The position numbers and the translations under genes are program-made. Below, piece after piece: positions 1-64,000 of a stretch of 64,000 bases of DNA. The notes below the pieces were generated by a model, which did no database searches, was not told the DNA's origin, and saw only the letters and a program-made list of their open reading frames with translations. Within the stretch, counting starts at the first letter, position 1. Each line of letters opens with the position of its first letter. Source of the stretch: Parietichytrium sp. I65-24A (lineage: Eukaryota > Sar > Bigyra > Thraustochytrida > Thraustochytriidae); assembly GCA_012862575.1 (NCBI GenBank), contig BLSF01000094.1, positions 1-64,000 on the forward strand, given 5' to 3'.

Positions 1-1347
1 CTCGACGATCTCCGCAACCCCAGAGTATTTCGCTTGACTTTGCAAGGGGGGCGTGCATCCAAACAAAAGATCAAAAGTAAAATAAAGAGGTTAATTTGAG
101 TGTCCATTTATTCTTGAGCTGGTTTTCATCCACGACAGACGTCCGTCAACCAAGGTCACTAATTTCGAAGACGATGTTGGCCAAGCAAGCTTGAGAAGAC
201 GCCGCACGAGACACAGATGGAACCACGTCGGCCTACTCTCGTTCTCAGCGACATCCGAATGCTCTCGTTTTGACCCGCTGCTTGGTTGATGCAAGCAAGT
301 ACCATCAAGATCAAAATTAAATTTGAGATCAGGATCCAGACCATGCTCGCTCGTCCGTCTTCGCGCTTTACAATGTCACAAAGCTTCCTCTCTTCCATTG
401 CATTGCATTGCACTGCAATTCTTTCTTTCTTTCCGGTGGGTTCCAAGGAGGGCTGGTGGGTAGGTGGGTTCCAGTCAGCGGAACCCGACGAACAAAACGA
501 GCAACAGGAGTGTGCTCGGCAACTCGTATCCACTCCTACCGTTGAGCGATACCGCGCTTCCTATCCGGTCAATATGCACATTGCTAATCTACCCACCTCA
601 CCCACCCCTCCTAAGCCATGTCTACGCCCCCCGATAGAACCTCCCAGTTCTGCGCTGTCTGTTCAGCGAAGAAAGAACCCGAGCGAACCATGGGTGGGTC
701 TTATCTCCAGTTAACCGAAAGGCGTAGCCCCCGCGGAACCCGCGGAGGAGAACCGGAGAACCGGCGCCCAAAACAAATACACAGAAAAATGCGCGAGTAA
801 TTCGAGGGAAAATCATCGGTAAAAATCGGCGGAAAAAGGCCAATCCGCACACCCAACCAGGATTCCCGCAGGCAGTTACTCCCCAGTGGCGTACGCGGAC
901 ATCGTCTTCGACTAGGACTACCACCGCATACGCTAGCCCTGCTTCCGCACACAGTACAAACAACTAAGGACGGAGCACGGGTGTCCGCGGCGCTGACGAA
1001 AAAGTTGGGTCATCATTCGCTGCTGTTGGGCCGAGTGAAGAAAGAAAAAGAACGGCGGGGAGAAATCTCTAGCTGGAATTCGTTGGTACGCAGGCGCGAC
1101 CAGCCCACGAGAGAACGAGAGACCGCAGCGCAGGAGAGCAGAAGAGCAGGAGAGCAAGAGAACAGGAGAACAGCTCGCTGGTGAGATAGTGGGATAGTGA
1201 GACAGCGTCGCTGGAGAAGGAGGCGATAGATATTAAAAAGTCACTCACTCACTCACTCAGAAAGACACATACACATTTACATACATACACACATACACAC
1301 ACAGAGAGAGGGTAATTTGTGAATTTGTGAATTTGTGAATTGGGAAG
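1..1347. other. gene-free left end and PP2Ac upstream region
   Basis: No open frame here resembles a known protein on either strand. The last 110 bases, just before the PP2A start codon, hold a (TCAC)n microsatellite at 1241-1259, a CA-rich stretch near 1264-1303, and a tandem octamer ATTTGTGA (about three copies, 1315-1340). These look like promoter or 5'UTR sequence of the downstream gene. Confidence 0.5.
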
Positions 1348-2372
1348 ATGGAAGTGGACTTTGCAGGACTGGACAAGTGGGTGGAAAAGCTGCTTGCATG
1401 CGAGGCGCTGGCGGAGAATGATGTGCGACTTTTGACGGAGAAAGCCCGCGAAGTGCTGATCGAGGAGTCGAATGTGCAGCCGGTGAGCGCGCCAGTGACG
1501 GTTTGTGGAGACATCCACGGGCAGTTTCATGATCTCATGGAGCTGTTCAGGATCGGAGGAAAGTGCCCAGATACTAATTATCTGTTTTTGGGAGACTATG
1601 TGGATCGTGGGTACTACAGCGTGGAGACGGTCACACTTCTGGTGTGCCTCAAGGTGAGGTTCCCAAAGCGAGTGTTTATTCTACGCGGAAATCACGAGAG
1701 CAGGCAGATCACTCAGGTGTATGGCTTCTACGACGAATGCCTGAGAAAGTACGGAAACGCCAATGTGTGGAAATATTTGTAAGTTTAGACGCTGTTCAAT
1801 CGTTGTTGGGCATTCATTTGCCTTGCTTTGTGGAGCTGAAATCGCACGAGTGGGCTGACTGTTTCCTCGAAACCTGCAGTACCGATTTGTTTGACTACTT
1901 GCCCCTCACTGCGCTCATCGAAAATCAGGTGTTCGGACTTCATGGTGGCCTGAGCCCATCAATCGACTATCTGGATAACGTGCGCGCACTGGACCGCGTC
2001 CAGGAAGTCCCTCACGAGGGACCTATGTGCGACCTGTTATGGTCTGACCCCGATGACCGCAGCGGGTGGGGCATCAGCCCTCGCGGCGCAGGGTATACCT
2101 TTGGGGCAGATATTTCGCGGCAGTTCAATCATAATAATGGCCTCGTGCTGGTAACTCGCGCTCACCAGCTAGTCATGGAGGGCTTCAACTGGTCTCACGA
2201 GAAAAATGTCGTGACGATCTTTAGCGCTCCAAACTATTGCTACAGGTGCGGCAATCAAGCCGCCATTCTCGAAGTGGACGAGCGTCTTGGATATTCTTTC
2301 CTCTCCTTCGACCCAGCACCTCGCCGCGGCGAGCCGCACGTAACACGCAGAACTCCAGATTATCTACTTTAG
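1348..2372 (+). CDS. PPP2C: Serine/threonine protein phosphatase 2A catalytic subunit
   Basis: Two exons, 1348-1778 and 1880-2372, joined across a 101 bp intron (donor GTAAGT at 1779, acceptor CTGCAG ending 1879, CTGAC branch-like site near 1854). Joining restores the family sequence [12 protein letters not shown] and gives 307 aa, against 309 for animal PP2Ac. The metallophosphatase motifs are intact: GDIHGQ (54-59), GDYVDRG (82-88) and RGNHE (113-117), then HGG, RAHQLV and [11 protein letters not shown]. The C-terminus TPDYLL keeps the tyrosine and terminal leucine that are phosphorylated and carboxymethylated in other eukaryotes. The usual last residues are DYFL; here they are DYLL. It dephosphorylates Ser/Thr residues as part of scaffold/B-subunit holoenzymes. 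PP4 and PP6 are less likely because the match to the PP2A C-terminus is nearly complete. Confidence 0.96.
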
Positions 2373-2662
2373 AAAATGCTGTCCCATGAATGCGCAGTCT
2401 CTCTTTTGTTTTCTTTGCGCTGCGGACACGTCCCGTGCAACACTTTCTTTTTGTGATTATTGGGCTTGGAGAGAAAGGAAGACAAAGAAAGGGACACGAA
2501 AAAGTCTGGGGTTGAGACAGGCCTCAAGCAATAATCGTTCTCGCAAACTGCAGTACCAGATATTATAATTTTTGTTGTTGGCTTTTTTCTGTTGACCCGT
2601 TTTGTACATTAATTCATACTTGGCGCCACTTGTAGAGAAAGAAAGGAGACATGATGAAGAAG

Positions 2663-5404
2663 TCAATTCATGCCTTGAAGGGCTGTGTAATACGGGCCCA
2701 TGCTAGACCAGGCACCCTGCTTTTCTTGTAAAGGCCGCTTAGGCCCAGCTCGAGCCTGCGGGAGACGATGCAGAACTAGCTCGGCTTCCAGGTGCCCGCG
2801 CTTTTCAAGGTCGAGATAATGCAACCACCTTTCAAACATGCGCCTGACCATTCGGTACTCACTCAGCATCTCCGTCAACACATGAAGTCCATCAATGTGA
2901 AAGTTGGCGGCAAACAGCTTCGCCTTATTAAGATTAACGATGGAACCCATCTTGTCGAGACAGTAGTGCCTCAGGCCAACTGAGGTGCGCACTACATGCT
3001 TCCACGTAGCTAAACACTTGTTGGTTGTTTGGCACTCGTGCCAGCGGGCCGCACTTTCCATATCCAAAGGTGCGCTCATGTTGGTCAATATGTTCTTGTA
3101 CCAGGTCCGGAAGCACTTTTTCATGAGACGGTGCTTAGCGTGATTTCGGGCAAGATCCAAGACCTCAGCTTGTGACTTTCCCAGTCGATGGAGCTCCTCC
3201 CACTTGCCAAAACAACGAGCCAACAGCTTGCTACGACGATAGACTGCTGCGGTGAGCAATGCCTGTCTCTGAAGACCCACCTCCGACACCACTCGAGACC
3301 ACTCTTCGAAACTTCTTCGGAGGACTCCTTTCTGTATTTGGGCAAAATACTGCCTCCACTCTGTGGCAGCTGCGCTTAGTCCCTGGAATGACCTTCTCAA
3401 AGTTTTGATCGCGCGAACCTGCTGATATGCGTCAGCAATATTTCTATTGTTGAACACCACCAACTTCCACCCCGCAAAGTTGCGACGTTTGATGTGGAAT
3501 AGCTGTAACATGAGCGCAGCTCTGACGCTTGCTCTCTCCTCAAAGGACTCCAAGGCATATGTTTGCCAGTACTGGAAATACTTGCGAAGCGTGCCTTGTT
3601 TGAAGCATAAAGCTGCCATCTTTTGCTGCGCGATCGCTTCCTTTCTCCCCATCCAGCTTACAATCAAGCCGTCCAACCCTGTCCGGAGGCTTCTGCGGAT
3701 GAAGAAGCGGTTCGCGTATCGCTGCTGAATCTGGGCAACAGCAATGAAGTGCCAATGGCGAAGCGCTTTTCGAGCCACTAACAAATTTCGAAGGATGGAT
3801 GCGTCTTGTTTCTGGTGTTGTCGGGCTAGATTCTCGGTTAAAGCTGTAATCCCCTTTACTAGTTTGCCAAAACGCCAATAGTCCTCCGCGAGGCTGATTG
3901 CGCTATGCTCTTTCGCCTTTTTGTGCGTATACGTTTCTAGCCGCGCAAATGCTCGAGCTTTTCGTCGCCGAACGAGCTCTTCGCTCGCGAATCTCGCGTG
4001 CTTTGCTATCACCATATACTCTTTCCAGCGGCGAAACGACACGGCGCTGAGACGCACATGAAAGACCATCTCTGCGCCTTCCAGCCTCGTTTTATGATGT
4101 AACTCACCTCGAAGAGCAATGCGCCAGCGGGTCAAGAAAGTATGAGCAAGCCGACGGCGGGACCTGATCTGAATTTCACGGGTAATCTCGCAGTCCCGAG
4201 CATGTGTGCGGAATGCTTCAAAAGAGCGTAACAGCAAAGTTGCCCGACGATGAATCTGTGAGACTACTTCGGCCTGACGCAACTCCCGTTGCTCCTTGAC
4301 ATAGACGCTCAGCCGCTTCAAGCTTCCCCGTAACTGCTTGTGCTGATGCATTTGTTCTGCCAGAAGTATAATCTTCTGGCGCTGCTTCCTGCCTCTCGCA
4401 TTTGCCTCAAGGCGACTGAGGACAGACTGCTTACTATTAAGTTCAAAAAACGTATCGCCAACAAGCGAAAGCTGTGTGATTTGTTTCGCCTTTTGCGTGA
4501 ATTGCACCCACGACTCCATGCACTTGAACAAGCACTTTAATCTATGCGTTCGAACTGCATAGTATATAGATTGCCACTCTGCAAAGAGAACTCGTTGCTT
4601 GGATCGACGGATTGCCCTTGTTGCATCGCGCGACTTTCTCCTTCTGAAAGCGTATTTCTGCCATCGTATGAAGCATTTTGCTTGGCATTCGATTGCACTG
4701 TCAGTCGCGTGGCGTTCCAAGTCGGCAAAAGCTTCGCCACGATGCTTACTTGCAAGTCTGGGCACAAACTGGCCGCGGGCAGTGATCCCAGCCACAACAG
4801 CAGCCCCCGCGCCGCGGCCAGAGTCTGCGCCCCTCCTACCCTTCCGGAGCTGCCATCTTCGTATGGCAGCTGCAAAATCTGAATCTGGGCCCAGTGCGGG
4901 CCCCACCCACGCCGTGAAGTGCAGTCCCTGACCAGGCTGGGTGCTATCAGCTCTACTGCTTCCTTCACCGTTTGCATCTCCGTTTAGGTATGCGTAATCG
5001 TCGCTACCTTCTATGAGCTCGCCTCTGCTCAAGCCATGAGCTGCCGACTCCACGCCACTTGTGCGCATGGCAGAAAGAAACAACTCTCTCTCCCGCACAT
5101 CTTCCTCGTCCTCCTCAAAATCCTCCAATCCTCCATCATAGTATTCGGTGACCGACCCCTTTTTTCTGCTTCGAGCGAGAGGCACTCGCATTTCCGATAC
5201 TTCGGGCATGGACGCTCTTCTAGGCGAGATGGAGATCGAATTTGCGTAGGCATGTTCCCGAGTATACTCCTGCGCAACCGAGAACCTCTTCATGTGCACA
5301 AGCTGCTCTGGAAACCTGCGCACATGATTTGAGAATGCCCGTTTCTCACGGTCACTCTGCCTGGCTTCGCTCCGCTGTCGCTGTCTCTGCCACACGGAAG
5401 CCAT
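2663..5404 (-). CDS. Sfi1-like centrin-binding repeat protein
   Basis: An uninterrupted frame of about 913 aa from the first ATG (5404). The body, roughly residues 230-890, is a run of about 15 degenerate helical repeats of 30-40 residues with a conserved aromatic core, such as LRKYFQYWQTYAL, LLARCFGKWEEL, LMKKCFRTWYKN and MVRRMFERWLHYL. This L-x-x-x-F-x-x-W pattern is that of Sfi1, which binds centrin along a single long helix at spindle poles and basal bodies. The N-terminal 150 residues are acidic and low in complexity. The frame stays open for nine codons upstream to a TGA at 5449-5451, without another ATG. A separate frame just beyond (ATG GGA ACG AGC, about 5440-5560) may be an extra 5' exon, but no clear splice pair joins them. 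It converges with the PP2A gene, 290 bp away. Confidence 0.75.
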   Translation of the reverse strand: MASVWQRQRQRSEARQSDREKRAFSNHVRRFPEQLVHMKRFSVAQEYTREHAYANSISISPRRASMPEVSEMRVPLARSRKKGSVTEYYDGGLEDFEEDEEDVRERELFLSAMRTSGVESAAHGLSRGELIEGSDDYAYLNGDANGEGSSRADSTQPGQGLHFTAWVGPALGPDSDFAAAIRRWQLRKGRRGADSGRGAGAAVVAGITARGQFVPRLASKHRGEAFADLERHATDSAIECQAKCFIRWQKYAFRRRKSRDATRAIRRSKQRVLFAEWQSIYYAVRTHRLKCLFKCMESWVQFTQKAKQITQLSLVGDTFFELNSKQSVLSRLEANARGRKQRQKIILLAEQMHQHKQLRGSLKRLSVYVKEQRELRQAEVVSQIHRRATLLLRSFEAFRTHARDCEITREIQIRSRRRLAHTFLTRWRIALRGELHHKTRLEGAEMVFHVRLSAVSFRRWKEYMVIAKHARFASEELVRRRKARAFARLETYTHKKAKEHSAISLAEDYWRFGKLVKGITALTENLARQHQKQDASILRNLLVARKALRHWHFIAVAQIQQRYANRFFIRRSLRTGLDGLIVSWMGRKEAIAQQKMAALCFKQGTLRKYFQYWQTYALESFEERASVRAALMLQLFHIKRRNFAGWKLVVFNNRNIADAYQQVRAIKTLRRSFQGLSAAATEWRQYFAQIQKGVLRRSFEEWSRVVSEVGLQRQALLTAAVYRRSKLLARCFGKWEELHRLGKSQAEVLDLARNHAKHRLMKKCFRTWYKNILTNMSAPLDMESAARWHECQTTNKCLATWKHVVRTSVGLRHYCLDKMGSIVNLNKAKLFAANFHIDGLHVLTEMLSEYRMVRRMFERWLHYLDLEKRGHLEAELVLHRLPQARAGPKRPLQEKQGAWSSMGPYYTALQGMN

Positions 5405-5740
5405 AGCAAGACCTTCCTTCGCACCGAACACAAAGTCTTTACCGCAATCTCACCTGAGTAACCAGTACAACCCAAGCTCAAAACGTCCACCTCGTCAAGG
5501 CTCGTTCCCATCCAAATCTTAAGCGCCAGCTTCTTCAACGCTGCTTCATCCGGCACCACCTCACCTTATGAATCAAAAACTTATGATGATAATTTGAACC
5601 TCCTTTGCCGTTGTCCGAGTTTCAAACTTGTTCGTCTCCTTGTGGACCTAACAAAAACACCTTCGCCTTTGACCTTTCCAATATTTTCCAATGACCAAAC
5701 TGAAGAAAGAAGAGCACTCGACTTGTCTCTCATGAACACA

Positions 5741-5751
5741 CACACACACAG

Positions 5752-5800
<49 letters not shown>
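5741..5800. repeat. (CA)n/(GA)n microsatellite
   Basis: A short CA run, then GAAA repeats, then 18 uninterrupted GA units (5765-5800). It lies about 360 bp upstream of the Sfi1-like start codon and creates Ser-Leu low-complexity open frames on both strands that are not genes. Confidence 0.95.
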
Positions 5801-5802
<2 letters not shown>

Positions 5803-6425
5803 TTCCAACTGTTCCACGCGCAATCTTTCTTTATCGACTTGAGCGAAACTGTGTACAACCGTTCGACCTTTTCACGTTTCGACGTTTTCACCTTTTTCGA
5901 CGTTTCGACGTTCGTGGGTTCTACGCTTCGGCCTAATTGCCCCCACTGCTCGCCCTACGACCCTCTGCGTACAAAGTCGCGTACTCGGCGTGCGCAACCG
6001 GCTGGGACTTCCTCTGCGGAACGCTTTTATGGTCCCCGGGGACACTGGCGAGACTAGTAACTCTGGTACATTTGGTACATGCAACTTTCGCGGGAGGGAG
6101 AAGGGCCAAACTTGGAGGCAAGTTTGATAAGGTCGTCTATCGTTTAATGTAGGACTGAGACGTTGGGCTGGGTCTTAGTCAACCGTTTATTTGCTGCTAG
6201 GAAGACGCTCTTATGGTTTGGAGTGGCAGTGCTAGGGATGGAAGATGGGTTTGGTGTGAATTAACACGGTGTTTATAGTAGGCGGTGTTAATGACGGCGA
6301 GAATAATAGCGTTCCGCAAGAGGTTAGGAGAGGCTAAGGAGATGCAATAGGTGTTGGATTTTGTTCAATGTTGGATTTTGTTCGATTGAGATGAGATTGA
6401 AAGATAAGATTGTCTGTGAGAGACG

Positions 6426-6443
6426 AGTGTCCTCGAGGACACT
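6426..6443. promoter_or_regulatory. 18-bp perfect palindrome upstream of SDR gene
   Basis: AGTGTCCTCGAGGACACT reads identically on both strands, about 90 bp before the SDR start. Related shorter palindromes with a GTCCCCGGGGAC core lie at 6032-6043 and 20756-20769, and an imperfect one at 42649-42662. A dimeric transcription-factor site is plausible but unproven. Confidence 0.4.
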
Positions 6444-6530
6444 ATACAAACGTACGTCTTCTGATATGTTTGGCGCAAAGAGTCGGACTGACAGTGATTG
6501 AGTGATCCCACAGTTTCACAGTGCAAGAGG

Positions 6531-7480
6531 ATGGACGAGCTCTTCGACGTGCGAGGGCTGGTAGTAAGTTTGGCGTTGCGCAAGGCAGAGAGACCAAGTG
6601 AATGATAAGGAAAAATGAATACTTGTTCAGAATTCAGAATTCAGAATGAAACGCTGATTTTGAGAGGTGCCGAATCGTTTGATTGTTGCAGGCTGTGGTG
6701 ACGGGATCATGTGGCGTTCTCGGTGGTGCCATGGCTGCTGGACTAGCGAAAAGGGGCGCAAAAGTGGTGATTACGGGAACGAATCAAGAGAAATGTGAAG
6801 CTGCGGCGGCGAAGATCAGAGAAGAGCATAGCGCAGAAACGCTGGCTTGCGCAGCAGATGTGAAGAGCAAGGAGGCTTTGGAAGAGCTGCACCGAAAGGT
6901 GGTCGAGGTTTGGGGCAAGATTGATATCCTGGTGAATGCAGCTGGAGGTAACTCGCCAGGAGCCACCGTTGCGCCAAGTGGCTCGTTCTTTGACGTTCCC
7001 ATCGAGGCCGTTTCTGATGTCATGCAGCTCAATTTCATCGGCACTGTCCTTCCGTGCCTCGTGTTGGGGAAAACAATTGCGGAGAACAATGGGAGCATAA
7101 TCAACATATCCTCAATGGCTGCCGAACAAGCGCTGACGCGGGTGATGGGATATTCGGCAAGCAAAGCGGCCGTCTCAAACTTTACGCGATGGCTCGCGGT
7201 TGAGCTGGCCAAGAAGTCGGACTCGGACAAGAAAGTGCGTGTCAATGCCATAGCTCCAGGATTCTTCATCGGCGAGCAAAATCGTGCATTGCTCTTAAAC
7301 GAGGACGGCTCGCTTACCGCGCGAGGCCAAGACATTGTGAAAAAGACCCCGATGGGAAGATTTGGTGAGCCCGAAGAGCTTATTGGGGCCCTCATCTGGC
7401 TGTGCTCCCCGAGCTCTGCTTTTGTCACCGGCACTGTAATCCCGATTGACGGTGGCTTTAGCGCTTTCACGGGCGTTTGA
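6531..7480 (+). CDS. SDR-family oxidoreductase, fructuronate/mannonate dehydrogenase (UxuB-like) type
   Basis: Exon 1 is only 33 nt (6531-6563, MDELFDVRGLV). A 128 bp intron (GTAAGT donor at 6564, TTGCAG acceptor ending 6691) separates it from exon 2 (6692-7480). The product is 273 aa, normal for a classical SDR. It shows the Rossmann glycine motif TGSCGVLGG (15-23), NAAGG (93-97), the NISS serine (151/152) and catalytic YSASK (Tyr165, Lys169). The C-terminus, with FGEPEELIGALIWLCS and PIDGGFSAFTGV, matches bacterial SDRs annotated as D-mannonate oxidoreductase/fructuronate reductase, NAD(P)-linked enzymes of hexuronate catabolism. Substrate is inferred from that resemblance. A TCAGAAT x3 array sits inside the intron. 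Bacterial origin followed by intron gain is possible. Without exon 1 the beta-1 strand would be incomplete, which supports the splice model. Confidence 0.88.
6627..6647. repeat. tandem heptamer TCAGAAT x3 inside SDR intron
   Basis: Three exact head-to-tail copies of TCAGAAT. The same unit recurs in intergenic DNA elsewhere in the window, in both orientations (15973-16005, 21048-21059, 26550-26569, 42748-42770, 50248-50258). Confidence 0.9.
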
Positions 7481-8000
7481 ATCCATTCTTCTTCCCTGCC
7501 TAGGATCCACCTTAACAATTTCCCACTTCTTTTTACTGTACACTGTAAAAGAGACCCTCAACAAGCAGCGTTAGCCCTGCCTTAGTGCGATGCCTCCTTT
7601 TTGTCACTCTTCCCTGAGCTCTTCATCGGCGTTCGTCGGTAAGCTTAACTTATAAGCTTTATTTTGTTTTCACAGTCAATTTTGAAGTTTCAAAACAACG
7701 CTCCTAAGTATGTCTTTCATCCTGATCATGAGCACAATCATGAACATCATGACCTGAACTGAGCGACTCTTACGTGCTGTGGTAGCGTGGCTTACCAATG
7801 GTTTTGTCAGTTACCGTGTGACCAAACGGACAAGTAATGCTCACCTGCGTTGTTGTGTCCATTGGTCCATGAACACGAACACGAATACGAACACGAGCGT
7901 AAATGGTCAGGCGCGCCCAAAGAGACAGACCGGTGGCCCATACAGTGCACGACTCAAACGTCAGGGCAGGTGAATGAGGGAGAACGCGCAGACTAGGTAA
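7481..8000. other. spacer between SDR and membrane-protein genes
   Basis: No gene seen. It contains an AAGCTT inverted pair around 7640-7662 and a short GAACAC-type tandem repeat at 7870-7894, about 110 bp before the next start codon. Confidence 0.5.
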
Positions 8001-9380
8001 ATGCGGGAGAACGCGTCATCCGCCGTGGCTCCAGTCAACTTTGTGACCACCGGTGGGAGTAAACGAGAAGGGATACTTCATGTCGCGAAGCGCCATGAGT
8101 CCACCGACCCTGGCGCACGGAAAGAGGTGCTTGCCTCTGTTCCATCGCTGAAAGAGCGGTTCTTCCGGCAAGTGATGCTGTACAGAATTGTGCTCCTTTA
8201 TGCGATTCCAAGCATTTTGATCTGGGCAGCTGCTGTGAAGGTGAAGGCCATTACACAAGCAAGAGTTTTTAATGCAACCGGGGCCCAGTTCCTTGGAGAG
8301 TATGACGTTGACTGCGAAGCTTACAAATTGACTTTGCAGAATACCGATATTGCAACTTCCTTTGTCTTGTGCTACACGGCCTGGGAGGCGTATCAGCTCT
8401 GTTTGCAGTTTCAACTATTCAAGAGAACCAACATTTTATTGAACCTGGTCTCTCGGGTTTTGTCCGCGGTCGCGTTCCTTGCATGGTATTTAAGAGCGGT
8501 GAAGATATGGCCGGAATACGCGCTTGTCTTGCTCGTGGTAGCCACTTTCACAACAATTAGTTTTCCTGACTTTACGTTGCACATTCTGAGACGGAAGAAG
8601 GTCTTGAAAAGGTTTCGCAGAACGCTTCGTCTTGGAATAATGGGCACAATTCTGCAATGGTATATGAACCCGTACATTTACATTTCAGACAAGATAACAG
8701 ATCCCATGGTGTCTGTCCTGCTCAGCGGTATGCTTATGCCTTGCCTTCAGCTACTCATTCGGCGCGGATTCGATCTGGTTCTTATTAGCAGACTTGACCG
8801 CATCGTGAAGTCGATGGCCTTAGAATCGCACAATCTCCACGCACACGTCGAGATCTCCCTTAGTCTCCCAGCATTTCTTGCTCTCTATGGCATTGAGCAA
8901 GACAAGGCATTTTACTTGTCTCTACTGCTGTCGTTTGCATTGGAGATCGTCGGGATCGTCTTGTTTTTTAAGTTCTACTTCGCCCGTACAGCGAGGCTCG
9001 TGTCGAAACTATTTCACGTGGATCACAGTCATGAGGAGCCGAACGACGCAGTGCGAGAGCGAATCTTACAGCATCAAGAGGATTTGGCTCGAGTGACGAA
9101 GCGAATCGCTAACGAGGAGCTGGGAGAGCGCTTTGTCACTATCGTAGGCTATAGCTGCTTTTGGCTGTTGCGCCCGGTTGGCCTTACGCGGCTTTTTGTG
9201 ACTCTGATTCTCGAGCTAATTGCTGATGTCATAAAAGAGCACGTTTGCATTCTCCACGGCGTTCACACGAGCAGGGTTTCTCTCGTCTTCACATTCACCA
9301 ACGTCATTTCCTTTGCTGCATGTGCTGCTGCCAGTGCAGCAACGCTCTATATTGGTCTTGCCTTTCAGTGCTATGTGTAA
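8001..9380 (+). CDS. Multi-pass membrane protein of unknown function (family A)
   Basis: A single-exon frame of 459 aa. After about 55 polar N-terminal residues come roughly nine to ten hydrophobic segments, for example VLLYAIPSILIWAAAV, ALVLLVVATFTTISF, FYLSLLLSFALEIVGIVLFF and VISFAACAAASAATLYIGLA. Basic loops (RRKKVLKRFRR) suggest cytoplasmic faces. I do not recognise a named family. It does resemble the protein encoded at 44217-45705 in length, hydrophobic pattern and C-terminal half: RFVTIVGY against EYVAIIGI, and ELIADVIKEHVCILHG against AEIAVDTLCVFFEG. Both probably belong to one paralogous, lineage-specific family. The start chosen is the first in-frame ATG. Transporter or receptor roles are possible, but no signature was found. 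Confidence 0.7.
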   Translation: MRENASSAVAPVNFVTTGGSKREGILHVAKRHESTDPGARKEVLASVPSLKERFFRQVMLYRIVLLYAIPSILIWAAAVKVKAITQARVFNATGAQFLGEYDVDCEAYKLTLQNTDIATSFVLCYTAWEAYQLCLQFQLFKRTNILLNLVSRVLSAVAFLAWYLRAVKIWPEYALVLLVVATFTTISFPDFTLHILRRKKVLKRFRRTLRLGIMGTILQWYMNPYIYISDKITDPMVSVLLSGMLMPCLQLLIRRGFDLVLISRLDRIVKSMALESHNLHAHVEISLSLPAFLALYGIEQDKAFYLSLLLSFALEIVGIVLFFKFYFARTARLVSKLFHVDHSHEEPNDAVRERILQHQEDLARVTKRIANEELGERFVTIVGYSCFWLLRPVGLTRLFVTLILELIADVIKEHVCILHGVHTSRVSLVFTFTNVISFAACAAASAATLYIGLAFQCYV

Positions 9381-10424
9381 TTATTGAAAAGCGCAATTGT
9401 TGAGTCTACAGAGACAGTCCGCAACGTTTCCTCGGCGCAGCAAAAGCAGAATGAGCACTAATCCTCCTCTTTGGCTATGTTAAATAATAATGTACTTTAA
9501 GTATTTCAGGGGGATACTTCCACTTTGCAATGCACTTTCGACATACAGGCAACAAACCCAAACCGTGACAAGAGACACAGGGAATCGACATATTTTCCGA
9601 ACTGCATCGGCCTGCGCCGAACTCCATTCAACCAGCCGACCAGAGCAACAGGAAGCCCTCGTCTGTCACTTTCACATATCTTCACGTGAGCTCTCATTCA
9701 TCTTTTTCGTCACATTACAATGATTACAAGACATACAATGCATTCACACTGTCAATGCATTCACAGTCAATGTATGTCAATGTATGCATTATGCATTACA
9801 ACTCACGAATGCGTTCCCCAAATGCGTTCCCCACTTCTATTTCCTACACGTGTACCCATACGGGTTGGTGTAGACAAATTCCTAGACGCCTCTATGACGA
9901 TTAAGAACCTCTTACATATTGTCCCTATCACATTCGAATGATGTGGTGAGAGGAGAGGCAGGCTATGTGATATCTAGTAAAAATAATAACCATTTTCAAA
10001 AACTCAAGTCAGTTCAGAACACAGAATACAGACTGCACAGACAGAGCGAGGACGTGCGCGGTGCTCGTCTATAGTTTACACTATCCGCATCAGTAGAAAT
10101 CCCGGTGACCCAAGTGAAAAGACAGCGGCCGAGTACTGGAACGTACGCGCTAGTTAGCCGTAAGAGAGGGGCTGCGGGTGGTTTGAAAGAGTAGATTGAA
10201 AGCTCACTCACTCACTCACTCACTCACTCATATTAGCTCGCTTTGAAAGGACGGCAACAACAATTTGGAGGCTTGCGACAATAATCTGGTGGCGATTTGA
10301 GGAATTTGGGGAGATCTGGAAGACTGGGAGATCTGGGAGACTTGGGGATCATTCGTTGGAGAAAGTCGGTGGTGAAGATTGCGGCTTGCAAAAGTTGAGA
10401 AGTTGTGCTCTGTCAAAGCAGAAA
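9381..10424. other. spacer upstream of WD40 gene
   Basis: No gene seen. It is AT-rich with CAATGCATT-type repeats near 9735-9800. A (TCAC)n tract (10203-10230) and GGGAGATCTGG-like imperfect repeats (10300-10350) precede the WD40 start and are probably promoter/5'UTR. Confidence 0.5.
10203..10230. repeat. (TCAC)n microsatellite, seven units
   Basis: An uninterrupted CTCA/TCAC tetranucleotide run about 195 bp upstream of the WD40 gene start. The same unit precedes PP2Ac (1241-1259) and, as GAGT, the NDUFB8-like gene (26015-26030). Confidence 0.95.
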
Positions 10425-11609
10425 ATGGCCGATGCCGATGTGAATGCTGGGACGATGCCGGAGATGACGGCGGAGCATGTGTTTCGCAACCTGCATCTGC
10501 GAAGGATTATCAAGGAGAATCACATGTCGCCCATGGAGTCGCTGGCGTTTAACAAGGAGAATCAGCACATGCTTGCGACCGCAGGGGGCTCGCTGGTGAG
10601 CATTTACGACAACAACCATTGTGGTGGACACCTGGACTTGACCTGCGTTCTCCCTAATGAACCCACGCAGTTTCAAAAGGGTGGTCGAGTGACGGAGCTT
10701 TCTTGGATGAAAACTCATGGGGCACTTGGGAACGAAGCACTCCTTGCGTTCGGCGGAGAAGCTGGAGAGATTGGGGTGATAAGTGTAGCGGAGACGCGCG
10801 TTGTGGAGCTGCTGCAGGGTCACGAGGCAGGCATTCTGGGCTTGTTATCGCATCCGAAGATTGGCGGAATACTGATTTCGTGCTCTGAGGACAAAACCGT
10901 TGGCGTGTGGAACGCTTTTGGAGACGATGCAAGATTTGTCGCAAGCCCTGTCTCTGGTACGAAGAGGGCAAGGAGGCCAGAAAAGTGTCTGGCGCAATTT
11001 AGCTTTGAAGGATCTCGGCTTGGCTCGCCGACGGCGATTGCGGTCAGTCACTGCGGTGGCTTCTTAGCAGTTGGATTTTCGAAGGGCAGCACTGCGATAT
11101 ATAATGTAGATTTTGAAGACCTGATGGAGAGCGATGGACTAGAAAATTTGGGAAAGTTGGAGAGCCCTGTGGCGACATTCACAATCAAAGGAGGCGCTTG
11201 TATTGACTGTTTAGAGTACCTTGATGCGACGAGACTGGTCGTACATAATGTGGCTGGCAAAGTTCAAGTGAACTGTACTTCCAAGCTGGAGACGCTCATG
11301 AACTTCTCCGTTCCGCGAGGGGATGTGCCTGCAAAGAGCAAGTCAAGTCGAAGCAGAACTAAATTTGGCCTGTCGAACACTGGCTCCTACATGTGCTGCG
11401 GGAACGGCGCTGGGGAAGTGTATATTTTCAACTTGGACACATCAGAGCTAATTCACAAACTCGCAATGCCTCGAATCAAAGGGTTTGTCACTGCAGCCGC
11501 CTTCGCGGGCGACGACCGGTCTTTAGCTCTGTGCACCGACGACAGCCTTCTCTGGCGCTGGGACTACTCCATTGTTGACGAAGAGCTGAAAGACCCTGCC
11601 GAGCCCTAA
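10425..11609 (+). CDS. WD40-repeat protein
   Basis: 394 aa from the ATG in the context AAAATGGCC. An upstream in-frame ATG at 10356 would add 23 residues (417 aa) and cannot be excluded. The protein reads as a single beta-propeller. WD-like strands include LAFGGEAGEIGVISV, GILISCSEDKTVGVW with a canonical D-x-x-x-x-x-W end, FLAVGFSKGSTAIYNV and SYMCCGNGAGEVYIFNL, and the last blade closes with ALCTDDSLLWRWD. A basic loop, GTKRARRPEK, interrupts the middle. Chromatin-type propellers (EED, LRWD1) have a similar layout, but the match is not specific enough to name it. It is likely a protein-interaction scaffold. Confidence 0.72.
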   Translation: MADADVNAGTMPEMTAEHVFRNLHLRRIIKENHMSPMESLAFNKENQHMLATAGGSLVSIYDNNHCGGHLDLTCVLPNEPTQFQKGGRVTELSWMKTHGALGNEALLAFGGEAGEIGVISVAETRVVELLQGHEAGILGLLSHPKIGGILISCSEDKTVGVWNAFGDDARFVASPVSGTKRARRPEKCLAQFSFEGSRLGSPTAIAVSHCGGFLAVGFSKGSTAIYNVDFEDLMESDGLENLGKLESPVATFTIKGGACIDCLEYLDATRLVVHNVAGKVQVNCTSKLETLMNFSVPRGDVPAKSKSSRSRTKFGLSNTGSYMCCGNGAGEVYIFNLDTSELIHKLAMPRIKGFVTAAAFAGDDRSLALCTDDSLLWRWDYSIVDEELKDPAEP

Positions 11610-12176
11610 AATGCTCGCCTCCATGCTCTGCGTCCGGCTATAGCTGCCCTGAACTGTTTCACTCACTTGTCCAACCAACTCTACACCTAAACTCCAAAAC
11701 CTAAATCAACTGTGCGCCGAAGCGCCATCATCGTCGCGACCGACACGCACATTTCAAGATATACGCACGCAGCTCTCGCTTCAAACTCTAGCTAGAGGCA
11801 TCCAGAATCGGTCTTGCCCTTAGTCCCGGACTACTCTGCCATACCCGCCGGCAGCCACACAGACTCTCGGACATCTGAACTATCTGAACAGTGCAAAACT
11901 CCCAACACACTCGACAAAAACACAGACACCATTGCACTGCACTGCACTGCATTGCGTTGCGTTACGTTACGTTACGTTACGTTACGTTGCTGTCCCTCGG
12001 GCCGCGCATCAGCAAGCAACAGTCCGCTCCTCATTCGCGAGCGCCTTCTCTTGCGGACCTGAAGACCTTGTCGTGTTGTTGTTGTTGTTGTTGTTGTTGT
12101 TGTGTTGTTGTTGTTGTTGTTATTGGTCGACTCTCCTGTTCTCTTGGCAGCAAGGAAGCGAGGAAGCGGTGCGGAG
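11610..12176. other. repeat-rich leader of the ATP-synthase-alpha-like gene
   Basis: No gene seen. It holds a short TGCAC repeat (11934-11950), a pentamer array GTTAC x5 (11961-11985) and a (TTG)n tract (12074-12121) ending 55 bp before the start codon. The (TTG)n would give a poly-Leu extension only from a non-ATG start. Confidence 0.5.
12074..12121. repeat. (TTG)n trinucleotide repeat
   Basis: About 15 TTG units with one interruption, in the probable 5'UTR of the gene starting at 12177. Confidence 0.95.
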
Positions 12177-13790
12177 ATGCTGCGGCGATGGGGCACGAGG
12201 CTGCTGAGCAGTGGGCGGAAAGCTGCATGGGAGCCGACGCTGGCGCTGGAAGAGCAGATCATGAAGCGTGCGACGGGTCTCGGCGCAGCGAGTGTGGAGG
12301 AGGCTGGCAAGGTTGTGGAGGTCCGCGACGGGTTTGTGAGCGCGTCGGGACTTAGCGCGGCTCGCGTGGGAGATGGTGTGGATATCGTGGGCGAAGATGG
12401 GTCCCAGACGCGCGGGTTTGTGGTGAGCTTGGGCAGGAATTTGTGCCAGATCGCAACGATACGCCAAGTAAGTCACTCGCTTGCCACTGTGAAGCTAAGC
12501 AAAGGAATGGCGGACTACGGCGCTCCATTTGCCGCACCGCGCTTCACACCAGCACTCGCGATCCATCCTGACGGCTCTGCGATTCAAGCGTTGGGCCAAG
12601 CGCTTGGCATGGACTACGGTTCGCCGGAGAAGCAGGTGCCAGTGCCAGGCAAACTGGACGTGCGGGTGGACGCCGTGCAAGACCGCGAGAGGGTGAGTAA
12701 GCAGCTGCATACCTCTGTTTTGGCAATCGATGCCCTTTTTCCGGTAGGTCTTGGCGAACGCGTGGCGATTGTTGGACGGAACAGAGAAATGCTCCGCAAA
12801 GCTGCTCTACAGGTGCTGCTGAACCAGGCTCAGAGTGATTCTATCGACAAATGCATTTGGGTTTCCGCCGGTCATGACATCCATGCAGTCCGAGATGTAA
12901 TGTCAGAGGCCAAGAAGCACGGGGTGCTGAATAAGACGATGGTGGTGGCCTCCACGGACGGGGATAATTGGGTTTCGGATGCTCTCGCGCCTTTCACAGC
13001 ATTTTCCATCGCTGAACGTGCTTCTCGGGAGAGTGGAAATGTTCTTATGATCGTGGACGACCTAAACTCCATCGCCGCAGGCCTGGCCAAGCTTGATGCT
13101 GCAAGAACGCGAACCCAGGCACCATTGCAATCCAAGTGGACTCAACCACACAAGTGGCTTGAGCTTGCCGGCAACTATGGCAAGGGATCCCACGAAAGAT
13201 CTGTCACATGTGTGTGTCTCCTGCAAACGGACGCCTCTATGCAATCCGATCAAGTGTTGGACTCAATTTCTGGACAAGTGGATGGCGTACTTTTTATGGG
13301 AGACCGTGGGTGCACCATTCATTCAGTCGGCAAAGGGCTCCCAACCGTTCGCGGAGGCCACCAGCACGCGGCACTCTCGGCTCTGGCAAGGAAGCTGAAG
13401 AGGAACACTTATGTGGCTGCGCAGCACGAGGAAAACGCCCTTCTTGCCAAAAGGTATGGGCTTAACCACGACGACGAGTTTGAGTTCAGCCAGTGGCTCG
13501 ATATGGCTAAAAACTTTCGCGCCATCTTTGAGCATGACCTGCGGATCCCATTCGCGCCAACTTTGGGGGAGCAGATCATCACATTATACATTTGCACAAA
13601 TGAGTGGTTGAGCGATAAGGTGCGTGCTCCGAACGCCGTACAATTTGTCAATAAGGTCCTCAAGGAGGCGGACGCAACTGGCCTCTTGAAGCGTATCAGC
13701 GATCTTGGAAGGGAAGAAACGTTGGAGTCGAATCCCGCATTAGAGCGGGCACTGCGAGACATTGTTGCTAAAGCTCACCGCGAGATCTGA
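12177..13790 (+). CDS. Divergent mitochondrial F1 ATP synthase alpha-like protein lacking the Walker A motif
   Basis: 537 aa, one exon. The N-terminus MLRRWGTRLLSSGRKAAW is an arginine/serine-rich, acid-free mitochondrial presequence. The body follows F1 alpha in order: beta-barrel (GKVVEVRDGFVSASGLSAAR, 44-63), VSKQLHTSVLAIDALFPVGLG (173-193), nucleotide domain and C-terminal helical domain. Where alpha subunits have GDRQTGKT, this protein has VGRNREMLRK (about 199-208), with no GKT/S. The rest is far more diverged than a working alpha subunit. The region equivalent to SRVGSAAQ reads PTVRGGHQHA, so the conserved arginine may survive. It could be a non-nucleotide-binding structural paralogue in the ATP synthase, an assembly factor, or a replacement of one alpha copy. 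The canonical alpha gene is not in this window. Confidence 0.8.
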   Translation: MLRRWGTRLLSSGRKAAWEPTLALEEQIMKRATGLGAASVEEAGKVVEVRDGFVSASGLSAARVGDGVDIVGEDGSQTRGFVVSLGRNLCQIATIRQVSHSLATVKLSKGMADYGAPFAAPRFTPALAIHPDGSAIQALGQALGMDYGSPEKQVPVPGKLDVRVDAVQDRERVSKQLHTSVLAIDALFPVGLGERVAIVGRNREMLRKAALQVLLNQAQSDSIDKCIWVSAGHDIHAVRDVMSEAKKHGVLNKTMVVASTDGDNWVSDALAPFTAFSIAERASRESGNVLMIVDDLNSIAAGLAKLDAARTRTQAPLQSKWTQPHKWLELAGNYGKGSHERSVTCVCLLQTDASMQSDQVLDSISGQVDGVLFMGDRGCTIHSVGKGLPTVRGGHQHAALSALARKLKRNTYVAAQHEENALLAKRYGLNHDDEFEFSQWLDMAKNFRAIFEHDLRIPFAPTLGEQIITLYICTNEWLSDKVRAPNAVQFVNKVLKEADATGLLKRISDLGREETLESNPALERALRDIVAKAHREI

Positions 13791-14051
13791 TATTTTCTTT
13801 CTTATAAAGTAACGCACCTTTGGATTTGCATTGCAGAGACTGGAAGAATCAGAGTGAATTCATATACCCATCAAAAGCTTGCCGTGGTGATTTTATGCCG
13901 CCCGTTTCTTAGGTTTAGCGGCAGACTTTGGGCCAGCTCACAGCTTTGAAGAAGGAAAGGAAGAAAAGAAAAAGCGAATCAATAACCTATCAATAGTGTA
14001 TGTCATTTGTGTGTCAAGTTAAGGCATTGAGTACAAGTTTCACGGCAAGAT

Positions 14052-15089
14052 CTAATTTCCAAGCATGAGAGGAGAGCCTTCAGCCGAACCCGAAAGGTTT
14101 GGCCCGGCAATCAAAAGCTTTTCCAGCTTTGCGCACGCTTCCGCGCTGCTTTCGTCCACCTCTTCCTTGAAGTGGCCTGCGCCAGGCTTGAACTTCTCCA
14201 CAGCCTCTTCCAGATACTTGAAATTTTCTGGGGAGAGTCTCTCGCGGGCGTGGGCGTCATCCATGATCATGATGAGAAGATGGAGCGAGTGCTCGCGAAG
14301 GTCAACGTCCTCCGATAATATTGTCGTAGAAAAGAGGTCGACCAGAAGATCGACTGCTGCGATGCGGATCGCAGGCACAACGTTAAGAAGGTAGCGCATG
14401 AAAAACACTGCCTTCCTCTTGGACTTGATGTCGACTTTGTCCTCGCCATTGCGGATGATCTTGACGAGCAGAGCAACGCCTTTATGCTCTTTGATGAAGG
14501 CAATGGTGGCAGGGGTGCATTCTCGCACGAGGCCAGCCACTGCCAGGAGCGTCTTTGCAGTCTCCTGGGGAGAGATGTTCTCGCGTTCAAAGTTGGAGAT
14601 TAACAGCGGAAGCGCTCCCATCTCCATGGCCCACTCCTGAGGCTTGGGATTGTTCTGCACTACTGTGGCAAACACCTCCAGAGCGTGAATTCTGATGCTC
14701 TCCTCCTCGTCGCTAATAAGCTCGATCACAGTCTTGAAGCCGCCAATCTTGTGCAGGTCAGCGGCCCAATCGATTTGTTCCACCCACTCCTGCAGCGCCT
14801 TGAGCGCTTGCACTTTGGTCTGAACAAAGTCGTCTTGCGGCTCGCCAGCACCAGGCTGCTCTTGCTTGTCTTTGCTATCCTCACCATCCGCGTCTGCGTC
14901 TTTCCTCTTGATCTGCAAGATCTTGACGATCATCTTCATCTGATCCACCGGGTCCACAGTGTGGGCTTCGATGGCTTCCTTGAGCCACTCTTTCCTCTCC
15001 CCTGCCATGGCCTCGAACGGCGAGTCAATCGTCCCATCCGTGTACTTGAGCGACCATCTCAAGATACCGAGATACTTGTTCATGTCCAT
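14052..15089 (-). CDS. FES1: HspBP1/Fes1-type Hsp70 nucleotide exchange factor
   Basis: 345 aa, one exon, ATG at 15089. The N-terminus (MNKYLGILRWSLKYTDGT) is the Fes1 domain seen in Fes1/HspBP1. An acidic/lysine-rich insert follows (about 60-85), then armadillo-like helical repeats from about 90 to 310, such as FKTVIELISDEEESIRIHAL, GALPLLISNFER and GVALLVKIIRNGED. Family members clamp the Hsp70 ATPase lobe and speed ADP release in the cytosol. Length is close to that of human HspBP1. It converges with the ATP-synthase-alpha-like gene, 261 bp away. Confidence 0.9.
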   Translation of the reverse strand: MDMNKYLGILRWSLKYTDGTIDSPFEAMAGERKEWLKEAIEAHTVDPVDQMKMIVKILQIKRKDADADGEDSKDKQEQPGAGEPQDDFVQTKVQALKALQEWVEQIDWAADLHKIGGFKTVIELISDEEESIRIHALEVFATVVQNNPKPQEWAMEMGALPLLISNFERENISPQETAKTLLAVAGLVRECTPATIAFIKEHKGVALLVKIIRNGEDKVDIKSKRKAVFFMRYLLNVVPAIRIAAVDLLVDLFSTTILSEDVDLREHSLHLLIMIMDDAHARERLSPENFKYLEEAVEKFKPGAGHFKEEVDESSAEACAKLEKLLIAGPNLSGSAEGSPLMLGN

Positions 15090-15194
15090 TTTCCAATCCC
15101 GCTGCTCGGCTCACAATCCAACTATCCACGTATCCACGATACGCCACAATCTTTTATCAAATGAATGAACTACTTCGACTCGCTGCTCAAACTC

Positions 15195-15297
15195 CAAACT
15201 CAAAACTCAAAACTCAAAACTCCAACACAGGTCTGTTGTCTGAGGCCTTATACGAGTATTCGCCAATTCGCCAATTCTCCAATTCTCCAATTCACCA
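15195..15297. repeat. adjacent 7-mer (CAAAACT) and 8-mer (ATTCNCCA) tandem arrays
   Basis: Four near-exact CAAAACT units at 15195-15221, then five ATTCNCCA units at 15258-15297. They lie 105-210 bp upstream of the Fes1 start codon (minus strand). Confidence 0.9.
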
Positions 15298-15972
15298 AAT
15301 GCCCTTATGTTCTTGTCTTCTTATGTTGTTGTGTTCTTATCTTTGCGTCTCCTTTCGCTCTGTCGTCTCGTTGTTTGTTGCGTTGAGGGTCTGCCTCGTG
15401 GCAAGCATTCGCGCCCGCCATCCCGGGTTTTTCTACCGAAAAGGGTAGTCCTCAGCTACGCCCTCGGGGGGCGAACAGCGAAGAACGCGAGCGAACGATG
15501 CGGCGGAACTACGCGGCGGAAGGCGCATTCTAGAACGGAACAGAGTGAACGGAAAGGAACCAGGGCAGGGAACTACGCTGACTCTGGAAGGTTCGCGAAA
15601 ATGCTAGCGCTCTGTAGCAGTCCACATCCTCGCGAGCTCCTACTCAGTACTACAATAAATTCATAAGATCAGCGTCACTCGAAAGCCTAGTCCAGTGGCT
15701 ACCCCATTGTGACGCCGTAGTATGTAGTCTAGACTAGCTATCTCTCTACTCTAGTCAAGGAAGTAGCTACCGGCTAGCTGCGAGCTTTTGCATAGCTAGC
15801 TACTAGTAGTCCCTCGCCGAGTGGAGTGGAGACTAGCATTATTGGCAAAGTCCTATTTAATATTAATAATGCATTTTTCTTGACTGTGAATATCTGTGAA
15901 TCCCATGGCCATAGCAGCCATAACCATGTCCTCTGCGATGACGCTCACGATGTGAAGAGCATGCCATGGATG

Positions 15973-16005
15973 CAGAATTCAGAATTCAGATAATTCAGAA
16001 TTCAG
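15973..16005. repeat. TCAGAAT heptamer array, imperfect
   Basis: CAGAAT-TCAGAAT-TCAGAT, a short break, then TCAGAAT-TCAG. It is one of at least six occurrences of this unit in non-coding DNA of the window. Confidence 0.85.
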
Positions 16006-16565
16006 TTTTTTGATAAACTCGAAATACTAATTTTATTCTAAATCATTCAACACCGCCCTGACGATCTCCTTGGCTTGGTTATGCTTGGTTTGGCGAACCT
16101 CTCATCTTGTCGTTTGTTTGCCTTGAGAGGTAAAACGCGGTGTACGTACTACATGTTCACTATGTTGCCAATGACTCTGTTACTAAACCAGTGTGCGAAA
16201 TCGACAACTCCTTAGTCGCAGATAAGTTGATTGACAGTGAATGAAGTTGGAAGCGAGTGCGAATGGGAATGCGAATGCGAAAGGACAGTGGGAGAAGTGC
16301 GAGAAGAATACCTATCCAAACCTGATCGCGGATCTTCTCGGCCAGCTGTCCTCGTCGCGTACCTATCTATACCTGATCGAGGATCTTCGCAGCCCGCAGC
16401 GGCGTTCTCTTGGCCGCTTTTTTTCTTGAGTTGGTCAGTGCAAGCAAACGTGGGCCCTGGACTCCCTGGACTGCGCGACCACACCGCAAAGGAAGGAGGA
16501 ATTCGTTTTGGAGTTGGGACGCTGAGTTGTTGGGGCGCTGCTCGGCTGCTATAGTGTTGGCAACG

Positions 16566-17344
16566 ATGGCTCGAAGAGCGATTGGGAACTTGGTGCTACT
16601 GGGCGCACCCGGCTCGGGCAAAGGGACGTATGGAAAGCTGCTGGCAAAGTCTCTGGGAACCCCGCTGATAACGATGGGCGACCTGCTGAGGGATTCGAGC
16701 TCTCCAGAGCTCTTGCGTATAATAAAGTCCGGGAAGCTAGTTCCAGATGAGCTCGTGGTGGACATCTTGAAGAAGCGATTGGAGGCGAATGACGCATCGA
16801 ACGGCTTCATCTTGGTAAGTGCGCCTTTTCGTAGGTCAGAACAATCGATGTTTCGCCTAACCCGTGGCTGGCTGGCTGTTGTCGACTGGCTTCCTTTTGG
16901 AAGGACGGATTTCCTAGGACTGTGCCACAAGCGCGCACCTTGAAAAGCATGAATATCTCGGTTGACTTGGCGGTCGAGATTAAGCTGTTCAAAGAAGATT
17001 ACATTGTCGCCAAGCTTTTAGGGAGGCGGATTTGCATGAGCAAGGGCTGTGGGAAATCTTTCAATGTTGCACACGTGGAAAATGCCGCTGAGGGGGTTTA
17101 CATGCCAGCATTGTTACCAAAGCACGGCGACAAGACAAAGTGCGAATGCGGTGCAGACCTCTCATGTCGTGAGGATGACACGGAGCAAGTTATTCGTGAT
17201 CGGCTTGACGTCTATAAGAAGCAAACTCTTCCGTTGTTGGAGTTTTACGAGGGAAAAGGTGTTTTAGAATCATTTACAATTTTGCGTGGCTTGGAGGATA
17301 TGCCAAAGCTGGAGCGACGCGTTCGCGAGAAACTAGGGCTTTGA
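16566..17344 (+). CDS. Adenylate kinase
   Basis: Exons 16566-16814 and 16904-17344 flank an 89 bp intron (GTAAGT donor, AAG acceptor). Joining gives 229 aa and restores the hallmark FILDGFPRTVPQA. The P-loop GAPGSGKGTYG is at 13-23, and the NMP-binding region has ITMGDLLR. The long LID carries several cysteines (CMSKGCGKSF and CECGADLSC), suggesting a structural zinc site or disulfide, and ends in the usual RREDD-type segment CREDDTEQVIRDRL. It catalyses ATP + AMP <-> 2 ADP. Long-LID forms occur in mitochondria and cytosol; no clear presequence is seen (MARRAIGNLVLLGAPG begins almost at the first strand). It converges with glucosidase II, 142 bp away. Confidence 0.93.
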
Positions 17345-17486
17345 TCAAATGCAGGGAGCGACCAAGTGACTTCTAAAGCCAAGAAGAAGGACGGCTAGCG
17401 TTCTGATGAATTAAGCACTTTTAAAAACTAAATTTTAAACTCACTGTATAAGAATTTCTGTGCTTCCGCTCTTGATATGCATATAG

Positions 17487-20400
17487 TTACTGCAATGTGA
17501 TTTTGAAAGGCATCGAGATAAACTCGTGCACTGGCTTTCGCAGCACAACGGAATTGTTCTCGCTGTCAATCATGAACGGCACTTCAACGCCGCGAGAGTT
17601 CTTGGCGCTTGTGACGGCATCAGTGACACCAAATACGACGATACGCTCGACTTCTAGCTTTGGCTTGAAGCCGTTGCCGCAGTCGAGATTGGACTCGATG
17701 ATACCCTCGGACATGGTCATTTTGGCAGTGCAGGACGCTCCGCTCTGATACATGAAGCTGGACTCATCATCGACATAGAGAGAACCAGACGCGCTCTTGG
17801 TATTTGGGTCAAGCGCGATGAACAGAGAATAAGGGTCCTTGGCCATCATAGCCGAGCTCCTTCGTACGCGAAGTTTACGAGGCACGATGGAGCCTGCGCG
17901 CTGAAAGACCGGAATTTTGTCCAGAGACGCTTCCTCGATTATCGTTGAGCCACCGAGCTGAAGCTTGTGAGGCGCCTCGAATTGGTACCACGCTGTCCCT
18001 TTTGGAAGGTATACTCCTGTGGAAGTAGCGCCTGCGTCGGTAATGGGTTTTACCAGCAAGTCAAATCCGACCAGCCACTGATCTCCGATGGGGAAGGTCG
18101 CTTCGTCGTCAGGAGCCAAGTACCATAGAGGACGCATCACAGGTGCGCCGGTAAGCTCGTGCTCGCGAAAGATGGTGTACCAGAGAGGCAGGAGGGAGTA
18201 TCGCACTTTGACTGATTTGGCGATGCGCCCAAGCACTTGAGTGCCGAAGAGCCAAGGCTCCCTCCTTTTGGTGTCAATATGAGCGTGGGCCCGGAAGAAA
18301 GGCTGAAAGGCGCCTGCCTGGTACCACCGCTGCAAGAGCTCCGTATCGGGGTTATGGAAAAAGCCGCCTACGTCAGCACCAACGAACGGAAGCCCGGCAA
18401 TGTTCATGCTCAAGAGCATGTGCGACGCGATTTTGAGGTGCGACCACTGGGCAGCATTGTCTCCAGTCCATATCGCCCCATGCCTCTGTGAACCAGCAAA
18501 GAAAGACCGAGAAAGCACGAAAGGTCGCTTGACGCGCGGGTCGCTGAGCCCCGTCACTGAATGCTGCTTCTGAAACCTGCGAATAAGACCCTGAGAAGTG
18601 GCCATATGGTGATAAAAGCCGTAAAGGTTGTGCCATTCGCGATGCTCCACTCCGTCGAGTGACAGCGTCTGCTTGTGCATGGACACCTCCGGGCCGTTAA
18701 AGACAGAAGGCTCGTTCATGTCGTTCCAGATGAAGAGATGCTCGTTGCTGCCAATGTACTTGTCGAAAGCGAATTGGTCCGCCCACCAATCGCGAACCTT
18801 TGCATTCGTAAAATCTGGGTAGGAAGAATCTCCGGGCCAGCACCAGCCGTTAAATTCTTTTTTGCCATCCTTGTCTTGGGTGTAGAGATTCTGATCCATG
18901 GCCTCCTTATGAATGTAGTAGTTGTTGTCTCGCTTGATGTGTGGGTCAACAATGGTCACGATCTTCCTTCCGTACTGCGCGACATTGTCGATCATGTTTA
19001 GAGGCGTTGGGAACTTGTCCTTGTCCCAGGTGAAATAGCGCTTTCCATCAGTGTGCTCAATGTCTAGCCAAATCACGTCGTAAGGCAAGTCATGCTTCTC
19101 GAACTGTTCGTTGACTTCGCGGACGTCTTTTTCGTCTCGGTAATTCCACCGGCATTGGTGGTATGCAAGAGAAAACATGGGCGGCGTTGGGGTGGTGCCC
19201 GTCAGGGAAGCGTACTGTTTGTTGACCGCACCAGGTTCAGGGCCGACCATGACCATGAGGTCCACGACTCCGCTCTCGCTAATCCATCGAATGTCCTTTC
19301 CAGCGGAGTCCGCGGAGTCTGTAATGTCCACAAAGGTCTCCGAAGGGTTATTCCAAAAGATCCCGGAGGTAGAACCGGCCTTGTGTGCAACAACGACTGG
19401 AATATGGCCGTAGAGCGCCATGGCCTCGTCCAATTCGTACTCGAACACGTCCAGATTATACATACGGTAAGGCTCCGTGAAAGCATCAGCGCCGCCCCTC
19501 GTGCTCTTCAGAGAGAAAGGCGCGGCGTGCTCAGGAATTCCGTACACATGCTTGTAACCTACAAAGGAGACATCCATGCCAACAGACATGTGGCCTTTCG
19601 GCTTATTGTCGGTATGGCCACCGAATGACTCGGGAGCCTCCGTGTGGATCTTGAGAACCTCTTCGACCTTGTTCTCTTCTTGCTCGTCCTTTTCCCCATC
19701 TTCATAGATAGGCTTGCCGTCCTCTCCCCAGTCCAAAATCTTCCTCTCGGCATTTGGCTTGCTCTTGCTTCCCTCCAAGCTATCGCCTAGGCCGCTCGCG
19801 GACCCAGCTTGTCCGGCGTCTGCCTTTTGTTGCCGTTGCTCAAAGTACAGCTTGCCTTCTTTGTTAACCCAGACGATCGGCGCTCCACCAGCGCCGTCCA
19901 AGACTGCGACACTGAAAGGAGATTTGTACACGCGAGCGAAGATTTTCCCGTCCTGACTCTGCAGCTCAAAGGACTCTGCGGATTCTTCGCCCAGCTTCAT
20001 CTTACTGGCGTGGTTCTGAACAGACTCCACCAAAACATCTGGCGGCTCATAACGCGGCTCCATGCCCTCTCTCTCCAACTCTGTGATGCGCATCCTAAGA
20101 ACCCCCGACTCGTACGTCTGGAAGCTCATTGCCAAAGGGCTTCCGCCGCCCACGCTCACCTTGGCGGTGACAGACATTGAGTCTTGCGCCAACGCAGCCG
20201 ATCCATCTTCAACCACGTACTAGACATCCATTTCCCCCATCAGCAGTTCATGCATTCCCGAGTCCATCATGAAATCACGAAATCAGAAACCCGTCAACCA
20301 GCAAAACCGTCGAGCACAAGCAGCCAAAGACACACCAGCACATTACACATTACACCAAACACATTTCAACCCAGTCAGTCTCACTCTCTGCCACACACAC

Positions 20401-20628
20401 ACACACAAACCCAACATTCCATCTATCGCAACTGTCATGATCAAAGTCCATATCTTCCAACTCATCATCGCCACGCACCTTGTCTGCAAACTCCTTGTCC
20501 CTGTTCCTGGCACAGAATCCGCTCTTCGCGCAAGTTCTAAACTTGCTTCTATCGACGCCAGCCACCTGTCCCGGCGACAGCACTACGACCACCAGCGCCA
20601 ACGCCAAAGCCAACTTTGTTCGCGCCAT
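17487..20628 (-). CDS. GANAB: Glucosidase II alpha subunit (GH31), ER N-glycan trimming
   Basis: Two exons: 20628-20479 (50 codons) and 20219-17487. The 259 bp intron has a GTGCGT donor and CTAG acceptor, phase 0. Exon 1 encodes a signal peptide (MARTKLALALALVVVVLS) and the family start VDRSKFRTCAKSGFC. Exon 2 alone lacks any secretion signal, which supports the join. The 960 aa product has the N-terminal beta-sandwich with an acidic, Lys-rich low-complexity insert, then the GH31 barrel: PYDVIWLDIEHTDGKRYF, the nucleophile motif WNDMNEPSVF, and WTGDNAAQWSHL with the acid/base aspartate. It removes the two inner glucoses from Glc2Man9GlcNAc2 during calnexin-cycle quality control, normally bound to a beta subunit with the ER-retention signal. 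No HDEL is present here, as expected for alpha. Confidence 0.95.
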
Positions 20629-22124
20629 GTATGGAAGCCGTTGTTCCACTTTCTCTTCTCCTTTCTCCTTACTCCCTCTGCCTTGTCTGATGGATAGCCT
20701 TTTATATATCAATTGACTAGCAGATACAGTTATTCACGAACCAGTCCTCGAGAACTGTCCCCGGGGACACTTGCACGTACGCGGAACTCTCTCTCTCTCC
20801 TGCGGCAGTAGCAGTCGGTTAGCAAATCGACTACGGTCAGATCTGGTCTTACGTTTGCGAGTAGGAATGAGTGTGGATATGTTACTAACCGGGATATTTC
20901 TCGGCTTTCTATCTTGCTTGTTTTGGGGGGACGTATTGGATTGGAATGGATTGGATGGTACTTATCAAATCAATGTTTTCTTTTCGGAAATCCAGAACCC
21001 GAAATGATTCTGAATACTTTGATTTCAGAACTCAGAGCATCGTCAATCAGAATTCAGAGGATTCGATGATGCTGTGCCACAGCGTCATCATTCTGGGTTG
21101 CGCAAAATGGCGCAAAACAGCGTTTTAATCTTCCTGAAAAACGTTCCGCAGGTTAGGTTAAGCGCAACCCTTTTCAGAGCATAGTCCCATGCGTATACTA
21201 TGAACTGCTATCAGTCAGTTCCAGCGAACAATAGTGCGCGGCGATAACCACGCCTCAGACCTAGTGTGGCTGCTAATAATCGTTAATAGCAGCCTCCATG
21301 ACTAGTAGAGGACACTAAACGTCAGTCTCTGGAAATCCCATTAGCGTTTTGATAACCAATCGCCTAGTAGTACGGAGAGTTGATGATCTAGCGAAATACT
21401 AATTGCGTTTAATAGAGGGGTAGGACTCCAAGCGTGGTCGAGAAGGAAGGAAACAGGAGAATTGGCTAAGACTTCAGGATAGCGCCACACTACCCCTTCG
21501 TCTCCTTCTCCTTAGGACGCTCTCAGCAGACACTACCATCGCACTAGCACCCCAACTTTGTGGATGGGAGCCAGCGAACATAACGAACAACTAGCCCATC
21601 CCAACCCATACTCTACGACCGGGAGTAGGCTCGGGACTTTCCCTACTCACTTTGACACATAGCGAAATCAACAACAACGACTCGGGTCTACCGACTACTC
21701 TAAAACTTCCACTACCACTGGGTTGTGCGAGAGATAGGCTAAACTATAGCGAGTGAGTGAATGAATGAATGAATGAATGAATGAATGCAATGAATGCAAT
21801 GAGTGAACGAACGAAAGATAACGAAAGTATACGAAAGTGCTAAGTTCTAACATTGATCTGATTGATCTGATTGACCATAATTGATCGATTGTTATTGTAC
21901 AACAATGAGCAATGAGTGGAAAAGGAGAAGCCAAAGCCTTTGGCTAGACATGGTTAGACAGATGGATAGGAAGGAACGGAGTGAACGGAGGTAACGGAGG
22001 AGATGGAGATGGCGGAGTGGAGCGCGAAGGAGAAGGATAAGGAGAAGAAGAGCAAGTGCGAAAGCGTATCACACCCAGCAATTAGCAATTGAGCAATTGA
22101 CTGCGAAGAGTGAGAGAAGCGAAG
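20629..22124. other. divergent spacer between GANAB and EF-Tu
   Basis: No gene seen in about 1.5 kb. It holds a TGTCCCCGGGGACA palindrome (20756-20769), TCAGAAT-type repeats (21000-21060) and a (GAGT/GAAT)n tract (21751-21787). An unrecognised stretch around 21170-21660 may be decayed mobile DNA, but shows no coding remnant. Confidence 0.45.
21751..21807. repeat. (GAGT)/(GAAT)n tetranucleotide microsatellite
   Basis: GAGTGAGT followed by about nine GAAT units and two ATGAATGCA-type units, roughly 320-370 bp upstream of the EF-Tu start. Confidence 0.9.
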
Positions 22125-23405
22125 ATGTCGTTCTTGTTCGGAAGGAGCTTGGCTCGCACAGCTGTGACTGCGCCTTTCAAGCGCGCAGTGCAGACCACGC
22201 AACTGCGCCCATTCAGCGAGGCGTTTAAGCGCGACTTGCCGCATTGCAATATTGGAACCATCGGACATGTCGATCATGGAAAGACCACTTTGACCGCGGC
22301 CATCACCAGGGTTCTCTCGGAGATTGACCCAACGCATGCTACCTTTTTGAGCTACGACTCCATCGACAAGGCTCCTGAGGAGAAGGCCCGTGGTATCACC
22401 ATTGCCACTTCCCATGTGGAGTACAGGACCACGAAGAGGCACTACGCACATGTGGACTGCCCTGGCCACGCTGATTACGTGAAGAACATGATTACCGGAG
22501 CAGCGCAGATGGACGGTGCAATCCTCGTCGTGTCCGCTGCTGATGGCCCTATGCCGCAGACCCGCGAGCACATTCTTCTCGCCCGCCAGGTCGGTGTGCC
22601 TTCCATCGTGGTGTTCCTCAACAAGTGCGACGCCGTCGACGATGAGGAGATGTATGAGATCGTAGAGATGGAGGTCCGCGAGCTGTTGGACAAATACGGA
22701 TTCCCTGGTGACGACACCCCAATCGTCCGCGGATCTGCGCTCATGGCTGTTGAAGGCAAGGACGGCAAATACGGCAAGCCTGCAATCATGGAGCTCATGG
22801 ACAACGTGGACTCGTACATCCCACAGCCAACCCGCGACCTTGACAAACCGTTCCTGATGCCTATAGAAGATGTCTTCTCCATCCCTGGACGTGGTACCGT
22901 CGTGACCGGCCGTGTGGAGCAGGGTATCCTCAAGACCGGAGACGAGGTGGAAATCATTGGAAACGGCAGCAACACCAAGACTACCTGCACCGGAGTAGAG
23001 ATGTTCAAGAAGTCCCTTGACCGTGGTGAGGCCGGAGACAACGTAGGAGCTCTCCTCCGTGGTGTCCGCCGCGACGATGTCAGCCGTGGCCAGGTCCTCG
23101 CTGCTCCAAACACCGTCAAGCAGCATAAGAAGTTTGAGGCTCAGGTCTACGTTCTCGCAAAGGAGGAGGGTGGCCGCCACACTCCATTCTTCAACAACTA
23201 CCGCCCACAGTTCTACTTCCGTACTGCTGATGTGACTGGAGGAGTTGCCCTTCCAGAGGGCATGGAGATGGTCATGCCAGGAGATGACGCTACCTTCACT
23301 GTCGAGCTTCACACCCCTACCCCTATGCAGGAGGGTCTCCGCTTCGCTATCCGCGAGGGAGGCCGCACTGTTGGTCGTGGAGCTGTGTCCAAGATCCTTG
23401 AATAA
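22125..23405 (+). CDS. TUFM: Mitochondrial translation elongation factor Tu
   Basis: 426 aa, one exon, ATG at 22125. A presequence ([30 protein letters not shown], about 1-35) precedes the bacterial-type EF-Tu core: P-loop GHVDHGKT, switch I with [36 protein letters not shown] and GSAL. Domain 2 has the [14 protein letters not shown] motif, and domain 3 ends [11 protein letters not shown]. It delivers aminoacyl-tRNA to the mitochondrial ribosome in a GTP-dependent manner. The mitochondrial rather than plastid assignment rests on the arginine-rich, short presequence and the absence of other plastid signs. Codon use is noticeably more C-ending than its neighbours, as expected for a highly expressed gene. 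Confidence 0.95.
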
Positions 23406-24355
23406 ACAAACATCTTCCTACTTCTTCTTCCATGCAACACAAATCGCTTCTGCCAATTACGACGCTTCGCCTTACGCCTACGTCAAGTAACTGGGACAGC
23501 ATATTTTCTCTTTCTCGTTTTCTGCCCTTCCATGCGTTAGAAAGATCCCATGGGATCTTTCGTACACGTGCCATCTCTCCTTCACTTACGAACTGAACTG
23601 AATGGTAAAGCAGGTTAGAGAGGAACCGTTCGAAACTCATCGTGGCCTTGCTCTCTTCTTCTTCTTCTTCATCTTAAGCAAAAGTTGTTGACGATGGCAC
23701 AGCTTCTCGACTTACCAATGTGTCAGTAATCAGAACCACCCCGCCCCAATACACGATGGATTGGCGACCGACAGTCGCAAGTACCTTTCATAAAAACAAA
23801 AAATATTGGGCGTCTCTTGCAGAAACCTTGTCTTAAAAAAAAAGAAACTCATATAACACTTCACAAACGTCCCACCACCTACGCCAGACCGCGAGTCTCA
23901 TTGCGACCCGGAAAGCTTAGACACGAGAAACCGTTTCTGATCCAGCCCAACGCTCGCTTTGAGCCAGGATATTGACAACAACCGCCGGCACGCGAAATCC
24001 AATCCGCCAAATACAAGTGTCCCAGATTCCATCGACTTCCAACAACATCCGAACGCAAAGGTTCCATTCGCACTGTCTTCTTTTGCGCTTGCCAAGCTGC
24101 TCTTGCTAACGTTTCACAGTGCAAATGCAGATACAAGTACACAGTCAGTACACGTAACCAAACGCTGAGCATCGCTGAGCCGTTCGCAAAAGTTAAGTTC
24201 GATCACAAGTCCAAGTCAGCGTCTCTCTTTTCAGAGCACATTGCGTCCGAGCAGAAGAGCAGTTGCAGAAGCCAGAGACAGAGACGGAGACACAGACAGA
24301 GACGGAGAAGGAGGAGGCAAAGGTAGAAGAGTGGCAACGCTGTAAAAGTTGGACC
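23406..24355. other. spacer downstream of EF-Tu with a 22-bp palindrome
   Basis: No gene seen. It contains a perfect palindrome (23540-23561), TCTTC repeats (23650-23672) and an A-rich tract (23834-23844). The stretch 24230-24350 is GAGACAGAGAC-rich and is probably the 5'UTR of the next gene. Confidence 0.5.
23540..23561. other. 22-bp perfect inverted repeat downstream of EF-Tu
   Basis: The core AAAGATCCCATGGGATCTTT is flanked by G and C, so all 22 bases pair. It lies 135 bp past the EF-Tu stop, probably in the 3'UTR or at its end. It could form an RNA hairpin or bind a dimeric factor. Confidence 0.45.
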
Positions 24356-25058
24356 ATGTCGGAGAGCAAGTTGGGCCGCGAAGGCAAGTACGCCGGTGGG
24401 GACGACTCGGGCCATGAGGAGGAGAGCGAAGACTGCATCGAGCTGACGGCGGTGCGGTTCGTCGGGGACTCGGCGCTGTGCCCGGTGCAAGACAGGCTCG
24501 AGTTTGAGCTGGAGTTTGATGCGCTCAGGAAGATTCGGAATGCTTCGTGGGAGGTCAAGGTGAGTTTGTTGGCCTTTTGGGAGAGACGACGTGCATCGTT
24601 CGCGCGGGGCAGCGCTTGGGCTTTTCGGTTTGGTCGGTGTTTTGGGTCAAAGGCGAACGACTAACGAAGGGATTGTTCCTGTCGGCAGTATCTCGTGGAC
24701 ACGGTGGCCAAACGAAACATTATCAGTAAGTTGGGATGACAGAGTGCGAGTTTGGATCGAGTAATAACAGTGATGGTGGTGTTCACAACTTTTCATATTT
24801 GTGCGGCTTGCAGTTCTTGGAAGGACTCCGGAAGAGGACTACAACGGAGACAGTTCTTTTCACTTTGCTGTGGAAAAGGTCGACGTAAGCAGAATTAAGC
24901 CGAGCCACCTGTCGAATGCCGGCCTTCTGATCTGTGAACTTTGCGAAGAAGGAGTTGCGATCGCCGAGATTAAAATGGTCGTGCAGGTGTCACGCCAAAA
25001 GCTGCCAGGGTCTGAGTCAGAGGAGCTTATTCGCTGCATCTACAGTCCCTTGGGATAA
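24356..25058 (+). CDS. Small ASF1-like beta-sandwich protein, three exons, function unknown
   Basis: Exons 24356-24559, 24689-24725 (37 nt microexon) and 24814-25058. The introns (129 and 88 bp) have GTGAGT and GTAAGT donors and CAG acceptors. Phases agree and give 161 aa without stops. The order of elements resembles the histone chaperone ASF1: IELTAVRFVGDSA, then LEFELEFDALRKIRNASWEVKYLVD, IILGRTPEE, FHFAVEKVDVSRI and a closing AEIKMVVQVSRQ strand. Here the first strand is preceded by an acidic tail, SGHEEESEDC. Similarity is at the level of pattern only; ASF1's histone-contact residues were not confirmed. An immunoglobulin-like adaptor is the safest reading. Confidence 0.7.
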
Positions 25059-25527
25059 GCGACCACTTTATACGAGTAGCTTTGCGTTTCTGAATGCCCT
25101 GTCACCACGAACTAAAATTTACAACTGCCAAACACTGCGTTTTGGATTGGTTGGGAAATGCAACTGACGCGCTTTTATGGGAGATGAAATTTTTTGTGTG
25201 CCAGCGGGGCCCATACAAGGAAAACATCGGAGACCGCTCTAGAGCTAGTCTCCTTCATATTTTTTTTCTTAATTTGTAAATTTTTCGCTGGGTTATGAAA
25301 TGTGTTTTTGTACGTATTTTCCAAGGTGCTGTAAAGACTTGGTTGGGTTGTGTCGTGCCGTTGCGCTTTTGTGGAGTGATACCTCGCAAATCTCGGCACC
25401 TTTCCAGCCTTCACGAGCTGAATAAGCAAGAATTTAGAGCAGTTTAAACAAGCAGGCCAAGTGAAGTCGAGCGGACAGACTGTGCGACGAACCATTCCGC
25501 AACGCCGCCGCCACCACCGTCGCGCTC
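25059..25527. other. convergent spacer
   Basis: 3' regions of the ASF1-like and NDUFB8-like genes. It is AT-rich around 25240-25330 with poly-T runs. No gene seen. Confidence 0.5.
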
Positions 25528-25953
25528 TCAAGCCTTGCCGAGGCTGGCATTCATAATCTCCTCGTCGTACTCGCGGCTCACAGCGAGACGCTTGGACTCT
25601 GGATCCACCACGTACTTGATAAAGCTGTACAGAGTCACAAAGAAGCCAATGCCGCCAAACCACATTGCCACACCTTGCAAGCGAGTGTAATTTGGCGCAT
25701 CAAAGTCCAAAGTCATCTCCGGTGCAACACCATCATCCCACAGCAAATCTGCCTGCTCATACAGCGGCTTGGAAGGAGCTGCTTGCTGCACGACAGGAGG
25801 CGCCGGGTACCCCCCTGCTCCGCGCACTAGTCCTCCGCGGCTTTGTTGTACGACAACGCGCTTGGCACTCACATTCCCTCTCAATGTCGCCTGATGCTTG
25901 GCCACCTTGGCCACGCGAGCAGCGAGCATTAGGCTGTTCCTTGCCGGCACCAT
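25528..25953 (-). CDS. NDUFB8: Complex I accessory subunit, NDUFB8/ASHI-like
   Basis: 141 aa, one exon. The N-terminus MVPARNSLMLAARVAKVAKHQATLRG is a mitochondrial presequence. A Pro-rich stretch with YEQADLLWDDGVAPEMTLDFDAP follows, then a single membrane helix (MWFGGIGFFVTLYSFIKYVV, about 97-116) and a charged tail. The W-D-[DE]-G-x-A-P-E segment before one helix is characteristic of NDUFB8-type subunits of the mitochondrial membrane arm. Identification rests on this layout and size, not on an alignment. Confidence 0.65.
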   Translation of the reverse strand: MVPARNSLMLAARVAKVAKHQATLRGNVSAKRVVVQQSRGGLVRGAGGYPAPPVVQQAAPSKPLYEQADLLWDDGVAPEMTLDFDAPNYTRLQGVAMWFGGIGFFVTLYSFIKYVVDPESKRLAVSREYDEEIMNASLGKA

Positions 25954-27014
25954 TCTTTCTTTATCTTTCTTTGCTAGCTTCTTTGTGAATCGCCAATTTG
26001 AGAGTGCGAGGTTGTGTGAGTGAGTGAGTGTACAGTGTGTGAATCGCAGCGCCGATGTGTCCGCGTAAGGTCTCGTGGTGGAGACTGAGACAGCCGACTT
26101 GACCCAAACGCTGACTGAACCCTAGGAATAAGGAAGCTTGGGTTTGTTCGTTGGAGGACGCGGGGTCTTGTGGGCTGGAGCGAGGGCACGGCGCTGGAAG
26201 GGTGTTTGTTATGAGACCTGGAAGTATTCCTGGAACGATGATGGATGGCGTCGTAGACGAGGCCGATGCACGTCTTTTAAAATGTAAAATTCAAAATCAA
26301 AACATTTTACATGCAAAACTTGTGAAATGTGAAAAATAAAAAGCACCAACGAGTGAATGACTGAACGAAGCAGTCCCTTTGTCCGCTCAAGTATACATAA
26401 ATGCCTGGCGCCAAGTGCCAATCGTATGGATGAAGATGTTCTCACGGTCAGCGCAGTCATTTAATTTTTCCAATTCATGATCCTTGTCTTGATCTTTATC
26501 TTGATCATCATCTTCATCTTGACCTTCAGAACATCTTCTGGTTTTGAACTTCTGAATTCTGAATTCAGATCAATCAATCTCAATCAATCAATCAATGTTC
26601 ATGAAAAGAACGTTTCAATCGCACAAACAAACAACTAAAGAAAGCATCATGTCGCATCGATCGATCCAGGACTCTCACGCCGTGTCCCTCCGACCTGCCA
26701 CTATCTCCCACAGCACTTCTCGTTCTCATTTGGAAACAAGTTCTGAAGTATTAGTCTAATAAACAAAGGAGATAGGAGATGGAGATTGAATTGTCACAGT
26801 CTGCCAACCCTGTCGGCCAAACCCAAATACCGGTACCAGTACTCGAGTACCTCAAAAATACTAATCGGATCAAACGATCTTGATAGATGGTATAGTATCT
26901 GACAGTGAATCAATTGATCCAAGTTCGCTTCGCAGTCAATGCATGTCAATGCAATGCGTTTCAACTCAATCAACAAGTTTCAACTCGAAGCGAGACACGC
27001 GCCAAACGCGAAAG

Positions 27015-27049
27015 GCCAATCGCCAATCGCCAATCGCCAATCGCCAATT
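27015..27049. repeat. GCCAATC heptamer array x5
   Basis: Four exact GCCAATC copies plus GCCAATT, 150-185 bp upstream of the monooxygenase start. Each unit contains a CCAAT core, so it could act as a cluster of CCAAT boxes. Confidence 0.9.
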
Positions 27050-27161
27050 GCGCAAAGAGTTGTTTGTTGACCCGGAGGGCACCGTGACACACAAGAAAGC
27101 GAGTGTGGTCTGAAGGTTTCAGGAACGCTGGGGCGAGCAGGCGTGGCAGAGAAGGAACGAA

Positions 27162-27190
27162 CGGGAACGGGAAACGGGAAACGGGAAACG
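27162..27190. repeat. CGGGAAA heptamer array
   Basis: CGGGAA followed by three CGGGAAA units, directly before the start codon at 27200. Probably transcribed 5'UTR. Confidence 0.9.
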
Positions 27191-27199
27191 GCAGGAAGG

Positions 27200-28471
27200 A
27201 TGTCTGCGTGCGTGAAATCGTGCATCGTTGTCGGAGGTGGCATTGGCGGACTTGCCACGGCCGCGGCGCTGCTGCGTAAAGGTGTTGCGGTGAAGCTGGT
27301 CGAAAAGGCGCCGCACTTCTCACCCACTGCGGGAGCGGGTTTCGGCTTCTCTCCGAACGGCCAAGCATGCTTGAAGCATATCGGGATAGAAGGCCTTGAG
27401 AAGCTTGGGCCAGTCTTTCAAAAACATATTCTGCTCAATAGAGACTTTTCCGAGGTGCTCATCGAAGGCTCCTCGTTTGAAATGATTCACAAAAGGTTTG
27501 GACTGGGGATCATCGGCACTGTCCGTGCGGAACTCGTGGATCTCTTGCTGGAGCCTTTAAAGGAAAAGAATGTGGTGCACTACAACACAGAGGTTGTGGA
27601 TGTCACGCAAGATGAGCACTCTGTCAAGGTGCACTACAAGGACGGGACCTCCGACACGGCAGATTTGTGTGTTGGAGCGGACGGCATTCACAGCAGGGTT
27701 TTGAAGGCAATTTTCCCCGATCGGGTGCTTGACCCAATATATTCTGGCAAAAACATATTTTACGGGGTCATAGAAAATGCCGTTGGACCAAACAAGAAGG
27801 TGAATTTTGACCACAGGCTCCTTGGACGATCAGAAGACATTGTCCAGGGTTACTCTTTGCTCGGGGAATTCATCGCATTCCCGTGCGGCAACAATGGCAA
27901 GTTCATCTGGGCACAAACGCACACTGGAGCGAGCGCTAACGCTGAGGAGTGGGGAAAGTCGTCTTCGCCGAGAAGCATTCTGAACGAGCTGTTCAAAAAA
28001 CACAACATCGCTCCAGACTCCATTCTTGGCGAGGCAGCAGCCAAGACGAAGGACTCAAATCTCTTACATTTTCCACTTAATTATCGCAAGCACCAGAAGG
28101 AATGGGTAAATGGCCGCGTCTGCTTGCTCGGCGACTCGTGCCATGCCACTTTGCCATACGTCGGCCAAGGCGCAAACCAGGCTATTGAAGACGCGGTTGT
28201 CCTCGCTGACATGCTCGCAAAACATGATAATCTCTCTACTGCTCTTAACGAGTACCACAAGGCACGGGGACCAAGAACCAAAGCCGTCGTTGACATGGCC
28301 AGCGCGCTTGGAAATTTCACGCACACCAACTCGCGAGTCTATCTCTGGTTCCTGGAGAAGTTTCTCTACTATCTGGTCAAGTCAGGAGCGCTCATCCGAG
28401 CAGCTGCAGACGAGATCGCCACCAAGTCTCCTGTTCCCATACCAATCAAGGACTCCAGCGTTAAGATCTGA
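27200..28471 (+). CDS. FAD-dependent monooxygenase (salicylate-hydroxylase/zeaxanthin-epoxidase-like)
   Basis: 423 aa from the first ATG (AAGGATGTCT). Group A flavoprotein hydroxylase motifs are complete: dinucleotide fold VVGGGIGGLATAAALLRKG (10-28), the mid-domain DG motif CVGADGIHSRVL, and the FAD-phosphate GD motif GRVCLLGDSCHATLPYVGQG followed by ANQAIEDAVVLADML. The usual arginine after the first fold is present in GTVRAELVDLLL. Such enzymes use NAD(P)H and O2 to hydroxylate or epoxidise an aromatic or isoprenoid substrate. Which one cannot be read from sequence. No targeting peptide is evident. Confidence 0.9.
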   Translation: MSACVKSCIVVGGGIGGLATAAALLRKGVAVKLVEKAPHFSPTAGAGFGFSPNGQACLKHIGIEGLEKLGPVFQKHILLNRDFSEVLIEGSSFEMIHKRFGLGIIGTVRAELVDLLLEPLKEKNVVHYNTEVVDVTQDEHSVKVHYKDGTSDTADLCVGADGIHSRVLKAIFPDRVLDPIYSGKNIFYGVIENAVGPNKKVNFDHRLLGRSEDIVQGYSLLGEFIAFPCGNNGKFIWAQTHTGASANAEEWGKSSSPRSILNELFKKHNIAPDSILGEAAAKTKDSNLLHFPLNYRKHQKEWVNGRVCLLGDSCHATLPYVGQGANQAIEDAVVLADMLAKHDNLSTALNEYHKARGPRTKAVVDMASALGNFTHTNSRVYLWFLEKFLYYLVKSGALIRAAADEIATKSPVPIPIKDSSVKI

Positions 28472-29371
28472 CACATTTTTCCTCAAGACTCGAGAACATC
28501 TCGAGTGTGTGCATCCAATCTCCTGAACTAATCTCCTCATGCCATGCATCAACATCATCTTCATCACCACCCTCTTCACTTCTTCACCCATCTCCAAGCC
28601 CCAACACCACAATCAAACTTTGGCTGGCACTCATTACCTTCCTTCCCACTATCCTGGTCGCACCATGGGCCAATTACATTGCCAATCTATTACACCAAAA
28701 CAGCGCGGCTACTACCAATTGTATAGCAGATGGGGTAAGAGTCGGTGTGCGTGGGCCTGCGAGAAGACCGTTGGCGTCCATATGACCTCAGGCTCATTCA
28801 CCATGGGCGAGTGGAAGAGGATCGGAGCAAGTTTAATGGATTGGCGATGGAATTGGCGTGGTGAGGTCAGAAACAAAGGAAGGAGCCACTCGGTCTCGAG
28901 CCCAGCAGGATTGCGGAGTTGATAATTCGGAAGGAAAGCAGACGCAAGCAAGCAACGGTAAATGCGAAACGACTGCTTTGGTTGCACAAAGTTGTCAGTG
29001 CTCGCTCGCCAAGGTGTGAATTGTCACTGAAAGCGTGCGTGGTGGTTGTTCTGTGGAAACGTGACAAACTTTTGGCGGAGATAAGAAGGGAGCAGGTGGA
29101 AGTTGAGCTTGCGCGCTAGCTCTGCGCAATAGCACGGCCACGTGGAGGACTTTGGAGCGCTTGAGCCTACCTTTGGAGCGCACGCAGGCTGTGTCGCCTC
29201 CCGCAATTGGTAGTCGCCGATCCCTCCACTTCTCTGAAAGCCCCCGCTCGCTCTTGCTCACCTGTTCGTTCAACTATCCCGCAGCATCGGCGGTTGCGAG
29301 GAGTCCTGTCTCGCGCAAGGACATGGACGCGTTTTGCGCGTAAACTCTGGCGCTTTATTAGAGTGGGCTGA
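28472..29371. other. spacer, no gene seen
   Basis: Between two same-strand genes. Several short frames exist but none has protein-like composition. A TGGAGCGC direct repeat lies at 29152-29159 and 29173-29180. Confidence 0.5.
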
Positions 29372-31705
29372 ATGCCGCGCAAGGCAAGGTCGCTGGTGGA
29401 TGCCCTGCTGCTAGCCGCGGACGAAGACAACTTCGAAGCGGATGGTCAAAATGACGGCGCAGGCAAGACTGGAGAGGTTAGAGAGAGTGGTGCGGGGCAT
29501 CATTGGGACGAACAGCAGCACCAAAAATTTCAGCGATTGCAGGAACAAAAGAAACTTGGGACCGAGCCTGCACTTCCCAAAATTGTGGTCAACGAGCCGG
29601 AGACAGAGGTGCGCAAAGAGCGGAGCTTATTCAGCACCATTCCTTTGGCGGCGGACAAGGACACAGCAAAGTACCTCACATATTCTTCGGTCTCCTTTCC
29701 GAAACTCACTGAAGCTGCGTTCGACGCGCACCACGAACTAGACGAGGAGGAGCGCACCTTTGGGGTGGACAAGGAGAAGGCCGAGCTGGAGTCCATGTGG
29801 ATGGTGGGCTTCTTGGACCATGAGAAGGAGTCCAAGAAAGAAGCAACGCTGTCAGATCTAGCACATTTTATTGGGCTCCCGGAAGGCAGAGTCCTGCCTA
29901 GGGCTGCGGAGCCTCTGAGTAAAGTTTACAAGCGTGAACGAAAAGCCAAACAAGCTGCAGCCAAAAAGCTCGCAAATTTAACGCCAGGTCAGAAACGGAG
30001 AGTAATGGGAACTAACTCTGCTCCAAAGCTCTCCGGAGCCGACCAAATGAGACTGCAAGAGTTAGAACGCATTCATGGTAAGAATGACACTTCAAAGAAA
30101 GCCAACGCTCGCCGAGCCAAGAAAATGAAGAAGGGGCTCATTTACAACTTGGAGAATGAAAAGATTCGTAAGGCTTTGAACGACAGAAATCCGGAACGGG
30201 CCACCACACAGGTGGTTCGATCCAGGGCATTGGAAGATTTGTTCGAACTGGAGAGGGAGCACATCGCGGCGGCGTGTAAAATTCAGGCGGCGTACCGTGT
30301 GCACCGAGCTAGGCAGTACTGGCAGATGATTGTGCGACAAAGTATCGCTGTCAAGAAGATCCAGAGAGTAGTGAGGGGGATGATTGCTCGCACGCTGGTG
30401 CGCGTGTGGCTGCTTCGCAAATCCTGGCTTGTAAATGTCACCCAGGCTTGTGTGCGAGGCTATCTCTCACGAAAACAAATCAAGCAAGATTTCGAGCTTT
30501 GGACGACAAGCGCGAATCTTGTGCAAACTATAGTCCGCGGATACCTTGGAAGAATTCGCGCTGATTATATTCGCAGTGAACGCGCCGCGACACGCATTCA
30601 GTCTCTTTGGCGCGGATGTGTTGCACGTGTTGCGTCTGACCGGAAATGGCTCGATGGGCAGGTCACGCAGATTCAAAAGGTAGTGCGAGGTTTTCTAGGG
30701 CGAACGCTTTACACACTGCTGCATCAAGAAGCCACGGAAGCGGCCCTTATATTACAGCGCAATTTTCGCGGCTTGCTCGGCCGCTGGAGACGAAACGATC
30801 TGCTTTGGCAGCGTGAGACTGAGAGGCGAAGGGAATTCCTTGCCATTTTGCGCTCAGAAGACGAGTACCTTTGCGAGCAGCGTAAAGAGCTGCAAGTGCG
30901 AATTGAGGAGGTCCTTCATATGGAAGAGGCACTTGACTACGCCAAGCGGCAGTACGATGAAATGGAGCAAATGATAGTCGAGAAGGAGTACGACTACCTT
31001 TGCATGATTCACGAGAGACAAATCGTTGACCGAAGGGCTATCGAGCAAGGTTGGGTGTCCGAACTGGACCGCTTTGTCGACGAGCACCGCCTCTTTGTCA
31101 CCAATGCAAAGCTAGAGTTCCTTTTCGTTGGCTCTCCGTACTACCGTCAGCTCGTGGCGCAGATGCGGGAACTGGCCAGCGAAATGGAGGACCTAGAGGC
31201 AAGAATAGATGACGTGCGCGTACTTCGCCAGGAGGAAGCGGAAGCCCTGTACGAGAGGGAGTCGAGCAGGAGCTGGGAGGAGGCTAGACGCGCGCGTCGA
31301 CGTCGTATTGCCAGTGAGAGACGCAAGTGGCTGGTCACCTGGTATACAGACGACGGAAAAGTAGACAAGCGAAGGCGGCCTGGCCGACCTTGGGACCCAG
31401 AGACTTTCGCCGGACCAGAGAGAGCGACATTTAACATTGGGGAAGTTGATATTCTTGCAGGAAAGACGAATGAGGATATATCCGGCTTCCAGCTTCTTAC
31501 CGATCAGGTTGCCCTCCAGAACGCACAGAATGAATTTGTGCAATACGGTGCGCTTCTCAAACCCCTATTTGCGGGTATGGAGCAAGTAACAGAGTCAATT
31601 GCACGAACGAGCTTACGCAATACCATTCGGCGGCGCATGGAGGCTCGAGAGGCGGGGGAAGGAGGGGTTAATGACTTTGATGTGGAGGAACTTGATTTTG
31701 TATAG
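29372..31705 (+). CDS. IQ-motif (calmodulin-binding) coiled-coil protein
   Basis: 777 aa, one exon. Residues 1-290 are charged and low in complexity with a basic KKANARRAKKMKKG segment. Residues about 295-480 carry seven or eight IQ-like motifs, such as ACKIQAAYRVHRARQYW, VKKIQRVVRGMIARTL, LVQTIVRGYLGRIRADY, ATRIQSLWRGCVAR, VTQIQKVVRGFLGRTL and ALILQRNFRGLLGRW. Then comes a long coiled coil (about 490-650) rich in Glu/Arg, and a short C-terminal tail. IQ repeats bind calmodulin or centrin-like EF-hand proteins. This layout is common in axonemal and basal-body proteins of protists, so a cilium/cytoskeleton role is likely but inferred. Confidence 0.82.
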   Translation: MPRKARSLVDALLLAADEDNFEADGQNDGAGKTGEVRESGAGHHWDEQQHQKFQRLQEQKKLGTEPALPKIVVNEPETEVRKERSLFSTIPLAADKDTAKYLTYSSVSFPKLTEAAFDAHHELDEEERTFGVDKEKAELESMWMVGFLDHEKESKKEATLSDLAHFIGLPEGRVLPRAAEPLSKVYKRERKAKQAAAKKLANLTPGQKRRVMGTNSAPKLSGADQMRLQELERIHGKNDTSKKANARRAKKMKKGLIYNLENEKIRKALNDRNPERATTQVVRSRALEDLFELEREHIAAACKIQAAYRVHRARQYWQMIVRQSIAVKKIQRVVRGMIARTLVRVWLLRKSWLVNVTQACVRGYLSRKQIKQDFELWTTSANLVQTIVRGYLGRIRADYIRSERAATRIQSLWRGCVARVASDRKWLDGQVTQIQKVVRGFLGRTLYTLLHQEATEAALILQRNFRGLLGRWRRNDLLWQRETERRREFLAILRSEDEYLCEQRKELQVRIEEVLHMEEALDYAKRQYDEMEQMIVEKEYDYLCMIHERQIVDRRAIEQGWVSELDRFVDEHRLFVTNAKLEFLFVGSPYYRQLVAQMRELASEMEDLEARIDDVRVLRQEEAEALYERESSRSWEEARRARRRRIASERRKWLVTWYTDDGKVDKRRRPGRPWDPETFAGPERATFNIGEVDILAGKTNEDISGFQLLTDQVALQNAQNEFVQYGALLKPLFAGMEQVTESIARTSLRNTIRRRMEAREAGEGGVNDFDVEELDFV

Positions 31706-32298
31706 TATTTGCCAACCAATCGTTGCAGAAATGAACACCATTAATATCTTTTTTTCTAGAACCGGATTTACGCACAAAAGTTCCAGTACGTTCCCTCCTT
31801 CTGGCATTTCGGCCAGCGGAAGCAAACGACAGCGAGCAGCTGTAACCCCTGCCATAGTGGGGTGGCATTTCGGCAGAACTTCCTTTTGAAAAAGCAGCGG
31901 CAGCCCACAGATTAGACAATCTTAGATCAAGAACGTTCCCTGCAGAAGGGGATCAGTTGAGAAAGCTTAGCTGAGCATCGGCGATACCTGACTGGCAGTG
32001 AATCTAAATTGAGCCTACTCCACTGGCAGCTCAGTCAAAGATCGGAAATGTGTCGATTCCTGACTTCTTAGTTCGCCCACATTCCGTTGTTTCTTCCCGC
32101 TCGACATTAAGCAAAGCCCAACAATATTCGCAATTTCCTTGTTAGCAGGCATCTGTTTTGAAAGAGTCTGACTGTAAAGAAAGCCAATTTGGCATAAATC
32201 TTGTTGTTGTCGGGTTTTTAAAAAACAGAGTTGACAAGTTCGAATTGGCTCTTATCAAAGTCTATGGTAACTACGCACAAATACGAAACCACAGCACA
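31706..32298. other. convergent spacer, no gene seen
   Basis: Lies between the 3' ends of the IQ protein gene and the first GRK-like kinase gene. No recognisable element. Confidence 0.5.
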
Positions 32299-34371
32299 TC
32301 ACAAGATCGTGCAGTGCTGGCTTCGTTTTTGTTTTAGATGATCTAGCTTGCCCTTCCGTTCCAAGTGCAAGACGAGCTCTACGTCGTACAGATGCTCCCT
32401 GGAGCGGAAATTAAAGCCGTCTATCTTGTCCTCATCTCCGAGGACCACCTTTTTATATTTTGCTTCATTATTGCGAGTCTCCAGGTCAGCCTGTGACACT
32501 GCATTGATTGAGTTTGATGGAGGCTTCCAGTTCGGTTTTGCTTTGCCTGTCTCGAATTGTGCCCAGTCAATGTCGCGGAAAAACGGATGCGCTTTAATTT
32601 GTTCGGCGGTGTCCGGTTGCGTTCCAAGGCGTTTGTACCTATCCTTATCGAACATCATGGTAATGAGGTCCTTTGCATCTTCTGGAAACGGCTCGTCAGC
32701 AACGTTTGGAAAGTTGACTTGGCAATTCAAAGTGGCTTCATTTCTGTCCTTGAATTTGCTCAGGCTTTCTGAGAATGGGCACTGACCAGTAATAAGTTCG
32801 AATAGAGTTGAAGCCCAGCTCCACCAGTCAGCATCAAAAGCATACCCTTCCCCTTTGATCATCTCTGGGGGCCAGTATCCGGGCGTTCCTGCTCTACCTC
32901 TTATCAACTTATTCCCGCGTGTATAAGGGGTAAACTTTACGAGAACGGCCAGGCCCATGTCAGAGATCTTGGTGTGACCAGAGTCGTCAAGGAGGACATT
33001 CTCAGGCTTGAGGTCCCTGTAAATAATGCCAAGATTGTGCATGTGCTGTACACCGAGCAATATTTCGGCCGCGAAGAATTTCGCGCGTTCCACGCCGTAA
33101 CCTTTGTGCTCACGCATAATATGGAATGCTAGATCTCCGCCTGTCATAAGAGGCAGGCCAAAGTACATGTCTGACTCTTCCATGAATGCGTACGACAATG
33201 ACACACAGAAAGGGGAGGGAAACTCTCCGAGCTTTTTCAGGATTTCAAACTCTCCCTTCACGAGCTTGAGGACTTTTTTCCCTTTGACCAGCTTGCGATT
33301 CATGCCTTTAAGAGCCACAAGCTGGCCAGTAATGCGATGACGTGCGCCGGAAACCACACCGAACGCGCCCCTCCCAAGATCACGGAAGATGACAAAATCT
33401 GACATCCGAATGTCCTTGGTCAGTGTATACCATGTGAGCTGCCGGTATCGGTCGACGGCCGTCAAGTCAGACTTAAACTCGTTGAACACAGACTTGTGGA
33501 AGTCTCGCAACGTGAGATCGAGGTTGTCAAAGAATCCTGCAAACTGAGGATGAAAGTGCTCTTCGAGAGCAATAATAGCTTGTATCTTGTCGTCCGAGAT
33601 GTCACATCCTTCAATGCCGCTGAACCGGCTCGAGTTAAGGGTTGCCATCCGCATCATCGCAGATTGAGAGAGTTTCTTGGAGCTTATTTGGGAGGAGGCT
33701 ACGCTCGGCGAAGACAGCTTCGATCTGACATCCGAGAAGCTCTTGCCGCGGTCTTCGGGAGCAGTTGGTATGTCTTCGTCCTTACCTGTTCTTTTGCTTT
33801 CCTCCACTTCGCCATCCTCGTTCACCATGTCTCCTTCTGGCGCTTCAGAGACAGTAGACGAGAGAAGCTCGTGGGAAGGGTTGCCGGGGTCGTTCACAAC
33901 CCGGAGCATTTGCTCCTTGCGGGTCTCGTATTCTGTCTTTAGATCTTCCAGCTCGACTTTCAGCTTTTCAGCCGAAGATGCAAACTTCGGAAGGCCAATG
34001 AGCAACTTTGAGGTTTTCGACACAAATCTCTCCACAAGAATCATAGAGTAGTGCTTCTCGAGACGAAAGTCTTCCAAAATGCGAATAAGGCTTCCAAATG
34101 CCTCGACCTCATTCTCTTTCATGCCATCTGACTCCAACTGCAGTAGCTTCTCCACCAGGAAATATCGCCCAACCGGCGTGCTGAACAGTTTGTCAAAGTC
34201 TATCTCTTGGGCAAACGCTTCGAGGGTCTGCGCAGAGACGACATCCTTTGGCAAGCTGGGCCATGTCTCCAACACTGCTTCGGCGATTGCGTCCTCTGGG
34301 CTCACCACGCTCTTTTTCCGAATGGCCTGATTATAGTGATGGTCCGTGATGAAGTCCTGAATGTCGTCCAT
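32299..34371 (-). CDS. GRK-like RGS/AGC protein kinase with C-terminal CaaX-like box (copy 1)
   Basis: 690 aa, one exon, ATG at 34371. A helical RGS-like region (about 48-125 and again 262-315) is split by a Ser-rich, charged insert (about 150-255). The kinase domain (325-590) is complete: GRGAFGVV (333-340), catalytic Lys355 in LVALK, YRDLKPENVL (Asp453), DMG in place of the usual GRK DLG (Asp471), and RAGTPGYWPPEMIK. The AGC tail with KPNWKPPSNSINAVS follows, and the last residues are CTIL, a CaaX-like box ending in Leu as for geranylgeranylation. Known GRKs phosphorylate activated GPCRs, and some retinal forms are prenylated. It is paralogous to the kinase at 37616-39322 (both begin MDDI and share the ISDMGLA motif). 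Confidence 0.92.
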   Translation of the reverse strand: MDDIQDFITDHHYNQAIRKKSVVSPEDAIAEAVLETWPSLPKDVVSAQTLEAFAQEIDFDKLFSTPVGRYFLVEKLLQLESDGMKENEVEAFGSLIRILEDFRLEKHYSMILVERFVSKTSKLLIGLPKFASSAEKLKVELEDLKTEYETRKEQMLRVVNDPGNPSHELLSSTVSEAPEGDMVNEDGEVEESKRTGKDEDIPTAPEDRGKSFSDVRSKLSSPSVASSQISSKKLSQSAMMRMATLNSSRFSGIEGCDISDDKIQAIIALEEHFHPQFAGFFDNLDLTLRDFHKSVFNEFKSDLTAVDRYRQLTWYTLTKDIRMSDFVIFRDLGRGAFGVVSGARHRITGQLVALKGMNRKLVKGKKVLKLVKGEFEILKKLGEFPSPFCVSLSYAFMEESDMYFGLPLMTGGDLAFHIMREHKGYGVERAKFFAAEILLGVQHMHNLGIIYRDLKPENVLLDDSGHTKISDMGLAVLVKFTPYTRGNKLIRGRAGTPGYWPPEMIKGEGYAFDADWWSWASTLFELITGQCPFSESLSKFKDRNEATLNCQVNFPNVADEPFPEDAKDLITMMFDKDRYKRLGTQPDTAEQIKAHPFFRDIDWAQFETGKAKPNWKPPSNSINAVSQADLETRNNEAKYKKVVLGDEDKIDGFNFRSREHLYDVELVLHLERKGKLDHLKQKRSQHCTIL

Positions 34372-37300
34372 CGCGCAAAACTTTCACTGTGACGCCAACC
34401 TCTTCCACTTTCCGCTTCCCACTCTCCGCAACGCAGGCGAGCACCGCAGCCTAATCAAAGCGTCCGCAGCTATAGCTCCAAGACGCCGCACGAGCAGATC
34501 ACGCGGAGGGCAAGCTGGGCAGGGGAGCCAGGTCCACGCACGCACAGGTTCACTCGCACGGACAGCTCTTTCGACACAGGAGAGCTTTCTTCCGCTTTCT
34601 CGCTGGACAAACAATGCGCTTCCCGAAACCAAATGTGTCGACTTAGCGAGCTTCCTCATATATATATATATATAGATATACATGTACATGAAAAAACGAA
34701 TATGTACAGCCCGTTCTCGTTCCCGTACCTCCGCAGCGCTAGATCGACGCTATTGCGCTTGTTGTGAGACGCGGAGTGGGAAAAAATGCAAGTGCAAGAG
34801 GAAGGGTGTTTCGCTCGTTTCCAGTCGAGACAATTCTTCAAGCCTTCAAGCCGCTTTCCGCTTTGGCGCCACCTCACTACTGATGTACATTTTATATATA
34901 CATGAATAAAGTATATGTGCATGCGAGCGCATACATGGCTCCGCCCAGCTTCACTCATGGGCATTCATTCACTTTCACATCCACATTTGCGCCATAGCAT
35001 TTGCCAAACAAAACACTCTTTCTTTTTTCGTATTATTATATAGAGCGAAATGCTCGCCAGTCGTTTACTTAACTGCAAATTAGTGCTGTTGCTTTTGTTG
35101 TCGTTGTCTTTGCCATTGCCTACGCGGCCTATCTTTTACGCTCTTCAGTGAACACAGCCAATCCAAAACATCAGGTAATATAATAGCTCAGCTGCCAGGC
35201 TCCAGCGGCTCGCAACGGATCTCACTCGTTAAGAGGTGCTACTAAATACAGTAGAAGCGTCGCGAGGGTAGTCACGATTGAGTGCAAGCACTCAAGCCAA
35301 GCGTTTGGGGCGACGTACTGTTTGTTAATTAAGGAAGGTGAGATGCCACATAGTGCTCGGATTGCTTGGACTGACGTGCCAGAAGAAGAGTTGTAAGCTA
35401 GTCTCCGTGCAGTTTCCTTTACGCCCCGCTACTTCTCTTTTTCTCAACCGAAGGAATGGACTGCATCCCTACCCTGACGCCAATTAAGGTTTACGTTAGT
35501 AATACCGGTTGAATACTGTCAAGTCACTGCTCGTTTTTTTAGTCTGTTCTGTTTTGAAAGTCTGGATGTGTGAGAGCCAGAATGAGATGGCATGAATTAA
35601 TTCTGTCAAGTTGACCACAGTGAATGCCTTTGGGCTTTGTTGATTGAGATTATGATTGATTTATTGACAGCATCTGAAAAGCTGCGCTGCTTGGCGTTTT
35701 GGTGCCTCGCAGGCTTGTGGAAAAGCACGCTGCTCTCTCTTCCCGGGTCAATGGAGTCATTAAGTCAAGAGAGTGTCGAATGGAAGAAAAGCACGACTTC
35801 ACACCATGCTCAAGCCCGCAGGATAGCGACATGAAGGTCTCTCCCAGCAACTCCACACGGTTTGCCTTAGGGGCGGTCACCTCGGAGGCTTCAAGTTTCT
35901 AGCTTTTGTAGACATGTCCGGCACAACATCCACATGACTGTCTTTACGCAGGAGTAATCTCTGCTGGTCTCGCAAATTGCAGCTCCAAGGTTTGTTATTG
36001 GCGGTCAAGAGTGCCCCGGTATTAGTAGTTGAAGGGCGAGATCGAGGCAAGGGCGATGAGGGTTAAACATTTCAGATGGCTCTCACATCTTCCTCATTTG
36101 ACAGATGAACACTCTGCCGGTGACATAAACGTGTGGACTGCTGTTCCTTTCTACGGGAGGGAAAAAAATGTCGTTGACCATTCTTCCCGCACCGCACCGA
36201 ACTCGTTCGCCCATCGTCGGATCAAACACTGGGTTTTCCTTGCGGACCCCAGAAGGATTTAGTGTAAATGAATTCATCCATCACCAATAATATGTATGCT
36301 CACCAGCTCCGTCGCATTTAGAATACTCATGTCATACCAAGGCTGGCGCAACCAAGCTATACAAACAGGAAGCTCTTGCCTCCACGAGCTTCTTGGCGAG
36401 CGATCGTTAGCTGACAAGCCGGCTTCGCTTTTCAGTACTCAGAATTCTGCAAAACGATAACACGGGCAATATTCAGTATGAAAAGGTTTCGCCAAGCCGC
36501 TCGTTTCCCACGGATCTCCCAAGGCGACTTGTCAAAGTGGCATCTCCATTCTCCATTTCGGCCTGCTACAGAGAACAACGAAAAACTTCCCAAGTTCAAT
36601 CAACGAAACAAACTCTGAGACTCCTTCGATCAGCGGCACAGTATACATCAAAATTCAGAAATTTTCTCAGAACAGAACAAAATTTATTGTCAGCGCCCCA
36701 GTCAGCAATCACAGATTTTAGTAGAAGAGTGCTAGCACGGAGAAAACTATCCGGTAACGGACAGATCCGTTGTGAGTAATTTCGTCACGGTGAGGATTGC
36801 TCATGAATTGGCAGTACCGGTATAGTCAGAGTTCCGTCGAGATGAGCTAAGGTAAGGGCGGTTCCACAGAGCGTACGAGATACCTATAGTAAATGGTCGC
36901 CACGCAGAGGAGTTTCACCCATCTTTCTTGCATGGCTTTAAACATAAACCGCTTAGTATCCTTGCTCCGTCTCTCTTACCCGCTTTCTCTCTCCACGCCG
37001 TCGTCATTCGGACCTTGAAAAGTCCAAGGCAACTCCTTGCTCACAAAATTTGTTCTGATCAAGCGATTGCTAGCATATTTCCTCTGTACCTCTCTGGCGG
37101 CACATGCTTCGGGTACCGGACCTACCAGCTTTGGCTCGTGGCGCTGACCACTTCTACAGCTAGTCGTTTTCACGGCTAGCACCGCCAAACGGAGCAGATA
37201 GCAGATGCCAGGTCGTATGAGTTTCTGTCGATAATTGCAGCAGTAGCAAGAACAAGACGCAAAACTCCGATGCAGAATCTGTGGGCAACTGAAACTCTAA

Positions 37301-37615
37301 CATCAGAGTTGTCAGAGCTCACAAGTGTCACTTTGTAAACACTGGGCACCGCATCTCGCATCTCTGCACATGCAAGCCGAAGACCTTGCCGAGGCGGTGC
37401 GAGCTGAAGCGCATATGCGCGCGTGACATTAGCGCAGGAACGAAAGTGAGCTATCGAAGGGGCATCGGGGCGGGTCTTCACAGGTGGTTGGCTCGCGGAA
37501 GAAGGGAACAGAGTTTCGACGCTCGGAAACAGACTGGAGAGCGATAGCTAGGTTGGGTAGAAGCCGGGGAGGCTCTGTCCTTCGGGTCGATTGCGTGCCG
37601 AGCGTGGTTTGAAAA
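34372..37615. other. 3.2 kb spacer between the divergent kinase genes
   Basis: Long for this genome. It holds a (TA)n run (34658-34674), AT-rich stretches (35020-35050) and a CAGAATTCTG palindrome (36439-36448). Short frames on both strands show no recognisable protein. It may contain a non-coding RNA, extended promoters, or decayed mobile DNA; none is demonstrated. Confidence 0.45.
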
Positions 37616-39322
37616 ATGGACGACATCGCGGCCTGCATCAAGGACCACCAGTACAATGAGGCCATTCGGAAGACCTTCGTGGACCCGGAAGACGCTCTGG
37701 TCAAGGCGATCGTGGAAAAAGTTCCGGTGACCAAGAAGAAGAACAACCCCATGCCTCCGCTGGAGGAGTATATCGCGGAAGTGACGCTGGAGAAGATGAT
37801 GTTGTCCAGTCTGGGCAGATTCTATCTGTGCGAGAATGTCGGGGAAAATAGTATGGAGCTCAGCGGCAAGGGATTGGAGATGCTGCAAGAGTGGTTTGAC
37901 ATTTACCACCAATACATCAAGGCAAACTCGTGCTCTAAGACGATTGCCGACATGCTATGGTCGAAACTGAGGAAAACTCTGGCAAAGACCAAACTTGAGC
38001 TCAAGGAAGAGACAGAAGAGACTCAGACCAGGTTGTCAAACCAGTCATTCCAGGATGCTCCGGGCTCAACTCTGGTAACCATCTTCGAGCCACTGGTAAA
38101 GAAGCTTGAGAAAGATTTATTCACAAAGGCTTTTACGGCCTTCAAAGCCAACGAGCCCCAGACTCGCCGATATCAAGAAGTCATGTGGTACCGCGAGAAG
38201 CCGCCTTGCATGGACGATTTTATTGTTTTTCGCGACCTTGGCCGAGGCGCTTTCGGGGTCGTGTCCGGGGCAAGGCATCGAGTTACTGGCCAGCTCGTGG
38301 CGTTGAAAGGGATGAACAGGAAACTCATCAAAGGCAAGAATGTGCTCAAGATGGTCAAGGTCGAGTTCGAAGTTCTCAAGGCTTTGGGAGAGAACCCTTC
38401 TCCATTTTGCGTTTCACTGCATTTTTCTTTCATGGATCCGGCAGAGCTGTTTTTCGGGCTACCTCTATGTACTGGGGGAGACCTGGCTTTCCATCTTCGC
38501 TCAAATCGTCGCGGATTTGGAGTGGAGCGCGCCCGCTTCTTTGCTGCTGAGGTGCTGTTGGGGATTGAGCACTTGCACAGCTTGGGCATTCTCTACCGCG
38601 ATTTAAAACCAGAGAACGTGTTGGTAGATGATAAGGGGCACTGTAAAATTAGCGACATGGGTCTTGCAATCCTAACAGGATACACCCCAAGAAACATTGG
38701 CAACATCACGTACACTGCTAAAGCTGGAACACAAGGGTATTGGCCGCCTGAAATGATTAAGAGAGAAGGATACGCCTTTGACGCGGATTGGTGGAGTTAC
38801 GGGGTAATGTTGTATGAGTTTCTCGTTGGGGTGTGCGCATTCTCCGAGTCGCACACCAAGTGCAAGGACAGGAACGAGGCAACATTGACATGGGAAATCC
38901 AATTTCCGTCAAAGTGCTGTGACGACCCCTTCCCAATCGAGGCCAAGTCACTGATCTTGCAGTTGCTCGATCGCAATCGGACCGTGCGCGTAGGGGCGAT
39001 GCCTGACGCGGTGGAGAGAATTAAAGCTCACCCATTCTTTGGGTCCATTGTATGGGAGGAGATTGCAACAGGCAATGCCACGCCACCTTGGGTGCCACCA
39101 GGGGACTCTATAAATGCAGCTTCACAGGAGGAGATCCAAGAAAGAAGTAAGGAGCACGAATTTAAAAAGCTGAAACTGACAGACGACGATAACATCGAAG
39201 GGATCGCCTATGCGTCAATGAACTTTGAACGTGATCTCGTCAATGTTTTGCGTCTCGAGCACGAGGGAAAGCTTAAACACCTTGACGGCAATGGAGGAAG
39301 TAGTGCATGTGCAATTTTGTAA
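37616..39322 (+). CDS. GRK-like RGS/AGC protein kinase with C-terminal CaaX-like box (copy 2)
   Basis: 568 aa, one exon, ATG at 37616 (AAAAATGGAC). It resembles copy 1 but lacks most of the Ser-rich insert; residues about 48-190 form a reduced RGS-like region. The kinase domain (202-465) has GRGAFGVV, Lys231 in LVALK, YRDLKPENVLVDD, SDMGLA, and KAGTQGYWPPEMIK, where Gln replaces Pro in the GTPGY motif. The tail ends CAIL, a second CaaX-like box. Its N-terminal DHQYNEAIRK matches DHHYNQAIRK of copy 1, so the two arose by an inverted local duplication. Substrates are probably membrane receptors or their regulators. Confidence 0.92.
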   Translation: MDDIAACIKDHQYNEAIRKTFVDPEDALVKAIVEKVPVTKKKNNPMPPLEEYIAEVTLEKMMLSSLGRFYLCENVGENSMELSGKGLEMLQEWFDIYHQYIKANSCSKTIADMLWSKLRKTLAKTKLELKEETEETQTRLSNQSFQDAPGSTLVTIFEPLVKKLEKDLFTKAFTAFKANEPQTRRYQEVMWYREKPPCMDDFIVFRDLGRGAFGVVSGARHRVTGQLVALKGMNRKLIKGKNVLKMVKVEFEVLKALGENPSPFCVSLHFSFMDPAELFFGLPLCTGGDLAFHLRSNRRGFGVERARFFAAEVLLGIEHLHSLGILYRDLKPENVLVDDKGHCKISDMGLAILTGYTPRNIGNITYTAKAGTQGYWPPEMIKREGYAFDADWWSYGVMLYEFLVGVCAFSESHTKCKDRNEATLTWEIQFPSKCCDDPFPIEAKSLILQLLDRNRTVRVGAMPDAVERIKAHPFFGSIVWEEIATGNATPPWVPPGDSINAASQEEIQERSKEHEFKKLKLTDDDNIEGIAYASMNFERDLVNVLRLEHEGKLKHLDGNGGSSACAIL

Positions 39323-39951
39323 GGGAATCCTCCTTTGTAGTTTTCAACTTCCCCCTGCAAAGAAATCGGGATGCGGGCGTGTATGTGTGTGTTTATTTTG
39401 TTTTCCAACAGTGGCCTTTGGTTTCTGTACCTGCAGAGGTTCACAATCACAAGGTTCGCTAGCCTGTTTAGAGCCGATGCGTGGCTATGCTCGGTTGTCT
39501 CAATATATCTTTCTCTTTGGCGCGTGTTCAGTCCTCAAAGTAAGGACTTCCCAAATAGGAGGTCATGTCGGTGTTCTCTTCTATATATTCTCTTCCCCAG
39601 ATCTCAACCATAAAACCTAGAACCTTTTCAATTCTATTTTTTTGTTTGTTTGAAACTCTCGAGCGCTACGAGCTGATTAAAACCGACCAAACAAACACAC
39701 TGAAGTTGGGCGAAGATTTATGAGAGCCATGGTTTCAACGGCCTATCATTGGATAGATAGACCTTGTGGTTTTACACTTGTAGAATAATCCTCAGAGAAA
39801 AGATCCATCTTCACAGAAGATTACTTTTCCTATCTATCAGAAGCCTGCGGTAATTGCGGAGAACACAAAGTGGTACTCGTTTGTCTATATTTCGCAGGGA
39901 CCTCACAGGCTCTATTCGTCAATTTCAATTTTAATTAAAAGCGCTGTGGGG
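39323..39951. other. convergent spacer, no gene seen
   Basis: Lies between the second kinase gene and the Mss51-like gene. AT-rich; TTTTTTTGTTTGTTTG at 39638-39653. Confidence 0.5.
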
Positions 39952-40878
39952 TCACATTTCTGCTTTATCAAAGTGCGCGATGAAGCAAGAGTGGTTCATG
40001 AATACCGGCATCTTCTCGGGCCCTTGAAACTCTGGCATCAGAGACCTCAGAGGGTTCTCCTCCATCACGCATCCTACCGTGACGCCCATCTCCTTCATCT
40101 TGAGCAGATCTCTCCGCAGGTCCTCTGTATTGAAGCAAGTCATGATCGCCGGCTTACGCGCCTTTCGGAGCACATCCATTGTCCGCTCCCAGTTCTTCCC
40201 CTCTCCCGTGTGGCCCACACCGCTGTTGAACAGCGCGAACGCGTCAAACCTCGCGCTCACATCCTCAGCGTCCTGAAAGTGCTCATGAAACATGCCCTGC
40301 CGAACTGCGATGGCCACGTCCTGCTCTCCATCTCCATCTCCATTTCCATTTATATCTCCGCTCGCATCGCCGTCCGCATTGGCTCCAGGGCCGGCATTCA
40401 TCTTGCCGATGCTGACAAAGTCCATCGACCCGTGCCTCGACACCGCTTGCGGGCCCACCATCGTCAGTCGCCAATGGCCAATGCCCGATGCGCATGGGAG
40501 CACGCCCCAGTACTGCCCCGGCAAGCTGGCCTCCGCCCTCGCGCCCAGCACCGCCACCCTCGCGCTACCATTCTTCGCTCCCAAACCCAGCTCCAGCGCC
40601 GCCGCTCCCAGCGTCAGAGGATAGCTCAGCAGCTTGCTCGCGACCACGCCCACGCTCGCCTTCGCATCGGACTTGGAGCTGGACTTGGAGTTGAACTCGG
40701 AGCTGGAATTGGAGCTGGAATTGGAGCTGGAATTGGAGTTGGAGGGCAGGCCGAGCAGGCGGAAAGCGGCCGGCCAAGAGGCGTCCGCCAACCTCTTCCG
40801 CTCCGAAGGGCTGAACGCCCGGCGCCTCAGAGCTGCGTCCACGCTCGCCACCGCGGACGCCAAGCTGGCTCGCGACAT
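39952..40878 (-). CDS. Mss51 C-terminal-domain-like protein without MYND finger
   Basis: 308 aa, one exon. The C-terminal half has the pattern of the Mss51/ZMYND17 C-terminal domain: LTMVGPQAVS, DAFALFNSGVGHTGEGKNWERTM, then PAIMTCFNTEDLRRDLL and a final NPLRSLMPEF. In yeast Mss51 this domain follows a MYND zinc finger and the protein activates COX1 translation. Many protist homologues have the domain alone and are uncharacterised. Two low-complexity insertions interrupt it: a Ser/Asn tract (about 47-70) and an Asp/Gly/Asn tract (about 165-188). Both come from simple-repeat DNA and are probably length-variable. No zinc-binding cysteine cluster is present. Confidence 0.68.
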   Translation of the reverse strand: MSRASLASAVASVDAALRRRAFSPSERKRLADASWPAAFRLLGLPSNSNSSSNSSSNSSSEFNSKSSSKSDAKASVGVVASKLLSYPLTLGAAALELGLGAKNGSARVAVLGARAEASLPGQYWGVLPCASGIGHWRLTMVGPQAVSRHGSMDFVSIGKMNAGPGANADGDASGDINGNGDGDGEQDVAIAVRQGMFHEHFQDAEDVSARFDAFALFNSGVGHTGEGKNWERTMDVLRKARKPAIMTCFNTEDLRRDLLKMKEMGVTVGCVMEENPLRSLMPEFQGPEKMPVFMNHSCFIAHFDKAEM

Positions 40879-41639
40879 AGACTTTACAGGGCCACTTACT
40901 TGCCCGCGTATTCGCCGCTGCCGAGGGTTGGCGTTGGCGTTGGCGTTGGAGGATCAAGATGAAGATCAAGATGAAGATCAAGATGAAGTTGAAGATGAAG
41001 TTGGCGACGACCAAGAGGGAAGAGACGACGGAGTGGAGCGACACGTCGCGGATGGCGCCACGGTGCTGAGTGCTATACCGGCTGCTGCTTGCTGCTTGCT
41101 GCTTGCTGGTGGTGTGGGCGTTGGGTGAGGGGCCGTAGGGGCCGACTCGAAAGACTCGAGAGATGGATAAGTTAGAGAAATTGTGAGGTATGTATGGATG
41201 AGCTATGTGGCGAGCTTTGAAAGCGATGCGATTGACGGATTTGACACGGCGTGTGAGAGTTTGTTGGAAGTTTTTTTAAAGTTCTGAATGTTACTGATTC
41301 GCTGTTAGAACGCAGTGGATGGAGGGCGGCGTCTCATATCTATCTATCTATCTATCTCTATCTGTCCTGGCGCAACGAAATGTGCGCGTGAATTGCGTGA
41401 ATCTGATTTCGAATTGCGCTGAGCGCTCGCGGCGCAGTGGATGCTGCATGCATGCACTCCCTGTTCTCCATGCATTCCCCACAGCTGTGCAGCCTTTTCG
41501 ATTCCGGTGGAGCCTGGGGTGGTTTGAAGGAATTGTAGCCGCCGACTTTTCGCGGGCGGTCTTGCTCCTCAGCGAGGAAGAGCGTGACAGGCGATGCACG
41601 CCACCAATGGAGTGGCTGCTCAGAGATGTGTATTGGCCG
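40879..41639. other. spacer with hexamer/dodecamer and (ATCT)n repeats
   Basis: No gene seen. GTTGGC repeats (40931-40950) and GATCAAGATGAA repeats (40950-41000) lie 50-120 bp upstream of the Mss51-like start. (ATCT)n runs 41337-41358. Confidence 0.55.
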
Positions 41640-42392
41640 TCACGTCGCTGAGGTAAGAGAGATGGAGAAGAGATTGATCCTTGAGCTCTTGTAGTCTGGG
41701 TGCATGCGGTCCTTGCCAATCGCCGCGACGCCAAAGCCAGCAGCGGCAAGTGCCTCAAAAAGAGCACGGTCGGTCTTGAGCGCCCGTGTTTGATGAGCAA
41801 AGTAAATACCCTTCATCTTGGGGTTGCGCCCGCGCAGGTCGCTGAGCGTCGCCACGAAGGGGTCAATTAGGTCCATCGTCCAGATGACATCGGCAGCGAA
41901 GATGAAGTCAATCTTCCCATTGAGCCTGTCGTCCGCCGGCTGCGGCTTGAACCAGTCTAGCTCGAAAGCCTCCATCTTCTTGTCAGTGTACTCCGCATTC
42001 AGTCGAATGTTCTTCTCCATGTTGCCGAGGCAGTACCCCAAATCGGTCACATACACCATCGCGGCACGCAACGCGCTGCACGCAATGCCGACCACGGCCG
42101 TGCCAGACCCCAGCTCCAGCGCCGTGGCATCTTTCAGCTGCGCCGCAAGCTCGTGCTCGATGAACTTGGCCAGCACGAGGGACCCGTCCCAAACCACGAG
42201 CCCGGTTCCCGCATGCGAGTTGGGCACTTCCTCCACGAGAACCTTTTCGCCGCCAACGACGAATTCGCCTCTGCTGCAGTTCACTCCAAACTCTCTCCAG
42301 CCGAGCATCAGCGGCGCCGCAGAGGCCGCCGAGGGCTCTTTGCAGTCTTCCAACCTACTCGAATCGTTCGCAGCATCATCTCCCACGTCCAT
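41640..42392 (-). CDS. METTL21-like (family 16) protein methyltransferase
   Basis: 250 aa from the only internal ATG near the start (42392), a typical size for METTL21-type enzymes. SAM-binding motif I is ELGSGTAVVGIACSAL. It is followed by VYVTDLGYCLGNMEKNIRLN (motif II/acidic loop) and DFIFAADVIWTMDLIDPF, where family 16 enzymes usually have a DxxY motif; here the place is taken by ADVIW. Family members trimethylate lysines in chaperones or elongation factors. The frame stays open for 91 codons upstream with no ATG. That part includes a hydrophobic stretch (ALSAAAVLALALASARGA) resembling a signal or anchor, so a spliced upstream exon supplying the true start is possible. Assignment to a specific substrate is not possible. 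Confidence 0.72.
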   Translation of the reverse strand: MDVGDDAANDSSRLEDCKEPSAASAAPLMLGWREFGVNCSRGEFVVGGEKVLVEEVPNSHAGTGLVVWDGSLVLAKFIEHELAAQLKDATALELGSGTAVVGIACSALRAAMVYVTDLGYCLGNMEKNIRLNAEYTDKKMEAFELDWFKPQPADDRLNGKIDFIFAADVIWTMDLIDPFVATLSDLRGRNPKMKGIYFAHQTRALKTDRALFEALAAAGFGVAAIGKDRMHPDYKSSRINLFSISLTSAT

Positions 42393-44216
42393 CGCACCGT
42401 CCCAGTAGTCCCAGTCCACAGCTCCCCGCGCGGACGCTAATGCCAATGCTAACACTGCCGCTGCGGAGAGCGCTTGCGAGCACGCCAGAGCGCGAATCTT
42501 TCTGACTGTGAATTCTGAACCAACTGCCTTCTTCTTATGCGTTTGTGTATGTGTATGCGCAAGTGCGATGGCGCACGCCGTCCTCGGTATGCGGTGGCTT
42601 GATGGTCCGGTGCTGTGTACTCGCGCTCTTGAAGATGTTAAAGGACGCTGTCCTCGAGTACACAATCTTTGGTGTGTGCTTTGCTGCTGGTCAATGTGTC
42701 ATTGTCGTAGTGGAACGACTGGTGCAAGTAGGACAACAGATGATCTGAGAATTCTGAATTCTGAATTCACAGAACAGATGAAGAGGAAACTGTGAAAGCT
42801 GAGCCTCGAAAGCCTTCATAGACATTGGAATTTGGAAGAGTTTAATTGGCTGTGAAGGCCTTTGCCTGATCTACATTTCCAGTTTTAATTTTGTCTTGAA
42901 AACAAAAGAAAAAGGAACGAAAGAATGTCAAGTTTTGATTATTGATAGATTGATTGATTGAGATTGAAAGGATACATTTGCGGGAAGAAGTAGTGCCTAC
43001 TAACCCCCAGAGTGCATGGCCTCTCCGCAAAAAATTCCACTACTGCCATTGCGGGAGGGGGTAGAGAGCGACTTTGCGGGTCTCATGCAATTGGCTGATC
43101 AGAATATATCTCGAGAGAACGCGAGAAGTGGGCATTTGCACAAATTGCATTCCATAAACTAGTCCAACATTTGAATCACTTGCTCAGTTTACATTCTTTC
43201 GTCGATTATAACACACAACTGTGAAAATGTACACATACCATCTAAATTCCCTCCGCGAAGATGGTCGGACAAGAAACTCACACTTTTTCTTCCGCTGTCC
43301 GTTCATGCCGATGCGCCTTCCCAAGTTCGCTAAGCAACAGTCCAATCCCTCGACTTGTTCGCATTTCTCTTCTCGGCCACAATTCCCTCCCAAGCGGGCT
43401 GGCATTTCCCACTAGCGGGTGTACGGTGGCAGCGAGTCGTGCCACAGAGAAGACGCCGGGGAGAGCCGTTGGGAAGGGGGTAACCGGTGACCGTGACCAC
43501 GGTGGCCGTGATGGTCATCGTAAGCCCTAACGGCAAGCAGCTTTTTCGTGCGAAACTAGCCAGGCTTGGCCGCGTGGAGAAGTGAGCCGGGAGTTGGTGA
43601 ATCGTCCTTATTTATTGACTCAACAATGAGCGCAAAAGGCGTGGAGCTGCGAGTTGAGGATGCATGTTGTTTTGTACATATATAGTTAGTTACATGTGTG
43701 CGTGAGGCTTTCACAGCGAAAGCGATTTGGCTGGCCATTTTTGCATGTCTGGTGAGGAGGTAAGATTGGTGCTGAGAGTCATGCGTAGGCCGTAGCACGA
43801 ATCAGTTGATGCGGAAACTGTCTTTTAGGACAAACAATGTGAAGTTCCTGACAAAAAGCTTGATGATCGATTCTGCGAACCGAAATATCACGCTAGAAGG
43901 TACGTTACCGGTCGAGGTGGCCGGCCTCTCACCATCATCCAGTGACTCGGATTGATGACAGATACAGGAAAGTAGGCGCAGAAAGCCGTGAGCTATGCAA
44001 AAAATGTGTTCCTAGCCAACTTGAACTGGTTCAAGAGTTGTAGCATCTGAAAGACACGTTTCGAGACAAGAGGGTCTTCATTTTTTTTACTGATGAATTA
44101 CGCAAGCAAACGGCAAAACCTGTGTTGAGGCAAAGGGACGAGCAGGGACCTTGGAAAGGCATGCGGACGGCTGAGCACCGTTCCCTGAAGCGACGCAGGG
44201 GCGATACGCAAGCTCG
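42393..44216. other. spacer upstream of METTL21-like and membrane-protein genes
   Basis: No confident gene. The left part (to about 42500) may be coding as a 5' extension of the methyltransferase. It contains an ATTCTGA-type array (42748-42770), an imperfect CTCGAG-centred palindrome (42649-42662) and GATT repeats (42945-42962). A self-complementary GTGACC/GGTCAC-like cluster lies at 43480-43520. Confidence 0.45.
42748..42770. repeat. ATTCTGA (TCAGAAT complement) array
   Basis: AGAATTCTGAATTCTGAATT: the same heptamer as at 6627-6647 but in the opposite orientation. Confidence 0.85.
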
Positions 44217-45705
44217 ATGGGGGTGTTGACGCAAGAATTGTGGGCGTCGCTCCGGTTGACCTTGCAGCTTCTCGCGTTTAGCCTCATCGGAGTGACGAGC
44301 TTTTTCTTGTACTGCGTCGCACAGCTCTACAACCCCGGGATGCAGCACTTCATGGTCGATCTCAACAAGAACGAGACAGTATGCGAGATGGAGTCCATCA
44401 TGTCCGACTGGAGCTACTCGAAAACAGCCATCATGTGGGATGTGGCCTTCTACCATTACTTCATCTTGTGGATTCTGTTCTTGTTTGGAGCGAGCAAGAA
44501 GCAGGTTTCGTTGGTCCTCTTGTTGACCCTTGCATTTTATCTTTTGCGCCTAAAAGTCCGCCTGCACACCAGTTTGTACCCAGTGCTGCCGCTCTTTGGA
44601 CTCTTCGTTGGGTTTGCGCTTGCATTTCCTGGAAAGAGAAGGGCAACCCTGTACATTCTTGTCCTCATTCTTTGCGTGGTCGTCGGAGTGGTTTGTACCT
44701 TGATTTTTCGGCAGATGGATTTCTCCAACGAGTTCACAATGGTGATGTTCGTAACATTTGCGTTCCCATTCTCCCGAGAGGTCATTCACACAAGCGCACG
44801 GTGTAAGTTTGCCCTTTCTCTGTAGTTGGTTGCAATATTGTCGAGCTCAGATTTTAACAATGGCCCTCCATGCAGGGGCTTCCAAAAATTTGTTCTTGTG
44901 GAGCAGCGAGGATCTCACCAACGTAGACGCTCTCCCAGCGCTGTTCTTATGGCTGCAGGTCTTGGCTTCAGTATTTGTGAGGCTTTTTTTCACGCAGCTC
45001 AAGTCGGGCTTTATATTTGCGGGTGCCATTTTGCTTGGCTCGTTACTGGAAATTGTTTTGCGACTCAGTATCCCAAAACGAGATGAGCTTCTTTCGGCTA
45101 TGTTCAAGTGCAGTGCGAAGGCTCGGAGACGGATGAGTATCGCACCTGCTCAACAGCTGGCTCTGGTGAAACTTAAGCTTGATAAGCAGGCGTTCTACAG
45201 CAGAGTCACCATGGGAGAAATCATTGGCGAGTACGTTGCAATCATCGGTATCCCTTTGGTCACTGTATTGTACTCGGATTCGCGGTTCTATATGCCTCTT
45301 GATTACTATTTGAGCCTCACGAATCCATACACAGACCCTGTGGATGTCGGATACTTGGCCAAGTGCTTATTATTTCAATTATTTGCCGAGATTGCTGTGG
45401 ACACCTTGTGCGTGTTTTTCGAAGGCAGGCGTGACCTCAACATACAACTTGCGTTTCGCGAAAATTTTGCAATTTTGCGCTTCGCACTTTTCTCCGCTGG
45501 CTTGTTCACGGGGGCATCACTCTTCAGCATTATCTTTTACCAGGACAGACTGTCTCCATGCGGAGGCAAAGACATTTGCTGCTGTGTCTCTTCCGGCTCC
45601 CTCAGGGTTGGAGGATTTCGGGACGAGTATTGCCGGTATGTCTTTAGCTGGAACGACCATCTCCCTCCTTCTGAGTTTTGTGAAGTGGGCAAATGTGTCA
45701 TCTAA
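44217..45705 (+). CDS. Multi-pass membrane protein of unknown function (family A, second member)
   Basis: Exons 44217-44802 and 44876-45705. The 73 bp intron (GTAAGT donor, TGCAG acceptor) joins in frame as HTSARWASKNLFLW, giving 471 aa against 459 for the related gene at 8001-9380. It has about nine hydrophobic segments, including LLAFSLIGVTSFFLYCVAQL, LYILVLILCVVVGVVCTLIF, FIFAGAILLGSLLEIVLRL and LFSAGLFTGASLFSIIFY. A basic loop (KCSAKARRRMSI) lies midway. The last 50 residues are Cys-rich and have no counterpart in the other copy; another frame there (45600-45739) also looks membrane-like, so the 3' end may involve a missed splice. No known family recognised. Confidence 0.65.
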
Positions 45706-45953
45706 CGAGAGCAACTTAGATGGAGCAGCGCAATGTTAAGTTCATCGAAGGAGCTTCAATGGTTTTTTGAAGGTGATTTTGTTTCACGGTTGGTGAGCCA
45801 CTCAAGATAAGGATTGTGGCAGTTGATGTTTGGAGACCTCGTGGCGCACAAAGCTTGAACACTGTGTTTAAAATATAATAATTCATTCGTGTTAATCGCT
45901 CATATTTCGCTAATTCACAATTCTGGAGACAATCTCAGCGTGAGTTGGCTGGC

Positions 45954-47330
45954 TCAAAGCATGTTTTGCATTTTTTGATCATTCTGGTATGGAGACACAT
46001 TGTATCCTGTCTGAGGGGCGGTGAAAGCGCCCGCTCTCTGCTGCTTCTTCTTGTACAAGGTGACACCAGCAACGAGAGCCACGCATCCTGCTGCGGCGCC
46101 GACTCCGATTCCAAGGTAAGATCCGACGCTTGCAGTGCTGCTGCTCGCAGACTCGTCCAAATCGAAGCCGTCAGTGACTTCGTTGACTCCGTATGGAAGG
46201 CACTGGCTGTACCACTGGTGTGAGTACTTGCAGTAGGTTCCATCCGGGCAGCAAGTGGATCCGCCCCAGTTCTGTCCGCCGCACTGTCCCCAAACTCCGT
46301 TGCTGCAAGATGCTGGAGCGTTAGTTGGTGGAGCGGTTGGGGTGGTGCCTCCGGAGCCAGTGCCTCCAGTGTTGATTCCGGTGTTACCTCCAGGGGTGCC
46401 TCCAGCAGCAGTCACAACCCTGGTGTTTTTGTTTGCCCGGCTGAGCATGTGGAAGTTTCCGGTGTACTGTGGGTGGACAGCAGGAAGACCAACCATGAGA
46501 GCGTACAGAGGCTTGCCTTGGGTGGTGCCATCGTTGTCAGAGCCAAGGCAGACAGAGCGCGAGTCGGCAGTGCCGCCATCGCAGCGGGCGAGGTCAGCGA
46601 CGGCTCCAGAGCAGTCAGGAGAGTTCTGGCCATTGATGCCGCGGCATCCGAGGTGGGTGTTGGTGCCGCTGAACATGCATTGCCCAGTTGCGGACACAGT
46701 GGAGCCAATCTTGGAGTTCATGTGGCTGATGGCATCGTCGACGAAGTCCCACTGGGTCTGGGTTCCGTCGGTTGGCTTACCAGTCACAGCGCTTCCTCCA
46801 GACACACGGAAGTTGTGGCAGTTGGAGTAGCTGGTGTGAGGCATATACTTGACTCCGTTGCTGTCCTGGTTTCCGTAGGTTACGATTTTCATGGTGTATT
46901 CACCATCAGCAAGGTAGCTTGGGATGGTGAGGGAAGACTTGCACATCAGGTTCTGGAAGTCCACACCATCCCCTCCGAGGCCAAACTCGTCAGCGTATGG
47001 TGACATGCATCCGCGGTTGTAGCATGTCATGTAAATGATGTTCTCGGCGCTGTCAAATGCACCCTGGGACGCCGAGGTATCTCCTTGCGCTTGGCTCAGT
47101 GGAAGCACGCTGACCTGAACGAAACCACTCATGTGGTTGTTGCGGCCCCAGCTCAGATCCACGGAGTTGCCGCGAGCATAGGTTGCGGAGATGCCGGTGC
47201 TGGTTCCGCATTCGTTGTTGTTATTGTTCACATGGACGCTGTATTCCCTCGGGGCTGGGCTTGCGAAGATGGTGTGACCTTCCGCAGAGAAGGCCAGGGT
47301 CGCAGCCGCGAGAATGGAAAAGACCTGCAT
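45954..47330 (-). CDS. Secreted LPMO-like copper oxidase with CBM1 and C-terminal membrane anchor
   Basis: 458 aa, one exon. Signal peptide [18 protein letters not shown] is followed by His19, which becomes the N-terminal residue if cleavage occurs there, as in lytic polysaccharide monooxygenases (LPMOs). His66 in [16 protein letters not shown] would complete a histidine brace. The catalytic-like part (19 to about 230) contains paired cysteines (MTCYNRGC) and [16 protein letters not shown], then a Cys-rich stretch to about 300. A Gly/Thr/Pro linker (about 309-341) leads to a CBM1 (342-379: [17 protein letters not shown] with QWYSQC), the fungal-type cellulose-binding module. A helix (404-426) and a basic stop-transfer KKKQQR follow, then a 30-residue tail. 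The sequence pattern is nearer oomycete/protist LPMO-like families than AA9. Copper activity and substrate are unproven. Confidence 0.8.
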
Positions 47331-50300
47331 CTTATAGTTGCTTTACAAATAACCAGCTTACAGAGCTTGCTTTGCTGCTTGCTTTGCTGTTGCTTGCTGA
47401 TTTGGTGTTTTGCTTGATTTGGTGTTTGCAATCCCACTTGCTTCAACTTCATTTCGACTCGGCCAACCTGAGCACCCAACTGGCGCAATGAGGAAACTAG
47501 CCCTTCTACGAACTTTGCTGCTTGCTTGCGTTGACAGTGACAATCACAATACCAATAACAATGGCAACGACACTGACATTGAATACCAGGCTCTGGCATG
47601 GAGTCTATGCCTGGTTGGTTAATTTGGCCATCCCAGTTCCAAAATATATACCGGTGATTGTGCCCAGACCCGAGCGACTACAGTTCCGCACCCGTACCTT
47701 CTTGGCGCGAGAGGGGGAGAGGGGCGATTTGAAGCGGGCACTGGGGGCGTTTGCGCACATTGCCCACTGCTCTGCCAGTATCAGTATCGTTATCAGCATC
47801 AGCATCAACATCAGCATCAATATCGATACCGGTAAGTCAGATTGGCATGCAACCTTCGCAAAACGAGCGTGTGTCAAATGTGCCGGAGCAAAGAAGGGAG
47901 CCCTGGGCATTCTAGCTCATTATAATATGTGCGGCAAAAGGGGGAGGGGGAAGCCTGAGGTGATAGGCTAGCGCGCCAAGTGCGTAGTGTTGTTGCCGGC
48001 GATCGAGGGATGCTTTGACACCATTTCAGCACCCTCAGTGTTGGAATGAGGCAGTGACTTCTCTCAAGTTGCTAGCCAGCGAATAAGTCATGGCAGTGGT
48101 TGCTGGTAGGGGTGTTGTAATCGGAGCGAAAAGGTGCGCACGCTGGTTGACAGTCGGGAGTGGAGTGGGCCCACTCACGCATGCGCGCCGCGCTACGACT
48201 CTCTCGTGCTTTGGTAGAGCTCGAGATTGTTGATGAATTGCGATTGATTGTGTGAACGAGCAGAAGATGCGAAATGGATATTTGTTCCTTTCGCGTGGGA
48301 TGCATTGATCCCGTTTGATGGTATCTTCCATTGCATTCTGTCTGATTGGTACTCAGTACAGTACGGTATATGCTCGTGCGCGGCTGATGGTCCATCGCGT
48401 GGCGACTAGCGGGAGATGGCGCTTGCCGGCATGCCAAATGAAAAGCTTTTGCGCATTCGCAGTCATACTTTTGCTCCTTTTCAACCTGACTCTGAAAAAA
48501 GCAGCAACTTTCTTCTCCATATGAAGTGACTGATTGTCTTTTCGCCGTGCATGCTACGCCCGTGAATGTTACCGATACTGAAAACGAGAATCCATTTCTC
48601 GGCATTTCAAATGATTTCGGGGAGGCTACAACCGCTGCTTAAAGATTATAATTCATGAGTCAGAAGAGCGTGTGGATGGGGGTGGATACTTTGGTGCTCG
48701 GTCCCCCGAACGACGCCGAGTAGACCTGGCGCTAGCTCCTCACTCCTTGTACCGGTAATGAAGCATTTCGCTCGACAACAGTCCAAAGCCAGGTTTCTAT
48801 CGACAGCTTTTCAGCTTGAAATCATTATGAATGAACAAACAAGCGAATATACAAACGCACAAACAAACGCAGTTACGAACATTGATCGAAACGAAATTTC
48901 CACGTTCGAAGTTGCCTTTCATCCAAGACATACAAGCTCCCTAGTGACAATTAGAACCCCACTAATTGCATCCACCCATCCTCACGAGGGAATCGCTACG
49001 ACCTCCTTATCCAAATCCATAACTAGACGCAAATGCTATGTGTGTACTGCCCAAAACATTAGGATAGAATTGAACGTGTTCACTAGCGGATGGATAGGGT
49101 GTGAACTACTGTGGGAAAACATGGCACAAGCCGCATTGTGTTTTGTAAATGTATTCTACAGTTAGTTCACAAGCCAACCCAAAAGACCCAAAAGAAATCA
49201 GAATAATTAGTTCAGAACTTGAGAGTTCACAGTCAGTACTCGCAACAGCAAAAGCGACGCTCGGTCAATAACGAAGTGGCAAACAACATCGTGGAGATGT
49301 CAAGTATTTCGAGTATCTGTAGCGCCGGTCCATCGGTGTGCGACTTCGAAGCAAGCAAGGTTTGAAGAGTGGAATTTGGAGCCGTCGGCGCTGGCAAGAG
49401 ATGGAGAGAGCTGGCAAGAGCACTTGCTCTCTGTCATGCTGTCCCTGGCTTGGTCAAGATTGCATTGCCTGCCACGGTACCACTTTGTGCAACGGGGGGA
49501 ATAGTGTCTGGCCACCTTTATTCATAGTATTTATAGGCTGGCGCACGGAGGACTTTGTCCCGTGGCAAAGCCATGGCGTAGAAGGTAAACGCGCTCGAGA
49601 GAGAGGGCGTTGCGTGGATTGCATTGATTTTGCACTGCCTGGTAATGCCTGGGACCTCAGCTTGGGTTCCGCTCCGTTTGAGCCGGTGTTTGTCCTACCA
49701 AGAAAGAGTCTGTTCTGCTGAGCCGGCGCGATTGATCTCTTGTTCTCTCTTCTTCAAGCTTAACAGCGGAACTAGTACTGAGTACGGTCGATTTTCGGTT
49801 ATCATCGAAAGCCGAGGCAAAGAAAGAAAGAAAGAAAGAAAAGGGTGAAGGACACTTCGGCGAGGGATGGCGCACGAGCTTAAAATATCGATTGATTTTA
49901 ACATACTTTTGGACGTGGACTTGTGCCCGGGGGTCCCGGGGGTCCCGGGGGGGAGGGGGGTTATTGTTTAAATCTGCTTTTCTTCTTGTTTTTGTCGTTG
50001 CATATCTGATTTCACTGTTAACAGCGAAAAGGCACGGATCTGACTTCGCTTTTTGAGTGTGCGTTTGTAAGGGGGAAAGCGCACTTGGAGTCCGTGGCTC
50101 TTGGATTCAAGCGCTAGTCACTGACTCCGAAGTGTGCTCATTTCACGTCCCTCGAACGGCATTGCATCCGTACACGATACGCGCAGCGTGGACGGCGATA
50201 GAGTATGGTGAGGAAGCAGAGAAGGGGGAGGGGTGGAACATCAGATTTCAGAATTCAGGTTCAGATTTCGTGTTTGTCGAGGCAATTGTTTTTATCTCGT

Positions 50301-50546
50301 CTGCTCTACTCTGGTTTCTCTTTTTAATTTGCCTTCATTCTAAGATTTCAGTTTTACTAACTTGTTTTAATTAAAAGAAACGAGATCGACGAGGTGATCA
50401 AGTTGCAGATGCAATGAGTGAGCTTCTGTCGAAGGCAAGCGCAACTTTCAAGGACAAAGAAGACCGCCGAAGACAGGCGCACTTTGGCTTGCTCGGAATA
50501 AATAAAGCGACTGCGAGGAGGCCAGGTGCCCTCCCGTTCTAGCCCG
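47331..50546. other. 3.2 kb gene-poor spacer
   Basis: No convincing gene on either strand. Elements: TGACAGTGA 47532-47540, CAGCAT/CAACAT hexamers 47797-47826, (GAAA)n 49818-49842, a G-quadruplex-like tract 49926-49960 and a TCAGAAT-like site 50246-50258. Confidence 0.45.
49926..49960 (+). repeat. G-quadruplex-forming GC-rich direct repeats
   Basis: CCCGGGGGT twice, then CCCGGGGGGGA and GGGGGG: four guanine runs of five or more separated by one to four bases on the + strand. This is a strong quadruplex motif in otherwise AT-leaning DNA. Confidence 0.85.
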
Positions 50547-51275
50547 TTAGACCTTGGCTTCGATCTCGAATTGCGCCAAGCCAGACTCATTCCACCGTCT
50601 CATGAGCTCGTTCTTGGCGTAAATTAGTCTCCGCTGGATGTCTTTGGCCCTGATCTTGTCTTCCAAGACCTTCTTTGAAGACTCGCGGAGGATTTTGGCC
50701 TCTTCTTCCCGCGCCTTTTCGGCCTCTGCCTTGCGGTGCTTTTCTTCTATGAGGCGCAACTTGGTCTTCTTCGCCAGCACCTGCATGGCGATCGAGTCAT
50801 CTCTCTTCTCGCTCTGAGGCGACTTGTACGTGCTGTACGCAGATGAATTAATATTCTTGTTGTTCGAGGTGTCCTCCTGCGAGTCCTGTGCAACTTTCTT
50901 TGCGCTCAGGGACGTGACGATGTTGCCTCTGCGAACGCGCTGCTTAGTGACCGATGAAGATGTACGCGGCCTCTTCCCGCTTTGCCTCAGAGGACCTTTC
51001 TCGCTTGGCAGACTGTCCGCAGAATTCCGGCGCTGAGCGGAATCCTCTTTCAAAATGGTGCTCTCTGGCGCATCTTCCGAGGCGAGCGCCGGAAAGGTCT
51101 TGCTGCGCTTTGCCCTCCCCGACTTTCTGCGCAGCAACCCGGTCGTGGTGCTCGGTCTCCTGCTGAGCACACCCGCGTTCGGCTTGACCGGGGTTAAAGC
51201 TTCAATCGTCATCGTCTTGGCCGAGAGCGCGTCTTGCAGCATGCCTGCCTTGTTTGGGCGCACCTTGGTTGCCAT
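50547..51275 (-). CDS. Basic, Ser/Lys/Arg-rich protein with C-terminal coiled coil, unknown
   Basis: 242 aa from ATG at 51275 (AAGATGGCA). An open frame continues 49 codons upstream without ATG. The N-terminal 150 residues are highly basic and Ser/Thr-rich with possible nuclear-localisation clusters (RRKSGRAKRSK, SGKRPRTSS). The C-terminal 75 residues (LRLIEEKHRKAEAEKAREEE onward) predict a charged helix ending in RRLIYAKNELMRRWNESGLAQF. No known family recognised. The composition suits a chromatin, spindle or cytoskeleton-associated protein, but that is only a guess. It is flanked by gene-poor DNA on both sides. Confidence 0.55.
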   Translation of the reverse strand: MATKVRPNKAGMLQDALSAKTMTIEALTPVKPNAGVLSRRPSTTTGLLRRKSGRAKRSKTFPALASEDAPESTILKEDSAQRRNSADSLPSEKGPLRQSGKRPRTSSSVTKQRVRRGNIVTSLSAKKVAQDSQEDTSNNKNINSSAYSTYKSPQSEKRDDSIAMQVLAKKTKLRLIEEKHRKAEAEKAREEEAKILRESSKKVLEDKIRAKDIQRRLIYAKNELMRRWNESGLAQFEIEAKV

Positions 51276-52619
51276 CTTGGTTAGGCGCGCTGCCACAACC
51301 GCCCGACGTATTCTTTGCTGACTTTTGCGCCCAAGACCTTTGCGCGTCTCAAAGCATCGCACTTCCGAGCCCGTCTCGGAGACAGCACAGGCCTCAATGA
51401 CAGCCACAATCGATTCTGTCAATCTCTCTTGCTTCCAAGATGGTTGAGCCTTCCTTCCACTGGCTGGTTATGCTCAACGTGTAACTTTCGTCTTTCACAA
51501 CACCCACATATGCCGTCGCGGCGGGGATGCCGCGACAGCATATATCCCTTACGAGGAGCAAGTAGCTTCCGATCCCTTGGCGTGGCGCAGGATTTACACC
51601 TTGCTAGGACAGAGATATAAGAACACCAGCCCAACTGTGCGGGGGGAAGTCACTGCGCGCGGAAGCCACCAGCCATGTACCGGCAGAGCTACTTGGGAGG
51701 GTAGAGATCTCCCGCGGGCTCTCCACATCGTCGCTGATGATGAGTGTGTTTGTAACGCGGCCTATTCCAAGAAGGCAAAGCCAGTCGAAAAGCTAAAGAA
51801 GGGCCGTAAGCAGTCGAGGGAGGTAGGCCTAGGAACAGTCGTGCATGCACTGCGCGTGTGAAAGCTGTGCGAGCGGCTCTCGGTAGTCTTTTCCGACGGA
51901 GAAAATGCCGCCCAACAACTAACAGTTTCGCTTTCGCCAAAGTCGACCTTTTTCCTTCGCCACCGCAGCAGCTCGAGAACAAAGTATCAAACACATTAGC
52001 TCTTCCCCGTTGGCGCGTGAATCGACTCCCATAGTTGCCACGCACGCACCACACCAATTCAAAGCTGCCTGATGCACAGCTCCTTCAAAAAGCTGCACAT
52101 TCAGGGGTCACATGAAAATAAAAACCCACTCCTGTTTTGTTTTTGCGTTTTGCGCAGCTTTCGTTTTCATTTTCATTCCCATTTCGAAACCATCTTTCAA
52201 TTAAAATAAACCAGTCTTGCCTCGCAGTCATTGTGTATCATTTCTCTCACCATGTTTGACAGTGACTATTCATCCGTTGCCGGACACCTTAGGATGTTTT
52301 AGCGATTTCCTCTAAGAGGCAGTGCAAGCCAAACATTGGAGCTCATGTGCGAAACACATGTTCAACTAACGATGGATGTTTCATTTTGAAACCTCCATAG
52401 CTCTATGGTTGATGCTGGGCGGCGTTTCTCGTTCGCGCACGCTGATGAATGTGGCAAATTGACGGTGATGGTGAACTCGGCAATGGGCTTGACAATCTTG
52501 GAAAAGAAAGTCAAAGCCTCGCCCGGCTCGTTGTTCGTTGAAACTTGGTGGTATTACTACCTATTTAACTAAATTCACATAAGATATCTTGATTGAAGGT
52601 TTTAATTTATCTTCTTCAC
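51276..52619. other. spacer, no gene seen
   Basis: Upstream region of the basic protein gene. It has a TGACAGTGA motif at 52257-52265 and A/T-rich DNA around 52110-52230. No recognisable gene. Confidence 0.45.
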
Positions 52620-52989
52620 ATGGCATCAGAGAAGGAAGGGAGGAAATATAAGTATGGATATGTGACATTGATGGACGGACGCACGAAAGCAGACTCAGAA
52701 CATTCCGCGCAAGTTCGCGAACGTACCACAGACACACTAGTAGCAACACTACCCAATGACATATCTCCAGCGGTAGCGAACCTCGCACTCGCAGCGTTCC
52801 CCGATTGTTCCAGCACGGAAATCCCAGTGACCTGCAATTTTCCTGGCCGTAAGTTTAGTTTCCTGAATTATTCTGAATCTCCAGTGTGTTCCTGTGTCCT
52901 GTTTCCTGTGGCCACAAATGCAGCAAAAACGGAGAAGGAGTTCAAGATGTCATGTCTGCTATGTTTGACTACAGCCAAGAGTGGTCTTG
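52620..52989 (+). CDS. Possible small two-exon gene, unrecognised
   Basis: The ATG at 52620 opens a frame through 52989 (stop at 52993-52995). A GTAAGT donor at 52849 and an AAATGCAG acceptor ending 52923 delimit a 75-nt, T-rich, intron-like segment. It has no stop and a length divisible by three, so both retained and spliced forms stay in frame. The spliced product is about 99 aa, beginning MASEKEGRKYKYGYVTL. No known domain; a gene fragment or chance frame is possible. Confidence 0.3.
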
Positions 52990-53020
52990 TCTAAGAGCGC
53001 AGAGATAATCACGGCATGAG

Positions 53021-53052
53021 ATAATGTGATAATGTGATAATGTGATAATGTG
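53021..53052. repeat. ATAATGTG octamer array x4
   Basis: Four exact head-to-tail ATAATGTG units, about 290 bp upstream of the RBR ligase gene. Confidence 0.95.
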
Positions 53053-53342
53053 GTTGTCAGTCGGCTTTACAGTTGATACGAGCGTTCAGCAATGTTCAGC
53101 AATTGTTGCTTGTTGTTGGTTGCTTGTTGTTCGTAGAACGTAGATCGTAGATCGCGTGCAGCACAGAGAACTTGAACTCGTCCAACCCGGACCAGACTCG
53201 AAATACTGTGATTGCCAGTGCACTTTGTCTTGTGTTGTATTCTATTCTATTGTATTCTATTGGAGAGAGAAAGCGAGCTGTCGTTCTGCGATAGTTCGAG
53301 TGACTGGAAAGAGAGCGGCACAAGTCTCGGGGCTCTTGTAGG

Positions 53343-54839
53343 ATGATGGCAGCTGCGGAGGCAGACGCTGGTGCGGAATGTTTCGCAAAGACCCTCCCGG
53401 AGAATGAGAATGACAACGAGAACCGCGGTGCCCAGGATGATGAGATTGTGGCGCTGGAGAGCATTTTGGATGAGAACTTTCGAGTCGTGCGTGGGAAGCG
53501 ACGAGACGGAGTGGAGTTGGAGCTCCGAGTGGAGTTGGCTTTGCAAGGAAGCGTCAGAGTGCGGTTCGCGCAACCCGAGTTGCATGAGGATGAGCAAACT
53601 GAGACGGTGGATCAGCTGCCAGAGATGCGGCTCAAGGTCTTCCTTCCTAATGGCTACCCAACAGATTGCCCGCCGGCTATTGAGAGCGTTGATTGCTTCT
53701 GGAGTCACGACGGGAGTATGGCCTGGCTCAAAAGCAGACTTTACGAGATGTTTGAAGCCGGGGTGCCCGTCCTCTTCAGTTGGTACGAGTTTGCCAAATA
53801 CGAATATGCTGGGGAGCTGCAAAACAACGTAGTGGCTTTGGACGAGCTTGTGACACGAGATTGGTTTCTGGGGCTTTCAGCAGAGCTGCAAGAATCAGCG
53901 TTCCTGAGAGATTTCCACGACTGTGGGATCTGCTTCGACACGTTTCCCGGGAAAGAGATGGTCAGGCTTCCGTGCGAGCACAACTATTGCAGAGGTTGCA
54001 GCGAGGCGTTCGCTGAAATAGCTGTGAGGGAAGGAGCAGTGAAGAAACTAATCTGCCCTGAGCCAGGCTGCGGCTGTGTATTTCCTCCCCACATCGTGCA
54101 CGAGCTGTGTGGCCCAGATCTTGTTGACAAATACGAACGGTTCATGCTCGAGGCAGCCTTGCTCGACATGGGCGACATCAAATACTGCCCTCGGTGCCAG
54201 TCTGTTTGCGTCGCGGACGATGCTGATTTGGCGCAATGTGTACAATGCATGTTTGCTTTCTGCCCTGGTTGCAGTCTGGGATTTCACCCAAATAGGACGT
54301 GCGCCGAAGAGCTGAGTTATCTCAAGCGACGAATGGGTGAAAAGCCAAAGCAATCGACGGCTAACCGAGCGGCCAATCTGCTCGCGGAGCTGGAAACCAT
54401 GCGCGCATTGCAGCTCAGTAATATGCGTCAGTGCCCAGGCTGCAAAACGTTCACAATCCGCGAAGACGGATGCTCGAAAATGACTTGTAGGTGCGGTGTG
54501 ATCTGGTGTTACAGGTGCTGCGTAGATATCTCTGTTGAAAGGTACGATCACTTTAGAAAAGGACAATGCAAGGGGGCTTTGTGGACCGATGAATTCTCCA
54601 ACAAAGCCCGAAGGACGATTGAGTTGGCCCAGCGGAAGGCTGGTCTTGTAATCCAGCAGAAACTGGGCAACGCTGTGACAAACTGCCCTTGTTGCGCCCA
54701 GTCGAATGTCAAAGTCAACAAAAACAATCACATCAATTGCAAATACTGCAAGACGTCATACTGCTATACTTGTCGCAAAAGAATCACTTCTTTGGAGCAT
54801 TTTCGCGCACCGTCAGAGTGCAAGCAGCATAGTATTTGA
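53343..54839 (+). CDS. RNF14-like RWD/RBR E3 ubiquitin ligase
   Basis: 498 aa, one exon. An N-terminal RWD domain (about 32-145: DEIVALESILDENF, then FLPNGYPTDCPP) precedes the RBR unit. RING1 starts about 195 (CGICFDTFPGKEMVRLPC with HNYCRGC), the IBR runs about 275-325 (YCPRCQSVCVADD, AQCVQCMFAFCPGCSLGFH), and RING2 starts about 364 (CPGCKTFTIREDGCSKMTC). The Cys in DGCSKM is the expected thioester-forming residue. A further Cys-rich module near the C-terminus (NCPCCAQSNVK, NCKYCKTSYCYTCRK) also occurs in plant and protist RNF14-like proteins. RNF14 ubiquitinates stalled-translation factors and crosslinked ribosomes in animals; the same role here is inferred. An MM start offers two adjacent ATGs. 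Confidence 0.92.
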   Translation: MMAAAEADAGAECFAKTLPENENDNENRGAQDDEIVALESILDENFRVVRGKRRDGVELELRVELALQGSVRVRFAQPELHEDEQTETVDQLPEMRLKVFLPNGYPTDCPPAIESVDCFWSHDGSMAWLKSRLYEMFEAGVPVLFSWYEFAKYEYAGELQNNVVALDELVTRDWFLGLSAELQESAFLRDFHDCGICFDTFPGKEMVRLPCEHNYCRGCSEAFAEIAVREGAVKKLICPEPGCGCVFPPHIVHELCGPDLVDKYERFMLEAALLDMGDIKYCPRCQSVCVADDADLAQCVQCMFAFCPGCSLGFHPNRTCAEELSYLKRRMGEKPKQSTANRAANLLAELETMRALQLSNMRQCPGCKTFTIREDGCSKMTCRCGVIWCYRCCVDISVERYDHFRKGQCKGALWTDEFSNKARRTIELAQRKAGLVIQQKLGNAVTNCPCCAQSNVKVNKNNHINCKYCKTSYCYTCRKRITSLEHFRAPSECKQHSI

Positions 54840-54863
54840 CACCCTCTACTCCGAGCTTTCACA

Positions 54864-54869
54864 AATAAA
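54864..54869 (+). terminator. candidate polyadenylation signal AATAAA for RBR gene
   Basis: AATAAA begins 25 nt past the RBR stop codon, within the 165 bp gap to the convergent SET gene. A poly-A tract at 54955-54970 follows. Confidence 0.4.
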
Positions 54870-55004
54870 AATTGTACACTATGTCAGTGATTTATTTTTC
54901 TCTCCTTTTCCCGCCATTAAGAGACAGCATTGTGAGAAGAAGGCAGTTCATGGAAAAAAAAAAAAAAAAAGAGGAAAAGGTGGGTGGGTCCAGCAGACCT
55001 TATG

Positions 55005-58000
55005 TTAAGATTCTTTCCAAAACTTAAATGTTGACGGGGGTGGAGTATGCATCTTCGCATGGTATTGCATGTCCTTTAGCACTCTCATTGTGTTGAGGCT
55101 GAGTGGGTCGACAGCAACGTCAAACCACGGGCTACCGTAGACTTTTTGTTTGTTCTTGAAAGACCAATGAGTTCCTGTAGGCCAAAGCACAGAGGGAGTA
55201 TTTTCGATTCTCTCCATGATCTGTTGCCTGTCAGAATACTTTATTGAACCAAAACAACTCTCCACGTCCGGTAGCGACAAGGAGCCTCGCCGCTCGGCAC
55301 TGAGAGAGGCGTCCGGGGCCGCCACAGTCTGCTTAAACCAGCCGCACATCTGGCCCCACACAAACCCACTTTGATACTTTTTGGTAAAGAGTTTTGCCTT
55401 GTCCTTGTCGTCAGTGGAATAGACCGGTGCGAGCGGGTCCAACGCGCGCTGAAATTTGTCCGCCTGATAATCTCTCCGCTTGCTCCCAGCCGCCGCGACC
55501 TTTTTAAACTCGACTTGCGCCATGAAATCTAGCGGGAACGCGAAAAAACTCAATGGCTTGTGCTCGTGATCCATTGCATGAATGGCTTTTGTGCCAGGGA
55601 ACTCGGCATCAAATGAGTAAATCAGCCCATCGAGCTTCCAAACGTCCCCTCCAATCGGCCGAAAAGGCTCTCGAGCAGAGATTCTATACGCATTGTTTGA
55701 ACTTTTGAAGATGTAGAGCGGCACGAGACCTGGCATAGGCCTCTGAAACACCACAAAAAGTGACGACTTCACGCCAGGAGGAGGAGGGTCACTTTTAATC
55801 CCCTGGTAGCTGTGAAGGGTGATCAACCCGGACAATGCGAGCTCAAATAGCACGAGGGCCTCCGGGCCAGTGTTAGACAGTTCAAGGGTGCCTCTGCTAC
55901 CGTCAAAGTCGAACCAGTAAGGAAGCTGAGGAGCCGCACGGCTTGACTGCTGTGAGACCTCCAAATCGCCTTCCACTTTCGTTTGCAGTTGATCTTCCTC
56001 GTCAGCGACGGGCTCTTCAAGAAGGGCCTCCCCAGAATTGAGTTTGCGAGACTTTCTTACTTTTCCACCTCCTGTTGCTGGACGAGCACCAGCGTTTTTC
56101 TTTGCAGCAGGTTTCTTTGGAGGAGATTTCGAGGAACCCCCGCGCACAGACTCGATGACAGACCCGTCTCGCCCAATGTCAACGTTGCGAACCACGACGG
56201 GCGGCGACTTTAACCCGACATACGCAGTCGACCTGAAGTAAGTGTCTGTGTAAAGATGCCACGTAAGCAGATCGCCAACTGCGGTAAAGTTTGCCGCACT
56301 ACTCTTTGACTTTGCGGTCCAAAACAAGTCTCGCAATGCACGAAGCGCGCCTCTGGCGCCTTCGAGGTTAATCTTGGCGCTTGACTTTCGAAGTTTGTCC
56401 AACTTTCGAAAATACTCAACCTCTGACTCAGATGCGCACGCGCTCAGACCCTTTTGAAGGGCAATGGCAGCAATAGACTCTTCGCCGCTCCACAAATATT
56501 CGGCCATTTGCTGCTCCGAAAGAACTGTGACTGGGGAAGCTACGTGTTCAAGGTTTTGGAACATATCCATAGCCTTCCCATCGCGCTCAGCTGTCAGAAA
56601 GTAGCGCAACTTGTTAAGCGTGATCACGACATTTTGCTTCCTGTTCTCGAAGACTCCGCGCGCCTCAACAGATGCGCCTTCCAAGTCATAAGCGAGGCTC
56701 CCGTTTGGTAAAACCTGTAGGCAAAGCCTATGAGCAAGTTCTTCCTGCTCGAATTCGGCGTATTCAAGGACTAGACTTGTCCATTTCTTCAGCCACAGCG
56801 GAAGCTGATGAAGCGCCGCATGTTTGATTCCATGCCGGGCAAGCCTTTCAGTGTCACGAGGAGTCAACTCAGGCTTGGCACAGGCTTTGACGATGAGAGC
56901 ATTTCTATCGTTAAACAAATGAAAGTCGTTCAAGACCTCTGCAAACGCTCCAGTACCGGCATAGTACAAGAACGATCCTCGGCAACCAACGGATCCACAC
57001 AAGCAAGTAGCAGCGCGAAACTCGTTTTCGTCTTCGGTTACAGACGAATAGTCAAACGTGAGCTCCTCTCCGAACGAAATTTCTCTCAGGGTGTACACAG
57101 TGAGTACATACTTGTTATTTGCGACCATCACAACTGTTGCACAGTTGGGTTCGCAGCTGTGAGACAACCTCGAAGCGTAATTTCCTCGCACAATGGGATC
57201 CACGTATGCAATATCATAGCCATCCTCGTCGTCGTCATGGCGTTCCAATTGCATGTTGTAAAAGTCAGGTAAAATGGGCTTAAAATTCGTCGATCGTTGC
57301 ACATTTTTGATTGCATCCGTCTTCTCGAACCAGCGCCAGCAAGGATAAAGCTCTCCAAAATAATCGGTGATAAAGGTGCCCGACTTGAGACCATCCTTTT
57401 CGATGCACTGCACGCCAACACCTTTCGGATGCAGTCTGAAGGAGTCAAGACCCCAGTTGCGCACTGCAAACAGCACTGCGCCGCAGACGTCACGAATGTT
57501 TTCGCGTGTGAGAAATTCGTCGCCGAGGCCGAGGACGTGACTCAAGATCTCACGAACACGAAGTTCCACATTCGAGTCTTCGGGCTGAGCATAGTCTTCG
57601 TCAGTTTCAGCAAACAGCCCGACGAACCCATTGGGGTCGCCTCCTGCGGAAGATTGCCGTCCCTTCTTGCCCTTCGCGCTGCTCTTCGAGGAGGAGGAGG
57701 ATCGCCTAGCTAGCTCCTCGGCGGAGGGCTTCCCACAAGCTTTCAAAATAGACCGGAGGGAATAAATAATGTTGTGCGCGCGGTAGGTGGGCTGTGAGCC
57801 AACCACGGGCATGATGAGCTGTTGCAAGAAACGGCGCTGAGTTTCTTCGGAGTGTATGTCGCACACCAACTCCAGAACACTAGAGATATTCTTTCGAGTA
57901 TAACAATCTAAGCCCCAGGTGTTTGCCTCCTGGACGGACGTGCCGATTTCTAGCCGCTGCTTTCGCGCAAGTGCAGATCTTGCACATGCCACCTTCCTCG

Positions 58001-59927
58001 ATTTGCATTTCAAGTCTGTGTCAAATGTGTTTTTCAAGAGGCTGAAAGGCACTTGTTTCTCACATGCGTCAGTTTCACCACACAGGGGCTCTTTCTTAGT
58101 GTCCAATATTTGCACGAGCTCGCTTCGGTGAAGTTGTTCGATCCCCTCTGCAACGACGTAGTGATCAAGCGGCTCATAAGGTCTTTTAGGGTAAGGAGAG
58201 CGGTTCCAGTTCCCGGACAGATACGGCTCACTCCTCGCATTTTCATCCAGTGCGTGGCGCACTTTGGTCATCCGCAAGTATATTGCGTGATTTTGGAGTG
58301 TTCCCGGTTCGCCAAAGTCTTCGCCAATTTCAGGCTGGAAAGTTCCCTCAGAGCCCTTCTTTTTCCCCTTCTCTTTCCCGTTCGCGGCCGCTTTCTTACT
58401 GGCAAAGAGCTGCTTCTTTCGGGCTCCATCTGCGGCTGCGTAGGTGGGCAGTTCCGCGGCGGCATTGCTAACAACGACAACTTGCTCGTCAGCGAATTCG
58501 CGATCACGCATAGCCTCTCGATTCGCTCTCGTCTCACGAGCGTGAGCGGCCATCTCCTCAACGTTCTTCACCGCCACTCGAACGATAGACTGGCAGACCT
58601 GACAAGCCAACGGGGTCGGCCCCATTTCTTTCGCGACTTGCCGAACTAATTTCGGCACGTCAACAAATAATTGCGCAGAATCCCTCAGGCCAAAAAGAAC
58701 GCGTCGCTGAAAACGAGCTAGTGCCACCGCGTTGCGCAAGGACGCCTCGTCTTCAGCGCCAGTTTCATCAGCTCCAGACTGAGCGCCAACTTTCACTGCC
58801 CGAACCTCCGATTCTCGTTCTTTCGAAATTACCTCGCCAAGGGCTCTATTAACGGCGGCTGGGAAAGACTTCCCTTGGGCCAGCTTGTCCAAAGCCGCGA
58901 GGACTCGCGACAAATCCGCGTCGGATTTCTCTCCAGGAACCTGCGCCAGCGCCGCCAAAACAGGCAGAAGCCTAGGATCTGCCCTGCCTTCGAGATGCTC
59001 CAAATACGTCGCCAAAGCTGCTGTTGGGGGCCTGTCAAATTCCCCGGAGACTAGCCGCTGCTGCAAGGCATCAAGGCCAGCCTCCGTCTTATCAGCCAAA
59101 CTTTTCCTGATGGCGGACACGAACCAAATCCTCTGCCGGGCAATCTCGTGTTTGAGCTCGCACCGCGGACACCTTGACGCGCTATACCCGCTGCCATAGC
59201 CCCGCGCCGCAGCACAAAAACCGTGAAACGTCTCCGTACACTCGACCGCACCATCTCCGGGAGCCCTGCCATTCCCCATTTCAGCATTCTCAGCATCTTG
59301 AACAGCTTCAACATCGACGCTCTGCAAAAGTGCCGGTCCAGAATACCCTCTGCACACCGTGGCGTTGGTCATCCCACACAGCTGACACGCCACATCGTTA
59401 AAGATCGCAACATCTGCAACATCTGCCACATCATCAGCCTTTTCCAAACTCTCCAAACTCTCCATACTCTCCATACTCTCCGCCGCACAATCTTCGTCAG
59501 CATTGCCAATCTCTCCAATCTTGTCAATCTTGCCATTGTCAATCTCTCCAATCTTGTCAATCGTGCCAATCTTGCCATTGTCAATCTCTCCAATCTTGTC
59601 AATCTTATCAATCTTGTCAATCTTGTCAATCTCTCCAATCTTGTCAACTTTGTCAATTTTGTCAATCTTGTTTCCAATCTTGTCAACATTGAGCACATTG
59701 ATAACATTGATCACGCACGCATCGTGCACCCACGTCCCCGCCACTCCTCTCCCCGCAGCTGGCGCGCCCATCCCCGCATGACACATCCCACAGCAGCGGC
59801 TTTGGGCCAACGCCTTCGCGCCCCTCTGCGTCCCTTTCCCACAGCTCGCAGCTGCGGGGACACCGCACTCTGCGTGGGCCGCGCCGTCCCCGCTCCATGC
59901 CCGCAGACACACCCCGCAGAATGGCAT
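55005..59927 (-). CDS. ATXR3/SDG2-like SET-domain histone methyltransferase with interrupted ePHD finger
   Basis: 1640 aa, one exon. The N-terminus holds cysteine-rich zinc-binding segments of extended-PHD type: CCGMCHAG ending WVHDAC, then CQLCGMTNATVC and CTETFHGFCAAARGYGSG with CPRC. They are split by a repetitive insert of about 100 residues (72-172, DKIGEID-type repeats). The SET domain (about 830-990) has VGVQCIEKDGLKSGTFI, NYASRLSHSCEPNC and EELTFDYSS, then the post-SET CLCGSVGCRG. The long helical C-terminus (to 1640) matches the arrangement of ATXR3/SDG2, the plant H3K4 trimethyltransferase, which also exists in stramenopiles. It probably writes H3K4 methylation at active genes. A Lys-rich region (about 1255-1300, KSPPKKPAAKKNAG) may bind DNA or act as a nuclear signal. 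Confidence 0.88.
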   Translation of the reverse strand: MPFCGVCLRAWSGDGAAHAECGVPAAASCGKGTQRGAKALAQSRCCGMCHAGMGAPAAGRGVAGTWVHDACVINVINVLNVDKIGNKIDKIDKVDKIGEIDKIDKIDKIDKIGEIDNGKIGTIDKIGEIDNGKIDKIGEIGNADEDCAAESMESMESLESLEKADDVADVADVAIFNDVACQLCGMTNATVCRGYSGPALLQSVDVEAVQDAENAEMGNGRAPGDGAVECTETFHGFCAAARGYGSGYSASRCPRCELKHEIARQRIWFVSAIRKSLADKTEAGLDALQQRLVSGEFDRPPTAALATYLEHLEGRADPRLLPVLAALAQVPGEKSDADLSRVLAALDKLAQGKSFPAAVNRALGEVISKERESEVRAVKVGAQSGADETGAEDEASLRNAVALARFQRRVLFGLRDSAQLFVDVPKLVRQVAKEMGPTPLACQVCQSIVRVAVKNVEEMAAHARETRANREAMRDREFADEQVVVVSNAAAELPTYAAADGARKKQLFASKKAAANGKEKGKKKGSEGTFQPEIGEDFGEPGTLQNHAIYLRMTKVRHALDENARSEPYLSGNWNRSPYPKRPYEPLDHYVVAEGIEQLHRSELVQILDTKKEPLCGETDACEKQVPFSLLKNTFDTDLKCKSRKVACARSALARKQRLEIGTSVQEANTWGLDCYTRKNISSVLELVCDIHSEETQRRFLQQLIMPVVGSQPTYRAHNIIYSLRSILKACGKPSAEELARRSSSSSKSSAKGKKGRQSSAGGDPNGFVGLFAETDEDYAQPEDSNVELRVREILSHVLGLGDEFLTRENIRDVCGAVLFAVRNWGLDSFRLHPKGVGVQCIEKDGLKSGTFITDYFGELYPCWRWFEKTDAIKNVQRSTNFKPILPDFYNMQLERHDDDEDGYDIAYVDPIVRGNYASRLSHSCEPNCATVVMVANNKYVLTVYTLREISFGEELTFDYSSVTEDENEFRAATCLCGSVGCRGSFLYYAGTGAFAEVLNDFHLFNDRNALIVKACAKPELTPRDTERLARHGIKHAALHQLPLWLKKWTSLVLEYAEFEQEELAHRLCLQVLPNGSLAYDLEGASVEARGVFENRKQNVVITLNKLRYFLTAERDGKAMDMFQNLEHVASPVTVLSEQQMAEYLWSGEESIAAIALQKGLSACASESEVEYFRKLDKLRKSSAKINLEGARGALRALRDLFWTAKSKSSAANFTAVGDLLTWHLYTDTYFRSTAYVGLKSPPVVVRNVDIGRDGSVIESVRGGSSKSPPKKPAAKKNAGARPATGGGKVRKSRKLNSGEALLEEPVADEEDQLQTKVEGDLEVSQQSSRAAPQLPYWFDFDGSRGTLELSNTGPEALVLFELALSGLITLHSYQGIKSDPPPPGVKSSLFVVFQRPMPGLVPLYIFKSSNNAYRISAREPFRPIGGDVWKLDGLIYSFDAEFPGTKAIHAMDHEHKPLSFFAFPLDFMAQVEFKKVAAAGSKRRDYQADKFQRALDPLAPVYSTDDKDKAKLFTKKYQSGFVWGQMCGWFKQTVAAPDASLSAERRGSLSLPDVESCFGSIKYSDRQQIMERIENTPSVLWPTGTHWSFKNKQKVYGSPWFDVAVDPLSLNTMRVLKDMQYHAKMHTPPPSTFKFWKES
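59505..59713. repeat. in-frame minisatellite (9/18-bp units) in SET gene
   Basis: Tandem CTTGTCAAT and CTCTCCAAT nonamers in varied order, all multiples of nine, encode the minus-strand I-D-K and I-G-E peptides. Because the unit length keeps the frame, copy-number change would alter protein length without disrupting it. Confidence 0.95.
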
Positions 59928-60498
59928 GTCGTCCCGGCTGTCTGTCTACCTGTGGGGTGTGGGGCTGTGGGGCTGTGGGGTGGACTTGTGGGGGTGGGGG
60001 AAACAACTGTGGGAGGGGGAACCGATACCGTCGCTTACGTAGAGGGGTGGGTGTACGCGCGTACTCGGCTAGTACGCAGACACACGCGCGGGTTCTGGAG
60101 CCTTGGAAATCCTTGAAAGTCTAGACTCTGGGGGTGCTAGGAAAGGAGGTAGGAGAGGGGTACTGGGTGCAGGGAAGTGCTCTCTGTTCACGAGCATTCC
60201 CTGGGTTTGAACTGTTTGAACGAGCAAATTTTTGAAATTTTAAAAATTTAAAAATTTGAAATTTCTGTTCTGGGAATTTGAGTTTTGAACTTTCGAATTT
60301 TTGAGATTTGAATTTTATGATGAAATCGATGATGTGTCTGAGCTCCGGTGATGACATTGATGTGTTGGCAGCAGCAACGCGACGACCGTGTGACATCGAA
60401 TAGCGGCACTCACTGCACATCCAAGGTGTGAAGAGAGATGGTGGCTGTTCGAGTCTTTGGCTTTGGAGAGAGAAAATGGCTGCTTCTTTGGTTGCGCA
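59928..60498. other. spacer between SET and lipase genes
   Basis: Short intergenic region with GTGGGGCTGTGGGG repeats (about 59950-60010) just upstream of the SET start codon. AAATTT-rich repeats at 60220-60315 form several inverted repeats. No gene seen. Confidence 0.5.
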
Positions 60499-62313
60499 TC
60501 AAGCCATCCATGCTAGGATAGCCTTCGCAGCAGCTTTGTTCTCGGGCAATGCAAACGAGGCGCTGACTTCTCCGGCAACCCTGGGATAAACGTCCCAGAC
60601 AACGTTTCCAATTCCAGTGTTGCTTTGAACGAAGACGCAATGCAAAGTCACTTGCCTTTCCTTGTCGATCCCAAATAGGGGCTGCTTCGCCAGCGTTGCA
60701 CGAATGGTACCGTACTGAATGCGTTTCAGATGCTGAGCATCAGGAACGACCGCTATGTCTTGAAAGCTTTCCATCTGCTGCAGCGCCCAAGACTCGAGCT
60801 CCTGAAATATAGGAATTCTCGAGACGTCACTCCATCCCTCTACGACAGGCGTTTCGGGCCGAAACAGGCTCTGCACATCAAAGTACGAACCGGGCGCATT
60901 ATTCTGAAAAAACACAAACTCCGAACGGTCAGGGTTTTGCGCAAGCTGCGCCATTGCAGAATTATCCACGTAACCACCATCGGCAAGGGTAAGGGTGCGA
61001 CCATCTACAATCCGCTTGAGCAGATCGTCGCAATTGATTTGGTATTGCAAGTCCCGAGAAATCCGGGTTCCTACTTCGAACGCTTTGGAGGGGTCTTCCT
61101 CACTCGCAGAGATGTAAGTCGCGAAGTTGAGAAACGTTTTCAGCACTCGGGGAAACAGGGGGATATTTGCGTACTCTGTCGGAAAAATCGTCATCAACGA
61201 CACCACACGTGAGAGAAAGGAAGAAGAGGTGCTGACAGCATCAGCGAGGGACACCTCGTTTGAGCGAGTTTGCAAAGGGGTGTTGGAAAGGACGGGTTCG
61301 CTGATAGATTGAGTCTCCATGTCGACGCCTATGATTCCATAAAACAAGGGGACACTGACAGTAGTGTATGTTGCAAAGAGGTCTTCCGAGAGCGGCACAA
61401 ATTTCATCGGCGCATCCTTCTTGCTGTTTGCGAGGACGGTACTGAACGTAAGCGGCCAAGTATTTGGCATTTCCGCATGCGTGAGTGTCCGTCTCAAGCT
61501 ATACATCGCAGAAGTGCTTGTGAATCTCGAGTCGTCAATCATGCACTCGCTCCAAAAGTAGCCATACGCTCTTTCTTTCCTGAACGGGGACACGAGTGCG
61601 CCTGCAATAGCCCACTCTTTCCCAGCCGCCCACTTCAAAACATTGTCGTTGTTCAAAGGCAAGCTCGCGTTGACATCGCCTGGAACTTCAATCATTCGAT
61701 GGACGAGCTCTGTCCAGCTCAACGATGTCCTCCACATGTTTTCGATGAGAAGGAGGCTCCAGTCATCAACAAATTTCGTCACAGCGGCAATGAATTTGAA
61801 GATCTTGACTGCCACTGACCACACAGCATTTGAATTGATGCCATCGGTGCTCTCGGCGGAAGTGCCTCTCAAATTTGCGCCAAGTTGACTAGGCATATTT
61901 GTTTTCATGAGGAATGGCTGCATCCATTCGTTGTTGTAGACGACGGCGGCACTGGCAGTTGTAACGCGCCCTGCTTGCCCGATGCGGTGAATCATCTCGT
62001 TGAAGTTCTTGGAGAACAATAATTGGCTCGCAAACCAGCTGCCACCAGAGTTGGACCCAATGGCGTCGACATTCCCGAACATTTGCTTCATGCTTTCCTC
62101 ACCGGACGACGCGGCGAGGTGCGCACTGAGGCCGCTAATCACCCCCGTGTGGACGGCATGAGCTCTGAAGCCTCCACCTGAGAAAGCTATGCCAACTTTC
62201 TTTGTCTTTGCCGACTCGGCCAGCTTTTGTGCAATGGAGTCGTGCAAAGATGCCTCTCCGGACCTTGCTTGCGCCACGGCGAGAGCGACAAACAACACCG
62301 TAGCCAACCTCAT
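60499..62313 (-). CDS. Secreted patatin/PLA2-like lipase
   Basis: 604 aa, one exon. Signal peptide MRLATVLFVALAVAQARSG. The oxyanion-hole glycine loop GIAFSGGGFRAH (41-52) is followed by the probable nucleophile elbow AIGSNSGGSWF (Ser89). LADGGYVDNSAMAQL (Asp near 445) supplies the second member of a Ser-Asp dyad, as in patatin and cytosolic PLA2. The G-x-S-x-G consensus is altered: Ser87 replaces the first Gly. Together with the SGGSW ending, this is nearer the lysophospholipase/cPLA2 style seen in protists. It probably hydrolyses acyl chains of phospholipids or other esters outside the cell or in a vacuole. Confidence 0.82.
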   Translation of the reverse strand: MRLATVLFVALAVAQARSGEASLHDSIAQKLAESAKTKKVGIAFSGGGFRAHAVHTGVISGLSAHLAASSGEESMKQMFGNVDAIGSNSGGSWFASQLLFSKNFNEMIHRIGQAGRVTTASAAVVYNNEWMQPFLMKTNMPSQLGANLRGTSAESTDGINSNAVWSVAVKIFKFIAAVTKFVDDWSLLLIENMWRTSLSWTELVHRMIEVPGDVNASLPLNNDNVLKWAAGKEWAIAGALVSPFRKERAYGYFWSECMIDDSRFTSTSAMYSLRRTLTHAEMPNTWPLTFSTVLANSKKDAPMKFVPLSEDLFATYTTVSVPLFYGIIGVDMETQSISEPVLSNTPLQTRSNEVSLADAVSTSSSFLSRVVSLMTIFPTEYANIPLFPRVLKTFLNFATYISASEEDPSKAFEVGTRISRDLQYQINCDDLLKRIVDGRTLTLADGGYVDNSAMAQLAQNPDRSEFVFFQNNAPGSYFDVQSLFRPETPVVEGWSDVSRIPIFQELESWALQQMESFQDIAVVPDAQHLKRIQYGTIRATLAKQPLFGIDKERQVTLHCVFVQSNTGIGNVVWDVYPRVAGEVSASFALPENKAAAKAILAWMA

Positions 62314-64000
62314 CGTGCGTCAGTAAATGGCTTTCTCTACTACTCAACTCGACCGAGCGATCCGCGCTCTCCTCTCGTTTCTGGTTTGCCGAGCTCATGA
62401 CTGAGCATGGAAGAGCTACTGTCTTCATTCGAGAGGATCCATTACACGCAAGGGAAGAAAAAGAAGTTCCAAGAGTAATCTTTGATTGCAATAGTGTACC
62501 GGTACTGGTGTGACGGAGGAACGGATGACGATCTTTTCGTGGCTGCGAGATTCGGCACGAATGTGTCTTATCGCTTGATGGGTCAGTTGCGACATTGTCG
62601 CAACCAATGGCTCCTGTCAATTAGTAGTCGTCTCTTGCATTTTTCTCTTGCAACTCGTATTGTGCATTGTACTTGATGTATGTGTTGTATGTGGGTCACC
62701 GTGTACTCCTCCTGGGACAGACGAAGTACGTCAAAGCTCAAAATCAGATTCAGGATTTACTTGGTAAGGAAATGAACGCATAAGTACTTTCCAGAATTGC
62801 CAGTCGTTGACAATGAGACTCAAGATGACTCAAGACTGATTGACAGTGAGTGAGAGAGAGAGAGAGAGAGAGTTATATTCTACAGAGGTAATCAATCATC
62901 CGCCTGGAGGTATTCGCCTGGCGATTGGATAGCAGGAATCATGAGAATCCCGACTTCCAATTAGAGCTCTGAATTCCTTCAATACATTCATTATGATTTG
63001 TCTTGTGTTCTTAAGACCAACTGTTGAAAAAAGAAAAGAAAAAGATCTCTCTTCCAAGCTGCAGACACGGACAAGCAGCAGCAGCAGTAGCAGCCAAGTT
63101 CTGCTTTGAAAACTTTCGTTTGCTCCTCAAGATTGCCTGAATCGCAGAACAGAAATCTGTCCCAATGGATCCCAACGAAGTGTGGTTACCGTAAAAGCTT
63201 ATTCCGGGCAGTAGAAGTCACATCGATTGTACGAAATTTGCGTCTTGGGATGTCTTGGGATGTCTTGGGACGCCTGAATGGGACGGTAGGAGTGAGTTAC
63301 TTGTTCTCCAGACAACTTACGATCAAAGGCACACCTGTTCAACGCGATCATTTTCACTCCTCGTTTCCTAATTTCGCCTTTTTTTTCCTTTTTTTGTTCT
63401 CTTTTGAGATGGATTGTGAGCTCATTGAGTGCGCGATCTTGATCTATACAACATGCGGCCGACCGATTTGCCCCTGTGTCATTGGCGCCATTAAAAAAAA
63501 AAGGGGATGGTATGGCACTTGCTGTGATTGCGGTCTTGCGTTGCATCGACTCTAGTTTCCCTGAATGCAGCGACACCAGCTCAAGTTGGCCCGTCTCTAG
63601 CTGGCCTGCACGCTTGTGTCGCTCTCTGCGCGACCATAGGGTTGGAAATTGCTCTTGCGTTCCACATGGGTTCACCATCAGAATTGCAAGTTTCGACGTG
63701 AGGAGTCTCTGGCTTCACCGATCCCTGGCATTTTTGCGTGGAATGTCATCTGATTTCTTGCGCGAAGGCTCATTCTCAAGTCTGTTCCTCCTTCACTTTC
63801 GATCTTTGGTTGTCCGGGCTTAGAACCCTACCAGATGCGAATTGTCTCCAAAGGGCTCTAGGGTGAAGAGGAAAAAAACGGAACGAGGAAGAGCCAGCCA
63901 ATGTGGCTGTATTTTGAGTGCCAAAGGGGAGCTGAAAACCAGTGCGAAAGCATTGCTTGAACGAAATCTAAAACACATTATGAATGTTAAATTTTTACAT
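62314..64000. other. right-end spacer, no gene seen
   Basis: No protein-like frame. Elements: TGACAGTGA at 62841-62849 directly followed by a (GA)n run (62852-62872), and a TCTTGGGATG triplicate at 63242-63270. Confidence 0.45.

Follow-up and report, generated by a model that had tools for sequence, protein, structure and literature searches.

A gene on the minus strand of the window (the whole 64,000-nucleotide stretch of DNA analysed here) encodes a type-I membrane protein in which a hydrophobic N-terminus is followed by a histidine-led LPMO-like domain, a second conserved region, a linker, a CBM1, a transmembrane (TM) helix and a basic tail (Table 1). With a probability of roughly 60%, this protein would be a surface-tethered, contact-acting polysaccharide oxidase with a His19/His66 copper brace, Tyr168 as the axial residue, a TM helix as its tether and a CBM1 carried on the linker, a proposal that draws on the sequence and on a structural model. 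The source genome also encodes nine full paralogs, and the anchor is shared with CBM1-bearing members of two further LPMO-like families.

Table 1. Features of the tethered LPMO-like gene, in window coordinates
Feature	Coordinates	Strand	Basis
Whole gene, type-I membrane LPMO-like protein, 458 aa, intronless	45954..47330	-	open frame
Signal peptide, residues 1-18	47277..47330	-	hydrophobic; A at -3, G at -1 (rule only)
LPMO-like domain, residues 19-180	46791..47276	-	family alignment, sub-threshold AA9 matches, Foldseek with the pLDDT 47.3 model
His19, putative N-terminal copper-brace histidine	47274..47276	-	invariant in 10/10 family members
His66 (RNNH), putative second brace histidine	47133..47135	-	9/10 members
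Tyr168 in HxSYxNCxN, putative axial ligand	46827..46829	-	invariant in 10/10 members
Second conserved region, residues 181-300, cysteine-rich	46431..46790	-	family alignment
G/T/P linker, residues 303-341	46308..46424	-	sequence
CBM1, residues 342-378	46197..46307	-	PF00734 above cut-off
Transmembrane helix, residues 407-425	46056..46112	-	Kyte-Doolittle mean 1.98
Cytoplasmic tail, residues 426-458, starts YKKK	45957..46055	-	sequence

The gene begins with ATG, requires no intron, and lies within an uninterrupted frame of 462 codons with zero internal stops. His19 directly follows A-E-G, in agreement with the -3/-1 rule; the signal peptide was called by this sequence rule only and the TM helix by hydropathy. 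The CBM_1 model (PF00734) matched residues 347-374 (WGQCGG...YSHQWYSQC) with an E-value of 1.1e-8 and 35.2 bits, well above its cut-off of 20.6 bits, and the same match had an E-value of 5.6e-8 in the genome search. The helix is followed by 33 polar, basic residues that start YKKKQQR. A GPI anchor was considered and rejected on inspection of the sequence, as this tail continues past the helix and the extreme C-terminus holds no hydrophobic stretch. A sequence-only reading of this gene had named a signal peptide ending before His19, a second histidine in RNNH, a G/T/P linker, a CBM1 and a TM helix with a KKK stop, and each of these elements was recovered. The second region matched no Pfam family in the window protein and gave nothing beyond one chance-level match across the ten family members. 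A PDB profile search with this region returned mS37 at an E-value of about 0.02, which was taken as chance. Upstream of the gene, hexamer repeats of the ATCAGC/ATCAAC type were observed at window positions 47760-47830.

Paralogs were identified by searching the source genome (42.54 Mb, 172 contigs) with the window protein. This search resulted in 14 places: the window gene itself, nine full paralogs with 44-69% identity to it, and four places matching only the CBM1 or the CBM1-TM part. Eight paralogs form a cluster on contig C11 (519-540 kb), the ninth is on C68 and the window copy is on C94. All ten members have a hydrophobic N-terminus followed by histidine, a TM helix and a tail. The second histidine was found at the same place in nine members and one place later, as NNIH, in L010. 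For six of the nine paralogs, dN/dS relative to the window copy was computable (280-282 codons); it ranged over 0.063-0.119, with dS at 1.4-4.8, near or past saturation. Because the ectodomain is conserved in 10/10 members, His19 and Tyr168 are invariant, and dN/dS is low, the feature is more than a chance arrangement. Within the family, a Pfam scan found CBM_1 in the window copy only. The neighbouring C11 genes L002 and L003 encode ectodomains that are identical over residues 19-300, which suggests recent duplication or gene conversion. L010 (C11, 347-1672, minus strand), whose tail is longer, possibly has a changed or lost active site, judging from its displaced histidine. When the alignment of the LPMO-like domain was used as a query, 16 pattern matches in viral contigs and 45 in prokaryote contigs were obtained and none was confirmed; these two sets are silent on other labyrinthulomycetes.

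The relation of the family to known LPMOs was then assessed at the level of profiles, sequences and models. No AA family or LPMO model in Pfam matched the window protein, and none of the ten members was above the AA9 (PF03443) cut-off of 27.8 bits; by this measure the family is not a member of AA9. Four of the ten did match AA9 below the cut-off, the best being L009 (E 3.4e-5, 24.3 bits), whose residues 34-193 aligned to profile positions 36-180 of 207. In the whole-genome search, the matches listed for PF03443 were on C45 and C12 only, and no member of the window family matched LPMO_10 (PF03067) at E<=1 or appeared among its genome matches. A phmmer search of PDB with L009 returned four matches at E<=10, all AA9/GH61 (best 0.0076) and all variants of one enzyme; in the alignment Y-x-x-C was matched and the SYxNC-type tyrosine fell on the AA9 tyrosine. 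With the family profile, the best of the five PDB matches listed was 7ova, an AA9 LPMO by its title, at a non-significant 0.076, and the other four were unrelated. In sub-threshold alignments, Tyr168 sits on the tyrosine of YPQC in 7ova and of FYQSC in 9bjs. The axial Tyr/Phe that the sequence-only reading had said should be sought is thus best read as Tyr168, this putative ligand and the second brace histidine His66 both being present by sequence and not by geometry.

Profile-profile comparison with hhalign paired the LPMO-like domain with the L011 family described below at an E-value of 0.0068, with a probability of only 5.6%; RNNH was paired with AKNH, and the Tyr-Cys motifs were placed together. 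Against the AA9 pair, nothing was found with either the LPMO-like domain (E 0.19) or the second region. The comparison of alignments A4 and A5 (1.9e-15) took in linker, CBM1 and TM helix, and was set aside for the catalytic domains. An AlphaFold2 model of residues 19-300, made without an alignment, had a pLDDT of 34.5 and was discarded. The single-sequence model of residues 19-181 (163 residues; pLDDT 47.3, pTM 0.46) was used as a lead only. When it was searched in Foldseek, all 12 matches at E<=0.001 were LPMOs, as were the top 19 rows among the best 50 of 1449 matches, namely AA9 with AA15 once; these 19 rows had TM-scores of only 0.39-0.48 by model length. Foldseek also uses sequence, so these matches and the sequence hints are not independent lines of evidence. 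VIA-align of the model gave phage baseplate chains at Z 7.9-8.0 and LPMOs at up to 7.6, an uninformative range. An AA15 structure (5msz) and AA11 chains appeared in the Foldseek and VIA lists of this low-confidence model. The four signals (Pfam, phmmer, hhalign, Foldseek) are each weak and overlap through shared sequences, Foldseek being the best of them, and together they make it probable that the window family is related to LPMOs, of which it may be a new family. The tethered, LPMO-like character and the CBM1 proposed by the sequence-only reading therefore stand, without any Pfam AA cut-off being reached in the family: of the profiles it had suggested checking, CBM1 was exceeded, and AA9 and LPMO_10 were not reached.

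Searches of the genome with L011, L012 and the PF03443, PF03067, PF24320 and PF00734 profiles as queries resulted in two more LPMO-like families, one comprising L011 and its paralogs L021-L023, the other L012 and L016. Three of the four L011-type proteins passed the DUF7492 cut-off in hmmscan, and only L011 did so in the six-frame genome search; none of the four passed that of LPMO_10, L011 matching below it. The PDB list of L011 includes AA11 chains, and DUF7492 is a candidate LPMO family. L012 and L016 are both above the AA9 and LPMO_10 cut-offs (63.0 bits to AA9 for L012). A hydrophobic helix near the C-terminus was found in all six proteins, bringing the TM-tethered LPMO-like proteins of the three families to at least 16. 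In 15/16 of these, position -3 before the histidine is occupied by A, S or V and position -1 by A or G, the start of L016 being ambiguous. The tether that had been read as a distinct feature of one protein is, judged by these sequences, the rule in this genome and not the exception.

Two other genes touch on this subject. L026 (C4, 334-2796, plus strand) encodes a protein that joins an LPMO_10 domain to a GH18 chitinase domain; between the two lie a pair of cysteine modules that repeat CHSxVSHISDxWCQ.... Judged by eye, its sequence has no obvious C-terminal helix. L025 (C3, 362-3007, minus strand) encodes a metalloprotease of the reprolysin-like (M12B) type whose C-terminus carries a hydrophobic helix and a basic tail, apparently another tethered ecto-enzyme. 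Together with a thraustochytrid phytase that is reported to have a C-terminal helix in the available text of PMC7641610, L025 hints that organisms of this group may often tether their ecto-enzymes.

CBM1 is rare in the genome: at least five copies were found at E<=0.01, every one over the cut-off. Each LPMO-like family has one, and the remaining two belong to the GH5 cellulase L014 and to L013. In the three LPMO-like proteins the CBM1 stands directly before the TM helix, and L013 and L014 show no TM helix. L014 (C4, 751-2553, plus strand) combines its GH5 cellulase domain and CBM1 with long PTTKA repeats. The CBM1s of the LPMO-like proteins share 22-27 of 39 positions with one another and 14-17 of 39 with that of the GH5 cellulase (L013 was left out). 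Over the linker-CBM1-TM part, the window protein is 44-59% identical to L011 and L012. Its juxtamembrane-TM-tail segment scored z 24.0 against L011 and 11.3 against L012, compared with 3.2-6.6 against its own nine paralogs, the segments including some residues from the end of the CBM1; the CBM1-less L021 scored 9.6 against it. If only the TM helix and its edges were compared, the CBM1-bearing pairs had a mean z of 10.9 (n=3, all between families), and CBM1-bearing against CBM1-less members within a family had a mean of 3.6 (n=13 pairs). The CBM1 trio ranked first among 80 possible trios, narrowly (10.9 vs 10.2 for the next). The mixed pair L011-L016 reached 10.6, and CBM1-less members of different families were also alike (39 pairs with a mean z of 6.6). 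YKK[KR] closes the helix in 3/3 CBM1 proteins, and A[YF]x[RKL]G[RKQ] does so in 11/13 CBM1-less proteins, spread over all three families, L009 and L010 having neither; both motifs were chosen after the sequences had been viewed. When the YKK motif was searched as a DNA pattern, the window contained a single, unrelated match, no more than chance would give.

From these sequences, it looks as if the membrane anchors of the three CBM1 proteins had been exchanged as a cassette. At the DNA level, the window gene had a single match outside its family, 147 bases at 67% to L011, which covers the linker and CBM1 (residues 331-379) and excludes the helix. Because this match misses the helix, either the exchange is old or the anchors have become alike partly through convergence. 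The tree built from the ectodomains grouped the window copy with the CBM1-less L002-L005 at a support of 87/92, below the starred level, and the internal order of this five-row group is ambiguous. As the window copy groups with CBM1-less paralogs, gain of the CBM1-anchor piece is the simplest explanation, and loss of CBM1 from the other members would be the less likely course.

The layout of the window protein resembles that of fungal AA9 LPMOs with a CBM1 in its N-terminal histidine, second histidine, Tyr-x-x-Cys, linker and C-terminal CBM1, a similarity that is weak but repeated. It differs in that 10/10 family members are below the AA9 cut-off, in the second conserved region, in the TM helix and cytoplasmic tail, and in a host that is apparently not a fungus. 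L011 (DUF7492/LPMO_10-like) and L012 (AA9) have the same order of LPMO-like domain, linker, CBM1, TM helix and YKK tail, whereas the catalytic domain of the window protein is a different one. In the available text of two reviews (PMC8615602, PMC10154629), the anchors named are GPI for AA9, AA14, AA15, AA16 and X325 and LPXTG for AA10, and the word 'transmembrane' is absent. Like X325 and some AA9, AA14, AA15 and AA16 proteins with GPI anchors described there, the window protein appears to hold an LPMO-like domain at the surface, but by a hydrophobic helix with a 33-residue basic tail. The nearest precedent for an anchored LPMO is the bacterial, sortase-anchored ScLPMO10D, which with related actinobacterial AA10s is surface-anchored and has a linker, a C-terminal hydrophobic stretch and a basic tail, and which earlier work, using an antibody, found bound to the cell wall (PMC10067821). 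Unlike the window protein, ScLPMO10D has a sortase (LAETG) signal and a covalent wall anchor (PMC10067821), and the description of its domains includes no CBM1. Relatives of ScLPMO10D in AA10 subclade A3 are, in the available text, predicted to be anchored without crosslinking; a non-covalent anchor has therefore already been predicted for some bacterial AA10s. A search of titles and the starts of abstracts in the open-licence literature found no description of a TM-anchored eukaryotic LPMO, and subscription papers may differ; in PMC12258536 the matched term was confined to the reference list. The genome of Botryochytrium contains the cellulose-binding domain IPR000254 (PMC10101102), so the group already has a described example of such a domain; the terms LPMO, AA9, CBM1 and transmembrane do not occur in the paper's main text.

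Labyrinthulomycetes feed through ectoplasmic nets. In the proposed mechanism, the TM helix would hold the LPMO-like domain and the second region outside the cell, with the CBM1 on its flexible linker just above the membrane; the plasma membrane or the ectoplasmic net is the probable site. The CBM1 would most likely bind cellulose or a similar flat crystalline polysaccharide, and the LPMO-like domain, if it has the LPMO fold and binds copper, is predicted to cut polysaccharide oxidatively at the point of contact. Reducing power or H2O2 might be supplied from the same membrane, and tethering would keep the products near the cell. We also entertain, tentatively and at somewhat less than even odds, the idea that labyrinthulomycetes have a wider system of oxidases at the cell surface. 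It would comprise three or more LPMO-like families, among them a new AA family that has a second domain of its own, all held on the membrane, plausibly that of the ectoplasmic net, through TM anchors of two interchangeable types. One anchor type, joined to a CBM1, would have been placed as a cassette on one member per family, so that each chemistry gained a version able to grip cellulose and digest on contact. Such a TM-tethered set in marine decomposers would help explain digestion by contact without enzyme release, and suggests that the walls of plants or algae could be attacked on contact and without secreted enzymes. It would also place LPMO chemistry beside membrane electron donors and provide a natural example of one CBM-plus-anchor piece common to different catalytic domains.

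Other functions were weighed against the same data. The window protein could be a non-lytic surface protein that is derived from an LPMO and captures copper, as suspected for X325/Bim1. The available text of PMC8615602 describes X325 as an LPMO-like domain that is GPI-anchored at the cell surface and suspected of a role in copper homeostasis, and nine of the ten window-family members, lacking a CBM1, would suit such a role. The CBM1 of the window copy, however, points to a polysaccharide, the invariant tyrosine suits a lytic axial site, and in place of the GPI anchor of X325/Bim1 the window protein has a TM-like anchor with a tail, which leaves copper capture unlikely.

As a non-catalytic adhesin or receptor, the protein would fasten the cell or its net onto cellulose debris through the CBM1, and its LPMO-like domain would serve for binding as a scaffold and nothing more. 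A CBM1 that neighbours a membrane anchor followed by a cytoplasmic tail could plausibly work as such a device. CBM1 is also used by the CBEL adhesins of oomycetes, and the displaced histidine of L010 suggests that the brace can change. Yet His19, His66 and Tyr168 are kept in the window copy and in nearly all paralogs at low dN/dS, and 13/16 of the tethered LPMO-like proteins have no CBM1; we regard this role as quite unlikely. That the protein is a beta-sandwich surface protein unrelated to LPMOs, its brace-like residues being coincidental, would fit the failure of all curated LPMO models to reach their cut-offs in the window family, the low-confidence model and its mixed VIA list. Such a coincidence is highly improbable, as sub-threshold signals from several methods all point toward LPMOs and as L012 and L016, which are above the AA9 cut-off, are likewise TM-tethered. 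The tethered, contact-acting polysaccharide oxidase is the reading we prefer.

The host was characterized from its mitochondrial genes. In the Thraustochytrium mitochondrial code (NCBI table 23), TTA is a stop. The COX1 (389 codons) and COX2 (250 codons) genes at L024 (C141; 35% GC of known bases) use TTA for none of 72 leucine codons and TTG for 42, while codons ending in A are mostly far commoner than those ending in G (GTA 26 vs GTG 3, GAA 19 vs GAG 0; the exception is ATA 12 vs ATG 15). Because TTA is avoided despite the dominance of A-ending codons, the host fits a thraustochytrid-type labyrinthulomycete. TTA stops are also reported for Schizochytrium in the available text of PMC7799850. 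The label 'fungal-type' that the CBM1 had been given is apt as the name of the CBM1 family; the mitochondrial codon use of the host points to a labyrinthulomycete stramenopile. The PUFA-synthase marker TIGR02813 (omega-3 PfaA) had no match above its cut-off in the genome, where such long models may miss, and thus lends the assignment no support. A 5583-residue open frame at C66:8562-19556 (plus strand) has four ketosynthase-like matches and encodes a polyketide or fatty-acid synthase. Elsewhere in the window, a GH31 glycoside hydrolase at 17490-20177 (minus strand) belongs to the only glycosidase family among the 15 other frames scanned, and two protein kinases at 32302-34371 (minus strand) and 37616-39319 (plus strand) have similar N-terminal ends (MDDI...) in opposite orientation.
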